A stretch of DNA of 40,108 bases from a virus, in the IMG/VR virus record IMGVR_UViG_3300028840_001161, positions 1-40,108 of that record, one strand, 5' to 3'. How positions within the stretch are numbered: position 1 is the first letter of the stretch; every line of letters begins with the position of its first letter. Positions 1 to 40,108 of the stretch are shown here, one piece after another. The position numbers and the translations under genes are program-made. The notes beneath the pieces were generated by a model that saw nothing but the letters and a program-made list of their open reading frames with translations, did no database searches and was not told where the DNA came from.

Positions 1-144
1 CACCTTTCTTTTTCTCTGTCATAGCTTTCTAGTTCGCCGAAAAATACTCCCTTCTTGTCTGTTGTTACAACTACACATCTTTTCTTTTCCATTTGTAGCT
101 CCTTAAGTTTTATTTTTAAATGCATTTCTCTATGGTGATCACGA
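1..144. repeat. Terminal direct repeat, left copy (identical to 39965-40108)
   Basis: The first 144 bases are identical to the last 144. This is what a circular or circularly permuted genome gives when assembled as a linear contig; a true short terminal redundancy is less likely but not excluded. Confidence 0.95.
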
Positions 145-566
145 CACAACCATATTATTTCTAATGGCTTCTCATAATCCTCGTGATGGGCTTGCGTGTT
201 TTTATCGCCACAGATGCGACACGGCTCTTTTTTGATTTTGCCAGTCTTGACTGCTCTTGCTACTTTTTCTCTAGCTTTGATTCTCTCCGGGTATCTCTTT
301 TTTTGTATTTTCTTATAATGGTAATTATTCTCTGATATCCCGCCTTTCCAGTTTGGATTGTTTTCTCCTTGCTGGTTCCGTTTCGAAGACACTTCTTTCA
401 TTCTTGTTTTAAACTCTTCCTTCGATAGACCACCAAAAGCACGTATCACCTTCTGACTGACGCTACGTGCTGTCCTGCCGAGAGCCAATCCTATATCCGC
501 ATAAGCCTTTCCCTGGTAATTATCTCTCAGATATCGTAATTCTTTCTCTTCCCACCTTCTTTTCAT
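1..566 (-). CDS. HNH-like homing-type protein, running in frame into the DUF6948-like gene
   Basis: Starts at ATG 566 with AAGGAG seven bases upstream and stays open to base 1. Because 1-144 equals 39965-40108, it continues at 39964 and stops at 39766, giving a 254-residue frame. Residues 1-45 look like a Myb/HTH DNA-binding segment (start MKRRWEEKELRYL, then IGLALGRTARSVSQKV). Residues about 70-80 carry ENNPNWKGG, typical of homing-endonuclease-associated proteins. Residues about 115-150 carry a zinc-binding C-x2-C (CRICG), then AHHEDYEKPLEIIWLCRDHH, the usual phage HNH-like zinc module. No stop separates it from the following DUF6948-like domain, which has its own internal RBS and ATG (position 92 / 40056). 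It may be made both as a fusion and as a shorter downstream product. DNA cleavage is not proven. Confidence 0.75.
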   Translation of the reverse strand, partial: MKRRWEEKELRYLRDNYQGKAYADIGLALGRTARSVSQKVIRAFGGLSKEEFKTRMKEVSSKRNQQGENNPNWKGGISENNYHYKKIQKKRYPERIKAREKVARAVKTGKIKKEPCRICGDKNTQAHHEDYEKPLEIIWLCRDHHREMHLKIKLKELQMEKKRCVVVTTDKKGVFFGELESYDREKER

Positions 567-580
567 CTTCTCTCCTTCGT

Positions 581-699
581 TGGCAAAGACATGATTCGAA
601 CATGCATTACGGGTGAACTGGTATGCAATCCCGCGCGTCTAACCAAGAGCCAGGCTCATACTCCATACGGAGCTCCTTTGCTCATTCCGCCACTTTGCC
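581..699 (-). tRNA. tRNA-like element with canonical acceptor stem and T arm but irregular middle
   Basis: On the minus strand the 5' end GGCAAAG pairs with CTTTGCC at the 3' end (7 bp), followed by discriminator A. The T arm is GCATG-TTCGAAT-CATGT, five pairs (one wobble) and a seven-base loop with TTCGA. TG follows the acceptor, then GCGGAAT, and TTGGTTAGACGC further on, which together look like a Leu/Ser-type D arm interrupted by about 37 bases containing the hairpins CTCC-GTAT-GGAG and GAGC-CTG-GCTC. No standard 5+7+5 anticodon arm could be folded by eye; GCGGG/CCCGT pairs only around a 16-base loop. At 119 bases it is longer than a normal tRNA. It could be an interrupted, degenerate or mimic tRNA. 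It ends 14 bases before the HNH start codon. Confidence 0.5.
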
Positions 700-704
700 G
701 TAAT

Positions 705-728
705 GTCGAGTTTTAACGTTGTCTCGAC
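705..728 (-). other. Perfect 6-bp hairpin directly 5' of the tRNA-like element
   Basis: Minus strand GTCGAG, a 12-base loop, then CTCGAC. It lies between the promoter at 744-773 and the tRNA-like acceptor stem, so it would sit in the 5' leader of that transcript. No U-run follows, so it is not a terminator. Confidence 0.55.
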
Positions 729-743
729 CAACAACATACTCCA

Positions 744-773
744 ATTATAGGTTTTTATCCTTGTCTTATTCAA
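744..773 (-). promoter_or_regulatory. Sigma70-type promoter for the tRNA-like/HNH transcript
   Basis: TTGAAT (768-773), an 18-base spacer and a perfect TATAAT (744-749) on the minus strand. The -35 box abuts the stop codon of the SPFH gene, so the promoter starts a new unit holding the hairpin, the tRNA-like element and the HNH gene. It lacks the TATAC-N3-GTATA operator of the other early promoters. Confidence 0.6.
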
Positions 774-774
774 G

Positions 775-1686
775 CTATTTTATAGGCGCTCCATACACAG
801 AAGGTATCCCGATACCTTTCATAGATGTTGGTGCGAATATAAAAGTCGTATTTTCTGACTTTGCAAGACTTTTCATCATTTGTATGCCCTCATATTGCAC
901 ATAGATCGGGGTTAATTTTCTTTGGATAATGCTTTGTGCATCTGCTATGCCCTGAGCTTCTATTCTTTTTATCTCCGCATCTTTTTTAGCTAGCTCAAGT
1001 TTTTGTGTAGCTTCTTCGACCTGTTGCTCAGCTTGCAACTTCCTTTCGATACTTGCATTTACAGCTTTTGGAGGTATAATATTCCTGATATTTACCTTGT
1101 CGATAATTATGTGCTTCTTTTTAAGTTGCTCCGCAATATACTTTGTTATATCATTTGAATACTTTTCCCTATTAGTGTTCAGGTCCCTAAATGACGTCTT
1201 TGCTATTTCGTCTCTTAATGTAGATCTTATCCCAGGAATCACAAACCCCTCTTCAAGAGCCTCGTAATTCTTTGCTATAGAAGAATATATTTTATCTACT
1301 TTAGTCGAGTCAACAGACCACCAAAAAGTTATCTCTACATTTATTATCATATCGTCTTTAGTTCTTGCTTCAATTTTCTGGTCTTCTGACTTGAGTCTTG
1401 TTATCCATTCAATAGTGTTCGCCCACGGCCTCTTTCCGTGTATTCCTGCGCTATTTTCTGTCCCGTAAATTCTTCCGAATTGAGTAAGCAGAAGCGCTTC
1501 TCCCTCATCTACAGAATATAAGGAACTTAGAACAAGCACCAATAGAAAAACAACCCCAGCTACAAATGACGTTACAAGCCCTCCGAAAAGGACTTCTTTA
1601 TCGCAATCTTTATTCCCCTTAGATGCTACTGCAACCCCTATAAATAGGATAATGATTGCTAATGTTAATACAAATATCGTAAACAT
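775..1686 (-). CDS. SPFH/prohibitin-like membrane protein
   Basis: 303 residues from ATG 1686, preceded by AGAGGTG; a GTG at 1692 lies inside that RBS and is a less likely start. The N-terminus has two membrane segments (about 1-23 and 37-58). An SPFH/band-7 domain follows (about 60-215, with VDEGEALLLTQFGRI, then the mixed strand/helix core). A charged coiled coil of Glu/Ala/Lys repeats follows (about 210-255, with AEQQVEEATQKLELAKKDAE). This is the layout of HflC/prohibitin/stomatin proteins, which form membrane rings and, in the HflKC case, restrain the FtsH protease. It is the last gene of the early arm, behind a lipoprotein gene. A role in host-membrane takeover or superinfection immunity is inference. 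Confidence 0.85.
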   Translation of the reverse strand: MFTIFVLTLAIIILFIGVAVASKGNKDCDKEVLFGGLVTSFVAGVVFLLVLVLSSLYSVDEGEALLLTQFGRIYGTENSAGIHGKRPWANTIEWITRLKSEDQKIEARTKDDMIINVEITFWWSVDSTKVDKIYSSIAKNYEALEEGFVIPGIRSTLRDEIAKTSFRDLNTNREKYSNDITKYIAEQLKKKHIIIDKVNIRNIIPPKAVNASIERKLQAEQQVEEATQKLELAKKDAEIKRIEAQGIADAQSIIQRKLTPIYVQYEGIQMMKSLAKSENTTFIFAPTSMKGIGIPSVYGAPIK

Positions 1687-1833
1687 ACTCACCTCTAGTT
1701 TTTAATTTGCCGGTTTTTATAGTTGTCCGGCTGCAACTAGGTTTTTTCGAAACATTTCTATGCTAATCTTTTGTTATTCCTCACACCTCCTTATATGGAT
1801 TTTATATGAAAAACAACTCACATTGTTAATGTG
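1687..1833 (-). other. Intergenic gap with an orphan Shine-Dalgarno sequence
   Basis: No convincing gene. The minus strand carries a perfect AAGGAGG (1786-1792), but every nearby start codon closes within 13 codons; a 12-codon ORF (ATG, MFRKNLVAAGQL) begins about 30 bases further on. A short GCCGG/CCGGC inverted repeat lies close to the SPFH start. Confidence 0.3.
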
Positions 1834-2187
1834 CTAGTCTAGAATATCAATCGATACATTAAGGTTATCATTGTACTTTTCGTCCAGCATCTCACCATCA
1901 TAATGAATATATCCTCTTAGGACTCTGTCTATAGTAATAGTGATTCTTCCTTTTTCAACTTCTTCTTCATCGATAGTTATTTCTACAGTATGCCCGCCTA
2001 CAAACTCCACATAAGTTCTATATGTTTCCGAGTTTCTTAGCTGATGCGGTTGCTCTATTGTGAATCCTGCTGACATATCTTCAACCACAATTTCTGAATT
2101 TGACACTCCGACACCCCTGTGCTCGTCTACTTCAAAATGGTCACATGCTGCTAAAAACATTACTAATAAAACTATTAACTTTTTCAT
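1834..2187 (-). CDS. Small secreted lipoprotein
   Basis: 117 residues with a clear lipoprotein signal peptide: MKKLIVLLVMFLAAC, with lipobox LAAC and the lipidated Cys at position 15. The mature part is acidic and beta-rich with no family I recognise. The RBS is AAGGAG before ATG 2187. It has its own operator-bearing promoter (2219-2246), so it is controlled with the other early units. Phage-encoded lipoproteins that block DNA entry or receptors (superinfection exclusion) are known; that role fits but rests only on the signal peptide and context. Confidence 0.8.
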   Translation of the reverse strand: MKKLIVLLVMFLAACDHFEVDEHRGVGVSNSEIVVEDMSAGFTIEQPHQLRNSETYRTYVEFVGGHTVEITIDEEEVEKGRITITIDRVLRGYIHYDGEMLDEKYNDNLNVSIDILD

Positions 2188-2218
2188 CGTTATCTCCTTT
2201 TCCCTTATTTATATATAC

Positions 2219-2246
2219 AGTATACATAGTATATCTAATAAGTCAA
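2219..2246 (-). promoter_or_regulatory. Early promoter A with TATAC-N3-GTATA operator
   Basis: Minus strand TTGACT (2241-2246), a 16-base spacer and TATACT (2219-2224). The inverted repeat TATAC-TAT-GTATA covers 2221-2233 and overlaps the -10 box, so a bound protein would block polymerase. It drives the lipoprotein gene and perhaps the SPFH gene. Confidence 0.7.
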
Positions 2247-2263
2247 GTATTATTTTCACTTTT

Positions 2264-2656
2264 TTATACTTTTTTTCCCCATGTTCTAAATCTGCTTACA
2301 TCTATATGGATCCCCCAATTGTAGTACCCTAGACCTCCCCAAAGTATACCCTCTTCGTCGAAGCATTCTTCTGCTGACTTGTGCAGCTCAGCCATAGGAA
2401 GTGCTGGTGCGTGCAAGTCCATTGCTCTTCCTGTAATATGAGTACTTGTTGGTACAGAGTTTGGTAGGGAGTCATTATGCTCCTTACATCTGTTTACACA
2501 GTGAACATTTATTGCGACTTCTTGTTTATATTTCTCGCAAAGATAGGCTCTAAACTCTTCGGCCATTTCCACCAGCTGTCTTTTGACTATCAATTGATCA
2601 CATCCGCAATGACATTCGAACTCCTCTATTGTAAAGTGTTGGCTAATTTTATTCAT
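2264..2656 (-). CDS. M15-family peptidoglycan peptidase (endolysin candidate)
   Basis: 130 residues, the usual length for single-domain phage M15A/D,D-carboxypeptidase-like enzymes. The zinc motif S-x-H-x3-G-x-A-x-D is present (S71, H73, D80 within STHITGRAMDLH), with the second metal His in GIHID (H117, D119). The N-terminal HFTIEEFECHCGC is typical of the family. It would cut peptide cross-bridges of peptidoglycan at lysis. It has no signal peptide, so it would need a holin. The start overlaps the stop of the RHH gene by eight bases, so translation is coupled to the recombination operon rather than to the late structural genes. Confidence 0.85.
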   Translation of the reverse strand: MNKISQHFTIEEFECHCGCDQLIVKRQLVEMAEEFRAYLCEKYKQEVAINVHCVNRCKEHNDSLPNSVPTSTHITGRAMDLHAPALPMAELHKSAEECFDEEGILWGGLGYYNWGIHIDVSRFRTWGKKV

Positions 2657-2978
2657 TATCCTTATCCCTTTTCTTTATAAAGTCTGTTAATATCATCTCT
2701 AAGAATTCACTCCTACCCCTATTTACCACTTCTCTAGTCTCCTCTATCTTGTTATATAATGCATTTGATATCGGCAGACATGCAGGGTTTATCTTGTCCA
2801 CATCCACATCGCTTCTTTTTATATCCATCCTTTCGTACTCCCCTGTAGTTAGGTAATCGTTAAAGATATCTCTAAGGTAGTCGTTTACTGATGGATACTT
2901 GTCCTCTATCCTAGCAGTAGCTAATTTTTCTTTTAGTTGTTCACTTATTCTAAAGCTTATTTTTATGTCAAAACTCAT
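2649..2978 (-). CDS. Double ribbon-helix-helix-like DNA-binding protein
   Basis: 109 residues with two similar halves. Residues about 4-42 read as a beta strand plus two helices (KISFRISEQLKEKLATA, then SVNDYLRDIFNDYL). Residues about 66-103 repeat the pattern (CLPISNALYNKIEETREV, then RSEFLEMILTDFI). Ribbon-helix-helix proteins normally dimerise through one such unit, so a tandem arrangement would make a single-chain pseudo-dimer. It starts by ATGA overlap with the nuclease stop codon and overlaps the peptidase start. It is one candidate for the protein that reads the TATAC-N3-GTATA sites. The fold call comes from pattern reading only. Confidence 0.6.
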   Translation of the reverse strand: MSFDIKISFRISEQLKEKLATARIEDKYPSVNDYLRDIFNDYLTTGEYERMDIKRSDVDVDKINPACLPISNALYNKIEETREVVNRGRSEFLEMILTDFIKKRDKDNE

Positions 2979-3871
2979 TGTTCCCTCTTATACTTTTGAT
3001 ATTCTTTGCAAAATTCGTTTACTATACAAAAAGCTTCACATCTTACTCTTTCGCCTTTCCGATGTTCAATATAAACATCTTTCCCGTTCTTATATCTTTC
3101 AAATATATATTTCTCCGCTTCTTCTTTTGTATCAAGCAGTCTTACTGCTGACTTTCTACCCTTCTTCATTACTGCGAACTTCTCATTGTTATCCCACATT
3201 TCATAAGGAGTACATTTATCTGGTTCTTCTTTTATTTGCTCTCTGATTCTATTCTTCACATATTCCTCTGTTGTTTCTTTATCCCATACTTTTACTTTCA
3301 TCATCTCTATTTGATTAGGGTAGTCCTTGCTATATTTAGCTTTCCTCCAGCTCCAATCTCTAAACATTGAAACGGTTTCTAGGTTTTCTATTTGATACCC
3401 CTTTCTAATCCATCGCAGGGCATATATATTTAGTTGTGCCTCTATTTCTATATTGATTCCTTTTGTATATTTATACACACCCATTCTTTTATAGTCTTGT
3501 ATTTCTACAGATTTTTTGTCCTTACGCACTATAATTCTATCGGGCTTCCCGCCTATAATCTTACCATCTATGACTATATAATACCGTTTCTCAGATACAA
3601 CATTACTCATCCAGTATTTTACTCTTTCAAACAAAGTATGCCCTTTTTCTACGCCCTCCAAATAATCGTGCATTGCATGTCCGTCTAAGGCATATTGCAT
3701 CGTTGACACATCGATAGTTATCTTATCATAGTGTTCACGTATAAGCCTATTCATCATAGGAGGCCTAATAATCTCACTTACAGTAAAATCACACTTACCT
3801 CTTTTATATTTTCTCCCTATAACTCCTTTTACTATAGTTTCAGGGAGATTTTGTTTATTAGTGTAATTCAT
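2975..3871 (-). CDS. PD-(D/E)XK nuclease with Cas4/AddB-like Fe-S cysteines
   Basis: 298 residues. RecB-family motifs appear in order: H65 in ALDGHAMHDYLE, D111 in GGKPD, E123 and K128 in EIQDYK, and Q146-Y150 in QLNIY. A Cys at 27 plus C278, C282 and C288 (RCEAFCIVNEFC) match the C...C-x3-C-x5-C layout that holds a 4Fe-4S cluster in Cas4 and AddB nucleases. Directly upstream, with ATGA overlap, is an ERF annealing protein, so the pair probably forms a phage exonuclease plus single-strand annealing recombination system that resects ends for strand annealing. No Cas1/Cas2 or repeat array is nearby, so CRISPR adaptation is not implied. Confidence 0.8.
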   Translation of the reverse strand: MNYTNKQNLPETIVKGVIGRKYKRGKCDFTVSEIIRPPMMNRLIREHYDKITIDVSTMQYALDGHAMHDYLEGVEKGHTLFERVKYWMSNVVSEKRYYIVIDGKIIGGKPDRIIVRKDKKSVEIQDYKRMGVYKYTKGINIEIEAQLNIYALRWIRKGYQIENLETVSMFRDWSWRKAKYSKDYPNQIEMMKVKVWDKETTEEYVKNRIREQIKEEPDKCTPYEMWDNNEKFAVMKKGRKSAVRLLDTKEEAEKYIFERYKNGKDVYIEHRKGERVRCEAFCIVNEFCKEYQKYKREQ

Positions 3872-4470
3872 TGCTTTTTAAACTCCAACATCTTAGCGTG
3901 CTTCTCGAACTTCTCTTGAACGATTTCTTTCTGCCTCTGCCCGTGTAACTTAGGGTATATCTCACGATAATAATCTTTTGATTGCTCGTATGTCATCCCT
4001 ATTAGCTTTTCGTCTATTTCTGAAAAATCAACCCTAGATCCGCTAGACTGTCCTTTCGCCTTTTCCTCGCCAACAAGCCTGGTTCCATCGTCATCATCTT
4101 CTGAGGCAATATTTAATGCTGCTGATAATGCGTATCTTCTTCCATATGTTATAGCAGACCCTACTGTTTGTGCATCACTTTTCCCATTCTTTGTGTTCGG
4201 CAAAGTAACACTAGTTTCTATCCATTCTCCTGAAACGTGAGCAATCTTTGTAGTTACTGTAGTTTGTCCAACTTCTGGCATCATCCCGTCTTGAGTTATA
4301 ATTATCCCATGCTTAAGCAATGCACTTTTTGTACACTCAATCAAATGGTCCAACGTAGAATACCTTGACTTATAGAACGGATTATCAGCGTTCTTAGTTA
4401 CTTTATCGAACTCTTTTGTCGCCTCTACAAGCGCTGCTACCAATTGTTTTATACTTGAACTTTCTCTCAT
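3868..4470 (-). CDS. ERF-family single-strand annealing protein
   Basis: 200 residues. The N-terminal ERF domain is recognisable from residues about 5-140: LVAALVEATKEFDKVTKNA, the NPFYKSRYSTLDHLI block, TQDG, then GSAITYGRRYALSAALNIASEDDDDG, the family's G-x-x-x-T-Y-x-R-R-Y hallmark. It promotes annealing of complementary single strands in phage recombination and genome circularisation. The C-terminal tail is charged. RBS AGAGGTGAG before ATG 4470. It is coupled by ATGA to the Fe-S nuclease gene. Confidence 0.9.
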   Translation of the reverse strand: MRESSSIKQLVAALVEATKEFDKVTKNADNPFYKSRYSTLDHLIECTKSALLKHGIIITQDGMMPEVGQTTVTTKIAHVSGEWIETSVTLPNTKNGKSDAQTVGSAITYGRRYALSAALNIASEDDDDGTRLVGEEKAKGQSSGSRVDFSEIDEKLIGMTYEQSKDYYREIYPKLHGQRQKEIVQEKFEKHAKMLEFKKQ

Positions 4471-4496
4471 CTCTCACCTCTTTTTCATTTCTCATT

Positions 4497-4781
4497 TTAT
4501 TTTTGCCCAGACATAGACATAGACCAAGACATAGGCCTAGACCTAGACCTAGACCTAGACCAAGACCAAGACCCAAACCCAAACCAAGACCCATACATAG
4601 ACCCAGACCAAGACCTAGACCAAGACCCAGACCCAGACCCAGACCCAGACATAGACCAAGACCTAGACCTAGACCCAGACCCAAACCCAAACCAAGACCC
4701 AGACCCAGACCCAGACCAAGACCTAGACCAAGACCCAGACCAAGACCTAGACCCAGCATTACTTGCATATGCCGCTATCAT
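4497..4781 (-). CDS. Ser/Gly-Trp/Arg dipeptide-repeat protein, copy 1
   Basis: 94 residues: a short leader (MIAAYASNAG) and then a nearly pure dipeptide repeat in which every other residue is Ser or Gly and the alternates are mostly Trp, Arg, Ser, Gly, Met or Phe (SRSWSGSWSRSW and so on), ending SGQK. This frame is chosen because AAGGAG lies eight bases before its ATG and the ATG overlaps the stop of the 113-aa gene (TAATG). The Gly-Leu frame (4403-4768) has no RBS and would run into the ERF gene. The DNA is a hexanucleotide array, so length can change without loss of frame. Function unknown; low-complexity proteins of this kind may be disordered or self-associating. Confidence 0.6.
   Translation of the reverse strand: MIAAYASNAGSRSWSGSWSRSWSGSGSGSWFGFGSGSRSRSWSMSGSGSGSGSWSRSWSGSMYGSWFGFGSWSWSRSRSRSRPMSWSMSMSGQK
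4508..4757. repeat. Hexanucleotide tandem array 1
   Basis: Plus strand units AGACCN repeated about forty times with substitutions (AGACCC, AGACCT, AGACCA, and the variant AAACCC). One strand is strongly G/T-biased in the RNA sense. It lies inside the dipeptide-repeat gene. Confidence 0.9.
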
Positions 4782-5122
4782 TATTTTTGCTCCTTAGGCA
4801 ACTCGTGCTTCCATGGGAAGAAATCAGTAACCGTGTCAAGATTAACAAAGCAATCCCCAACTGGCTCTACTTCTTCTAAAGTTCCGCCTTTAATCGCATT
4901 CATAAAACGCCCACTGTCAGCGACCCATGAAGCTTCCTTGAGACACGCAATTTTGCCGATTAGTTTTTCCACCTTGCCGACTAAATGATAAGTAACCGTT
5001 CTGAAAAAGAATTTTTTACCGATTAAGTCTTCTAGCGACGATATATCAGCGTTTTCTTCTTCTAGCAACTGGTCTTTAATTTTTTCATATGTTTCTTCTG
5101 AAATTTCCAATGTTCTACTCAT
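4781..5122 (-). CDS. Conserved phage protein of unknown function, full-length copy (113 aa)
   Basis: Starts MSRTLEISEETYEKIK and ends DFFPWKHELPKEQK. The middle holds DLIGKKFFFRTVTYHLVGK and a block around WVADSGRFMNAIKGG. I know related small proteins from phage genomes but no function. There is no Cys pair, signal peptide or membrane segment; the beta-rich middle suggests a compact globular fold. A second copy with only the first 12 and last 13 codons lies at 5404-5481. It is coupled to the repeat gene at its 3' end by TAATG. Confidence 0.75.
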   Translation of the reverse strand: MSRTLEISEETYEKIKDQLLEEENADISSLEDLIGKKFFFRTVTYHLVGKVEKLIGKIACLKEASWVADSGRFMNAIKGGTLEEVEPVGDCFVNLDTVTDFFPWKHELPKEQK

Positions 5123-5149
5123 CTTCTCACCTCTTTTTCATTTCTCATT

Positions 5150-5404
5150 TTATTTTTGCCTAGACCTAGACCCATACATAGACCAAGACCTAGACCTAGA
5201 CCTAGACCTAGACCAAGACCCAGACCCAAACCCAAACCTAGACCCAGACCAAGACCCAGACATAGACCAAGACCTAGACCAAGACATAGACCAAGACCCA
5301 AACCCAAACCAAGACCCAGACCCAGACCCAGACCAAGACCTAGACCAAGACCCAGACCAAGACCCAGACCCAGACCCAATATTGCGTACATATACCGCTA
5401 TCAT
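5150..5404 (-). CDS. Ser/Gly-Trp/Arg dipeptide-repeat protein, copy 2
   Basis: 84 residues with leader MIAVYVRNIG and the same dipeptide design as copy 1, ending SRQK. It has the same AAGGAG, eight-base spacer and TAATG overlap, here with the stop of the truncated 25-codon gene. The repeat order differs from copy 1 (for example SWSMSWSRSWSMS), so the arrays have diverged by slippage or recombination since duplication while leader, terminator codons and flanks stayed similar. Confidence 0.6.
   Translation of the reverse strand: MIAVYVRNIGSGSGSWSGSWSRSWSGSGSGSWFGFGSWSMSWSRSWSMSGSWSGSRFGFGSGSWSRSRSRSRSWSMYGSRSRQK
5157..5381. repeat. Hexanucleotide tandem array 2
   Basis: Same AGACCN unit as the first array, about 37 units. 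The 35 or so bases downstream of both arrays (around 4475-4508 and 5125-5157) are also nearly identical, marking the edge of the duplicated cassette. Confidence 0.9.
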
Positions 5405-5481
5405 TATTTTTGCTCCTTAGGCAACTCGTGCTTCCATGGGAAGAAATATGTTTCTTCTGAAATTTTCAATGTTCTACTCAT
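5404..5481 (-). pseudogene. Internally deleted copy of the 113-aa gene (25 aa)
   Basis: ATG 5481 to TAA 5404-5406 encodes MSRTLKISEETY joined directly to FFPWKHELPKEQK: the first 12 and last 13 codons of the 113-residue gene, with 264 bp (88 codons) missing and the frame kept. A two-base AT is shared at the junction. The start, RBS region and overlap with the next repeat gene are intact, so it may now act as a leader cistron that couples translation of the repeat protein. Operator-bearing promoter B lies just upstream. Confidence 0.75.
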
Positions 5482-5509
5482 CTCTCACCTCTCTTATCTT
5501 TATACTATC

Positions 5510-5537
5510 AATATACTCGGTATACTTATATTGTCAA
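5510..5537 (-). promoter_or_regulatory. Early promoter B with TATAC-N3-GTATA operator
   Basis: Minus strand TTGACA (5532-5537), a 16-base spacer and TATATT (5510-5515); TATAC-CGA-GTATA covers 5512-5524. It should start the operon of repeat genes, ERF protein, Fe-S nuclease, RHH protein and M15 peptidase. Confidence 0.7.
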
Positions 5538-5540
5538 CTA

Positions 5541-5885
5541 TTATTTATTTAAATACTCTTTTTCGTATATTTCTCTGATTTTTGCATCTCTTAACTCTGG
5601 GTTATTAAAAATATTGAACAAGCTATTACATTTGCTACAACTAGTTATAACATTTCTTTCGTCGTGTATTATGTCCCAAATCTGTTTCTTTTTAAGTTCT
5701 ACTCCATATTCATCTAGTATGAAGCTTTTAATATATTGTACTGTTTGGTTCTTCTTGGACTTCTGGTCCCCTTGTCTTACCAAGTGCGCAAGCTCTAAGT
5801 TGGCCATGTTCCCGTGCTTTTGGCATTCTGGGTTTTGACAGGTGTAGAAGTCTCTAACCAGTATTTCGTGTTTAGTTTTTTTCAT
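5541..5885 (-). CDS. HNH-type endonuclease-like protein
   Basis: 114 residues from ATG 5885 (AGGGGG seven bases upstream); an in-frame ATG at 5921 lies inside the preceding gene. A zinc-binding HNH pattern is visible: C16 and C21 in YTCQNPECQ, H34 in LELAHLV, and a distal CSKCN pair (C83, C86) followed by an Asn-rich helix. This is the layout of small phage HNH nucleases, which nick or cut DNA and often assist packaging. It overlaps the upstream gene by 14 bases and is the last gene before the operator promoter of the next unit. Confidence 0.7.
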   Translation of the reverse strand: MKKTKHEILVRDFYTCQNPECQKHGNMANLELAHLVRQGDQKSKKNQTVQYIKSFILDEYGVELKKKQIWDIIHDERNVITSCSKCNSLFNIFNNPELRDAKIREIYEKEYLNK

Positions 5886-6402
5886 TTCCAAGCCCCCTGC
5901 TAATATAAGCATATGCCTCATTTTGGAAGCTCTCTAGCTTTTCATATGTAGTAGACACGCCGATATGACTTCCCAGGTCTATTAAAAGCCTATCTTTACA
6001 TTTTCTCATAAATTCTTGCGCATCTTTTTGCGTTAAAGTTGCCATGCTAGGAACATATCCTAGAAAGTTACTATTGTGATCAAATATATACTGACATCTA
6101 GACCTATGTCTTGATGGGACTTCTTCTATGCACTCACACCTTTCGAAAAGAAATTCTTTCTTTAATTCATAATGAACTCTGGCTTCACTAGCTTCGCCTA
6201 ATGCGTGCGCTATGTCTGGCAATATATACCCTCTATACCCTTTATGTATAGAATGTTTTATGTCACTTATCTGTTCCATTACTATTTCTACCCTTTCGCC
6301 TTCGTTCTTCTCTATAAAGTCTCTAAACTTCCCCTGCCAATCTATTGTACGATATTTTACAGAAGAGTCTTTAATAACAGCGTTTAATATCAGTTTTTTC
6401 AT
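5872..6402 (-). CDS. Phage protein with weak resemblance to NinB-type recombination proteins
   Basis: 176 residues. A central KGYRGYILPDIAHALGE-like segment, VHYELKKEFLF and a late VPSMATLTQKDAQEFM block resemble phage recombination-associated proteins in which a Y-R-G-Y core is followed by a T-x-x-L-T-x-x-E/D helix. The match is from memory and weak. It is coupled by ATGA to the preceding small gene, and its neighbours (HNH protein, PD-(D/E)XK nuclease, ERF) support a DNA-processing role. No metal-binding motif is obvious. Confidence 0.5.
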   Translation of the reverse strand: MKKLILNAVIKDSSVKYRTIDWQGKFRDFIEKNEGERVEIVMEQISDIKHSIHKGYRGYILPDIAHALGEASEARVHYELKKEFLFERCECIEEVPSRHRSRCQYIFDHNSNFLGYVPSMATLTQKDAQEFMRKCKDRLLIDLGSHIGVSTTYEKLESFQNEAYAYISRGLGNEKN

Positions 6403-6614
6403 TCTCTACCCCCGTTATGTCGGTATTTGAAATCAAGTCTCTCATACAGTTCTTTTTCTGTTTCCTCTGGCTCCTCAAAGAATTTCTTGAGAATCAGGAA
6501 AACCTTTTGCTCTATAGGAATATTTTTCATCTTATATGCAACTTCATGTCTTATAAGTTTTTCTATAAGTTCTTCGTCTATTATCTCAAGATTTATTTTC
6601 AAGCCCTCAATCAT
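6399..6614 (-). CDS. Small acidic hypothetical protein (71 aa)
   Basis: Start taken at ATG 6614 (AGGTGG six bases upstream, overlap with the previous stop); the longer reading from 6632 lies inside the upstream gene. It is mostly helical and charged (IDEELIEKLIRHEV, EEPEETEKELYERL), without Cys or membrane segments. It ends by ATGA overlap with the next gene. Function unknown. Confidence 0.65.
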   Translation of the reverse strand: MIEGLKINLEIIDEELIEKLIRHEVAYKMKNIPIEQKVFLILKKFFEEPEETEKELYERLDFKYRHNGGRE

Positions 6615-6801
6615 CACATACCACCTGATCATATATATCTGTTAACTGGTCGTCGTTAAGTATTTCTACCAATATAGACAACTCCCACTTCCTTTTTTGC
6701 GGGATTCCTATAGCGTCTGCAAACTGCGTGAGTACAGCGTCGCTGTATATGCTCCTATCAAACATAGGCTTCTTTTTAAAATACACCGGATGTTCTCTCA
6801 T
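6607..6801 (-). CDS. Small hypothetical protein (64 aa)
   Basis: First gene behind operator promoter C; RBS AGAGGTGAG before ATG 6801. It has a basic N-terminus (MREHPVYFKKKPMF) and a helical body with FADAIGIPQKRKWELSILVEIL, loosely reminiscent of a helix-turn-helix. Unknown function; a regulatory role is possible from position only. Confidence 0.65.
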   Translation of the reverse strand: MREHPVYFKKKPMFDRSIYSDAVLTQFADAIGIPQKRKWELSILVEILNDDQLTDIYDQVVCDD

Positions 6802-6830
6802 TTATCTCACCTCTTTATCCTTATATGTAC

Positions 6831-6858
6831 AATATACATAGTATACTATTTATGTCAA
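6831..6858 (-). promoter_or_regulatory. Early promoter C with TATAC-N3-GTATA operator
   Basis: Minus strand TTGACA (6853-6858), a 16-base spacer and TATATT (6831-6836); operator TATAC-TAT-GTATA at 6833-6845. It drives the 64-aa gene through the HNH gene. Confidence 0.7.
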
Positions 6859-6864
6859 GTGTTT

Positions 6865-7392
6865 TTAGTACAAATACAGTAATTTATCATTATATATTGT
6901 TTTTTTTATTTCTTCTTCGTCAAACCTTTGGTATCCTCCGTTGATTCCCACATGGGACATCATCTCTAGGTCTTCCTTTTCTATCCTGTCATTAAAAGAG
7001 AATAGCTGTTTGAAGTAATGCACGTTAATAAGGATCATTTTGTTTATTCTTTTAGGCTCTTGCACTCTGATGTTTATAGCGTAATAAGCCATGCCGTTTG
7101 TCTTCTCTGTGAATTCTATTAGTTCTTTATACTGGTGGTATTCTTCCCAATGCACCTTGTTCTTTTTCTCTTTCGTGTTGCCAAAGAAACTATAAGGTAT
7201 AGATTTTATTTTTTTAATCATTTTGCATTCTATTAGGATGTTAGTGTTTTCTATGTAGGCTATTAGGTCGGCAGGCTTTTCAGGTATAAATCTTGTTTGT
7301 GCGGTTCGTATACTATCTGGGAACTTCTTACACCATCCGCCTGCTTCTTCTATTGTTTTCTTTAATTCTTGTTGAAATACTGTCTCTTTCAT
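6865..7392 (-). CDS. PD-(D/E)XK nuclease, resolvase/VRR-NUC-like
   Basis: 175 residues. An N-terminal helix (VFQQELKKTIEEAGG) is followed by KFPDS, PADLIAY (D42) and ILIECKM (E55, K57), the D...E-x-K metal site of restriction-fold nucleases. Then come HQYKELIEF and MAYYAINIR, the helix and strand that close the fold. Small phage proteins of this type act as Holliday-junction or flap nucleases, or as penetration nucleases; the specific reaction is not readable here. RBS GAGGT. It is the distal gene of the unit headed by promoter D and is coupled by ATGA to a 25-codon ORF. Confidence 0.75.
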   Translation of the reverse strand: MKETVFQQELKKTIEEAGGWCKKFPDSIRTAQTRFIPEKPADLIAYIENTNILIECKMIKKIKSIPYSFFGNTKEKKNKVHWEEYHQYKELIEFTEKTNGMAYYAINIRVQEPKRINKMILINVHYFKQLFSFNDRIEKEDLEMMSHVGINGGYQRFDEEEIKKTIYNDKLLYLY

Positions 7393-7466
7393 GGTACCTC
7401 ATCTTTACTTTTTTCAAAAACAAATGATAATGTATAATACATTACCACTTGTTCCTGTAAAGACAT
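7389..7466 (-). CDS. Possible 25-aa small protein coupled to the nuclease gene
   Basis: ATG 7466 encodes MSLQEQVVMYYTLSFVFEKS and five further residues; its stop overlaps the nuclease start as ATGA. The RBS is only a distant AGGGG, so translation is uncertain. It contains the 15-bp palindrome at 7429-7443. Confidence 0.35.
   Translation of the reverse strand: MSLQEQVVMYYTLSFVFEKSKDEVP
7429..7443. promoter_or_regulatory. Perfect 15-bp palindrome AATGTAT-A-ATACATT
   Basis: Seven-base arms around one central base, just upstream of the nuclease gene. Its half sites read GTAT...ATAC, the everted form of the TATAC/GTATA operator halves, so the same or a related regulator might bind it. No clear -35/-10 pair is attached. 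Confidence 0.4.
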
Positions 7467-7470
7467 TTTC

Positions 7471-7716
7471 TTAATTTTCCCCTGCTAGATTCTCGAAGCT
7501 TTCTGGGACTCGTGTTTCTCTGTAAATTTCGAATAACTTCTTCTTGCAAGCACGAATATTATCAAAATACTTTCTATCGTCATCTATAAAAAGCTTTTGC
7601 TTATACGCTTCGATAGAAGCAAATACTACATTTAACTTGTTAGTAATCCCGTGGATATTTGTTCCACTTGTTTTAGCTAATACTTCCATTTTGTACCGCT
7701 GTAGTCTATCGTTCAT
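7471..7716 (-). CDS. Small helical hypothetical protein (81 aa)
   Basis: Start ATG 7716 follows AGGGG and lies one base beyond the preceding stop. Basic N-terminal helix (NDRLQRYKMEVLAK), then helices with KYFDNIRACKKKLFEIY. No recognised family; no membrane or zinc motif. Third gene behind promoter D. Confidence 0.6.
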   Translation of the reverse strand: MNDRLQRYKMEVLAKTSGTNIHGITNKLNVVFASIEAYKQKLFIDDDRKYFDNIRACKKKLFEIYRETRVPESFENLAGEN

Positions 7717-7717
7717 C

Positions 7718-7978
7718 TCATACCCCTTTTATTGATTCACTTATTTTACGCAGCTCTTCTTTGCAATACTTATTGTCCGTAATGCCTCTGTGATAAGAAA
7801 GATGTTTTTTCAGGAACCTCAACTCCATATCAGCCTTTAAGAATGTATTTATAACCTTATACACTTCCCTGTAAGCCGCCTTGTGTAGCGGGTGCTCAGC
7901 CACATCCATGTCATGTTCCATCGAGCAATAAATTATTAGATACCTTTTCACGTCTTCTAAACTAGTTATTGCCATCAT
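7718..7978 (-). CDS. Small hypothetical protein (86 aa)
   Basis: AGGAGG seven bases before ATG 7978. All-helical appearance, with several His and acidic residues (YCSMEHDMDVAEHPLHKAAY) that could bind metal. Not recognised. It sits between the HTH-like gene and the 81-aa gene. Confidence 0.6.
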   Translation of the reverse strand: MMAITSLEDVKRYLIIYCSMEHDMDVAEHPLHKAAYREVYKVINTFLKADMELRFLKKHLSYHRGITDNKYCKEELRKISESIKGV

Positions 7979-7989
7979 CTTTCTACCTC

Positions 7990-8190
7990 CTACTTTTCTT
8001 CTTTTTCGAATATCATGTCAGTTAACTCGATTACTTTGTCTTTCGAAAGGAGATTTCTCCTCATTACAATTCCTTTCATATGGTTTTCGCTAAAGTTGCA
8101 CAACTCTGCTGCTTTTGCAGGAGTCATGTCTTTAATCTTGTCTATTAGCAATTGATAAGTATTAACCATTATTATCTTGTCTACATTCAT
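7990..8190 (-). CDS. Small helix-turn-helix-like protein (66 aa), candidate regulator
   Basis: Strong RBS AAGGAGGT before ATG 8190; first gene after operator promoter D. Residues about 24-45 (TPAKAAELCNFSENHMKGIV) read as helix-turn-recognition helix, with Ala and small residues at the expected turn positions. The size resembles Cro-type regulators. Being the first cistron behind an operator-bearing promoter, it is a good candidate for an autoregulated repressor of the TATAC-N3-GTATA sites. That is inference. Confidence 0.5.
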   Translation of the reverse strand: MNVDKIIMVNTYQLLIDKIKDMTPAKAAELCNFSENHMKGIVMRRNLLSKDKVIELTDMIFEKEEK

Positions 8191-8219
8191 AGTTACCTCC
8201 TTACCAAAATCTCTATTAC

Positions 8220-8247
8220 AATATACACTGTATACTTATATTGTCAA
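8220..8247 (-). promoter_or_regulatory. Early promoter D with TATAC-N3-GTATA operator
   Basis: Minus strand TTGACA (8242-8247), a 16-base spacer and TATATT (8220-8225); operator TATAC-AGT-GTATA at 8222-8234. It closely resembles promoter B, including AATATAAG before the operator. Confidence 0.7.
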
Positions 8248-8253
8248 GCAAAA

Positions 8254-8880
8254 TTATATTTTTTTTGCTATTTTTTTAAACATTGGGTTATTAAATAATT
8301 TTTTAATCTCTTCTATCTCGTCTTCTGTAGGTAATGGCTGTTTCTCTCTTATTACTTCTTTCCCGTCTAAAAGGCTGTCGAGATCTTCTTGAGTTCTGCG
8401 TTGATTGGCTTCTTTGGGCACGTTTTTGTCATTTAATCTTATCTTGTAATTGTTTACCATTCCAGAGAATACTTGTATAAAAAAATTCTTATAGCAGCTA
8501 TTGTCATCTCCTTTCAGTCTATCATCTTCGTACTCGCCGTACTTCTTTATTATTTGAGATAACGTAAGTCCTTCTTTATGAACTACGTGATTTACAAATG
8601 TTTGGTCATAATAGATATCGTCTGTCTTTTCTCCGTAGCTATGGATTACTTGTTTATTATTTCCTGAGACAGAATAGCCTCTTTTGTATATATCTTCTAA
8701 GTCTTTAGGGTAAGGGAATGATTGCTTCCCGTAATTTTCGACAATCAGTAGTTCTAATGTATTTAGTTGCTCATCTGTTACATTATTTCTCTTTACCCAA
8801 TCCATTATATCTTGAGCTTTTAATTCGTTAGACCCGTTATACCGACCTGCTAGTCTTTTACAAAACTCTTTCACATCCAT
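8254..8880 (-). CDS. Hypothetical protein in the replication operon (208 aa)
   Basis: RBS TAGGAG before ATG 8880. N-terminal helical region (EFCKRLAGRYNG, then IMDWVKRNNVTDEQLNTLELLI), a middle with YPKDLEDIYKRGY, and a charged C-terminus. It lacks a Walker A motif, so it is not itself a helicase or loader ATPase. It lies downstream of the replisome organizer on the same transcript. A replication-accessory role fits its position only. Confidence 0.55.
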   Translation of the reverse strand: MDVKEFCKRLAGRYNGSNELKAQDIMDWVKRNNVTDEQLNTLELLIVENYGKQSFPYPKDLEDIYKRGYSVSGNNKQVIHSYGEKTDDIYYDQTFVNHVVHKEGLTLSQIIKKYGEYEDDRLKGDDNSCYKNFFIQVFSGMVNNYKIRLNDKNVPKEANQRRTQEDLDSLLDGKEVIREKQPLPTEDEIEEIKKLFNNPMFKKIAKKI

Positions 8881-8889
8881 ATCGCACTC

Positions 8890-9282
8890 CTACAATTTTA
8901 TTTGTCCAAGTAACTGAACACCTTCAAACCTATCTCTACTAACAATGACACCACCCCCAAAAGCGATGCCACTATTAAAGCTATAAAGATAATTAAAAGA
9001 CACTTTATTCTTATCATCATACACAAAACCACCCTGTATTATGTGTTTTTTATGAGGTATTGTTATCTTGGTTTTGCTCTTCCCTTTTCCCATGCTGGTC
9101 GTCTTGAATTCCAAAACACCTCTTTTTATTTTAACATCATGGTGAATTATATCTTCTCCACTTATTTTCTCGTGGTCAACTACTATTTCCTTTCTCTCTA
9201 TTTTTGTTACCATACCAACTATGAAGTACGCAATAATTGATAAAATAATTCCTGTTATTATCCCTGACATGAATCGTTTCAT
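8890..9282 (-). CDS. Membrane-anchored protein with beta-rich C-terminus (130 aa)
   Basis: One N-terminal membrane anchor (about 5-27, SGIITGIILSIIAYFIVGMV), then about 100 residues rich in alternating hydrophobic/polar strands with Gly-rich turns (YSFNSGIAFGGGVIV). RBS AAAGGGG before ATG 9282. This shape, a signal anchor plus small extracytoplasmic beta domain, recurs in phages without an assigned function. Confidence 0.65.
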   Translation of the reverse strand: MKRFMSGIITGIILSIIAYFIVGMVTKIERKEIVVDHEKISGEDIIHHDVKIKRGVLEFKTTSMGKGKSKTKITIPHKKHIIQGGFVYDDKNKVSFNYLYSFNSGIAFGGGVIVSRDRFEGVQLLGQIKL

Positions 9283-9292
9283 TATTGCCCCT

Positions 9293-9394
9293 TTATATAA
9301 ATATCATTATTAGTATTGAAATTATTGCTGCCACCACAACCATCTTTGCAAAATCCATTACGATTTTAAGCACTTCCCTATAATCATTCATCAT
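9293..9394 (-). CDS. 33-aa single-membrane-segment protein
   Basis: ATG 9394 with GGAGG eight bases upstream, overlapping the previous gene by 11 bases. The product begins MMNDYREVLKIVMDF and ends in an unbroken hydrophobic helix (VVVAAIISILIMIFI). The start context and overlap make it credible. Confidence 0.6.
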   Translation of the reverse strand: MMNDYREVLKIVMDFAKMVVVAAIISILIMIFI

Positions 9395-9611
9395 TCTTGC
9401 TACCTCCCTTTTTAATAGTTATTAGATTTCTGATATTCTTAGTTGCTACTACAGTGAAAAAGGCTATTCCTAAATCCTTGCCAATTTCAATGCTTTTGAT
9501 CTTTATCCCTTCGTCCTTAGACGTAAAGAATAATGTGATAATCAAAGCAAACACTGTTATCAAAATCAATAACCCTAAAACCCTAGACAACTTAATTCTT
9601 ATTCGCCACAT
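9384..9611 (-). CDS. Small membrane protein (75 aa)
   Basis: AGGAGG six bases before ATG 9611, directly after the HNH-AP2 stop. One strong membrane helix (about 11-30, VLGLLILITVFALIITLFF) and a second weaker hydrophobic stretch (about 46-58), with a basic Lys/Gly-rich tail. With the 33-aa and 130-aa genes it forms a run of three membrane proteins inside the replication operon; perhaps replisome attachment or holin-like function, but nothing specific is visible. Confidence 0.65.
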   Translation of the reverse strand: MWRIRIKLSRVLGLLILITVFALIITLFFTSKDEGIKIKSIEIGKDLGIAFFTVVATKNIRNLITIKKGGSKNDE

Positions 9612-10160
9612 TCAGCGCCTCCTAAAGTTTATTCTTTCGACTTCCTCTTCTGTTAAGAAGTTCTTTTCTTTCGGAAAGTTTTTTGTTCCGTCTATACTAA
9701 AGTAGTCTCTTGCTGCATCATATTTACGTCCTGCTGTTTCTTTATCTCTGTATAGCCCTATAGTATGGTGTCGACCATTTATCCATATTATTACGCTGTA
9801 CCTTTTGAAACCTCTTGCGTTTATCTTTTCTTTAACGCCACGCAATTTAGTTCCGTAATCTCTATATCTGTTTATGTCTGATCTAGTAGTTACATAAAGG
9901 TTTTCTTTTAAGCAATTAAAGGGATTGCCGTCTTTATGCCTTACATACATTTTTCGATCTGCTACTTCTAGAATTAGTCTTGATAAAGTTCTTGTCTTCC
10001 CATTTCCTCTTACCACAACGTATGGCTTACTAGATTCTTTATTCACGCCTATGTTGCAGTTTATATATTTTTGATATATGTCATCGTCTATTAAAATGTC
10101 ATGCTCATCTTTTCCTGTTTCTGCATAAAGCACCATTGTTTTAATTCTTATCTTTTTCAT
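9612..10160 (-). CDS. HNH plus AP2-domain homing endonuclease-like protein
   Basis: 182 residues from ATG 10160 (GAGGTG upstream); a GTG at 10172 is less likely. The N-terminal half has the HNH core: SRLILEV, VRHKDGNPFNCLKENLYV and a following Asn/Arg (DINRYRD). The C-terminal half (about 108-165) is an AP2/ERF-type DNA-binding domain: RGVKEKINARGFKRYSVII, then GRHHTIGLYRDKETAGRKYD. HNH-AP2 proteins are free-standing homing endonucleases common in phages. It sits between the replisome organizer and membrane genes and is probably a mobile insertion. Confidence 0.88.
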   Translation of the reverse strand: MKKIRIKTMVLYAETGKDEHDILIDDDIYQKYINCNIGVNKESSKPYVVVRGNGKTRTLSRLILEVADRKMYVRHKDGNPFNCLKENLYVTTRSDINRYRDYGTKLRGVKEKINARGFKRYSVIIWINGRHHTIGLYRDKETAGRKYDAARDYFSIDGTKNFPKEKNFLTEEEVERINFRRR

Positions 10161-10168
10161 TTCACACC

Positions 10169-10939
10169 TCACATTTTATCTATGTAATCAAATACTTCTT
10201 TTCTATTCTCTTCTTCCTTATCCCAAAAGGAATTTGTTTGTTTAGGGGTATCATATATTATCTCGTCTTCCCAACTTTTTTGATTAAGGTATGTAGATAG
10301 GTTCTTTCTGTATTTCTTATCTGGTTTAGCTTTAACGTATTCCTTGATATGCTCTATTATCTTATCGTAATTAGACTTGCTGATCTTCTTGAAAGACTTA
10401 TATGCAACCTCCTTACCAACCTTTTTATCATATAATTCCCAAATAGTAGAGAAATGAGAGTCGGTCTCCCCTGTGTCCTTTTTGCTATCTAACTCTTTCT
10501 CTTTCTCTATCTCTATCTCTATCTCTGGTGGACGTTTGTCCGGACAATGTCCCAACTCTTTCATAGAAGCTATTTTCTTTCGGTATTGCGCTTTTCTTTC
10601 GGCTTCTGTGCTACCATGGCCTATAAGATTGTGCATATCGTCTATGAAGATCGTACCATTATCTAGAATTGTCACCATTTCCAGTTTAACAAATAAGTCT
10701 ATAGCATAATCTACTACCTCTAGTTTGTGGTTTGTTATCGTTGCAAGCATCTCTGGCTTATAAGGAATACGGTTCTTGTACAACAACTTGCCCTCCCCCT
10801 TCAAAGATAACAGACAAAGTTTTAGATATAAAGAACTATATTCGTACCCATTAGGCATCGACTCTAGAATCTTAATATCCTCTTCGTTATAGAAGTTGTC
10901 TTTCAGCTTAAGATAATAGTATTTTTTATTAACACCCAT
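10169..10939 (-). CDS. Phage replisome organizer / replication initiator
   Basis: 256 residues. The N-terminal domain (1-120) matches the phage replisome-organizer family: KKYYYLKLKDNFYNEEDIKI, ESMPNGYEYSSLYLKL, IPYKPEMLATIT, VDYAIDLFVKLEM, then a GHGS/TEAERKAQYR end. The linker (about 130-155) is a Glu-Ile/Glu-Lys repeat, and the C-terminal domain (about 163-256) has IWELYDKKVGKEVAYKSF and a Trp-rich tail (FWDKEEENR). Such proteins bind the phage origin and recruit the host helicase loader. In related phages the origin often lies inside this gene, and the linker DNA here has repeats (10497-10550). No DNA polymerase or helicase gene is present, so host replication proteins must be used. Confidence 0.85.
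   Translation of the reverse strand: MGVNKKYYYLKLKDNFYNEEDIKILESMPNGYEYSSLYLKLCLLSLKGEGKLLYKNRIPYKPEMLATITNHKLEVVDYAIDLFVKLEMVTILDNGTIFIDDMHNLIGHGSTEAERKAQYRKKIASMKELGHCPDKRPPEIEIEIEKEKELDSKKDTGETDSHFSTIWELYDKKVGKEVAYKSFKKISKSNYDKIIEHIKEYVKAKPDKKYRKNLSTYLNQKSWEDEIIYDTPKQTNSFWDKEEENRKEVFDYIDKM
10497..10550. other. Candidate replication origin inside the replisome-organizer gene
   Basis: Plus strand shows repeated CTCTAT/CTCTTT hexamers followed at once by two abutting small inverted repeats, GGAC-GTTT-GTCC and GGAC-AAT-GTCC. They fall in the linker between the two protein domains, the place where lambda-like initiator genes carry their origin. Functional assignment is inference. Confidence 0.4.
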
Positions 10940-11396
10940 GCCTTACTCCTTTAATTATAACCTCGATATCTTCCACTGGCACTCCATTCGTATGAACTCT
11001 TATATAATCGCCCTTCTTAACTGGCCTGCATATTCCTTCGTAACTAAACATGTTCCCATTATTGCATCTTCCTATAAACATTACATCGCCACTATATTTA
11101 TTTGGGCTAATTCTCTTTTGTATTATACATTCTGCTTTGCTTATATAGTCTATGTTTGTAGTTAGTTGTGTAGAATTAACGGTTAGGCCTACATAGAGTT
11201 CTTGTCTTAAAATAAAACCCATAAGATTTTCTAGCTTCTCCCCTTTTAGGGAGAAAATAATTAAACAATCCTCTTCGGCCTTAAATATTGTGCCACTTTC
11301 AGAATCTGTTGTTACGCTTATGAATCTTTTTGGGTACACCATTTTCATGAGTGGTATCCTTAATATTTTTGAGTCGATTGTTCCTGTTCCTATCAT
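10929..11396 (-). CDS. Fibre-tip (C1q-like) domain protein in the replication operon
   Basis: 155 residues. Residues about 65-150 match the C-terminal domain of both tail fibres: LYVGLTVNSTQLTTNIDYIS against YLGISLNSTQLTTDIESIS of the 284-aa fibre, and VKKGDYIRVHTNG against LEKGDVVRPHTGG. It lacks the fibres' N-terminal attachment part (MAYV..., NDVKGNFEDHESRI). RBS AGGTGAGG before ATG 11396; the 3' end overlaps the replisome organizer start by 11 bases. It is first behind promoter F, so it is expressed with replication genes, not with the virion. It could be a receptor-blocking decoy, or a moved fibre fragment with another use. Confidence 0.6.
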   Translation of the reverse strand: MIGTGTIDSKILRIPLMKMVYPKRFISVTTDSESGTIFKAEEDCLIIFSLKGEKLENLMGFILRQELYVGLTVNSTQLTTNIDYISKAECIIQKRISPNKYSGDVMFIGRCNNGNMFSYEGICRPVKKGDYIRVHTNGVPVEDIEVIIKGVRHGC

Positions 11397-11424
11397 CTCT
11401 CACCTCACCTTTATTTATTGTGAT

Positions 11425-11453
11425 AATATACGATAGATATTTCTCCTTGTCAA
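11425..11453 (-). promoter_or_regulatory. Early promoter F with degenerate operator
   Basis: Minus strand TTGACA (11448-11453), a 17-base spacer and TATATT (11425-11430). In place of the perfect operator it has TATCT-ATC-GTATA (11427-11439), keeping only one clean half. It drives the fibre-tip-like gene, replisome organizer and the genes after them, so replication may escape the regulator that shuts the other units. Confidence 0.6.
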
Positions 11454-11497
11454 GTATTGTTCTTGACTTTATATTGGATATGGTTTTCATTGAAGAA

Positions 11498-11515
11498 TAC
11501 GTTTAACATCGTATA
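11498..11515. other. Inverted repeat ATACG-N8-CGTAT in the intergenic gap
   Basis: Lies between the terminator (11536-11559) and promoter F. The 11397-11565 gap holds no convincing gene; this repeat could be an operator for the replication unit. Confidence 0.3.
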
Positions 11516-11535
11516 TATCACCCAAAATTTATTTA

Positions 11536-11559
11536 GCCCCTAGCGTAAAAACTAGGGGC
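11536..11559. terminator. Strong stem-loop after the 68-aa gene, possible bidirectional terminator
   Basis: GCCCCTAG / CTAGGGGC, eight perfect pairs with an eight-base loop, seven bases past the stop of the 68-aa gene. The plus-strand side is followed by CTCTTTTT, the minus-strand side by TAAATAAATTTT. It should end the unit headed by promoter E. Confidence 0.7.
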
Positions 11560-11565
11560 CTCTTT

Positions 11566-11772
11566 TTAGAATGGAATGTCTCCTGGTCCTTGATTATCTT
11601 TTTTCATTGGCCTACTGACTATTCCTGTGTAGTCTGGACTGTTCTCTGACTTCTTGTTTTTGTTAGGGAATAAGATAAACGTTTCTTTTCCTAAGAACGG
11701 AATATCTACAGAAATAGAAATATGCTCTTTGTCTGTCCCTTCGTTTTTCTTCCATGCTGCTATGTTACTCAT
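11566..11772 (-). CDS. Small conserved phage protein, possibly nucleic-acid binding (68 aa)
   Basis: RBS AGAGGT before ATG 11772. MSNIAAWKKNE, a central beta segment with PFLGKETFILFPNKNKKSE, and a conserved-looking NSPDYTGIVSRP. The pattern of a strand-rich body with Lys/Asn and SPDY recalls small single-strand-binding-like or DUF736-type proteins, but I cannot assign it firmly. Last gene before the terminator. Confidence 0.6.
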   Translation of the reverse strand: MSNIAAWKKNEGTDKEHISISVDIPFLGKETFILFPNKNKKSENSPDYTGIVSRPMKKDNQGPGDIPF

Positions 11773-11834
11773 TTTTACCTCTCTGATATATTTCTAACGT
11801 CCAACGAGACGCGTTGTAAGCTACGCTGTGGCAC

Positions 11835-11900
11835 TTATCTTTGGATTAGCATCAATAGTGCTATGCCCATTCCAAATACTATCATACAGCCCAATTCCAT
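11835..11900 (-). CDS. 21-aa membrane peptide
   Basis: ATG 11900 preceded by GAGAGGTAAATT; encodes MELGCMIVFGMGIALLMLIQ and a final Arg, a single hydrophobic helix. A further 19-codon GTG frame follows directly (GTG 11834) and ends inside the RBS of the 68-aa gene; it has no RBS of its own and is doubtful. Confidence 0.45.
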   Translation of the reverse strand: MELGCMIVFGMGIALLMLIQR

Positions 11901-11903
11901 AAT

Positions 11904-12305
11904 TTACCTCTCGATCCTTTTTGTGTCTTTTGTTTCTTTGTCCATCTCGTCAGCTACAGCTAACATTGTTTTTAATGGGCCGACCATTTGCATGTGTAGT
12001 GTTGATATTTCTTCTTTGACCCACTTCGAACATTTCTTAATAAACGCTCTTTCTCGTTTACAGATTAGCCGATCTTGCTCTGCCTTCTTAACTACGCCTT
12101 CACACTCTGCAAGTTTCTTTTGAAGAATATTGCACTCTTGTCTCTCTGACATTAACTCAGTTTCATGATCATATTTCAGATTTTTGATCAGTTCTTCTTG
12201 GCTTCTATATATTCTAGCTATCTCTTTTTTATGATCACTTATCGCCTTGTTGTAACCCTTTTGCCATGCGAAGTCATTTAACTTACTAGCAATTTTAGAT
12301 ATCAT
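11904..12305 (-). CDS. Coiled-coil hypothetical protein (133 aa)
   Basis: ATG 12305 lies inside the end of the membrane-protein gene (11-base overlap), with GGGAG about ten bases upstream. Nearly all helical with long charged heptads (KKEIARIYRSQEELIKNLKY, then ECNILQKKLAECEGVVKKAE) and several Cys. The shape recalls Rz/i-spanin periplasmic parts, but it has no membrane anchor of its own; the gene just upstream encodes a one-helix membrane protein. Function unknown. Confidence 0.6.
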   Translation of the reverse strand: MISKIASKLNDFAWQKGYNKAISDHKKEIARIYRSQEELIKNLKYDHETELMSERQECNILQKKLAECEGVVKKAEQDRLICKRERAFIKKCSKWVKEEISTLHMQMVGPLKTMLAVADEMDKETKDTKRIER

Positions 12306-12447
12306 TGTCTGTATTCTCCCGTGCTTTTTCTAAATACTTTTCTGACTCCTCATCACTTAGCTTGCTAACAACAAGAGAACAGAATAAAGACAATAGTAAA
12401 AAGCTAACTACTATGAAGATGAGGGCTATAATAATTATTTCAATCAT
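12295..12447 (-). CDS. 50-aa membrane protein
   Basis: Start at ATG 12447 with AAGGAGG six bases upstream; a longer reading to 12504 would run through promoter E and is rejected. The N-terminal helix (about 3-29, IIIIALIFIVVSFLLLSLF) is followed by a charged tail (DEESEKYLEKAREN). First gene behind operator promoter E. Possibly a holin-like or membrane-adaptor peptide working with the next, coiled-coil gene. Confidence 0.65.
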   Translation of the reverse strand: MIEIIIIALIFIVVSFLLLSLFCSLVVSKLSDEESEKYLEKARENTDNDI

Positions 12448-12471
12448 GGATACCTCCTTATAATTTAACCT

Positions 12472-12500
12472 AATATACTTTGTATATCTATTATAGTCAA
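12472..12500 (-). promoter_or_regulatory. Early promoter E with TATAC-N3-GTATA operator
   Basis: Minus strand TTGACT (12495-12500), a 17-base spacer and TATATT (12472-12477); operator TATAC-AAA-GTATA at 12474-12486. It is the first early promoter met after the late genes. Confidence 0.7.
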
Positions 12501-12526
12501 GCAATAAATTAAATTATTGCCTTTTT

Positions 12527-12928
12527 TTAGTCTTTTAAGATGATTGTTTCTATTTTGGTAAGCCGATTTTCTGTAGTTAACTTATGATCATTGAACAGTT
12601 CGAACAATTTGTTTATGTTTGAGCCGTTATCTTTGATAGCGATCATTATGTCGCGCTTGTCTTCTGACATTTTTTCCTTGATCTCTGTGTGCTGTTTTTC
12701 TTTGTACTCTTCAATATCCTTCTTAAGCCTCATGTAATCGCCTGACACCTTAATGCCCATGTCAGACATTCTTTCCTGGTAGTTGTCAAGTTTTTCCCTG
12801 ACAGAAGAAAACTCTCGCTCATTGCTTTTTACATGTCTGTTCCATATATATAGCATTAGTCCTATCAAAGGAGCTACCACTATCTTTGCTACTGATCCTA
12901 TTGTTGCCGCTGCTGCGCTGATTGACAC
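12527..12928 (-). CDS. Membrane-anchored coiled-coil protein, holin/XhlA-like
   Basis: 133 residues from GTG 12928 (AAGGGG six bases upstream); an ATG reading from 12958 lacks an RBS. One membrane helix near the N-terminus (about 10-30, SVAKIVVAPLIGLMLYIW) is followed by a long charged coiled coil (KLDNYQERMSDMG, EEYKEKQHTEIKEKMSEDKR). Size, anchor and position directly after the tail fibres fit lysis-associated membrane proteins such as XhlA, but the order (anchor first) differs and no family is certain. Confidence 0.55.
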   Translation of the reverse strand: MSISAAAATIGSVAKIVVAPLIGLMLYIWNRHVKSNEREFSSVREKLDNYQERMSDMGIKVSGDYMRLKKDIEEYKEKQHTEIKEKMSEDKRDIMIAIKDNGSNINKLFELFNDHKLTTENRLTKIETIILKD

Positions 12929-12938
12929 TTTTGTCCCC

Positions 12939-13064
12939 TTATGATAATAGTGTAACACAAGCTTGGAATAATGATAAACTTACATATAGAATAGCAATGA
13001 CTACCAAAGCCCTTGTCCCTTCCCTGTCTCTACTTTTTATTTTTTTTTGCATTTGTTTTACCAT
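12939..13064 (-). CDS. 41-aa membrane protein
   Basis: ATG 13064 to TAA 12939-12941. Basic N-terminus (MVKQMQKKIKSRDREG) and one membrane helix (ALVVIAILYVSLSLFQACV). The RBS is weak (AGGT). Position between a tail gene and a membrane coiled-coil gene suggests a lysis role, unproven. Confidence 0.5.
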   Translation of the reverse strand: MVKQMQKKIKSRDREGTRALVVIAILYVSLSLFQACVTLLS

Positions 13065-13072
13065 TTTAATAC

Positions 13073-13513
13073 CTATGATTGAAGCCAAGTTATTGCCGTG
13101 TTAAATGCGTCGTCAACATCTTGCTTAGTTGTCCAGCTAGATGAATTTGTTACGAATTGGTTATATTGAGTGACTATATCTTCTATAGACCTGGTTCCTG
13201 GCTTTATATATTTTAGTAAGTTATCACCTATATTTTTGCCAAGCTGATCTCTTTTCTTAATTTTGTAATCTGTTAGTAGGTTGTTATTAAAATAGTCATC
13301 TATCTCCGTTTGGGTCTTCTCTACTACGGCTGTTCCATTCCATACGAATATAAAGTTGCCGTTTTCATCTGATATAGATTTGTCATTTATTCTGTGACAA
13401 ATGTAGTCTGTATCTTCAAGAAATATTTCCGATCCGTCAATCTTAGCCTTTTGGTACTCAAAAAAAACGTCTACTATCCTATCATTACCGTTTACTTTTA
13501 TATACTTTCTCAT
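13073..13513 (-). CDS. Tail-fibre-associated protein of unknown function (146 aa)
   Basis: AGGAGG before ATG 13513, ten bases after the last fibre gene. N-terminal half beta-rich (KVNGNDRIVDVFFEYQKAK, NFIFVWNG), C-terminal half helical (EIDDYFNNNLLTDYKIKKRD, then DIVTQYNQFV, ending TAITWLQS). Phages often carry such two-part proteins next to fibres, where they may assist fibre assembly; that is by position only. Confidence 0.55.
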   Translation of the reverse strand: MRKYIKVNGNDRIVDVFFEYQKAKIDGSEIFLEDTDYICHRINDKSISDENGNFIFVWNGTAVVEKTQTEIDDYFNNNLLTDYKIKKRDQLGKNIGDNLLKYIKPGTRSIEDIVTQYNQFVTNSSSWTTKQDVDDAFNTAITWLQS

Positions 13514-13522
13514 TCTATCCTC

Positions 13523-14377
13523 CTAATTCCCTACATATGTAATTATAATATGAACATGCCCCGAAACACTTGGAGCTAGCCCCCCAGTATGAGGCCTAAC
13601 AACGTCACCTTTCTCTAGTTTTAATTGTATCGAGCTGGATGCCCCTCCGGAGCCTGCTGAAAATTCTAAACATCGTCTATCCTGGACGCTAATACTTTCT
13701 ATGTCAGTTGTAAGCTGCGTAGAGTTTAAGCTAATTCCTAGGTAATCATTCGTCTGAAGATCCGACGAGAAAGAAACCCCATATACACCAGTTCTGTTTA
13801 TAGTAATTTCTAACCCTTCTGTGTTTCCGTTGTACCCCGTACTGTGATTTTCAGCGAACATATTTCCGTAGTTATCTCTTTCATTTGTAAATCGCATTAT
13901 CTTTGTATCAGTAGAGCCAAAGCCAGCGTATGTGTCTAGCACTAACTGGGAGCTAATGCGCTCCTCTAATATTTGCCAATAACCAGTGTTTGTATCATCT
14001 GCAAGCACTTTAAGTCTATCTTGAGACTTAGGCATCTCTATTGTGGTTAGCTGATCTTCTGTTATCTCATCACTACCTCCGCGAGATACAATACAATTGT
14101 TCCCACCTACAACATGAAGAACCTCTATTTCCCTTCCATCATTTGAAGATAAGCCGGGTAAAGTTATTGTAACGTCTCCGCCGCTAGAATCTACCAGTAC
14201 TTTTGAAACTCCGTCTCCATCTGTTATGGTATATGATGTTGTTCTATATATTGTAACCCCGCCACCGAGAGCTCCTATCCTTGACTCGTGATCTTCAAAG
14301 TTTCCTTTTACATCATTCCCCCAATCTGTTGCGATTAGATCACCGTCGCTAATTGTTGGTAATATTACGTATGCCAT
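13523..14377 (-). CDS. Tail fibre / receptor-binding protein 1 (284 aa)
   Basis: N-terminal attachment segment MAYVILPTISDGDLIAT with a following helix (DVKGNFEDHESRIG), a beta middle (GDVTITLPGL, then EVLHVVGGNN), and a C-terminal jelly-roll (about 155-284) with GYNGNTEGLEITINR, YLGISLNSTQLTTDI and KGDVVRPHTGG, ending in HIIITYVGN. The tip resembles C1q/TNF-like trimeric heads used for receptor binding. It is a tandem paralogue of the next gene upstream and shares its tip with the 155-aa early protein. RBS AGGAGG. Confidence 0.75.
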   Translation of the reverse strand: MAYVILPTISDGDLIATDWGNDVKGNFEDHESRIGALGGGVTIYRTTSYTITDGDGVSKVLVDSSGGDVTITLPGLSSNDGREIEVLHVVGGNNCIVSRGGSDEITEDQLTTIEMPKSQDRLKVLADDTNTGYWQILEERISSQLVLDTYAGFGSTDTKIMRFTNERDNYGNMFAENHSTGYNGNTEGLEITINRTGVYGVSFSSDLQTNDYLGISLNSTQLTTDIESISVQDRRCLEFSAGSGGASSSIQLKLEKGDVVRPHTGGLAPSVSGHVHIIITYVGN

Positions 14378-14386
14378 CTTATCCTC

Positions 14387-15238
14387 CTAGTTACCTATAA
14401 ATGTGCAAGAAAATACATATCTAGCCGCTACAGACGCCGCATTTCCGTCCGTATGTGGTCTTACTATATCACCTGCGTTTAACTTTATACTTGTCGATAT
14501 TGGCGACTCAGTTCCTGCATTAGACTGGAAACTAACAACTAGCTTGTCGGCAGTATTTATTCCTGTTATTGATGTTGTTAGTTGCGAACTGTTTAAGGAA
14601 AATCCTGCGAAGTATCCCGGTGTTTCATTTGGAGAGAAAGTAAAGGAGTATTTTCCTGGCCTGTTAATAAGTATCTCTAACCCTTCTGTGTTTCCGTTGT
14701 ACCCTGTTGTGTGATTCTCGCTAAACATATTACCGTAACCTTCGATAAGGGTGGTTAGCCTTGGTATCTTGTTATCAGTTGATCCATATCCCGCATATGT
14801 GTGCAACCTAAGTTGGCAACTGATGCGCTCGTCAGTTATTGCCCATTCGGACGTGGTGCCAAATATCTTCAGTCTGTCATATTGCTTAGGTAATTCTATA
14901 GTTTCCAAGCCATCTATTGTCTCAGCAATCTCTCCGTCTATTATTAAGTTATTCCCACTTGTTTGATGAAGAAACTCTAGCTCTCTATCTTGATTATCTG
15001 CAAGTGTGGGAAGGTTTATAGTTATATCTCCACCAGAGGTATCGCATATAAACTTTCCAAATCCGTCTCCATCTGTAATAGTGAATGGGGAGTCCGCATT
15101 AGTCAAATACTTTGTTGTTGCAGCACCTATTGCCGATATTCTTGTTTCATGGTCTATAAAGTTATCGTTAACTTGATTGGTCCATGATTCTTTTATTATT
15201 TGCCCACTATTTAAAGGGCCTAGCTCTACATATGCCAT
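14387..15238 (-). CDS. Tail fibre / receptor-binding protein 2 (283 aa)
   Basis: Same layout and nearly the same length as fibre 1: MAYVELGPLNSG, VNDNFIDHETRISAIG, GDITINLPTLADN, LHTYAGYGSTDNKI, HTTGYNGNTEGLEILINR, SLNSSQLTTSI and AGDIVRPHTDG. The two copies are well diverged in the middle and tip, so they may bind different receptors or form a heteromeric fibre. RBS GGAG before ATG 15238. Confidence 0.75.
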   Translation of the reverse strand: MAYVELGPLNSGQIIKESWTNQVNDNFIDHETRISAIGAATTKYLTNADSPFTITDGDGFGKFICDTSGGDITINLPTLADNQDRELEFLHQTSGNNLIIDGEIAETIDGLETIELPKQYDRLKIFGTTSEWAITDERISCQLRLHTYAGYGSTDNKIPRLTTLIEGYGNMFSENHTTGYNGNTEGLEILINRPGKYSFTFSPNETPGYFAGFSLNSSQLTTSITGINTADKLVVSFQSNAGTESPISTSIKLNAGDIVRPHTDGNAASVAARYVFSCTFIGN

Positions 15239-15239
15239 A

Positions 15240-17117
15240 TTATTCTCCTACGTAATTTTCTCCGACTTTCCCTTGATCCACAATTGCATACAAGGTGTAT
15301 ATACTGTCTGCACTTGACCATGTTCCGTATTCCCAAAGGTCCCCATTCCAAAATGCTGGTTGTATGTATTCATAGTCTGGTAATATCCTAACCGTATATT
15401 TTTCTCTATTATTTATATAGTCAGGCTCAACTCCTAATATTTCGCCGATCTCTATGTTTTCTTTTCCATATTGTGCAGTATCAACGCCAACAATATCCCA
15501 TATTCTAATATTCTTGTCTATATCTACAGGATCTGTTTCAATAATTCTTTCTGGCTCTTTACTTGTCCCCATTATTTCTATAGCTAGAGATTCCGCATCT
15601 GATTCCTCTGTAAGAACTGTTTCCACAGGGCTAAGCGGATCTCGTCTGTTAATACCATATGAAGCGATAACACTCCCCTTTTCGCCAGTATATAAGAAAT
15701 TAAATGGATCCTTTGTAACGTAGTTTCTACTATATTCAATTAAGAGCTCGCTCACTGTTGCGTCTGTTTCTACGTCTGTAGATGGGTTAGTTATCTCTTT
15801 GTTCTGCGTTACGAATCTTTTAACCGGAGCGTCTGGGTCTCTACTGATAAATGTTATTTTGCCGGTACCTTGGATGTCTATATTCCCTTGCAAACTAGTC
15901 TGTATCGGCTCCACTATTTGCTCTATAAATCCTTTATCTGTCTGTAATGAAAACCCTATACTTTCCGGATTTGCTGTTGTCTGCTCATTCCATTCGTCTA
16001 CTTGATAAGTACTTTCTAAAAAAGGAACTCCAGCCAACTTTAGGAAGGCATCTTTCATTATATCTAAGCCGTTATTATATGTCCCGGCTATGTCATACCC
16101 TTCGCCCTCCCAACTCCAGTTCTTTAGATCAGTAACGGACACCCCTGCTGGTTTTGTAGCACTCACAGTACAATTGACCAAGTCAACAGTAAGAGAGCCG
16201 ACGTCATTATCTTCTTTATCATATACCGCTGTTACTGCCCTTATTTCATCTAAAGCTGGATCGGCAACTAAAAATTCTGCCGTGCCACTTGACGCCGTTG
16301 TCAAACTATCTTTATTTGTAAGAAGCATCTTCCCGCGTCTTATTTTACCCCATGCTGTCGGTTTGAATTTGTCAGTGTTTGTCCCTATATTCGGGAATTC
16401 TGTTGATGTAGCGATATTAGGACATGCGGGCTTATTCTCAAACAATCTGTTTTCTATAATCTGTTGCTGAACACTTTCACCATTATGTTTATACCCATCT
16501 AGAACCCCCGTGAATATCCTGTTACTAGTTTTTAACTCTGTTTCTTCTGCTGAATTATAAAATACCCATACAGGAACACCAACAGATTGTGTTCCGGATG
16601 TATTCCTAAATTGATGGATCTCATCTGTTAAAGTTATTCCAGACCGTTTAAACGAAAGCAATCCTAGTTTTACGGGGTCTACTTTCTTGCTTAGTCCTTG
16701 CAGACTAGTAATCAGAGGTTCATAATAGACCTCATCGAAAATATTTCTTGTTGTTTCACTATAGCCAGACGAATAACCAGAAACTATTACGGAGTTGTTA
16801 CCTAAGTTCCCTTTAGGGTATCTTATTGAGTCAAACCAATGGATATAAAGAACCCCTTCTGCGTCATCCCAATACCAAGACCCGTCAAGAGAGATACAAT
16901 CGTTTATACTCTCAACTACAAACAGCTCTTCTCCAGCCTGGTTAACGCCAAGAACCTCGTCTACATCGTTAGTGACATCTTCCCACGTCCACACAGTTGA
17001 GTCATGAGGGTCAGTATATGTCCTGGTGCCATTAAAACGAATAGTATATACACCACCGCTATATGCATAGTTATGGCGAATATCTATCCTATCTCCCTGT
17101 TTAGTATAAACTATCAT
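15240..17117 (-). CDS. Tail tip / baseplate protein (625 aa)
   Basis: Starts MIVYTKQGDRIDIRHNY by TAATG overlap with the upstream gene. A long beta-rich protein with several Trp/Gly-rich segments (WTWEDVTNDVDE, DGSWYWDDAEGVLYIHWF) and a hub-like region (about 390-590). Its position after tape measure and two distal tail genes and before the fibres fits a tail-associated hub or fibre-bearing structural protein. No enzyme motif is evident. Confidence 0.65.
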   Translation of the reverse strand: MIVYTKQGDRIDIRHNYAYSGGVYTIRFNGTRTYTDPHDSTVWTWEDVTNDVDEVLGVNQAGEELFVVESINDCISLDGSWYWDDAEGVLYIHWFDSIRYPKGNLGNNSVIVSGYSSGYSETTRNIFDEVYYEPLITSLQGLSKKVDPVKLGLLSFKRSGITLTDEIHQFRNTSGTQSVGVPVWVFYNSAEETELKTSNRIFTGVLDGYKHNGESVQQQIIENRLFENKPACPNIATSTEFPNIGTNTDKFKPTAWGKIRRGKMLLTNKDSLTTASSGTAEFLVADPALDEIRAVTAVYDKEDNDVGSLTVDLVNCTVSATKPAGVSVTDLKNWSWEGEGYDIAGTYNNGLDIMKDAFLKLAGVPFLESTYQVDEWNEQTTANPESIGFSLQTDKGFIEQIVEPIQTSLQGNIDIQGTGKITFISRDPDAPVKRFVTQNKEITNPSTDVETDATVSELLIEYSRNYVTKDPFNFLYTGEKGSVIASYGINRRDPLSPVETVLTEESDAESLAIEIMGTSKEPERIIETDPVDIDKNIRIWDIVGVDTAQYGKENIEIGEILGVEPDYINNREKYTVRILPDYEYIQPAFWNGDLWEYGTWSSADSIYTLYAIVDQGKVGENYVGE

Positions 17118-17911
17118 TATACCCTCAAAAGAATAAGATCATAGAAAGTTGCTGTTAAATTAGTTTCTACTTCTATATTAGAAATTCCAAGCTGCGCCAT
17201 TACGTAATCGCCGGAGTCGTTATACCCAAGAGAATATCTTATGTTGGCCTCCGTTACTTGACACCCTAGAATCTTTGTGTTTGTCTGCGAAAATCCAGAG
17301 GGATAGCTTATCGGAGAGCTTGCAGACGTCACCCGTCTTATTTCTAACAAGGCGGTTCCCCCTCCTACTTGTATGGACCCGGTTACATCAAGGTCACTTA
17401 CGTCTATATTCGTAGCATCTATATTTGTGGCGTCTATGTTGGTAGCGTCGACATTTACAACATTTATATCAGTTGCGTTTATCTCCTGTATGCCGTCTAC
17501 CATACTCCCGTTATAAATGTCTATATCATATTCTACAGTTTCAGCTGTTTGATCAATGTACCATTTCAGAGTCCTTGTTATTGTATCTGCCTGATAAAAA
17601 CCTTGTTTCGTTGTGTCAAATGTTCCTTTAGTAGTAGTGCTATCAAAAACCGTACTAGGGTTATCTGAGAATGTTAGATATGTGTCTGATGCTGAATCCA
17701 TCTGAAATGTCTCGTCTGATGCTGTTATTAGATACGAATTCCCGTTTACCTCAATAATAGATCCGACTTTAACAGTCACAGTTGCTGGCGTAGTAGTGAA
17801 GTTAACACTTATTTGTGTTTGATCTACTCCAATTCTAGTATCGTCAACGTTAGCACTAAGATTGCTCAAATCTTGTGCAGGAAGATATTCGTTTCTTTGT
17901 GTTATGCCCAT
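17117..17911 (-). CDS. Tail protein with NID-AT pentapeptide-like repeat (264 aa)
   Basis: Starts MGITQRNEYLPAQDLSNLSA by TAATG coupling. An N-terminal beta region (ITVKV-like strands, SYLITASDETFQMDS), then a short five-residue repeat at about 145-175 (NVDATNIDATNIDATNID, then VSDLDVTGSIQVGGG) that looks like a few turns of a beta-helix stalk, then a C-terminal domain. Probably a tail-tip or side-fibre subunit; the exact role is not known. Confidence 0.6.
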   Translation of the reverse strand: MGITQRNEYLPAQDLSNLSANVDDTRIGVDQTQISVNFTTTPATVTVKVGSIIEVNGNSYLITASDETFQMDSASDTYLTFSDNPSTVFDSTTTKGTFDTTKQGFYQADTITRTLKWYIDQTAETVEYDIDIYNGSMVDGIQEINATDINVVNVDATNIDATNIDATNIDVSDLDVTGSIQVGGGTALLEIRRVTSASSPISYPSGFSQTNTKILGCQVTEANIRYSLGYNDSGDYVMAQLGISNIEVETNLTATFYDLILLRV

Positions 17912-18663
17912 TATGTAACCTCTCTTATACCTATTGTTGTTTGTGCTTTTTCATAGTTATCGTCTATGTCAAAGTTATCATACTGAGCCGTCGGAGCATC
18001 AAGTATGCCAAGCAATACTTCTCCTCCTATCTGAGGCTCTACATCGAAAAAGAATGGCCTTTTATTAGCATAACCATCTAGGAATATTGTTCTCATATTG
18101 GCCCGTAATGTCGAGAACTCTACTTTCTTGTTAGTGGTTACATTGTATCCTTGGAACTTGTACTCACTCTGGAACTGAACTCCGTTTACTTTGGTAACGG
18201 TAACACTATCATTCGACGTATCTTTAGCTTGAAACGTCTCCAAACAATTGAAATCAATCCAGTCTCCTATCCAAAAATATCCCAATACATTCTCGAAATC
18301 TGTAGAAGTGCCGTCAAACTCTATCTCGATAGTTTTCACCAATGTTGTACTAGTTGGCTCATATATGAGGTTTTGGAACTGGAATCCTGAAACGTCACTG
18401 GCTGTAAACGTCTTTGTTTCTATTAGCCCTGCTCCTGTATCATAAGTCCTTAAAATTAAATCGTCTTCGAATAGGACATTAAAGAATGCAACTCCTTCGA
18501 ATACTATAGCATCATCCAATATAACAGTTATCGTAGAGTTGTCTGTTGTCACACTGAAAACCTTTAAGGAGTCGTTATCTACTATATTAGACGCGAATGC
18601 TCCCACATCTGCGCTAATGTTTGTGTTACTACTTGTTGCTTTATTTACTTTACCTGCTTTCAT
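17911..18663 (-). CDS. Distal tail-like protein (250 aa)
   Basis: Directly after the tape measure gene, the usual place of distal tail (Dit-like) proteins. Beta-rich throughout with no enzyme motif (VFSVTTDNSTITVILDDA, FWIGDWIDFNCLETF, MRTIFLDGYANKRPFFF). Coupled by TAATG to the next gene. The Dit role comes from position only. Confidence 0.6.
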   Translation of the reverse strand: MKAGKVNKATSSNTNISADVGAFASNIVDNDSLKVFSVTTDNSTITVILDDAIVFEGVAFFNVLFEDDLILRTYDTGAGLIETKTFTASDVSGFQFQNLIYEPTSTTLVKTIEIEFDGTSTDFENVLGYFWIGDWIDFNCLETFQAKDTSNDSVTVTKVNGVQFQSEYKFQGYNVTTNKKVEFSTLRANMRTIFLDGYANKRPFFFDVEPQIGGEVLLGILDAPTAQYDNFDIDDNYEKAQTTIGIREVT

Positions 18664-20979
18664 TTAACTCACCTTTATTGCCGAACTTCTTCTTATTTGG
18701 AAGTTCCCGCTATTTGCTATATCATTTACTTTTTTGGTTATAAAAGCGTCAAACTGCTGCTCACCTATCTGGACATTTATGCTCTTAGGCGTTCCGTTAT
18801 CTTCTGCTTGTCGGGTAGGAGTGACATTAACCTCTTCTCCTTGATTTACTCTCAATAACCCGCTATCGGCCTGATTTCCAGGAGGGACTGTAAATGTCCC
18901 ACCAAACTGAGCTTGCGGTATTGGCTGTGATCTTATTGCGGCTATCTGCGTAGCTCCTTTTGCGGCGCTTATTCCTGCTAAAACATAACTTGCAGGTGGA
19001 GGAACACTTGCTAAAGCCTTAGTAACTGCCGAAGCTGTATCAAGTATAGCTGCGAAGGTAGCAAATCTTTTTTGTTCTTTTGCTGCTTTCCTTTGTAACT
19101 GGAGCCTCTTAGCTGCGATTTCTTCTTCTGATGCCCCTGCTGCTTCTAAGCCTTGTATTTCTTGAGCTATCTGGTTCTGTCTTATCTGGCTTAGATTCTG
19201 CGCTATTTGGTTAAACCCACCTAAAACATCTGCTCCCAACTGAACGTTATTAGCTAAAGACTGGAATCTTTGCTGTTCAAGAAGTGCAGATTGTTGGTTA
19301 TATGCTTGTTGCGCTGCAAGTCTTTCTTGATTCGATAGGTTCTCAGTCTCTAGTACTTTCGCTAAAGCTGCCTCAAGCTGTGTTTGCCTTGCACTGTATG
19401 CCAATGTCTGGTTATCTGTTATATTCTTAAAGAAGCTATTAAACTGTTGCTGTCTTTGGCTTTGCTGGAACTTCTCTAAAGCCGCTACATCTAGCCCAGC
19501 TTGAGCTACTATCTTTCTTTGTTCTGCAAATGCTTTCCGTTGTACTGCCAGGAATGCTGTTGGGTCTCCTGCTGCTGCTAATAGCTTTAATGCGTCCGCT
19601 GCTGCCTTTGATGCTGTTGCTCTTTTCTTCTGAACCTTGAGTAATGCAGCCTCTGATTGAGCGTTCTTATTTGTTGCAGCTTCTGTTTCTTTAGTAAGAT
19701 CAAGGAGCACTTGGTTGATATCTGCATTACGCTCTAATGTTTCAGTAACATCTGCACGCTTCCCTTCTGCTGCGATAATAGCTCTTTGAGATTTTAAAGT
19801 ATTTGCTAACTGTAGCGCTCTTGCCCTCTCAGACTCTGTTAGTTTACCTTGTGTTGCTGCGAGAGTTTGTAGTTCTTTAATGATCCCAGGAGCAGTCTTG
19901 GCAGTCAGATTAAATTCCTTGTTAGCTTCTCTCTGAGCCTGAACAAGAGATTTCAATGCGTTCTTCTGATTGTTCAATGCTACTGTCTGGCTTTCTGACG
20001 CCTTCTTAAGCTTCTGTGTTACTGCTACACTCTCTATTATTGCCGCTAATAAAGCAAACGCCTTGGCCACCTTAACTACAACTTTAAGAATACCACCAAG
20101 TGTTGTTACTAATACGCCTCCGTCTTTTGCAAGTGCTATAAAAGCCCTGCCCAGAATGGCGATATCAGGTAGTACTTGTGCCCCAATTGAACCACCCAAT
20201 TGCAAGAAAGTGTTCTTTAAGGTCTGCGCTACTTGCCCGAATGTCGGGGTCAGCTGAGCAAACTCTTTATTTATGGTGTCCGCTTGCCCTTTTAGAGCTT
20301 TTACAATTACTTCTGATGTTATCTTCCCTTGTGCGGCTAGCGCTCTTAATTCTCCAACAGTAACTCCTAAACTTGCTGCAATTGCCTCTTGTAGCCTTGG
20401 TGCTTGCTCTGCTACAGAGTTGAATTCATCACCCCTAAGCGCACCAGCCGCTAGACCTTGTGACAATTGCCTAATAGCATTAGAAGCTTCTTCTGCTGAC
20501 GCACCAGACACGATAAACGATTTATTTATCGCATCTGTTACAGTCAGTAGATCTTTATTCGATACGCCCAAACTTCTTGTTGAGCGTGATAGCCTTGCAT
20601 ATAGTTCTGCTGTTGATTCGAAGCTTGATCTTGACTTTTGTGCTAGGTCAAACAAAGCCTTCTGTGTCTTCTTTAGATCCTCAGTGCCATTCGTAACGAG
20701 CTTCAACTTATTCGTCACGTTCGTATAAGCGTCAGTAAGTTTGATTATCTGCCGTGTAAACGCAACAACGCCAACAGCAGCTATTATTTTCTTTAATGAC
20801 CCGAATGCTTTTCCTGTTTTGCTGACATTCTTTTCAGTTCCAGCTAGAGCTCTCGAATTTGCGTCTACTGAGTTACTTAGCTTGTTTAGGGACTCATCTA
20901 ACTGTGACAAGTCAGCCGTTGCATTCTTTGCGTTAGTTGTTACCGGTATTGTGACTCTAGCTGCTGTTACGTCTGGCAT
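18664..20979 (-). CDS. Tail tape measure protein
   Basis: 771 residues; sets tail length and helps DNA ejection. The N-terminal tape-measure domain is clear (about 55-240): QIIKLTDAYTNVTNKLKLV, STAELYARLSRSTRSLGVS, GASAEEASNAIRQLSQGLA, GALRGDEFNSVAEQAP, then ALAAQGKITSEVIVKAL. Hydrophobic segments follow (about 275-325), then long coiled coils (about 330-640) and a Gly/Pro-rich tail (QFGGTFTVPPGNQADSGLL) ending in a DNA-ejection-type end. RBS AAGGAG before ATG 20979. At 771 codons it predicts a fairly short tail. Confidence 0.9.
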   Translation of the reverse strand: MPDVTAARVTIPVTTNAKNATADLSQLDESLNKLSNSVDANSRALAGTEKNVSKTGKAFGSLKKIIAAVGVVAFTRQIIKLTDAYTNVTNKLKLVTNGTEDLKKTQKALFDLAQKSRSSFESTAELYARLSRSTRSLGVSNKDLLTVTDAINKSFIVSGASAEEASNAIRQLSQGLAAGALRGDEFNSVAEQAPRLQEAIAASLGVTVGELRALAAQGKITSEVIVKALKGQADTINKEFAQLTPTFGQVAQTLKNTFLQLGGSIGAQVLPDIAILGRAFIALAKDGGVLVTTLGGILKVVVKVAKAFALLAAIIESVAVTQKLKKASESQTVALNNQKNALKSLVQAQREANKEFNLTAKTAPGIIKELQTLAATQGKLTESERARALQLANTLKSQRAIIAAEGKRADVTETLERNADINQVLLDLTKETEAATNKNAQSEAALLKVQKKRATASKAAADALKLLAAAGDPTAFLAVQRKAFAEQRKIVAQAGLDVAALEKFQQSQRQQQFNSFFKNITDNQTLAYSARQTQLEAALAKVLETENLSNQERLAAQQAYNQQSALLEQQRFQSLANNVQLGADVLGGFNQIAQNLSQIRQNQIAQEIQGLEAAGASEEEIAAKRLQLQRKAAKEQKRFATFAAILDTASAVTKALASVPPPASYVLAGISAAKGATQIAAIRSQPIPQAQFGGTFTVPPGNQADSGLLRVNQGEEVNVTPTRQAEDNGTPKSINVQIGEQQFDAFITKKVNDIANSGNFQIRRSSAIKVS

Positions 20980-20982
20980 TGC

Positions 20983-21351
20983 TTAACTCCTTTTGGCGTA
21001 ATGGTCCATTCTTTTGATTATAGCCTCTAAGTACTGAACCATTACTATTTCTAACGAGAAATTATTTTTAAAATGCATTTCCATTTGCATTATTATATTT
21101 ATAAAATCCGGATCGTATTCACTCCAAGAACCGCCTCGAGGCAGGCCAAATCCATTATGGAAGTGTTGCCAAGCCTCAAAGCAGCTCCAGAAATGAGTAT
21201 CGAATAGGTTTTTAACCTCATCTTTTCTACATGCATATATTGGTCTTCCTTTTGTGTCCATTATTACATGTAATCTTTCGCCTCTCCCTTCTGCATATCT
21301 TGCTTCTGTCTTTCCCTGACAGACAAGGTGAAAAGCCCCTAAGACTTTTTT
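20983..21351 (-). CDS. Tail assembly chaperone, frameshift (T-like) extension
   Basis: The -1 frame opens at the slippery A-AAA-AAG (21345-21351) and reads VLGAFHLVCQGKTEARYAEG, then on into MDTKGRPIYACRKDEVKNLF and to the stop just before the tape measure gene: 120 codons. The internal ATG 21261 has no good RBS, so fusion by -1 frameshifting (245-residue product) is more likely than a separate 92-aa protein. The body is Trp/His-rich (HFWSCFEAWQHFHNGFGLP), like the T part of G/GT chaperones that coat the tape measure during tail assembly. Confidence 0.75.
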   Translation of the reverse strand, partial: KKVLGAFHLVCQGKTEARYAEGRGERLHVIMDTKGRPIYACRKDEVKNLFDTHFWSCFEAWQHFHNGFGLPRGGSWSEYDPDFINIIMQMEMHFKNNFSLEIVMVQYLEAIIKRMDHYAKRS

Positions 21352-21713
21352 GTCTCAAGTCCTCCTTCTGACTCTATTTTAAGTATAAATAGATTCAGTT
21401 CAGTTATGATCTCAAATAGTTCTGGGTATATTCCGTCCATAAGATCATCAATAGTTAATTCTTTCTCTTTGTCGCCGTCTACTAGCAAGATGGGCGCATT
21501 CCTGATCTCTTTTATTTGAGACTTAATTTTTGCCTTGTTATCAACACCCAGGTATTTGTCATCTTCGTCGTACTTGAACCAGTCTGTGCCCGATAATGCT
21601 GCGCTTACTTTCTTCACTACTATAGTGAATCTGTCTTTCTCTTCTAGCTTTAAGTTGTCTGCTACGTCTGGATAAAAATAAAATTCATTTTTGCTACTTA
21701 CATTCAATTTCAT
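21339..21713 (-). CDS. Tail assembly chaperone (G-like)
   Basis: 124 residues from ATG 21713 (AAGGA seven bases upstream; the ATG at 21719 is too close to it). Beta-rich N-terminus (KLNVSSKNEFYFYPDV), an acidic middle and a helical C-terminus (ELFEIITELNLFILKIES), ending in ETKKS. The A-AAA-AAG heptamer lies three codons before the TAG stop, so most ribosomes stop and a fraction shift -1. Position between major tail protein and tape measure matches lambda G/GT. Confidence 0.75.
   Translation of the reverse strand: MKLNVSSKNEFYFYPDVADNLKLEEKDRFTIVVKKVSAALSGTDWFKYDEDDKYLGVDNKAKIKSQIKEIRNAPILLVDGDKEKELTIDDLMDGIYPELFEIITELNLFILKIESEGGLETKKS
21345..21351 (-). promoter_or_regulatory. Programmed -1 frameshift site A-AAA-AAG
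   Basis: The zero-frame codons are ACA AAA AAG TCT TAG; slipping back one base enters the open frame of the T-like part. A six-pair stem (TCTGTC-AGGGAAA-GACAGA) lies about 25-45 bases downstream and may stimulate it. Confidence 0.75.
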
Positions 21714-21728
21714 ACTCATTTCCTTTTT

Positions 21729-21762
21729 TCAGATAACCGCCCATATTCCAGGGCGTATCTGA
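21729..21762. other. Long stem-loop between major tail and chaperone genes
   Basis: TCAGATA-(AC bulge)-CGCCC pairs with GGGCG-TATCTGA, twelve pairs, eight-base loop. The T-run (GTGTTTTTT) follows on the plus strand, so as a terminator it would stop antisense transcription; on the sense strand it more likely stabilises the major tail mRNA or limits read-through. Confidence 0.6.
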
Positions 21763-21781
21763 GTGTTTTTTAATCTAACAA

Positions 21782-22507
21782 TCACGCCCCATCCCCAAGA
21801 CGCGTGAAAGTAGGTTGTATTGTTACTGTGTTAGTGTTTCCTGTATCAGTGTAAGTTAAGTCACCAAATCTGAATGGTGAACTAAAAGTCTGTGCTGATC
21901 CAATCTCGCCACCCACACTTTGTCCGTATAATTGTACTGGAGCAGATACCCACATTTTGTCAGCTATATTAGTATCATTATTAACATAAAAGAATCCTAA
22001 TAATACTGCTTCTGCTTGCTCGAATTTATCCCATGATGCATCGCCATCTTGACGTACTATGTCGATAAACTGTCTTAACGGACCGTCTTTGTCGTCTGTT
22101 GTACCAGTTAAAAAGATCCCGTTAATAGTACCAGTCATATCGGCTTTACCCGCACGATATTTCTTAACTGCATCGCAAAGAGTTGTTGTTTCGATCTCTT
22201 CTTTAGTAAATTCCATTGTCCAATCTGATACGTCACATTTGTCTGCTAAGTTAAGTGTTACTACATCATCGTCTACAGCTGGCGTGATTGTTGCTCCTGT
22301 TTCTACTGTTATGATATCGCCTTCGCCTATTGCTGTACCGCCGTCTGCCGGTGCTGGGAATGCAGATGTTCCCGCCACTCCTGTTACTAGATAGGTTCCC
22401 ACCGGTAAAGGTGTTGCCCCATCGCCTGGGATTTCTGTCCCAAAAGTTGCTATTTGGAGAAAGCCATCATCCCCAACTAGCTTTTGTCCGTCGCCGTTAT
22501 AAGCCAT
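21782..22507 (-). CDS. Major tail tube protein
   Basis: 241 residues, start by TAATG coupling. Beta-rich with a tail-tube-like core (DVSDWTMEFTKEEIETTTLC, KADMTGTINGIFLTG, then a last sheet ending in TVTIQPTFTRLGDG). An N-terminal Gly/Pro-rich segment (about 20-70) may be surface-exposed. Position before the chaperones and the following stem-loop fit the abundant tube subunit. Confidence 0.75.
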   Translation of the reverse strand: MAYNGDGQKLVGDDGFLQIATFGTEIPGDGATPLPVGTYLVTGVAGTSAFPAPADGGTAIGEGDIITVETGATITPAVDDDVVTLNLADKCDVSDWTMEFTKEEIETTTLCDAVKKYRAGKADMTGTINGIFLTGTTDDKDGPLRQFIDIVRQDGDASWDKFEQAEAVLLGFFYVNNDTNIADKMWVSAPVQLYGQSVGGEIGSAQTFSSPFRFGDLTYTDTGNTNTVTIQPTFTRLGDGA

Positions 22508-22728
22508 TATTCAGCCTCCTTGATTTCCTTTTCTTCTTCTTTAGGTTTTTTATTCTTAATAGGAAGAGCCTCACCGCATAGACTACATACGTATTCTACT
22601 GGGATGTGGTTTTTTCTCCTAGTATAGAACTGTTTATTGTCGCACTTGTCACACTTCATTGTGTACTCCTTTACTTTACATATATTCCCTTCTATACATG
22701 TTTTGCATGTCATAGTTTTGTCCACCAT
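22507..22728 (-). CDS. Zinc-ribbon mini-protein (73 aa or 68 aa)
   Basis: Cys pairs CKTC, CDKC and a final CSLC suggest one or two zinc ribbons, followed by a Lys/Glu tail. Two starts are possible: ATG 22728 (GAGG upstream) and ATG 22713 (GGTGG upstream, ATGA overlap with the previous stop). It sits inside the tail module between tail terminator and major tail genes, an odd place for a zinc protein. Function unknown. Confidence 0.7.
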   Translation of the reverse strand: MVDKTMTCKTCIEGNICKVKEYTMKCDKCDNKQFYTRRKNHIPVEYVCSLCGEALPIKNKKPKEEEKEIKEAE

Positions 22729-23153
22729 ATGTCAGCCTCAAAGAACGCTCCCCATACTTCTGGTGTTTGCTCTGTTCCGCTTGTAAGTAACCTAGCACCT
22801 TGGGTTATATTGTTTTCAATCCTGTAATCATCTGGACTTGTTCCTATAACTCCACGAAGTTCCTTAAATTGGTTCTTAAAGTCTTCTGCTATCTCTAAAG
22901 TCTGCACAGCGTTTGTACTCGCTCCAGTGTTTCCGCCTGCCCAGAAGTTAACCTGAAACAATGCTCTCCCCGTGTCTCCTTGAAAGTTACACAGAGTCTC
23001 TGGTCTTTCTGAATCTGTTACTTTGAACATTGTCGCATAAGCACCATTTGCACCTTCTGCTGTTCCGTAATAGAACTGGATAAACCCGTCGTCAGTTATA
23101 TCTGTTAAGGTAAAGTTATCGTAGATGTAGTTGTATAGTATAGTATCTATCAT
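22710..23153 (-). CDS. Tail terminator / tail completion protein
   Basis: 147 residues, start by ATGA overlap with the HK97 gp10-like gene. Alpha/beta protein with TLEIAEDFKNQFKELRGVIG and a last strand pair (WGAFFEADIWWTKL), the layout of gpU-like tail terminators that cap the tube and join it to the head. Position between gp10-like and major tail genes matches. Confidence 0.65.
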   Translation of the reverse strand: MIDTILYNYIYDNFTLTDITDDGFIQFYYGTAEGANGAYATMFKVTDSERPETLCNFQGDTGRALFQVNFWAGGNTGASTNAVQTLEIAEDFKNQFKELRGVIGTSPDDYRIENNITQGARLLTSGTEQTPEVWGAFFEADIWWTKL

Positions 23154-23503
23154 CCTTTGCTCCTGCTTAGTGCGACTTGTGTTGCTGCTGCTACTATCTT
23201 AGCTATATTCTCTGCTTTAGCTGCCTGTTGTGCTGCTGGCCTCAAATAAGGAGTAAACCCGTAGTTAGGCAAATCAGGCCTTCCAAACTCCTGTGCTAAT
23301 GAATGAGGGGTGTCAGTTACAACTTCGTATACTGCGAACCCTACACCGTCCACTCTGATTGAGTTTCTTAAACGTCCTGTGTCAACCCTTACATTCCTTC
23401 TAGCTTTGTTCTTGACATCTGCTGCAACTCTCTGAGTCACATTGTCTGCAAGGATGTCTCCGAACTTAGATAGATCTAGGAATATTTCAACCTTAGCACC
23501 CAT
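23150..23503 (-). CDS. HK97 gp10-like neck/tail completion protein
   Basis: 117 residues from ATG 23503, coupled by TAATG (ORF could extend to 23521). Signature DTGRLRNSIRV, then a strand (YEVVTDTP), HSLAQEFGRPD and YLRPA, characteristic of the HK97 gp10 family at the head-tail joint. N-terminal helix with coiled character (ILADNVTQRVAADVKNKARR). Confidence 0.85.
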   Translation of the reverse strand: MGAKVEIFLDLSKFGDILADNVTQRVAADVKNKARRNVRVDTGRLRNSIRVDGVGFAVYEVVTDTPHSLAQEFGRPDLPNYGFTPYLRPAAQQAAKAENIAKIVAAATQVALSRSKG

Positions 23504-23820
23504 TATTCGAATAACCCACATATGAATTCTTTATGATGATTGCGTCCTGATATCCCTGCTGGCTGGATTGCGTACAGTACAACGTAAGTCTGTGACAATA
23601 GTGTTACTTTATCACCATATACAAGAGTGTTCTTTACGTCTGTATAGAACCTGTGTGTAGCCTTCTCTCCTTTCTTGCCGTCTCTGAATTCATGGTATCC
23701 GCTAATAGGCTGAAATGATCCCTTTATATAGAAGATAGTCTTTGTAACTGGGTCAGTACTTTTCCCTCTAGAGGGTCTTGCTACGTTCACTGTCATGTAT
23801 GTTTTAGTCAATAAAGACAC
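23503..23820 (-). CDS. Head-tail stopper / head closure protein
   Basis: 105 residues from GTG 23820 with GGAGG five bases upstream, overlapping the adaptor gene by 17 bases. Small beta-barrel-like sequence (MTVNVARPSRGKSTDPVTKT, GSFQPISG, HRFYTDVKN, DKVTLLSQTYVVLYA). Position and size match SPP1 gp16-like stoppers. Confidence 0.7.
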   Translation of the reverse strand: MSLLTKTYMTVNVARPSRGKSTDPVTKTIFYIKGSFQPISGYHEFRDGKKGEKATHRFYTDVKNTLVYGDKVTLLSQTYVVLYAIQPAGISGRNHHKEFICGLFE

Positions 23821-24616
23821 TTGTGCCTCCAATACATACTATTTTATATGCATCTATTCCTGCTATTACTTCGTCTGGATACCTAAGCCCGTTCTCAAAA
23901 GGCTCCCTAGTGTAGCTATAAGTGCCCCATTTCTCTGATTTCATGCCTTGTCCAGTTTGGTAACGCTCATAAACGTCGTAATTAACCATTCTGCCTATTA
24001 TATCTTTATAACCTTGAGGTATGTTTGATAATGATATCAAAGCATAGACCTCTTCGTCATTTATGTCTTCGTCTACTGTTATTACTGTACTTGTCACGCT
24101 TGCTACAGTATAATATCCATTATTACGTGTACTTCCTGATAGATATATAAGGTCTCCTGCTACAAAACTGTCTAAAGTCCCGTACACATTCTCGTCAGTT
24201 ACTACCGTGATAGTCTTTCCTACACTATCGAAAGTCCATTTAGAGAATACAGCTTCTTTTTCTTGTAAATTAAACTGGTCTTTGTTACTCCAATTGCTTA
24301 GATCCGGTCTGTAATCGTCTAGATCTAGTTCGTTATAAGGCTCATTCCTGTCTACTATAAAGAAGTTACATAAAGAGCTGTTAGTAGTAAGTAGTGTATT
24401 GTCCGCATTTCTCTCTATTTTAGCATCCTGAGCCTTCTCTATTCGAGTCCATGTTCCTGTTGTTTGATCTGTTAGCTCGTAGCTTAGCCCGTCTGTGGTG
24501 TTTAACCATGTCTCTCCATTGAGGTAGGCTGGCTCTAGTTCCGCTGCTGTCGGAGCTACATTCTCTATATAAGTATAATCGTTATTTATTTTAACGTCAG
24601 TTAAGTCTATTATCAT
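23804..24616 (-). CDS. Head-tail adaptor with an inserted domain (270 aa)
   Basis: RBS GAGG before ATG 24616. The C-terminal third (about 200-270) has helical adaptor features (IPQGYKDIIGRMVNYDVYER, then EVIAGIDAYKIV). The first 60 residues look like a carbohydrate/immunoglobulin-like strand domain, and about 110-190 holds a beta insert (GKTITVVTDENVYG, VAGDLIYLSGSTRNNGYYTV). Longer than the usual 100-residue adaptor, so the insert may decorate the neck. Confidence 0.65.
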   Translation of the reverse strand: MIIDLTDVKINNDYTYIENVAPTAAELEPAYLNGETWLNTTDGLSYELTDQTTGTWTRIEKAQDAKIERNADNTLLTTNSSLCNFFIVDRNEPYNELDLDDYRPDLSNWSNKDQFNLQEKEAVFSKWTFDSVGKTITVVTDENVYGTLDSFVAGDLIYLSGSTRNNGYYTVASVTSTVITVDEDINDEEVYALISLSNIPQGYKDIIGRMVNYDVYERYQTGQGMKSEKWGTYSYTREPFENGLRYPDEVIAGIDAYKIVCIGGTSVFID

Positions 24617-25693
24617 TTAATCTACCTCATGCCCCATTACTTTAAATCTACAATCAATCGGATAATCTCCACCGTCAGTGTTCCACGGCTCTTGTAGCCA
24701 CACACAAAACTTGTCCTGGTTTGTGGTTAGTCTAACTACAACACCATATTTGCCCGGCCCTCCGAAAGTCTTTCTAACTCGTAGACCATAAGGATTCTGT
24801 GGGCTCGACCGTGATGTATAGGTTATATCATACGCACTTGCAGCAAACCCTGCGTTTACTTTAACATTCGCCAAGTACTTGTCAGACAAAGGCGTATCCA
24901 CTCCAAAGTAAATACCCCATGTGAGAGGTGTTGTTTGATCCATAAACTTTCCATCATCTGGCACGCTATCTAATACCGCCGTAACCATTAGCCTTGTTAG
25001 ATCCCACGATAAACTATCTGGTGGAAAAGTACACATTTCTATTCTGTTTGATGTTGTTGCTGTTTCACTTGATCTAGAAGCGTTTGCGTCCACTATATAT
25101 ACAGATTCTATATATGTAGTATCTACTGAAAAATCTAGAGGCGTATCTACTTCAATTGTCACGTTTACTACATTATCTGTATATGTTACTATCTCACCTT
25201 GGTAAAACCTTATTATAGGGACCCCAGGGTGATCTGGATTGTCATATCTTATTTCTAGATAGTAACCATTACCTTCTATGTCTACTATCGTAGATCCTGC
25301 TCCAGCATTAAGAACTATTGTGTTATCATCCTTTGCTATGTTCGCCTGGATCGTCACCGCCTCCATTTGGTTAGTCAGCCAATGCTCTACTGGCGCGGTA
25401 GTCTGGTCCTGGACAAATGTATCAATAAAGGTAGGCTTATCGACGGCAATATTAGTCCCATTCATACTGGTAGTATATACAAAAAGACGACTTAACGCTG
25501 AAGAGGCACGGAAATTTATTTTCTCTTCTGGTAAAGCTTTTCTTGACTCGACTTCATGTGGAGGTTGCCCAACTGGTGTACTTTCTGCTTCTGTATACCA
25601 TACTGGTCTGTCGCCTAGTACTTGAAAAGAGAATATCCCCGGCCCTATCTCAGTCCATGTGTCCTTTTGTACGTTTATTACTTGTATTGCCAT
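24617..25693 (-). CDS. Virion structural protein, unknown (358 aa)
   Basis: AGGGG before ATG 25693. Beta-rich, Tyr/Asp/Thr-rich, no enzyme motif (TWTEIGPGIFSFQVLG, SSALSRLFVYTTSMN, a long middle with IVDIEGNGYYLEIRYD and KTFGGPGKYGVVVRL near the end). Between capsid-associated and adaptor genes; may be a head decoration or neck protein. Confidence 0.6.
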   Translation of the reverse strand: MAIQVINVQKDTWTEIGPGIFSFQVLGDRPVWYTEAESTPVGQPPHEVESRKALPEEKINFRASSALSRLFVYTTSMNGTNIAVDKPTFIDTFVQDQTTAPVEHWLTNQMEAVTIQANIAKDDNTIVLNAGAGSTIVDIEGNGYYLEIRYDNPDHPGVPIIRFYQGEIVTYTDNVVNVTIEVDTPLDFSVDTTYIESVYIVDANASRSSETATTSNRIEMCTFPPDSLSWDLTRLMVTAVLDSVPDDGKFMDQTTPLTWGIYFGVDTPLSDKYLANVKVNAGFAASAYDITYTSRSSPQNPYGLRVRKTFGGPGKYGVVVRLTTNQDKFCVWLQEPWNTDGGDYPIDCRFKVMGHEVD

Positions 25694-25708
25694 CGATTGC
25701 CCCTATAC

Positions 25709-26146
25709 CTATGGTAATCCGTCTATACTTGTTTCATCATATTCTAATACTTCTAGCCACTTAATAACGTTCACTGATACTGTTAAGTCGTCAGCTACTG
25801 TTGTTGTTGAAACTACTGGCTTCACGAATTGCTTAGTTCCTGTACAACCGACAGTCAATAAAGCACCGTCTGCTGCAGGGTCAACTAATGTTCTGTCTCC
25901 CCCTGTTTTTAAATACTTAGCTGTATCGATCGCTGTGTAAGTTCCGCCTACTGTGTCACATTCGTATATTAAGAACTCCATAACGTCTGTTCCTACTGCT
26001 TCGTCAATTTCTATAGCGAAATCAATGCCTCTTACGCCTTGAGTATCCACTGCTGTGCCTTGTACTATTTCTGGCGCACTAGCGGCTGTTATAGCCAATG
26101 AGTCGTTAGCCAATACTTTGAGTTTATGTCTTAAATCTCTTTGCAT
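25709..26146 (-). CDS. Head decoration-like protein (145 aa)
   Basis: AAGGAG before ATG 26146, just after the capsid gene. A short basic start (MQRDLRHKLKVL), then a compact beta protein (GIDFAIEIDEAVGTDVMEFL, ECDTVGGTYTAIDTAKYL, TGTKQFVKPVVSTTTVADDL). Acidic and Thr/Val-rich like small capsid-cementing proteins; the role is inferred from place and composition. Confidence 0.6.
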   Translation of the reverse strand: MQRDLRHKLKVLANDSLAITAASAPEIVQGTAVDTQGVRGIDFAIEIDEAVGTDVMEFLIYECDTVGGTYTAIDTAKYLKTGGDRTLVDPAADGALLTVGCTGTKQFVKPVVSTTTVADDLTVSVNVIKWLEVLEYDETSIDGLP

Positions 26147-26159
26147 TTGTTATTCTCCT

Positions 26160-27458
26160 TTATACCGTTGGTTTAATTTTAAGGCGTTTAATAGCCTGAT
26201 AGTTAGTAACCTTTCCACCTACACGTTTAGTAGTGTAATATTTAACTTGTCCTTTAGTTGTATAAGGATCTCTAAGTACTCTAATACCAATTCTATCTAA
26301 AATAGTGTAGCCTTCTCTAAAGTCTCCGTATGCGATAGGGATATTGCTATCACCAATTGCAGGCATGTCAGAGAATAACGTTACTTTTTTACCTAACAAC
26401 TGTAATCCTAAAGCGCCTTGGAACATCATTGCTGGGTTCAGTAAATAGTTGTCGTCGCCGTCTTTAAGCTTCATTACTTCTGCCCAAGTCTTACGAGCCA
26501 TTACCCAACTAGCATTAGATTGATAGAACTCTAATAAGTCTGTTTGTAGGTTAATCAAGTCGTCAGCTGCTAATGTACTTGCTGTTGCTGTTTCTCTTGT
26601 TTCTAATGCATTTCTTTCGTAAGTTGCTGCTGTTGCCCAATCTGCTAAGGACAGAAACCCTTCTGGTTGTTTTACGCCTGTCCCTACAACAAATGTTGTG
26701 TTTTCAGTTCTTGAGAACTTGTCTGATACCTTGCCGCTAATCCAGCTTTCTACATTAAATATAGCGTCATCTAGCATCTTTTGTGTTGCTGCTGGTTGTG
26801 CGAATTGCTCATGTGTTGGTATAGTGATCATACCTAGTTTACTTGTGTCTGTGTCACCTCTAGAATCTAACTCTGCTACCCAACCGCTACTGAATTCTTG
26901 ATCATCCAATGGAATCTCTAAAGCTTCGTTAGCTGTTGACATAATGTTTGCTATTGATCTCATCGGTGATGTTTCAAATATACGTTTAGAAATAGTGTTT
27001 GAAGTCTCAACAGGTGCTAAATAACCACCATCTGGGTTAGATCCTACTAACATAGTCTTAACATGAATAAAGTCTTGATCTGAAATACTTACGCCTGTTT
27101 GGCTTTTAATCAATGATTTTAACTCTTGGTCTACAACGTCGCTGTCAATAGCTTCTCTAGTTTTTGCATAATGGTTAAAGCCTTGACGATAAGCTTCTGA
27201 TCCTTTTACTTCTGAACTTGATTTCCCTTCTTGTGTTTGTGCTACTGCTAGTTCTAAGTCTTGTCTTGCTTTTTCTTCTGCTTGTGCTTTTAGCTCTGCT
27301 TCTTGTATCTTATCAGACATTTCCACAAACTTTTCTTCCATTTTACCTAGTGCTTCACTATTCTCAATGCCTTTAGCTTCTAAAGCTTTATGTGTTTCTT
27401 GATAATCGGCAGTAAGTTTAGCGATGCCTTCTGTAATTTCCTTTAGTTCTACGCTCAT
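26160..27458 (-). CDS. Major capsid protein, HK97 fold
   Basis: 432 residues, ATGA-coupled to the protease. Residues 1-100 are a charged coiled coil (delta/scaffold domain: IAKLTADYQETHKALEA, then AEEKARQDLELAVAQ). The mature part starts near 110-150 and has HK97 landmarks: GGYLAPVETSNTISKRI, SPMRSIANIMSTANEALEIP, FAQPAATQKMLDDAIFNVES, ASWVMARKTWAEVMKLKDG, then GKVTLFSDMPA-like and FREGYTILDRIGIRVLRDP. The N-terminal part is expected to be removed by the protease encoded upstream. Confidence 0.9.
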   Translation of the reverse strand: MSVELKEITEGIAKLTADYQETHKALEAKGIENSEALGKMEEKFVEMSDKIQEAELKAQAEEKARQDLELAVAQTQEGKSSSEVKGSEAYRQGFNHYAKTREAIDSDVVDQELKSLIKSQTGVSISDQDFIHVKTMLVGSNPDGGYLAPVETSNTISKRIFETSPMRSIANIMSTANEALEIPLDDQEFSSGWVAELDSRGDTDTSKLGMITIPTHEQFAQPAATQKMLDDAIFNVESWISGKVSDKFSRTENTTFVVGTGVKQPEGFLSLADWATAATYERNALETRETATASTLAADDLINLQTDLLEFYQSNASWVMARKTWAEVMKLKDGDDNYLLNPAMMFQGALGLQLLGKKVTLFSDMPAIGDSNIPIAYGDFREGYTILDRIGIRVLRDPYTTKGQVKYYTTKRVGGKVTNYQAIKRLKIKPTV

Positions 27459-28507
27459 TTTCTAAGCTCCTTTCTTAAATTTTCTATTGCCGCTACAGCT
27501 TCTTTTACATCCTTCTCTTGGATAGAGCTTTCTACCATCTTGGTAAACACTCCTTGTGCCGCATAGTCCGCAGCGTCCTTGCTTAATTCTTTTCTTCTTA
27601 TTACGTGAGATAGCAGGCTTATTGGCATGCTTTTAATCTCAGTTAAACAGAATGGTCTTTCCTTGCCTTTTGAGAACGGCTCTTCAAGTCCCATATCTTT
27701 ATATAATGTATTAACAACGGTCTTAGCTTTTTCCTGGTCTTGTGCTGAAATATCCACTCCGCCTCTCGCCCCTGAAAGTACTGCTCTTACCGCAAATACT
27801 GCTCTTGGTACTATCTTAAGATCTCCGTCTATTATGTCAGATACTAATAGTTTATATCCGCTGAATTGGTCCTCATTTTCTTGGTCATAGAAGATAAATG
27901 TTTCTTTATACTTTGTGTTAGGCTCGTCTTCTGCACCTGCCCATGATCTTATACGCTTCTCTGCTTCTGTTGCATCCCACATAACTGATCTATCTGCAAA
28001 AGACTTAGCTAATACTGATCTAGGATTGATTGCCTTTACTTCTGTTATATTAGCTTCTTCATTCATTGGCTCATCAACTATCGAACCTTCCCATATAGTA
28101 GCCTTGGTAATGATCCTTACGTTATCCTCGAATGTTACCTCATCTGCTGACCAGCCTATGGACATATCAGTTAATACGCCTTGCTTAGCCAAGGAATAGA
28201 CTGTTCGCCCTGTTGGGGATACAAGATTGATTTCTCCTTCCACATAAAGACCTTTGCCGTCTTCGTATACCTTATCTATTGGAAATCCCCCGATGATCTC
28301 GTTGTGGTAAGCCTTCATTCTAAGAGGCCGCAGACCTTTTTCAGTGTGCTCTCTGATAGACTCTTCGAAAGCACCTTTGACAAACCTGTCATTCCCTCTG
28401 TCTAGGTCCCATGTAGCAAGGTATCCCTTAATGATTCCGACATCTTCGCCATTAACTTGGGCTTGCTTGTGTTCTGTCATATTGAATCTTACGTTCTTCT
28501 GTTCCAT
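27455..28507 (-). CDS. Prohead protease (HK97/U35-type) with C-terminal extension
   Basis: 350 residues. The protease domain is 1-175: GIIKGYLATWDLDRGNDRFV, a catalytic His in MKAYHNEIIGG, and a nucleophile Ser in LTDMSIGW, followed by a last strand (WEGSIVDEPMNEEA). The C-terminal domain (about 180-350) has SVMWDATEAEKRIRSWAGAE, IDGDLKIVPRAVFAVRAVLS, GARGGVDISAQDQ and a late helix pair; it recurs attached to phage proteases and is of unknown function. Matures the capsid and removes the scaffold part. Confidence 0.85.
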   Translation of the reverse strand: MEQKNVRFNMTEHKQAQVNGEDVGIIKGYLATWDLDRGNDRFVKGAFEESIREHTEKGLRPLRMKAYHNEIIGGFPIDKVYEDGKGLYVEGEINLVSPTGRTVYSLAKQGVLTDMSIGWSADEVTFEDNVRIITKATIWEGSIVDEPMNEEANITEVKAINPRSVLAKSFADRSVMWDATEAEKRIRSWAGAEDEPNTKYKETFIFYDQENEDQFSGYKLLVSDIIDGDLKIVPRAVFAVRAVLSGARGGVDISAQDQEKAKTVVNTLYKDMGLEEPFSKGKERPFCLTEIKSMPISLLSHVIRRKELSKDAADYAAQGVFTKMVESSIQEKDVKEAVAAIENLRKELRK

Positions 28508-28675
28508 TTAATTACCCACTTTTGAAAAGTCTTTACAGTCGTCATTAAGATTTACTTCATGCGCTCTTTTATTCTTGTGCAACGTACATATATGCTCATG
28601 ATATGCCTCTTTAGGACAAGGCACGTATAAATCAAAGTATTTGCATTCGTCGCATTCTATTAGTTTTTTCCCCAT
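28508..28675 (-). CDS. Cys/His-rich mini-protein (55 aa)
   Basis: ATG 28675 with GGAG six bases upstream; stop TAA immediately before the protease ATG. Contains C-x2-C (ECDECKYF), PCPKEAYHEHIC and a late DDCKDF: six Cys and several His, so probably zinc-bound. It lies inside the head-gene operon. Function unknown. Confidence 0.65.
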   Translation of the reverse strand: MGKKLIECDECKYFDLYVPCPKEAYHEHICTLHKNKRAHEVNLNDDCKDFSKVGN

Positions 28676-28684
28676 CTTTTGCTC

Positions 28685-29608
28685 CTATAAATATACTGTA
28701 GCACATCTACAATTTATAATTTCTTCTGTCCCAGCTCCCAGAGATCCATCGCCTGGATACTGCAAATATCCTCCAGCAAGTAGGAACGGTTCTTCCAATG
28801 GTCTTCTTTGTCCATTAACATTGCTATGTGTATCGCGGACATTCGCTCCCCCTACTGTCTGCCACTTCTTCTCTGACTTCTCTAGTCTGGCCCCTTGCTT
28901 TCTTATGCTAGCTACTATCTCTGCTTGTACAAGAGGGTCGGTCAGTCTGTCCCTAGAGTCTCTAATGAGTCTGATCAAGAAGCCTTGTGTCTCTGTGACC
29001 GGTGCATTTATTAGCTTCACTACTTGCTTGCTTAGTCTGACAGCCTCGTTGATCTCTCCTGCTTCTAGTAGCGCTACTAACTGCTCTAGAGTGTTATCCA
29101 AAGGGTCTTTAATACTTACTACTGCTACATTCCTTGTAGCCTCTACAACCCACTGTGATTCAGTCCTGGCTATCATTAGCCTTTGGCTCTTTAAGTAGTT
29201 AAGCAGTGTGATCTTAGCTTCTCTATCCGACATCTGGTTCTCAACTGCCAGTTCTGTAGTCCTCGCTGTTAACTTGCTTGATGTCTTAGTTATCTGTGGT
29301 ACAGCACGGTCAGTTCTCTGGTTATACATCGGGTCAAGCTTTCTAGCTATTGCCGTATAGATCTCATCTTTCAACTCATCATTAGCTTGCTTGTACTCTC
29401 TTATGTCAAAACGCAAGACGTCTTTACCAGCTTGCGTATAACTCGTTCTAAGAGATGTAGTGAGAATAGGAACTGAGGTTTCGCTTACTGTCGTGTCACC
29501 TATCCTATAGTTAGCTACTATATCTTGAATCCAAGCAGCTAACTTATTAGTGATACGTTTCTCACTCCTCTTCTTGTTGATCGTCGCTCTCGTCTGTTGT
29601 GTCGACAT
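28685..29608 (-). CDS. Mu F-like head morphogenesis (minor head) protein
   Basis: 307 residues; ATG 29608 preceded by GAGG and overlapping the portal gene by 47 bases. The C-terminal 70 residues carry the Mu F/SPP1 gp7 signature: KKWQTVGGANVRDTHSN, NGQRRPLEEPF and a Cys-containing end GAGTEEIINCRCATVYL. The N-terminal part is a helical bundle (ITNKLAAWIQDIVANYR, TARTTELAVENQMSDREAKI). It binds the portal or capsid interior. Confidence 0.8.
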   Translation of the reverse strand: MSTQQTRATINKKRSEKRITNKLAAWIQDIVANYRIGDTTVSETSVPILTTSLRTSYTQAGKDVLRFDIREYKQANDELKDEIYTAIARKLDPMYNQRTDRAVPQITKTSSKLTARTTELAVENQMSDREAKITLLNYLKSQRLMIARTESQWVVEATRNVAVVSIKDPLDNTLEQLVALLEAGEINEAVRLSKQVVKLINAPVTETQGFLIRLIRDSRDRLTDPLVQAEIVASIRKQGARLEKSEKKWQTVGGANVRDTHSNVNGQRRPLEEPFLLAGGYLQYPGDGSLGAGTEEIINCRCATVYL

Positions 29609-30914
29609 CTACATCCTCGAATGTTAAAGGTGTACTCACCATTTTAAGTGGTACTTTGTTACTACTCACTAATATGTCATCGCCATCTGGATCTTCTTCA
29701 AACCCACCGACTGCTCTTATCTCGTTAGTAGTGTTAGCCTCTGCTTCTTTAAGCTTCTTCATGTTCTCTACGAGTACTGGCTGCATGTCTTCTATATCTA
29801 CTAAAGAGAAACTCAATTGGTCATTACTTGTTATGTCGTATCTAAAGCTTAGCTTCCCAAGTAGTGTATCGCCTATTTGCTTGTACACTGGGAATACAGC
29901 TTTTGTATAGTATGTTCTGTTTGATGTTGTAAAGTTGTCGTATGTTTGGTTTTCGCTGAACACTAGGTTAAGTGGAATAGCGTACAAGTTATAGATAGAT
30001 TCTTGAGAGTTCTTTAATAATGTAGCATAGTCCATATCCTTGTTGGTCTGGCTTAGCCCGTTAATTTCCCCAGGAGCGCTCATTATAAATACGTTCCCTG
30101 CGTTCCCTGCTCCCTGGTAAAATGCTCTCATTTTGTCTTGTAATGCGTCTACCGCTTCTTTAGTCCAAGTCGGTGTTGAATTAGCCGTTGGTTTAGGGCT
30201 TAATATAGCTGTTGTTCTTAACCCGTTCTTAAGTAGACTAGTATTGTGTCTTTTACCGTCAGTGTTCATTAGAAGGTCATAGTAAAGCTTTCCTAGAGGA
30301 CTTCTGCCTCTCCACTCGTCTGTTATAGATACAGCCCCTATTATAGGGATAAGCTCGTTCAAGCCTGTTTTGTCGATATATCTTTCTTTGCCGTTCTGGA
30401 TTATTCTTTCGTATGTTCTTCTATCTTTTTTAGACGTTGTAGTTATTGTTCTTGGATAGCCTGATGAATCGTCCATTGCTATGTTAATATCGTATGATCT
30501 GATATATACCAGCTCAAGTGGTGGTCTATTTATATTCCCTCTAGCTACCATCCAGATCTCTTGTGTTAGTAGGAAAGACTCAGTTGCTTCTCTCCAGAAT
30601 TGGAACCCCGAAAGTCCTCCCCCTGGATTATCTAACAACTCAACTACTGGGTGAGTAAAGTCTATCTCTCCTGTAGTCTTGTCTCTTATCCCCTTGCGTA
30701 AGTCTGCTGTGCTATTGGCTATTCTATTTGTTGCATTGCCAAGGTCGTTATTTCTTTCATTAAGGTTGTATGCCAAGCGAGGTGTTAAATGTATTGGCAT
30801 TCCGCTGCTGAGTCCTGTAAAGAACCCATTATCCTGAGGGTAATCGTTAGTATCACTGAAACCCTTTTCTGATCTTCTAAAAAAACTTGCTATTTTCTCT
30901 AGTGGTCGTATCAT
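29562..30914 (-). CDS. Portal protein
   Basis: 450 residues. A short start, then PRLAYNLNERNNDLGNATNR, NPGGGLSGFQFWREATESFL and MVARGNINRPPLELVYI, the clip/wing region of HK97-type portals; RSPLGKLYYDLLMN and a DYATLLKNSQESIYNLYAIP crown-stem helix, ending in a Glu/Asp-rich tail. Forms the twelve-fold ring for DNA packaging. Follows terL as usual. RBS AAGGA. Confidence 0.88.
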   Translation of the reverse strand: MIRPLEKIASFFRRSEKGFSDTNDYPQDNGFFTGLSSGMPIHLTPRLAYNLNERNNDLGNATNRIANSTADLRKGIRDKTTGEIDFTHPVVELLDNPGGGLSGFQFWREATESFLLTQEIWMVARGNINRPPLELVYIRSYDINIAMDDSSGYPRTITTTSKKDRRTYERIIQNGKERYIDKTGLNELIPIIGAVSITDEWRGRSPLGKLYYDLLMNTDGKRHNTSLLKNGLRTTAILSPKPTANSTPTWTKEAVDALQDKMRAFYQGAGNAGNVFIMSAPGEINGLSQTNKDMDYATLLKNSQESIYNLYAIPLNLVFSENQTYDNFTTSNRTYYTKAVFPVYKQIGDTLLGKLSFRYDITSNDQLSFSLVDIEDMQPVLVENMKKLKEAEANTTNEIRAVGGFEEDPDGDDILVSSNKVPLKMVSTPLTFEDVDVDTTDESDDQQEEE

Positions 30915-30921
30915 AGTTCCT

Positions 30922-30948
30922 TTTATACCTATTATCCTGTTATGTCAA
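30922..30948 (-). promoter_or_regulatory. Weak promoter before portal gene
   Basis: TTGACA (30943-30948) and TATAAA (30922-30927) with a short 15-base spacer. The spacing is poor, so a weak internal promoter at most. Confidence 0.3.
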
Positions 30949-30967
30949 CAATTATTTGTTATTTTTT

Positions 30968-30984
30968 AGTACACATGCTGTACA
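30968..30984 (-). promoter_or_regulatory. TGTACA-N5-TGTACT paired site
   Basis: Minus strand TGTACA-GCATG-TGTACT, directly after the terL stop, 20 bases upstream of the weak TTGACA. A second copy (TGTACA-GATAG-TGTACA) lies at 34891-34907. It may be a protein-binding site or a small hairpin. Confidence 0.4.
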
Positions 30985-32178
30985 TTACGCCATTCCCACA
31001 TATATCTCTTGAGTGTTCCGCATAAGCTTCTCTAGTGCATATCTTAGCGCATCTATGATATGATTGTTTTTGTCTTCTATCTTGTTAGATATCTTGTCTG
31101 TTTTAGAGTCTACCACGTAACTGTAGTGCCTAAACTCGTCTATAGTGTGCTTGCATCTTGGATGTATCACTATTCTCTCCATACTTCTAATAAACTGCAC
31201 ACCATCCTCTATACTTCCTTTGCCCTTGATTGAGCGTTCTATCATATACCCGTTGCGGTGTATATAGTTGATTGTATCAGGTCTTGCGCTATCTCCCACT
31301 ATAGGGAACTTCTTAGACTCAGGTATTCGAGAGAACCTTTCTGGTAGCTTGTCTATATCAACGCCTACCTCGTAGAATTCATAGTCTATGTACAGTATGT
31401 TCTCATTCACATAACATCTTACTAGTGTTGATGGGTCATTGGAGAATCCCCAGTCTGCACCGAAATAGAAGAATGTCCCTTCTGGAGCTTCGAACTCTTC
31501 TACTTGCCACTTGCCGAAGAAGATCTGTGCTTCTGAATGTGCTACACACTTCCCTTCCCACTTATGCAGGTATTTGTCGTGGTCTGTTCTTTTGTCGTAT
31601 TCTAGCTCTTCTTTTAGTACATCTGGAAAGAATGGGTTGTCATTGTAGTTTATTTCTATCTCGAGAGTGTCACTTCTATCAACAAGGGTATAGTCTTCGT
31701 GCACTGGGTCGTCTTCATTAGTAGGATTATAAGTGTATATTATCTGACTACCCTCTTTACGGATTGTAGGAGTCAGTATCTCCATTGATTTACGGCTAAG
31801 GCTTTGTGCTTCTTCACACCATGCGTAATCTATGCCCTCCATAGACTTAATTATGTCTGGGTTATGCTTTAGTCCTGCGAATATGAATTCTGAGCCGTTA
31901 GTGCCTCTTATAGACCTTTCAGTAATAACAAAAAAAGACTCCAATCCTAGAGCCTTAATTCTATCACATATAAGCTTATGTACTGAATCCTTTATCGACT
32001 TCTGAATCTCTCTTGTACACAAGATACGCTTTTCTGTTTCATATGCCTTAAGTATCAGGAAGTCTGCAACAGTCCATGACTTGGAGCTACCACGCCCTCC
32101 GTGTATTACTATATACCTCTTGTTAGTAGAGTATATAGGTAGTAGCTTCTCTGGTATTTTAAGCTTTAATTCTTTCAT
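30985..32178 (-). CDS. terL: Terminase large subunit
   Basis: 397 residues, RBS GGAG, overlapping the previous gene by 20 bases. Walker A GGRGSSKS (residues 27-34); Walker B IDYAWCEEAQ (about 116-125) with the catalytic Glu; motif III YTYNP (about 148-152). Nuclease domain: GADWGFSNDPSTLV (first Asp pair), VGDSARPD, and NHIIDALRYAL near the end, the RNase-H-like metal residues. It resembles the PBSX/XtmB-type terminases. Translocates and cuts DNA at the portal. Confidence 0.93.
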   Translation of the reverse strand: MKELKLKIPEKLLPIYSTNKRYIVIHGGRGSSKSWTVADFLILKAYETEKRILCTREIQKSIKDSVHKLICDRIKALGLESFFVITERSIRGTNGSEFIFAGLKHNPDIIKSMEGIDYAWCEEAQSLSRKSMEILTPTIRKEGSQIIYTYNPTNEDDPVHEDYTLVDRSDTLEIEINYNDNPFFPDVLKEELEYDKRTDHDKYLHKWEGKCVAHSEAQIFFGKWQVEEFEAPEGTFFYFGADWGFSNDPSTLVRCYVNENILYIDYEFYEVGVDIDKLPERFSRIPESKKFPIVGDSARPDTINYIHRNGYMIERSIKGKGSIEDGVQFIRSMERIVIHPRCKHTIDEFRHYSYVVDSKTDKISNKIEDKNNHIIDALRYALEKLMRNTQEIYVGMA

Positions 32179-32371
32179 TGATCTCCAAAACTACACCTTT
32201 TTGCTTATTATAATGTTTGTCGCACTCAGCTTTTATCTGTGCTGCTATTTTGACCATTTGTGCTATTTTCACCCAATAAAACATATCTGATTTGGCTATC
32301 TTGAAAGACTTCTCTATTAACCTATAGACTCGCGCCTGCTTATCTTGACGGGATTTTCTACGCTTGCTCAT
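32159..32371 (-). CDS. Small basic hypothetical protein (70 aa)
   Basis: Basic start MSKRRKSRQDKQARVYRLIE and a helical body (MFYWVKIAQMVKIAAQIKAE). Coupled to the genes on both sides by overlap. Possibly nucleic-acid binding by charge; otherwise unknown. One of five small genes between the terminase subunits. Confidence 0.6.
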   Translation of the reverse strand: MSKRRKSRQDKQARVYRLIEKSFKIAKSDMFYWVKIAQMVKIAAQIKAECDKHYNKQKGVVLEINERIKA

Positions 32372-32610
32372 TACTCTTCTCCCTCTGATATAATAAGGAA
32401 TGTTCTAGCATCCTGCATGAATTCGTGTAATTCTTCCCAGTGCTTGCCTCTTATGGATTCTTTTTTATAGAAAGCTATGTAATTGCCTATTTCGATCGTG
32501 GGGATTTTGTAATTTCTCCTGTCATTATCCATGCACGAAGCACTACTCTTTGCCACGAATTCTACTGATTCTAGATTTATTGTTCTATATTTACACACTA
32601 CCCATTTCAT
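32371..32610 (-). CDS. Small hypothetical protein (79 aa)
   Basis: MKWVVCKYRTINLESVEF, then KIPTIEIGNYIAFYK and a final helix with HWEELHEFMQDARTFL. Mixed alpha/beta, two Cys, not recognised. One-base overlaps with both neighbours (TAATG type). Confidence 0.6.
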   Translation of the reverse strand: MKWVVCKYRTINLESVEFVAKSSASCMDNDRRNYKIPTIEIGNYIAFYKKESIRGKHWEELHEFMQDARTFLIISEGEE

Positions 32611-32819
32611 TACTCACCCCTCTTTCTGTTCATTACTTCATACAGCATGCAGCCTTTTGCCTCTGGCAATCCTCCACTGCACCTTTGCGAACCACACATT
32701 TGGCAGTTGACTTCTAGTTCTTCAATAGTCTTGGCTTCTAGTTTTACCCTTTGCTTCTCATGGAATATTATCTCTTTAGCCGCCTCGATTAAATCTTTTT
32801 CTAAATCAAACTCTTCCAC
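32610..32819 (-). CDS. Small Cys-rich protein (69 aa)
   Basis: Helical N-terminus (DLIEAAKEIIFHEKQRVK) and a Cys cluster: CQMCGSQRC, then a fourth Cys in KGCMLYEV. Likely binds one zinc. Function unknown. Confidence 0.6.
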   Translation of the reverse strand: MEEFDLEKDLIEAAKEIIFHEKQRVKLEAKTIEELEVNCQMCGSQRCSGGLPEAKGCMLYEVMNRKRGE

Positions 32820-33273
32820 CTTCGAGCTCCTTTATTCTCTTTTCTAGCTCTGCTATATAGTTTTCTGATCGTTCCTTCACGTTCCCTGGTACGATTCTAT
32901 ACCCCAGCTTGACATCTTCGTATCTTTTTCTAGCCTCTTCTAATGCAGATTGTTTAATATATCCTTTCTTTCTCGCATAATCACATATGCTATCTCCTAC
33001 TTTGCACTCGTTAAAGAACCCTTGTATCACCATTATACATTCTTCTTCATTCTCAAATATTGGCTTATTCATCTCGCCCACCTTTTTGTATATTATACTC
33101 TTACTGTCTTCCCTGAAGTACCCTTCGCAATACTTCTCGGAGGTTATGCACTTTCCATACTTATCAATCTGGTAGAAATAGCATCCTTCACATGAAAACG
33201 AAAGCTCTTCCCCCATAACTTCCAACATCACACCATCATACTCGAATCTTTCACCTATTTCTCTATATTTCAT
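32806..33273 (-). CDS. Cys-rich hypothetical protein (155 aa)
   Basis: The first half has a Cys set typical of small zinc proteins (SCEGCYFY, KCITSEKYCEGYF); the second half is helical with a charged end (ENYIAELEKRIKELEG). Overlaps the next gene by 14 bases. Domain pattern CEGCYF...C...YC recurs in short phage Cys-rich proteins. Function unknown. Confidence 0.6.
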   Translation of the reverse strand: MKYREIGERFEYDGVMLEVMGEELSFSCEGCYFYQIDKYGKCITSEKYCEGYFREDSKSIIYKKVGEMNKPIFENEEECIMVIQGFFNECKVGDSICDYARKKGYIKQSALEEARKRYEDVKLGYRIVPGNVKERSENYIAELEKRIKELEGGRV

Positions 33274-33544
33274 TATCTAACTCCACATGAATCTTCTTAA
33301 TTTCTTTTCGTCTTATTTCTTTAAATCCCATTTTGTGATGCATTAAATATCTTTCAGAATGACTTCTATTAAGATACCAATTTAAAAATTCCTTAAACTC
33401 TGCATATAGAGACCCACCTTGGTATTCATGTTTAAACCATGTGGAGTCACCATCAACAAAAAATATATATAGGACAGCCATCACTTTGTTTTTTTCAATT
33501 TCTTGTTTTCTTTCTTCTTTTTTTCTTCTGAATAATTTCAACAT
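33263..33544 (-). CDS. Small hypothetical protein (93 aa)
   Basis: Start at ATG 33544 (AAAGG upstream), inside the end of the preceding gene; a longer frame to 33574 is possible. Very basic first 20 residues (FRRKKEERKQEIEKNK), then a beta segment (MAVLYIFFVDGDSTWFKHEY) and a helical end. Not recognised. Confidence 0.55.
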   Translation of the reverse strand: MLKLFRRKKEERKQEIEKNKVMAVLYIFFVDGDSTWFKHEYQGGSLYAEFKEFLNWYLNRSHSERYLMHHKMGFKEIRRKEIKKIHVELDNEI

Positions 33545-33689
33545 TATCTTCGCCTTTCCCTTCCAAGTATTCAACTACAAATGATTCTCCGCCGTATGTA
33601 ATCAAATATCTTCCTGTTTTGTTTATAGTGATAGTTCTTTCCTCTTCTATTTCATTATCAAACATATGCCCGTACTTTTCTTCATTCAT
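33495..33689 (-). CDS. Small hypothetical protein (64 aa)
   Basis: MNEEKYGHMFDNEIEEERTI, a short beta part (TGRYLITYGGESFVVEYL) and a very basic end (KKKRRKKTRN). ATG 33689 overlaps the terS stop by eight bases. The basic tail suggests nucleic-acid or acidic-partner contact. Unknown. Confidence 0.55.
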   Translation of the reverse strand: MNEEKYGHMFDNEIEEERTITINKTGRYLITYGGESFVVEYLEGKGEDNVEIIQKKKRRKKTRN

Positions 33690-34089
33690 CCTTACTCACC
33701 CCTTGTATTACTATCTTAGTAGGTAGCTTCTCACCACCACTAGTTATATCTAAGTTCTGCTTATCCATGCCCAGATATTTAGCCAGCCCAGTTAATCCTG
33801 CTACTTTATACTGGTCTATGTCGTCTTTCATAGCTAGCTTCTGGAACTCGTCCACTACTTGATCTCTAAGCTCACCGTCTGTTTTTCTCTTCTCTTCACA
33901 TAGTTCGCTAATTCTGGCCTTGATGTAAGGTTTAGTATAGGTTTCGTATGCCAATGCCCTAGCACTATGCTCACTGTACCCTGCCTTTATAGCTGATTGA
34001 GTCTTATTCCATCTTATCTTAGGGTCTGGGTCATTAACGTATGCTTGACAGAAGTTCTCTTCTTTATCAGTTAGTTTCTTTTCTGACAT
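33682..34089 (-). CDS. terS: Terminase small subunit
   Basis: 135 residues of the Terminase_2/XtmA type: LTDKEENFCQAYVNDPD, WNKTQSAIKAGYSEHSARAL (DNA-binding HTH), YIKARISELCEEKRK, then a central helix and a short C-terminal end. RBS AGAGGG before ATG 34089. It recognises the packaging start site and loads the large subunit, encoded about 1.5 kb away after five small genes. Confidence 0.88.
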   Translation of the reverse strand: MSEKKLTDKEENFCQAYVNDPDPKIRWNKTQSAIKAGYSEHSARALAYETYTKPYIKARISELCEEKRKTDGELRDQVVDEFQKLAMKDDIDQYKVAGLTGLAKYLGMDKQNLDITSGGEKLPTKIVIQGVSKDE

Positions 34090-34090
34090 A

Positions 34091-34276
34091 TTAGCCCTCT
34101 TTGCCTATAATTGGATTTCCCTCTTCTATTGCCTCATAGCATTCCTTGCAGAAATACCAAGTTCTTTCAATCTCTGGTCCGTATGAGTGTATAAAAGTGT
34201 GAGAGACTACTTTTGGGGTCCCTTTAGTATCTCCGCATTCACAGCATGTCCATGTATGGGTTAAGATATCACTCAT
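34091..34276 (-). CDS. Zinc-ribbon mini-protein (61 aa)
   Basis: WTCCECGDT and YFCKECYE form two C-x2-C knuckles about 30 residues apart, so a zinc ribbon. ATG 34276 overlaps the upstream gene by eight bases. Unknown function; one of several Cys-rich mini-proteins in this phage. Confidence 0.65.
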   Translation of the reverse strand: MSDILTHTWTCCECGDTKGTPKVVSHTFIHSYGPEIERTWYFCKECYEAIEEGNPIIGKEG

Positions 34277-34457
34277 TACTCATCCCCTTTAGGAACCCTC
34301 TACCGTATCCTTCATTATAGGCTATGGAGAATAGGCCGAATAGTATCTTGTTTAGGTGCTCTTGCTCTTCTTCGCTCTTTGTGCTTATGTAATTCTTTAT
34401 GTACTTAAGGCCTATATCGTTAAATGCTTTTTGTATTATCTCTCTTCTTGTGTTCAT
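34269..34457 (-). CDS. Small hypothetical protein (62 aa)
   Basis: RBS AGAGGTGAG before ATG 34457. Helical (REIIQKAFNDIGLKYIKNYI, EEQEHLNKILFGLFSIAYNE), with a Gly-rich end (GYGRGFLKG). Not recognised. Confidence 0.6.
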   Translation of the reverse strand: MNTRREIIQKAFNDIGLKYIKNYISTKSEEEQEHLNKILFGLFSIAYNEGYGRGFLKGMSNE

Positions 34458-34470
34458 TTCTCACCTCTTT

Positions 34471-34875
34471 TTATTTATTCCAGCACGTCTCTCTGTAATA
34501 CGGCTCATTCCCATGCTTGACAAAATAGTCCTCTAATTTCTCTATCTCTTTTTCATCCATCTCTTCCCAATCTCCACAATCATGTCCGTAATATACTGTA
34601 ATCCCATAGTCTTTAAAGTACTTTTTTAGTACTCGTATCGCCGATATAATCTCTAAGCAATTTCCTCTCTCATAGCCTTCTCCATAATATCGTCCCGAGC
34701 TCCATACTTTAATAGAATACTTATCGTCTATTTTGGTTATATCATAGAAACAGTTCCCGTCCCCCATCGAGCACACAAAGTCTACGTATTCAATAAAGTA
34801 GTTATTTGCCCTATTCATAAACTTCTCATCTGGCATTGTTTCTAGTTCTAAAACTACTATAGCATCTAATCCCAT
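34471..34875 (-). CDS. Conserved phage hypothetical protein with GYERG motif (134 aa)
   Basis: RBS AGAGGTGAG before ATG 34875. GRYYGEGYERGNCLEIISAI and a later VYYGHDCGD are a recurring pattern in small phage/bacterial proteins of unknown function. Alpha/beta with acidic end. First gene after the TGTACA paired site. Confidence 0.6.
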   Translation of the reverse strand: MGLDAIVVLELETMPDEKFMNRANNYFIEYVDFVCSMGDGNCFYDITKIDDKYSIKVWSSGRYYGEGYERGNCLEIISAIRVLKKYFKDYGITVYYGHDCGDWEEMDEKEIEKLEDYFVKHGNEPYYRETCWNK

Positions 34876-34890
34876 ATTCTCACCTCTTTT

Positions 34891-34907
34891 TGTACACTAT
34901 CTGTACA
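34891..34907 (-). promoter_or_regulatory. TGTACA-N5-TGTACA paired site
   Basis: Two perfect TGTACA boxes, 11 bases centre to centre, between the lipase stop and the 134-aa gene. Because TGTACA is self-complementary it is both a direct and an inverted repeat and could form a 6-bp hairpin. Confidence 0.45.
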
Positions 34908-34910
34908 TTT

Positions 34911-35648
34911 TTATTTATTTTTGTTATACTTACTCCAATAGTATTTAGTTAAGTTAACAGTGTAGTCTAACGGGCTATGGTTTAGCTTTTCCTTTCTCCA
35001 CTGTTTCCACTTAAGTAATCTTTTAAGTATTCCTTTCTTAGTCCCTATCTGCATCTTCCCTTTAACATGCCAGTACATCCAGAATAATGTTATCCTAAAA
35101 GGCACTTTAGTAACAGGGTCATCTCCGTTTACTATTCTTATTGATTCGCTTATGTTCTTGTTGAACCATCTTGCTGCTGAATAGTTCATGCTTCTTGGTG
35201 CGCCCTCTGTGATTACTCGCACTGTCTTAGGTATTCGTATCTTAGAATATGACATTAACATGGCAAGGATCTGCGCTAATGCTCCCCCTAGACTATGACC
35301 ACATATATATACATTTTTATAACTCTTGTACAGCTTTATTATTTGCCTATATATAACAAGAGTTTGTTCGTAGTGGCCTTCATGAAACTTATGGCTCTTT
35401 ATTCCTGGCGATTTTATTTGTTTAAAGTTAAGGTTATCTTTCCAATCTTTATTGTTATCTTTATTAGCTCTACTGCCCTGTATGCAAATGTAAAGAGTGT
35501 CGTCTTTCTCACAAGTATACCATTGCACACCGTTAATATCATACCATGTTTTAGATAGTTTTATAGGGTAATCCCCGTACTTGCCCTCATAAGTCATTGC
35601 TATCATCTTTGATATATTTGTTATTTGTGTTTTGCTTGATTTCTTCAT
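34911..35648 (-). CDS. Class 3 lipase / alpha-beta hydrolase
   Basis: 245 residues. Nucleophile elbow GHSLGGALA (S119), oxyanion-side GSRANKDNNKDWKDNL, acid NGDDPVTKVPF (D176/D177) and a downstream His (H194 in FWMYWHVKG), the order of class 3 lipases. No signal peptide or lipoprotein motif, so it would act in the host cytoplasm, at lysis, or as part of the virion. It lies between tail-surface-type genes and the packaging genes. Substrate cannot be read. Confidence 0.85.
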   Translation of the reverse strand: MKKSSKTQITNISKMIAMTYEGKYGDYPIKLSKTWYDINGVQWYTCEKDDTLYICIQGSRANKDNNKDWKDNLNFKQIKSPGIKSHKFHEGHYEQTLVIYRQIIKLYKSYKNVYICGHSLGGALAQILAMLMSYSKIRIPKTVRVITEGAPRSMNYSAARWFNKNISESIRIVNGDDPVTKVPFRITLFWMYWHVKGKMQIGTKKGILKRLLKWKQWRKEKLNHSPLDYTVNLTKYYWSKYNKNK

Positions 35649-35651
35649 TTA

Positions 35652-35945
35652 TTACCTGCTTACTGACGGTGACTCTATTACTTCTATTTCCGTCTTGTAA
35701 CTTTTTATATACTCATTGTCTATAGTTGCTACAAAAGTAAGTCTCCCAACAGGCAAACTGCCACTTGGTGTAAAGTATGCTAGCACTGCATTTTCGTTTG
35801 TCTTCTCGATTATAGCGCCAGGTATAGATACTGTCTTGTGTGTCTTGTCTGTACAATACCATGTTACTGTTGCGCTAGAATAGTCTTTATCCGTTCTAAT
35901 CAATATGCCTAATGGCTGAGTGTCATCTGAATATACTTTTACCAT
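35652..35945 (-). CDS. Small virion-associated beta protein, BppU-N-like (97 aa)
   Basis: AGGAGG before ATG 35945. Ig/BppU-type beta pattern (GILIRTDKDYSSATVTWYC, NENAVLAYFTPSGSLPVGRL, FVATIDNEYIKSYKTEIEV). It resembles the N-terminal domain of baseplate upper proteins that attaches to the tail. Between the deacetylase and lipase genes. Confidence 0.6.
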   Translation of the reverse strand: MVKVYSDDTQPLGILIRTDKDYSSATVTWYCTDKTHKTVSIPGAIIEKTNENAVLAYFTPSGSLPVGRLTFVATIDNEYIKSYKTEIEVIESPSVSR

Positions 35946-35946
35946 G

Positions 35947-37761
35947 TTATCCTCCTCTTACAACCTGATCGATTATGCGTATGTCAATTTCCCTAAACCT
36001 GTCTATAATGCTTATGTCTTCTTCATCTACTGGAATTACTGGTTCAATTCCTTCTGAGTAAAATCCCCCAGTTGCTGTTACGCTTATTTGTACAGCTCCT
36101 TCGAATATCTGTGCTTGTTCGAATTCACCGCTTGCAGTATTAGTTATTGATGCGCTTCCAGTGAAAAGGTTAGTAGATTCGAATTGTCCTGTTGTTGTTA
36201 CATTTACGGTAGTGCTTCCCTCATATTCAGTAAGATTCACTATTTCTATGTCATTTCCATCTGGGAATGCATCATATATTGCAAAACGTCCATTAGCATT
36301 AGTTACTATGCTATATGTCAATGGTTGCCCGTTCTGAGTTATAGTAGGGCTTGTCCATGTACTTGGGATTTTAGTCTTAAACGTTAATGGCTCTTCTACT
36401 AATCCTTGTACATTTGCGTTAAGCCCAGAAAGATCTATACTATTTGACACAGTGATCTTATTGTTAAGGTTTGTCCCGCTTATTGTCGCATTATTTCTTG
36501 CATGTATATACTGTGCTGCTTCTGGGTATGTCGCTACCCAGAATTCCGAGTCATTTGTTTGTAGATAGTCTAAAAGAGTTATAAAAGCTGCCTTCCCATC
36601 TGTATTCATTCCGTGGAAAAGGTATACTGCCCATCCTCTGTATGTTAGTGCTCCAGAATCTAGTAAATTAGGCACATAAGTACTTCCAGTTGTGTTGTCA
36701 CTTAGATTAACAGCTTCTACATTCTTTGTATTGTACATACTTGGCCATGGAGTGTTAAATCCGCCCTCGGTACCTCTTGCAGCAAGGAAATATTCTTCTG
36801 CAATCGTAGCCTGTGAAGCGTCTCCCATTGGCCATGCAAATGTTTTAACGTTGTTTTCAGGAATATTTGCCTCTAAAGATGTTATAGAAGCTGAGAATTC
36901 AGTTCTAGCTGTTGTCTCGTCGCTTATTGCTGGATGAGTATGAGAATGTGACTCTATAGCATGTCCATCGTCATATAAAGCGTTAAATCCTGACCATGTC
37001 CCATTTGTGGATCCAATCCAGTTTGACACAGCAAACCATGTGAAGTTATATCCGTATGTGTTATACTGTGTAGTCCACCATGGTTGATCAGCTTCCCAGT
37101 TATCGTCTATAGTGAAACTAAAACAAGCATTCTTTCCATCTTTCCATAAACATACATGTGTATCCCCGTTTAGTAACGGCCAATAAATCTCATCTGGGTA
37201 TTGTTTTTCTTCTGGAATCGTACATCTGATTGTTCTATCTAAAAGAATATCGTCTATATTGTCATGTTGTTCTTTTACTAATACTATGTTGTCTAGTTCA
37301 AAGTCTGAATAGGTTGCGTCACCAATTACCGCTCTGAACCTTACCCGGATCTTGTCTGTATAGGAAGACAAATCAACGCTTTGGCTCTGCCATGAGTCCC
37401 CCTGGTCTCCTGTTAAAGACCACACACTATTTGTGTAACTATCTTGGTCAACATCGTATATGTCTATATGCATTGTTCCCATTGTCGAACCATACATACC
37501 TAAATCAAAGTTAAGGGTCAAAGATATAGAATCGTTCATCAAGTCTATCTCTTCTGTTATCAGCCACGCCTCTTGACCAGCGACTGTTCCTGACGACTCT
37601 ACCCATACTCTGTAGTCATTTACACCGGATATACCAGTTCCATTAGTAGGAGTACTAGCATTACTAATATTCCATAGTAAATTACCATCATTATAGTCCC
37701 AATCGGCCGGGAAACTCCCACTTGAAAAATCTACGTTTATTAGATTTACATTCTGTGCCAT
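35947..37761 (-). CDS. Polysaccharide deacetylase-containing surface/tail protein (604 aa)
   Basis: The N-terminal 160 residues look like a jelly-roll/MAM-type binding domain (INVDFSSGSFPADWDYNDG, ending FELDNIVLV). The centre (about 205-430) is a NodB polysaccharide deacetylase: TIDD (D219, D220), HSHTH (H272, H276), FAWPMGD, and AVYLFHG. Two short repeats follow (VNVTTTGQFES, SITNTASGEFEQ, QISVTATGGFYSEG). No signal peptide, so it is best read as a virion depolymerase-type enzyme that removes acetyl groups from a capsule, cell-wall polymer or peptidoglycan. The start has only a weak RBS (AGGT). Confidence 0.8.
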   Translation of the reverse strand: MAQNVNLINVDFSSGSFPADWDYNDGNLLWNISNASTPTNGTGISGVNDYRVWVESSGTVAGQEAWLITEEIDLMNDSISLTLNFDLGMYGSTMGTMHIDIYDVDQDSYTNSVWSLTGDQGDSWQSQSVDLSSYTDKIRVRFRAVIGDATYSDFELDNIVLVKEQHDNIDDILLDRTIRCTIPEEKQYPDEIYWPLLNGDTHVCLWKDGKNACFSFTIDDNWEADQPWWTTQYNTYGYNFTWFAVSNWIGSTNGTWSGFNALYDDGHAIESHSHTHPAISDETTARTEFSASITSLEANIPENNVKTFAWPMGDASQATIAEEYFLAARGTEGGFNTPWPSMYNTKNVEAVNLSDNTTGSTYVPNLLDSGALTYRGWAVYLFHGMNTDGKAAFITLLDYLQTNDSEFWVATYPEAAQYIHARNNATISGTNLNNKITVSNSIDLSGLNANVQGLVEEPLTFKTKIPSTWTSPTITQNGQPLTYSIVTNANGRFAIYDAFPDGNDIEIVNLTEYEGSTTVNVTTTGQFESTNLFTGSASITNTASGEFEQAQIFEGAVQISVTATGGFYSEGIEPVIPVDEEDISIIDRFREIDIRIIDQVVRGG

Positions 37762-37766
37762 AGGAC

Positions 37767-38135
37767 CTACGGTAGAGTTATTGTATATGGATTTTGTGAG
37801 GACATGTCAAAAGGTATTCCGGCAGGAACGTCTTGTACAGAAAGTTCTATTTCTCCTCCGCCACCTGTCGCCGATACAGTGCCAGACCACTCCAAAGTAT
37901 TGTCTGATCTTCTAAATTCGTATTTTGCAGCCAACCCACCTGTCGGGCTTGAGTCAGCCGTAACTGTATTTAGAGTTGCTGTCTTTGCAGTTATATCAGA
38001 GAATATATTTGTAGAGGCTAATGTCACTGTGGCAACCTCAACGTCTCCTGCTGTTAGAAATATTAAAGACCCAGATTCTAGGTCTGTACCTAAACTATTT
38101 AATATAGCTTGTGATCTTGTTGTTGAAAACTCCAT
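37767..38135 (-). CDS. Virion-associated small protein (122 aa)
   Basis: MEFSTTRSQAILNSLGTDLE then SGSLIFLTAGDVEVATVTLA, and a late GGGGEIELSVQDV. This pattern (TRS...LN...L, SGSL...TAG) recurs in phage proteins next to fibre or decoration genes. RBS GAGGTGAA. First gene after promoter 38166-38194; starts the surface-enzyme unit. Confidence 0.6.
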   Translation of the reverse strand: MEFSTTRSQAILNSLGTDLESGSLIFLTAGDVEVATVTLASTNIFSDITAKTATLNTVTADSSPTGGLAAKYEFRRSDNTLEWSGTVSATGGGGEIELSVQDVPAGIPFDMSSQNPYTITLP

Positions 38136-38165
38136 GAATATTCACCTCTTTATACATTATTATTC

Positions 38166-38194
38166 ACTGTAAGACATTTCTTTTATTTTGTCAA
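38166..38194 (-). promoter_or_regulatory. Promoter for the surface-protein unit
   Basis: Minus strand TTGACA (38189-38194), a 17-base spacer and TACAGT (38166-38171). No TATAC-N3-GTATA operator. Drives the 122-aa gene, deacetylase, BppU-like and lipase genes. Confidence 0.5.
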
Positions 38195-38212
38195 GAATTT
38201 AAGCTCTTCTTC

Positions 38213-38440
38213 TCAACCCGTCATTTTTACTCCATATGTACAAGGATATATCTTTTCAAAGTCTGCATCTCTCTCTTCTTCGCTCTCATAATGCAATATA
38301 GTTGGCGCATTTATTTCGATTTGCTTATCTGTCATATATAAACAGATATTGTAGTCTGCGTCTTCTTCAGAAATAAATTCGTCCGTAGTAGCCATTACTA
38401 TTCTATTCTCATCTATTTTGTAGTTATGTAATTCTATCAT
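38213..38440 (-). CDS. Small hypothetical protein (75 aa)
   Basis: Start ATG 38440, with GAGG seven bases upstream and ATGA overlap; the long frame to 38524 lies inside the next gene. Acidic, mixed alpha/beta (MIELHNYKIDENRIVMATTD, LYMTDKQIEINAPTILHYES). Not recognised. Confidence 0.6.
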   Translation of the reverse strand: MIELHNYKIDENRIVMATTDEFISEEDADYNICLYMTDKQIEINAPTILHYESEEERDADFEKIYPCTYGVKMTG

Positions 38441-38619
38441 TCTCTGTCCTCTCTTGTAAGCCCATCGAACTCCCAGTCTTTGCAATACATGTATGAATCT
38501 ATATCTTGGCCTTTCAACTCGCACTCGTTTTCTTTAAAGCATATATCAACAAGATATCGGCAGTTCCCACAGCACTTTAGATTCTCTATTACTTGCGTAT
38601 TATCTGTTTTAATTGTCAT
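38437..38619 (-). CDS. Cys-rich mini-protein (60 aa)
   Basis: AGGAGG before ATG 38619. CCGNCRYLVDICFKENECEL and a further CKDW: six Cys in a pattern of small zinc proteins. Same general type as the 55-, 61- and 69-aa Cys proteins elsewhere in the window. Unknown. Confidence 0.6.
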   Translation of the reverse strand: MTIKTDNTQVIENLKCCGNCRYLVDICFKENECELKGQDIDSYMYCKDWEFDGLTREDRE

Positions 38620-38962
38620 TTAACACCTCCTCGATACTCATACCTGTTGCTTTTTCTATTATTTCTTTTAAATCAGATAGGATGCCATTCATTTCGTAAT
38701 ATATCTCTGAATCAATTGGGATTCTTTTTGCATACCCTTTGATATTATTATAAGCAAGTATCAACTCTTCTAACATCTCTGGTGCTGCTGCTATTAGGCG
38801 AGCATTTGATTCTCTCTCTTCTTCTGTTTTGAATGCCCCTTTCAAATCAGCTATATCGTTAAGCATGCTACTATTGGATTCTGAAATTCCATATTTTAGA
38901 CAATCTTTTAATAAGTATTTGTTTTTAACCCATGGCCCTGGCGTATGCTTTAATTTACTCAT
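38609..38962 (-). CDS. Conserved phage hypothetical protein with HTPGPW and ANARLIAAAP-type motifs (117 aa)
   Basis: MSKLKHTPGPWVKNKYLL and ESNARLIAAAPEMLEELILA are hallmarks of a widespread phage protein family of unknown function. RBS GAGGTGGAGG before ATG 38962, overlapping the 42-aa gene. The C-terminal helix is truncated or diverged (GMSIEEVLNDN). Confidence 0.75.
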   Translation of the reverse strand: MSKLKHTPGPWVKNKYLLKDCLKYGISESNSSMLNDIADLKGAFKTEEERESNARLIAAAPEMLEELILAYNNIKGYAKRIPIDSEIYYEMNGILSDLKEIIEKATGMSIEEVLNDN

Positions 38963-39087
38963 TCCTCCACCTCGTAATCTCTAAATTTGAGCCAATCAAC
39001 AAAAGACATCCAACTTCTCATGAATAACCATCTTGCGAATGTGTAATTATCGTATTGTCTCTTTGCTTCTTTGGCTTTTATTTTCAT
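38959..39087 (-). CDS. 42-aa basic mini-protein
   Basis: ATG 39087, stop overlapping the next start. MKIKAKEAKRQYDNYTFARW, then LFMRSWMSFVDWLKF, a basic, aromatic, amphipathic peptide. GAGG lies ten bases upstream. Coupled by ATGA to an upstream open frame. Confidence 0.5.
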   Translation of the reverse strand: MKIKAKEAKRQYDNYTFARWLFMRSWMSFVDWLKFRDYEVEE

Positions 39088-39197
39088 TTCACATATTCCT
39101 CAACTTGCTCTTTGGACGCTGTCTTGCGCTCTTTGAACTCTTCCTTCTTTCCTTTATTCCATTGCTCAACTGGGCGGTCACCGAAAGTAGCCAACAA
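39084..39197 (-). CDS. Possible 37-aa gene with TTG start, or remnant
   Basis: Frame ends ATGA-coupled to the 42-aa gene and reads LLATFGDRPVEQWNKGKKEE then FKERKTASKEQVEEYVK, coding-like. No ATG or GTG: only TTG 39197/39194 or non-standard codons, and a stop lies just upstream. Either a TTG-started gene or the 3' remnant of a larger one. Confidence 0.35.
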   Translation of the reverse strand: MLATFGDRPVEQWNKGKKEEFKERKTASKEQVEEYVK

Positions 39198-39268
39198 CGC
39201 GACTGTATCTCTCAGTACGTATAACTACTTTCTTTAACCCCCTTTTTTCACAATTGTTATTTCTGCTC

Positions 39269-39793
39269 TCAATCATCTAAAACCTCTATTATTTCTCTAT
39301 TTGTAGACACCAGCTTATCTTCTCCGTAAATTACTCTCCCCCATACCTTTACCTTTGTCAAGACTGATCCATTTGGAGCATACTCTTTAGCCTCGCTTTC
39401 TTTGATTGAAGAATGGAATCCACAAGCACACAATTTTATATTATTCTCATACAATTGCTCATTTAATTCAACCTCTTGCCCATTGCGCATTACCAGCCGT
39501 CTTCCATCTTTTTTGATGTAATGCCATGCCTCGATACAATTATTATACCCTACCAGGATCTCATAGCCATCGTCAGAGCCATAGCCAGAGCCAGCGCCAT
39601 AGCCATCGCCATAGCCATAGCCAGAGCCAGAGCCATCGCCATAGCCAGAGCCAGAGACATAGCCATAGCCATAGCCATCGCCATAGCCATCGCCATAGCC
39701 AGAGCCAGAGACATAGCCATAGCCATCGCCATAGCCATAGCCAGCGCCAGTGCCATAGCCACTAACTATTGCCCCCATGGTTGTTCCCCCCAT
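39269..39793 (-). CDS. Gly-Tyr/Ser/Asp dipeptide-repeat protein with DUF7666-like C-terminus (174 aa)
   Basis: Residues about 10-75 are a dipeptide repeat with Gly at alternate positions (GYGYGDGYGYVSGSGYGDG). The C-terminal 95 residues (EAWHYIKKDGRRLVMRNGQE, IKLCACGFHSS, SEAKEYAP, KVKVWGRVIYGEDKLVS, TNREII) match a phage family seen with KLCxxGFHA and GExxxGxDKxVxTxR motifs. Start ATG 39793 or ATG 39778, both inside the end of the DUF6948-like gene. The repeat is a hexanucleotide array at the DNA level. Function unknown. Confidence 0.7.
   Translation of the reverse strand: MGGTTMGAIVSGYGTGAGYGYGDGYGYVSGSGYGDGYGDGYGYGYVSGSGYGDGSGSGYGYGDGYGAGSGYGSDDGYEILVGYNNCIEAWHYIKKDGRRLVMRNGQEVELNEQLYENNIKLCACGFHSSIKESEAKEYAPNGSVLTKVKVWGRVIYGEDKLVSTNREIIEVLDD
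39566..39768. repeat. Hexanucleotide tandem array 3
   Basis: Plus strand units of GCCATA, GCCATC, GCCAGA and GCCAGC, about 33 in a row, in-frame with the Gly-dipeptide protein. The unit differs from arrays 1 and 2, but the period is the same. Confidence 0.9.
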
Positions 39794-40056
39794 GCCCCTG
39801 CCGCTTCCTCAGTACAGTCGATTACTGATGTAATGCCGTTCAATTCTATCTTTTTTACAACTGGAGTAATTCTACATTCTCTATCCGGCCCCGCTCCAGC
39901 AAGCCCAAGTATGCCTTTAATACTGCTTGACCAATAAACGCACATCTGGGCATCTTTTAAAATACACCTTTCTTTTTCTCTGTCATAGCTTTCTAGTTCG
40001 CCGAAAAATACTCCCTTCTTGTCTGTTGTTACAACTACACATCTTTTCTTTTCCAT
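39766..40056 (-). CDS. DUF6948-like phage protein (96 aa)
   Basis: Start ATG 40056 with AAGGAG seven bases upstream, embedded in frame at the 3' end of the HNH-like ORF. CVVVTTDKKGVFFGELESYD, MCVYWSSSIKGILGLAGAGP, CRITPVVKKIELNGITSVID and a final AAGAWGEQPWG match the DUF6948 pattern (VTT-x-x-x-GVF-x-G, YWS-x3-KG-x-LGLA-x-x-GP). Function unknown. Its 3' end overlaps the Gly-Tyr repeat protein start by 28 bases. Confidence 0.75.
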   Translation of the reverse strand: MEKKRCVVVTTDKKGVFFGELESYDREKERCILKDAQMCVYWSSSIKGILGLAGAGPDRECRITPVVKKIELNGITSVIDCTEEAAGAWGEQPWGQ

Positions 40057-40108
40057 TTGTAGCTCCTTAAGTTTTATTTTTAAATGCATTTCTCTATGGT
40101 GATCACGA
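39965..40108. repeat. Terminal direct repeat, right copy (identical to 1-144)
   Basis: Exact second copy of the first 144 bases; joining at this overlap gives a circle of 39,964 bases in which the HNH-like ORF becomes continuous. Confidence 0.95.

Follow-up and report, generated by a model that had tools for sequence, protein, structure and literature searches.

A tailed phage encodes, by position at the head of its replication genes, a 155-aa protein (P0001) which, by sequence profile and fold model, is a real but altered member of the C1q/TNF-like family that forms the tips of the phage's own tail fibres: a homologue, not a complete tip. We give about an even chance to the reading that P0001 is a cytosolic, non-virion accessory protein that reuses the adhesive tip-type fold for an intracellular ligand. 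Fibre tips are familiar as external, receptor-recognising parts of phages, and our literature search found no report of C1q domains in phage replication modules. If the reading is true, the tip's binding fold has an intracellular use in phages as well, with host defences as one possible target, and a cheap search route would be to look for tip-family domains that lack an attachment part and lie beside early genes.

Table 1. Features of the P0001 region and of the two tail fibre genes.
Feature	Position	Strand	Description
Replisome organiser	10169-10939	-	DnaD-like initiator; PF09681 E=1.1e-28, phrog_5968 E=1.2e-47
P0001	10929-11396	-	155-aa stand-alone C1q/TNF-like protein, fibre-tip family
Promoter-like site	11425-11453	-	sigma-70-like, TTGACA-17-TATATT; 11/12 consensus match, joint best in 8000-14000
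Palindrome	11449-11467		GTCAAG-N7-CTTGAC, perfect 6-bp, operator-like; overlaps the -35 box of the promoter-like site
Hairpin	11536-11559		8-bp, terminator-like; lies between P0001 and the SSB-tail-like gene; T-run is better for transcripts of the + strand
SSB-tail-like gene	11566-11772	-	68-aa protein ending GDIPF, like the SSB C-terminal peptide; upstream edge of the variable slot
Tail fibre 1	13523-14377	-	tip domain about 13526-13975; tip model pLDDT 94.8, C1q/TNF fold
Tail fibre 2	14387-15238	-	tip domain about 14390-14842

The DNA analyzed, referred to here as the window, is a 40,108-base IMG/VR virus record in which the main genes all lie on the minus strand (Table 1). The start of P0001 is an ATG preceded by AGGTGAGG, with a good ribosome site ahead of it, and upstream extension of the reading frame is impossible because a TGA stands two codons ahead of the ATG. 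Coding signal was found only in the P0001 frame (codon usage +22.2; the five alternative frames scored –62 to –140). A sequence-only reading of this DNA had described P0001 as a fibre tip devoid of its attachment part, and this description holds: just two residues stand ahead of the domain, and neither the N-terminal ~140 aa of the fibres nor the first β-strand of their tip is present. P0001 has five cysteines, versus two to three in fibre proteins of roughly twice its length, and inspection of the sequence by eye revealed no signal peptide, lipobox, or transmembrane or hydrophobic segment.

The same reading had placed P0001 as the first gene of the replication unit, and the order of elements agrees with it: the promoter-like site is followed by P0001, within the end of which lies the ATG of the replisome organiser, giving an 11-nt overlap that suggests coupled translation of the two proteins. 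Promoter-like sites are no more frequent in this region than chance would give, and the 11/12 match is one to the consensus only. After the initiator come genes for an HNH endonuclease, a Holliday-junction-resolvase-like protein, an Erf-type annealing protein and an exonuclease. By this position P0001 heads the replication genes, and it would probably be made early. A repeated operator was considered and rejected, as the palindrome at the promoter-like site has no further exact copy in the window and its near matches are at chance level. The window contains no tRNA, and 9000-13000 gave no match to Rfam.

Several other sequences in the window are of note. Inside the replisome organiser gene, 10474-10561 carries 6-bp direct repeats of the GAGATA/GAAAGA type that match Streptococcus thermophilus phages at ~85-90%, with the annotation of TP-J34 reading '7 direct 6 bp-repeats'; the repeats are possibly an intragenic replication origin, or possibly mere low-complexity coding sequence. 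The small protein at the upstream edge of the slot is homologous (39% identical) to one encoded at 4766-4978 of the related contig L028, and the two end in GDIPF and DDIPF, respectively, resembling the bacterial SSB C-terminal peptide, with no recognisable SSB domain in either. Within the recombination gene region, two ORFs (4403-4768 and 5119-5391) consist of long GL dipeptide repeats (GLGLGL...), and in an ORF at 39269-39793 a long GYGDGYG-type repeat precedes a C-terminal part of normal appearance. By eye, the window also encodes a prohibitin/SPFH-like membrane protein (775-1692), a lipase-like protein with GHSLGGAL (34911-35648), and a 604-aa protein with the polysaccharide-deacetylase-like motifs TIDDNW and SHSHTHP in its middle (35947-37761).

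P0001 matches the C-terminal halves, i.e., the tip domains, of both fibre proteins. Local alignment scores against tail fibres 1 and 2 were 83 and 62, compared to maxima of 60 and 56 from 2000 shuffles, and BLASTP returned E=6e-6 and E=2e-4, respectively. The sequence-only reading had singled out NSTQLTT and KGDxxRxHTxG as blocks shared with both fibres, which is exact for tail fibre 1 and one residue off per block for tail fibre 2: NSTQLTT is identical in the former and reads NSSQLTT in the latter, while KGDYIRVHTNG of P0001 is equivalent to KGDVVRPHTGG and AGDIVRPHTDG, respectively. Scanning viral contigs with an alignment of tips gave 71 loci, and from these tips (about 80 domains) a profile was built with P0001 left out. 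Among 5947 ORFs this profile retrieved P0001 at E=3.8e-12 over ~115 of 134 positions, with the next ORF of the window at E=0.17. Because the profile retrieves P0001 without containing it, the likeness to the tips is well above chance, and the assignment to the fibre-tip family made in the sequence-only reading is supported by the profile and in part by the structure model.

Overall identity between P0001 and the tip family is about 16-29%. P0001 keeps 11 of the 14 columns that are conserved at ≥90% and 14 of the 21 conserved at ≥80%, NSTQLTT and RxH being among the near-invariant residues kept; the three lost are replaced as glycine to proline, glycine to cysteine, and tyrosine to isoleucine. 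Direct searches of Pfam and PHROGs with P0001 gave no family match, and a sequence search of the PDB gave matches at chance level only. Within the tip family, weak Pfam matches were seen to BclA_C (27/74 members) and C1q (6/74).

The fibre tip was modelled with confidence as a C1q/TNF-like jelly roll (pLDDT 94.8, pTM 0.89), the best PDB matches of the model being C1QL2, CD70, cerebellin and other C1q/TNF proteins at TM values up to about 0.65-0.74. All models were of single chains, and that of P0001 (AF2; pLDDT 78.9, pTM 0.76) used the same set of tip sequences as its alignment, so that it is not independent of the homology. In Foldseek, the P0001 model matched TNF, FasL, cerebellin and ExsFA at a probability of ~1.00 and TM of about 0.4-0.5, with E >1e-3; influenza haemagglutinin heads were interspersed among the matches at lower TM, and the best match in the viral library was a 1039-aa uncultured-phage protein (TM 0.67). 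Structure prediction against the fibre tips had been proposed as a check, and it agrees in part: the model still resembles C1q/TNF folds, but the E-values are above 1e-3, the pLDDT falls short of that of the tip, and the tip strand at residues 9-19 has no counterpart in P0001, which begins at the GxG motif that follows. P0001 also has extra loop residues, i.e., an insertion, around residues 97-112, and it is weakly modelled around residues 59-61 and 101-112.

Every family member found outside this locus has a fuller N-terminus than P0001. Domain matches occur in ~51 whole records, always in ORFs of at least 162 aa, and among 74 aligned rows P0001 is the only one with fewer than eight residues before the GxG motif. 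Several family members have 164-200 aa with only short leaders. Apart from P0001, each short member seen retains the first strand and about 20 or more leader residues, and those inspected are surrounded by tail genes or late genes, or else lie on short contigs. A further scan with a 7-row alignment added only three new contigs (L099, L102 and L113). The last of these, a 119-kb phage contig, encodes at 5920-6396 a 158-aa, nearly stand-alone tip protein, the closest architectural parallel to P0001, which lies after a tail-fibre block and is followed by a holin-like gene and a lysozyme. At the other extreme, a 1787-aa protein (L068, 6059-11419) carries the tip domain three times in tandem, with one copy very divergent. 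In 399 genomes of one phylum, which may not be that of the host, the domain occurred only twice, both times in open frames of at least 283 aa. Searches of viral contigs, phage records and plasmids turned up no orthologue of P0001.

The tree leaves two origins for P0001 on a par. It sits on a terminal branch of extreme length, 6.4 changes per column, and in the free tree it falls outside the clade of its own phage's fibre tips; forcing it into that clade gave a slightly higher likelihood (p-AU 0.64), and the AU test favours neither placement. Three diagnostic residues are held with the fibres' clade, three with other members and 12 with neither. On the tree and these residues, duplication of a neighbouring tip and import from elsewhere are indistinguishable. 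Because the AU test and the diagnostic residues give no clear kinship, the same receptor specificity as the phage's own tips cannot be assumed for P0001.

The place ahead of the initiator gene (rep) was compared across relatives that share genes with this phage (L003/L029, L033, L028, L042 and G480). It is filled by an Ala/Ser-repeat protein and a GIY-YIG-like ORF in L028, a 77-aa ORF in L033, a pentapeptide-repeat protein in L042, and a 70-aa ORF in G480, while the L003 record stops short of it. The slot of L028 was defined by its flanking genes, because its initiator was not detected as a homologue of that in the window. None of the relatives' records holds a tip-family copy besides the fibres, and none of 24 more distant rep records holds the tip domain (0/24). 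Judged from these gene contents, the position behaves as a variable accessory slot of which P0001 is one occupant.

Four other explanations were weighed against these data. The absence of any orthologue, the very long branch, the missing first strand and the weakly modelled stretches would all suit a tip fragment that is decaying, or was displaced recently, and has no present function. We consider this unlikely, since the reading frame is intact with native codon usage, a ribosome site, a promoter-like site and the overlap with rep, and most of the near-invariant residues are kept. A touch less probable still, and likewise unlikely, is that P0001 is a virion part, a separately encoded tip adhesin on the fibre or baseplate that is merely placed among replication genes. 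The stand-alone 158-aa protein beside the tail-fibre block of L113, the family members with only short leaders, and the fibre genes lying only ~2 kb upstream of P0001 speak for such an adhesin. On the other hand, the two residues ahead of the P0001 domain contrast with the strand and leader of the other short members, and P0001 overlaps rep and not late genes, although position alone does not settle timing.

The remaining two explanations appear improbable. That P0001 is a replication helper, co-translated with the initiator and able to bind either that protein or the origin, would fit the coupled translation suggested by the 11-nt overlap; yet in four relatives whose neighbourhood is comparable an unrelated gene stands ahead of the initiator, and because of this replication in general needs no P0001. 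The sequence-only reading had proposed that P0001 is an early receptor-binding tip, intracellular or released, which blocks superinfection or binds a host factor. The second of these roles agrees with the mechanism that we propose below. The first, together with the blocking of receptors by released protein, has in its favor the homology to fibre tips and the use of the fold for glycan or receptor binding elsewhere (PMC10769870, PMC9608196), but we rate it the least probable of all. Because P0001 has no export signal visible by eye, five cysteines and no strand A, a surface receptor would be reachable only after lysis; derivation from the phage's own tips is not demonstrable; and a freely released blocker would presumably hinder the phage's own progeny as well.

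A cytosolic accessory binder is favored because P0001 lacks an attachment part, shows no export signal by eye, is linked to the replication genes, and occupies a slot with changing content. In the mechanism that we propose, a single C1q/TNF-like domain of the fibre-tip family, freed from any fibre shaft, would be expressed from its own promoter jointly with the replication initiator, and the binding surface of the tip would engage a ligand inside the infected cell during replication, for which a host component or a defence component is the most plausible candidate. In this mechanism we infer the kind of ligand as well as the early timing, the cytosolic location, the absence from virions, the oligomeric state and the act of binding. 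Both the ligand and an anti-defence role for P0001 are guesses. We consider unlikely the more specific version in which P0001 is a free intracellular effector co-expressed with the initiator, whether it mimics a tip in the cytosol and binds part of a host defence or serves as a decoy for a tail-tip-recognising defence sensor. Against the favored cytosolic binder stands the absence of any orthologue, and the very long branch and the missing first strand may mean decay.

Among known systems, the nearest are the C1q/TNF-like tips of tailed phages, where C1q-domain genes are counted as putative receptor-binding proteins, variable from one phage population to another (PMC7468147), and where a TNF-like domain occurs in Pam3 gp24 (PMC9608196). 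P0001 belongs to the same profile family as its own phage's tips, the model of which matches C1q/TNF structures, and shares with them the conserved NSTQLTT and IRxHT blocks; it differs in having the insertion, in the loss of shaft, attachment part and first strand, and in its place beside the replication initiator instead of tail genes. The MAT fibres of Bdellovibrio have TNF-like tips, and one of them, Bd2439, binds GlcNAc and LPS (PMC10769870). The likeness here is a single TNF-like domain as an adhesive fibre tip, whereas the TNF-like parts of MAT fibres are the C-termini of long fibres and the PDB search gave no sequence match to them. A sugar pocket in common with Bd2439 was considered and dropped, as the published pocket residues have no obvious counterpart in the RxH motif. 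The C1q-like proteins of the exosporium (BclA_C, ExsFA) show likeness through the weak Pfam matches within the family and through ExsFA among the structural matches of P0001, although P0001 itself matches no Pfam model. Finally, while P0001 overlaps rep and is without a terminator of its own, unlike moron or accessory genes in variable slots, it resembles them in having its own promoter-like site and in lying where gene content changes from one relative to the next.
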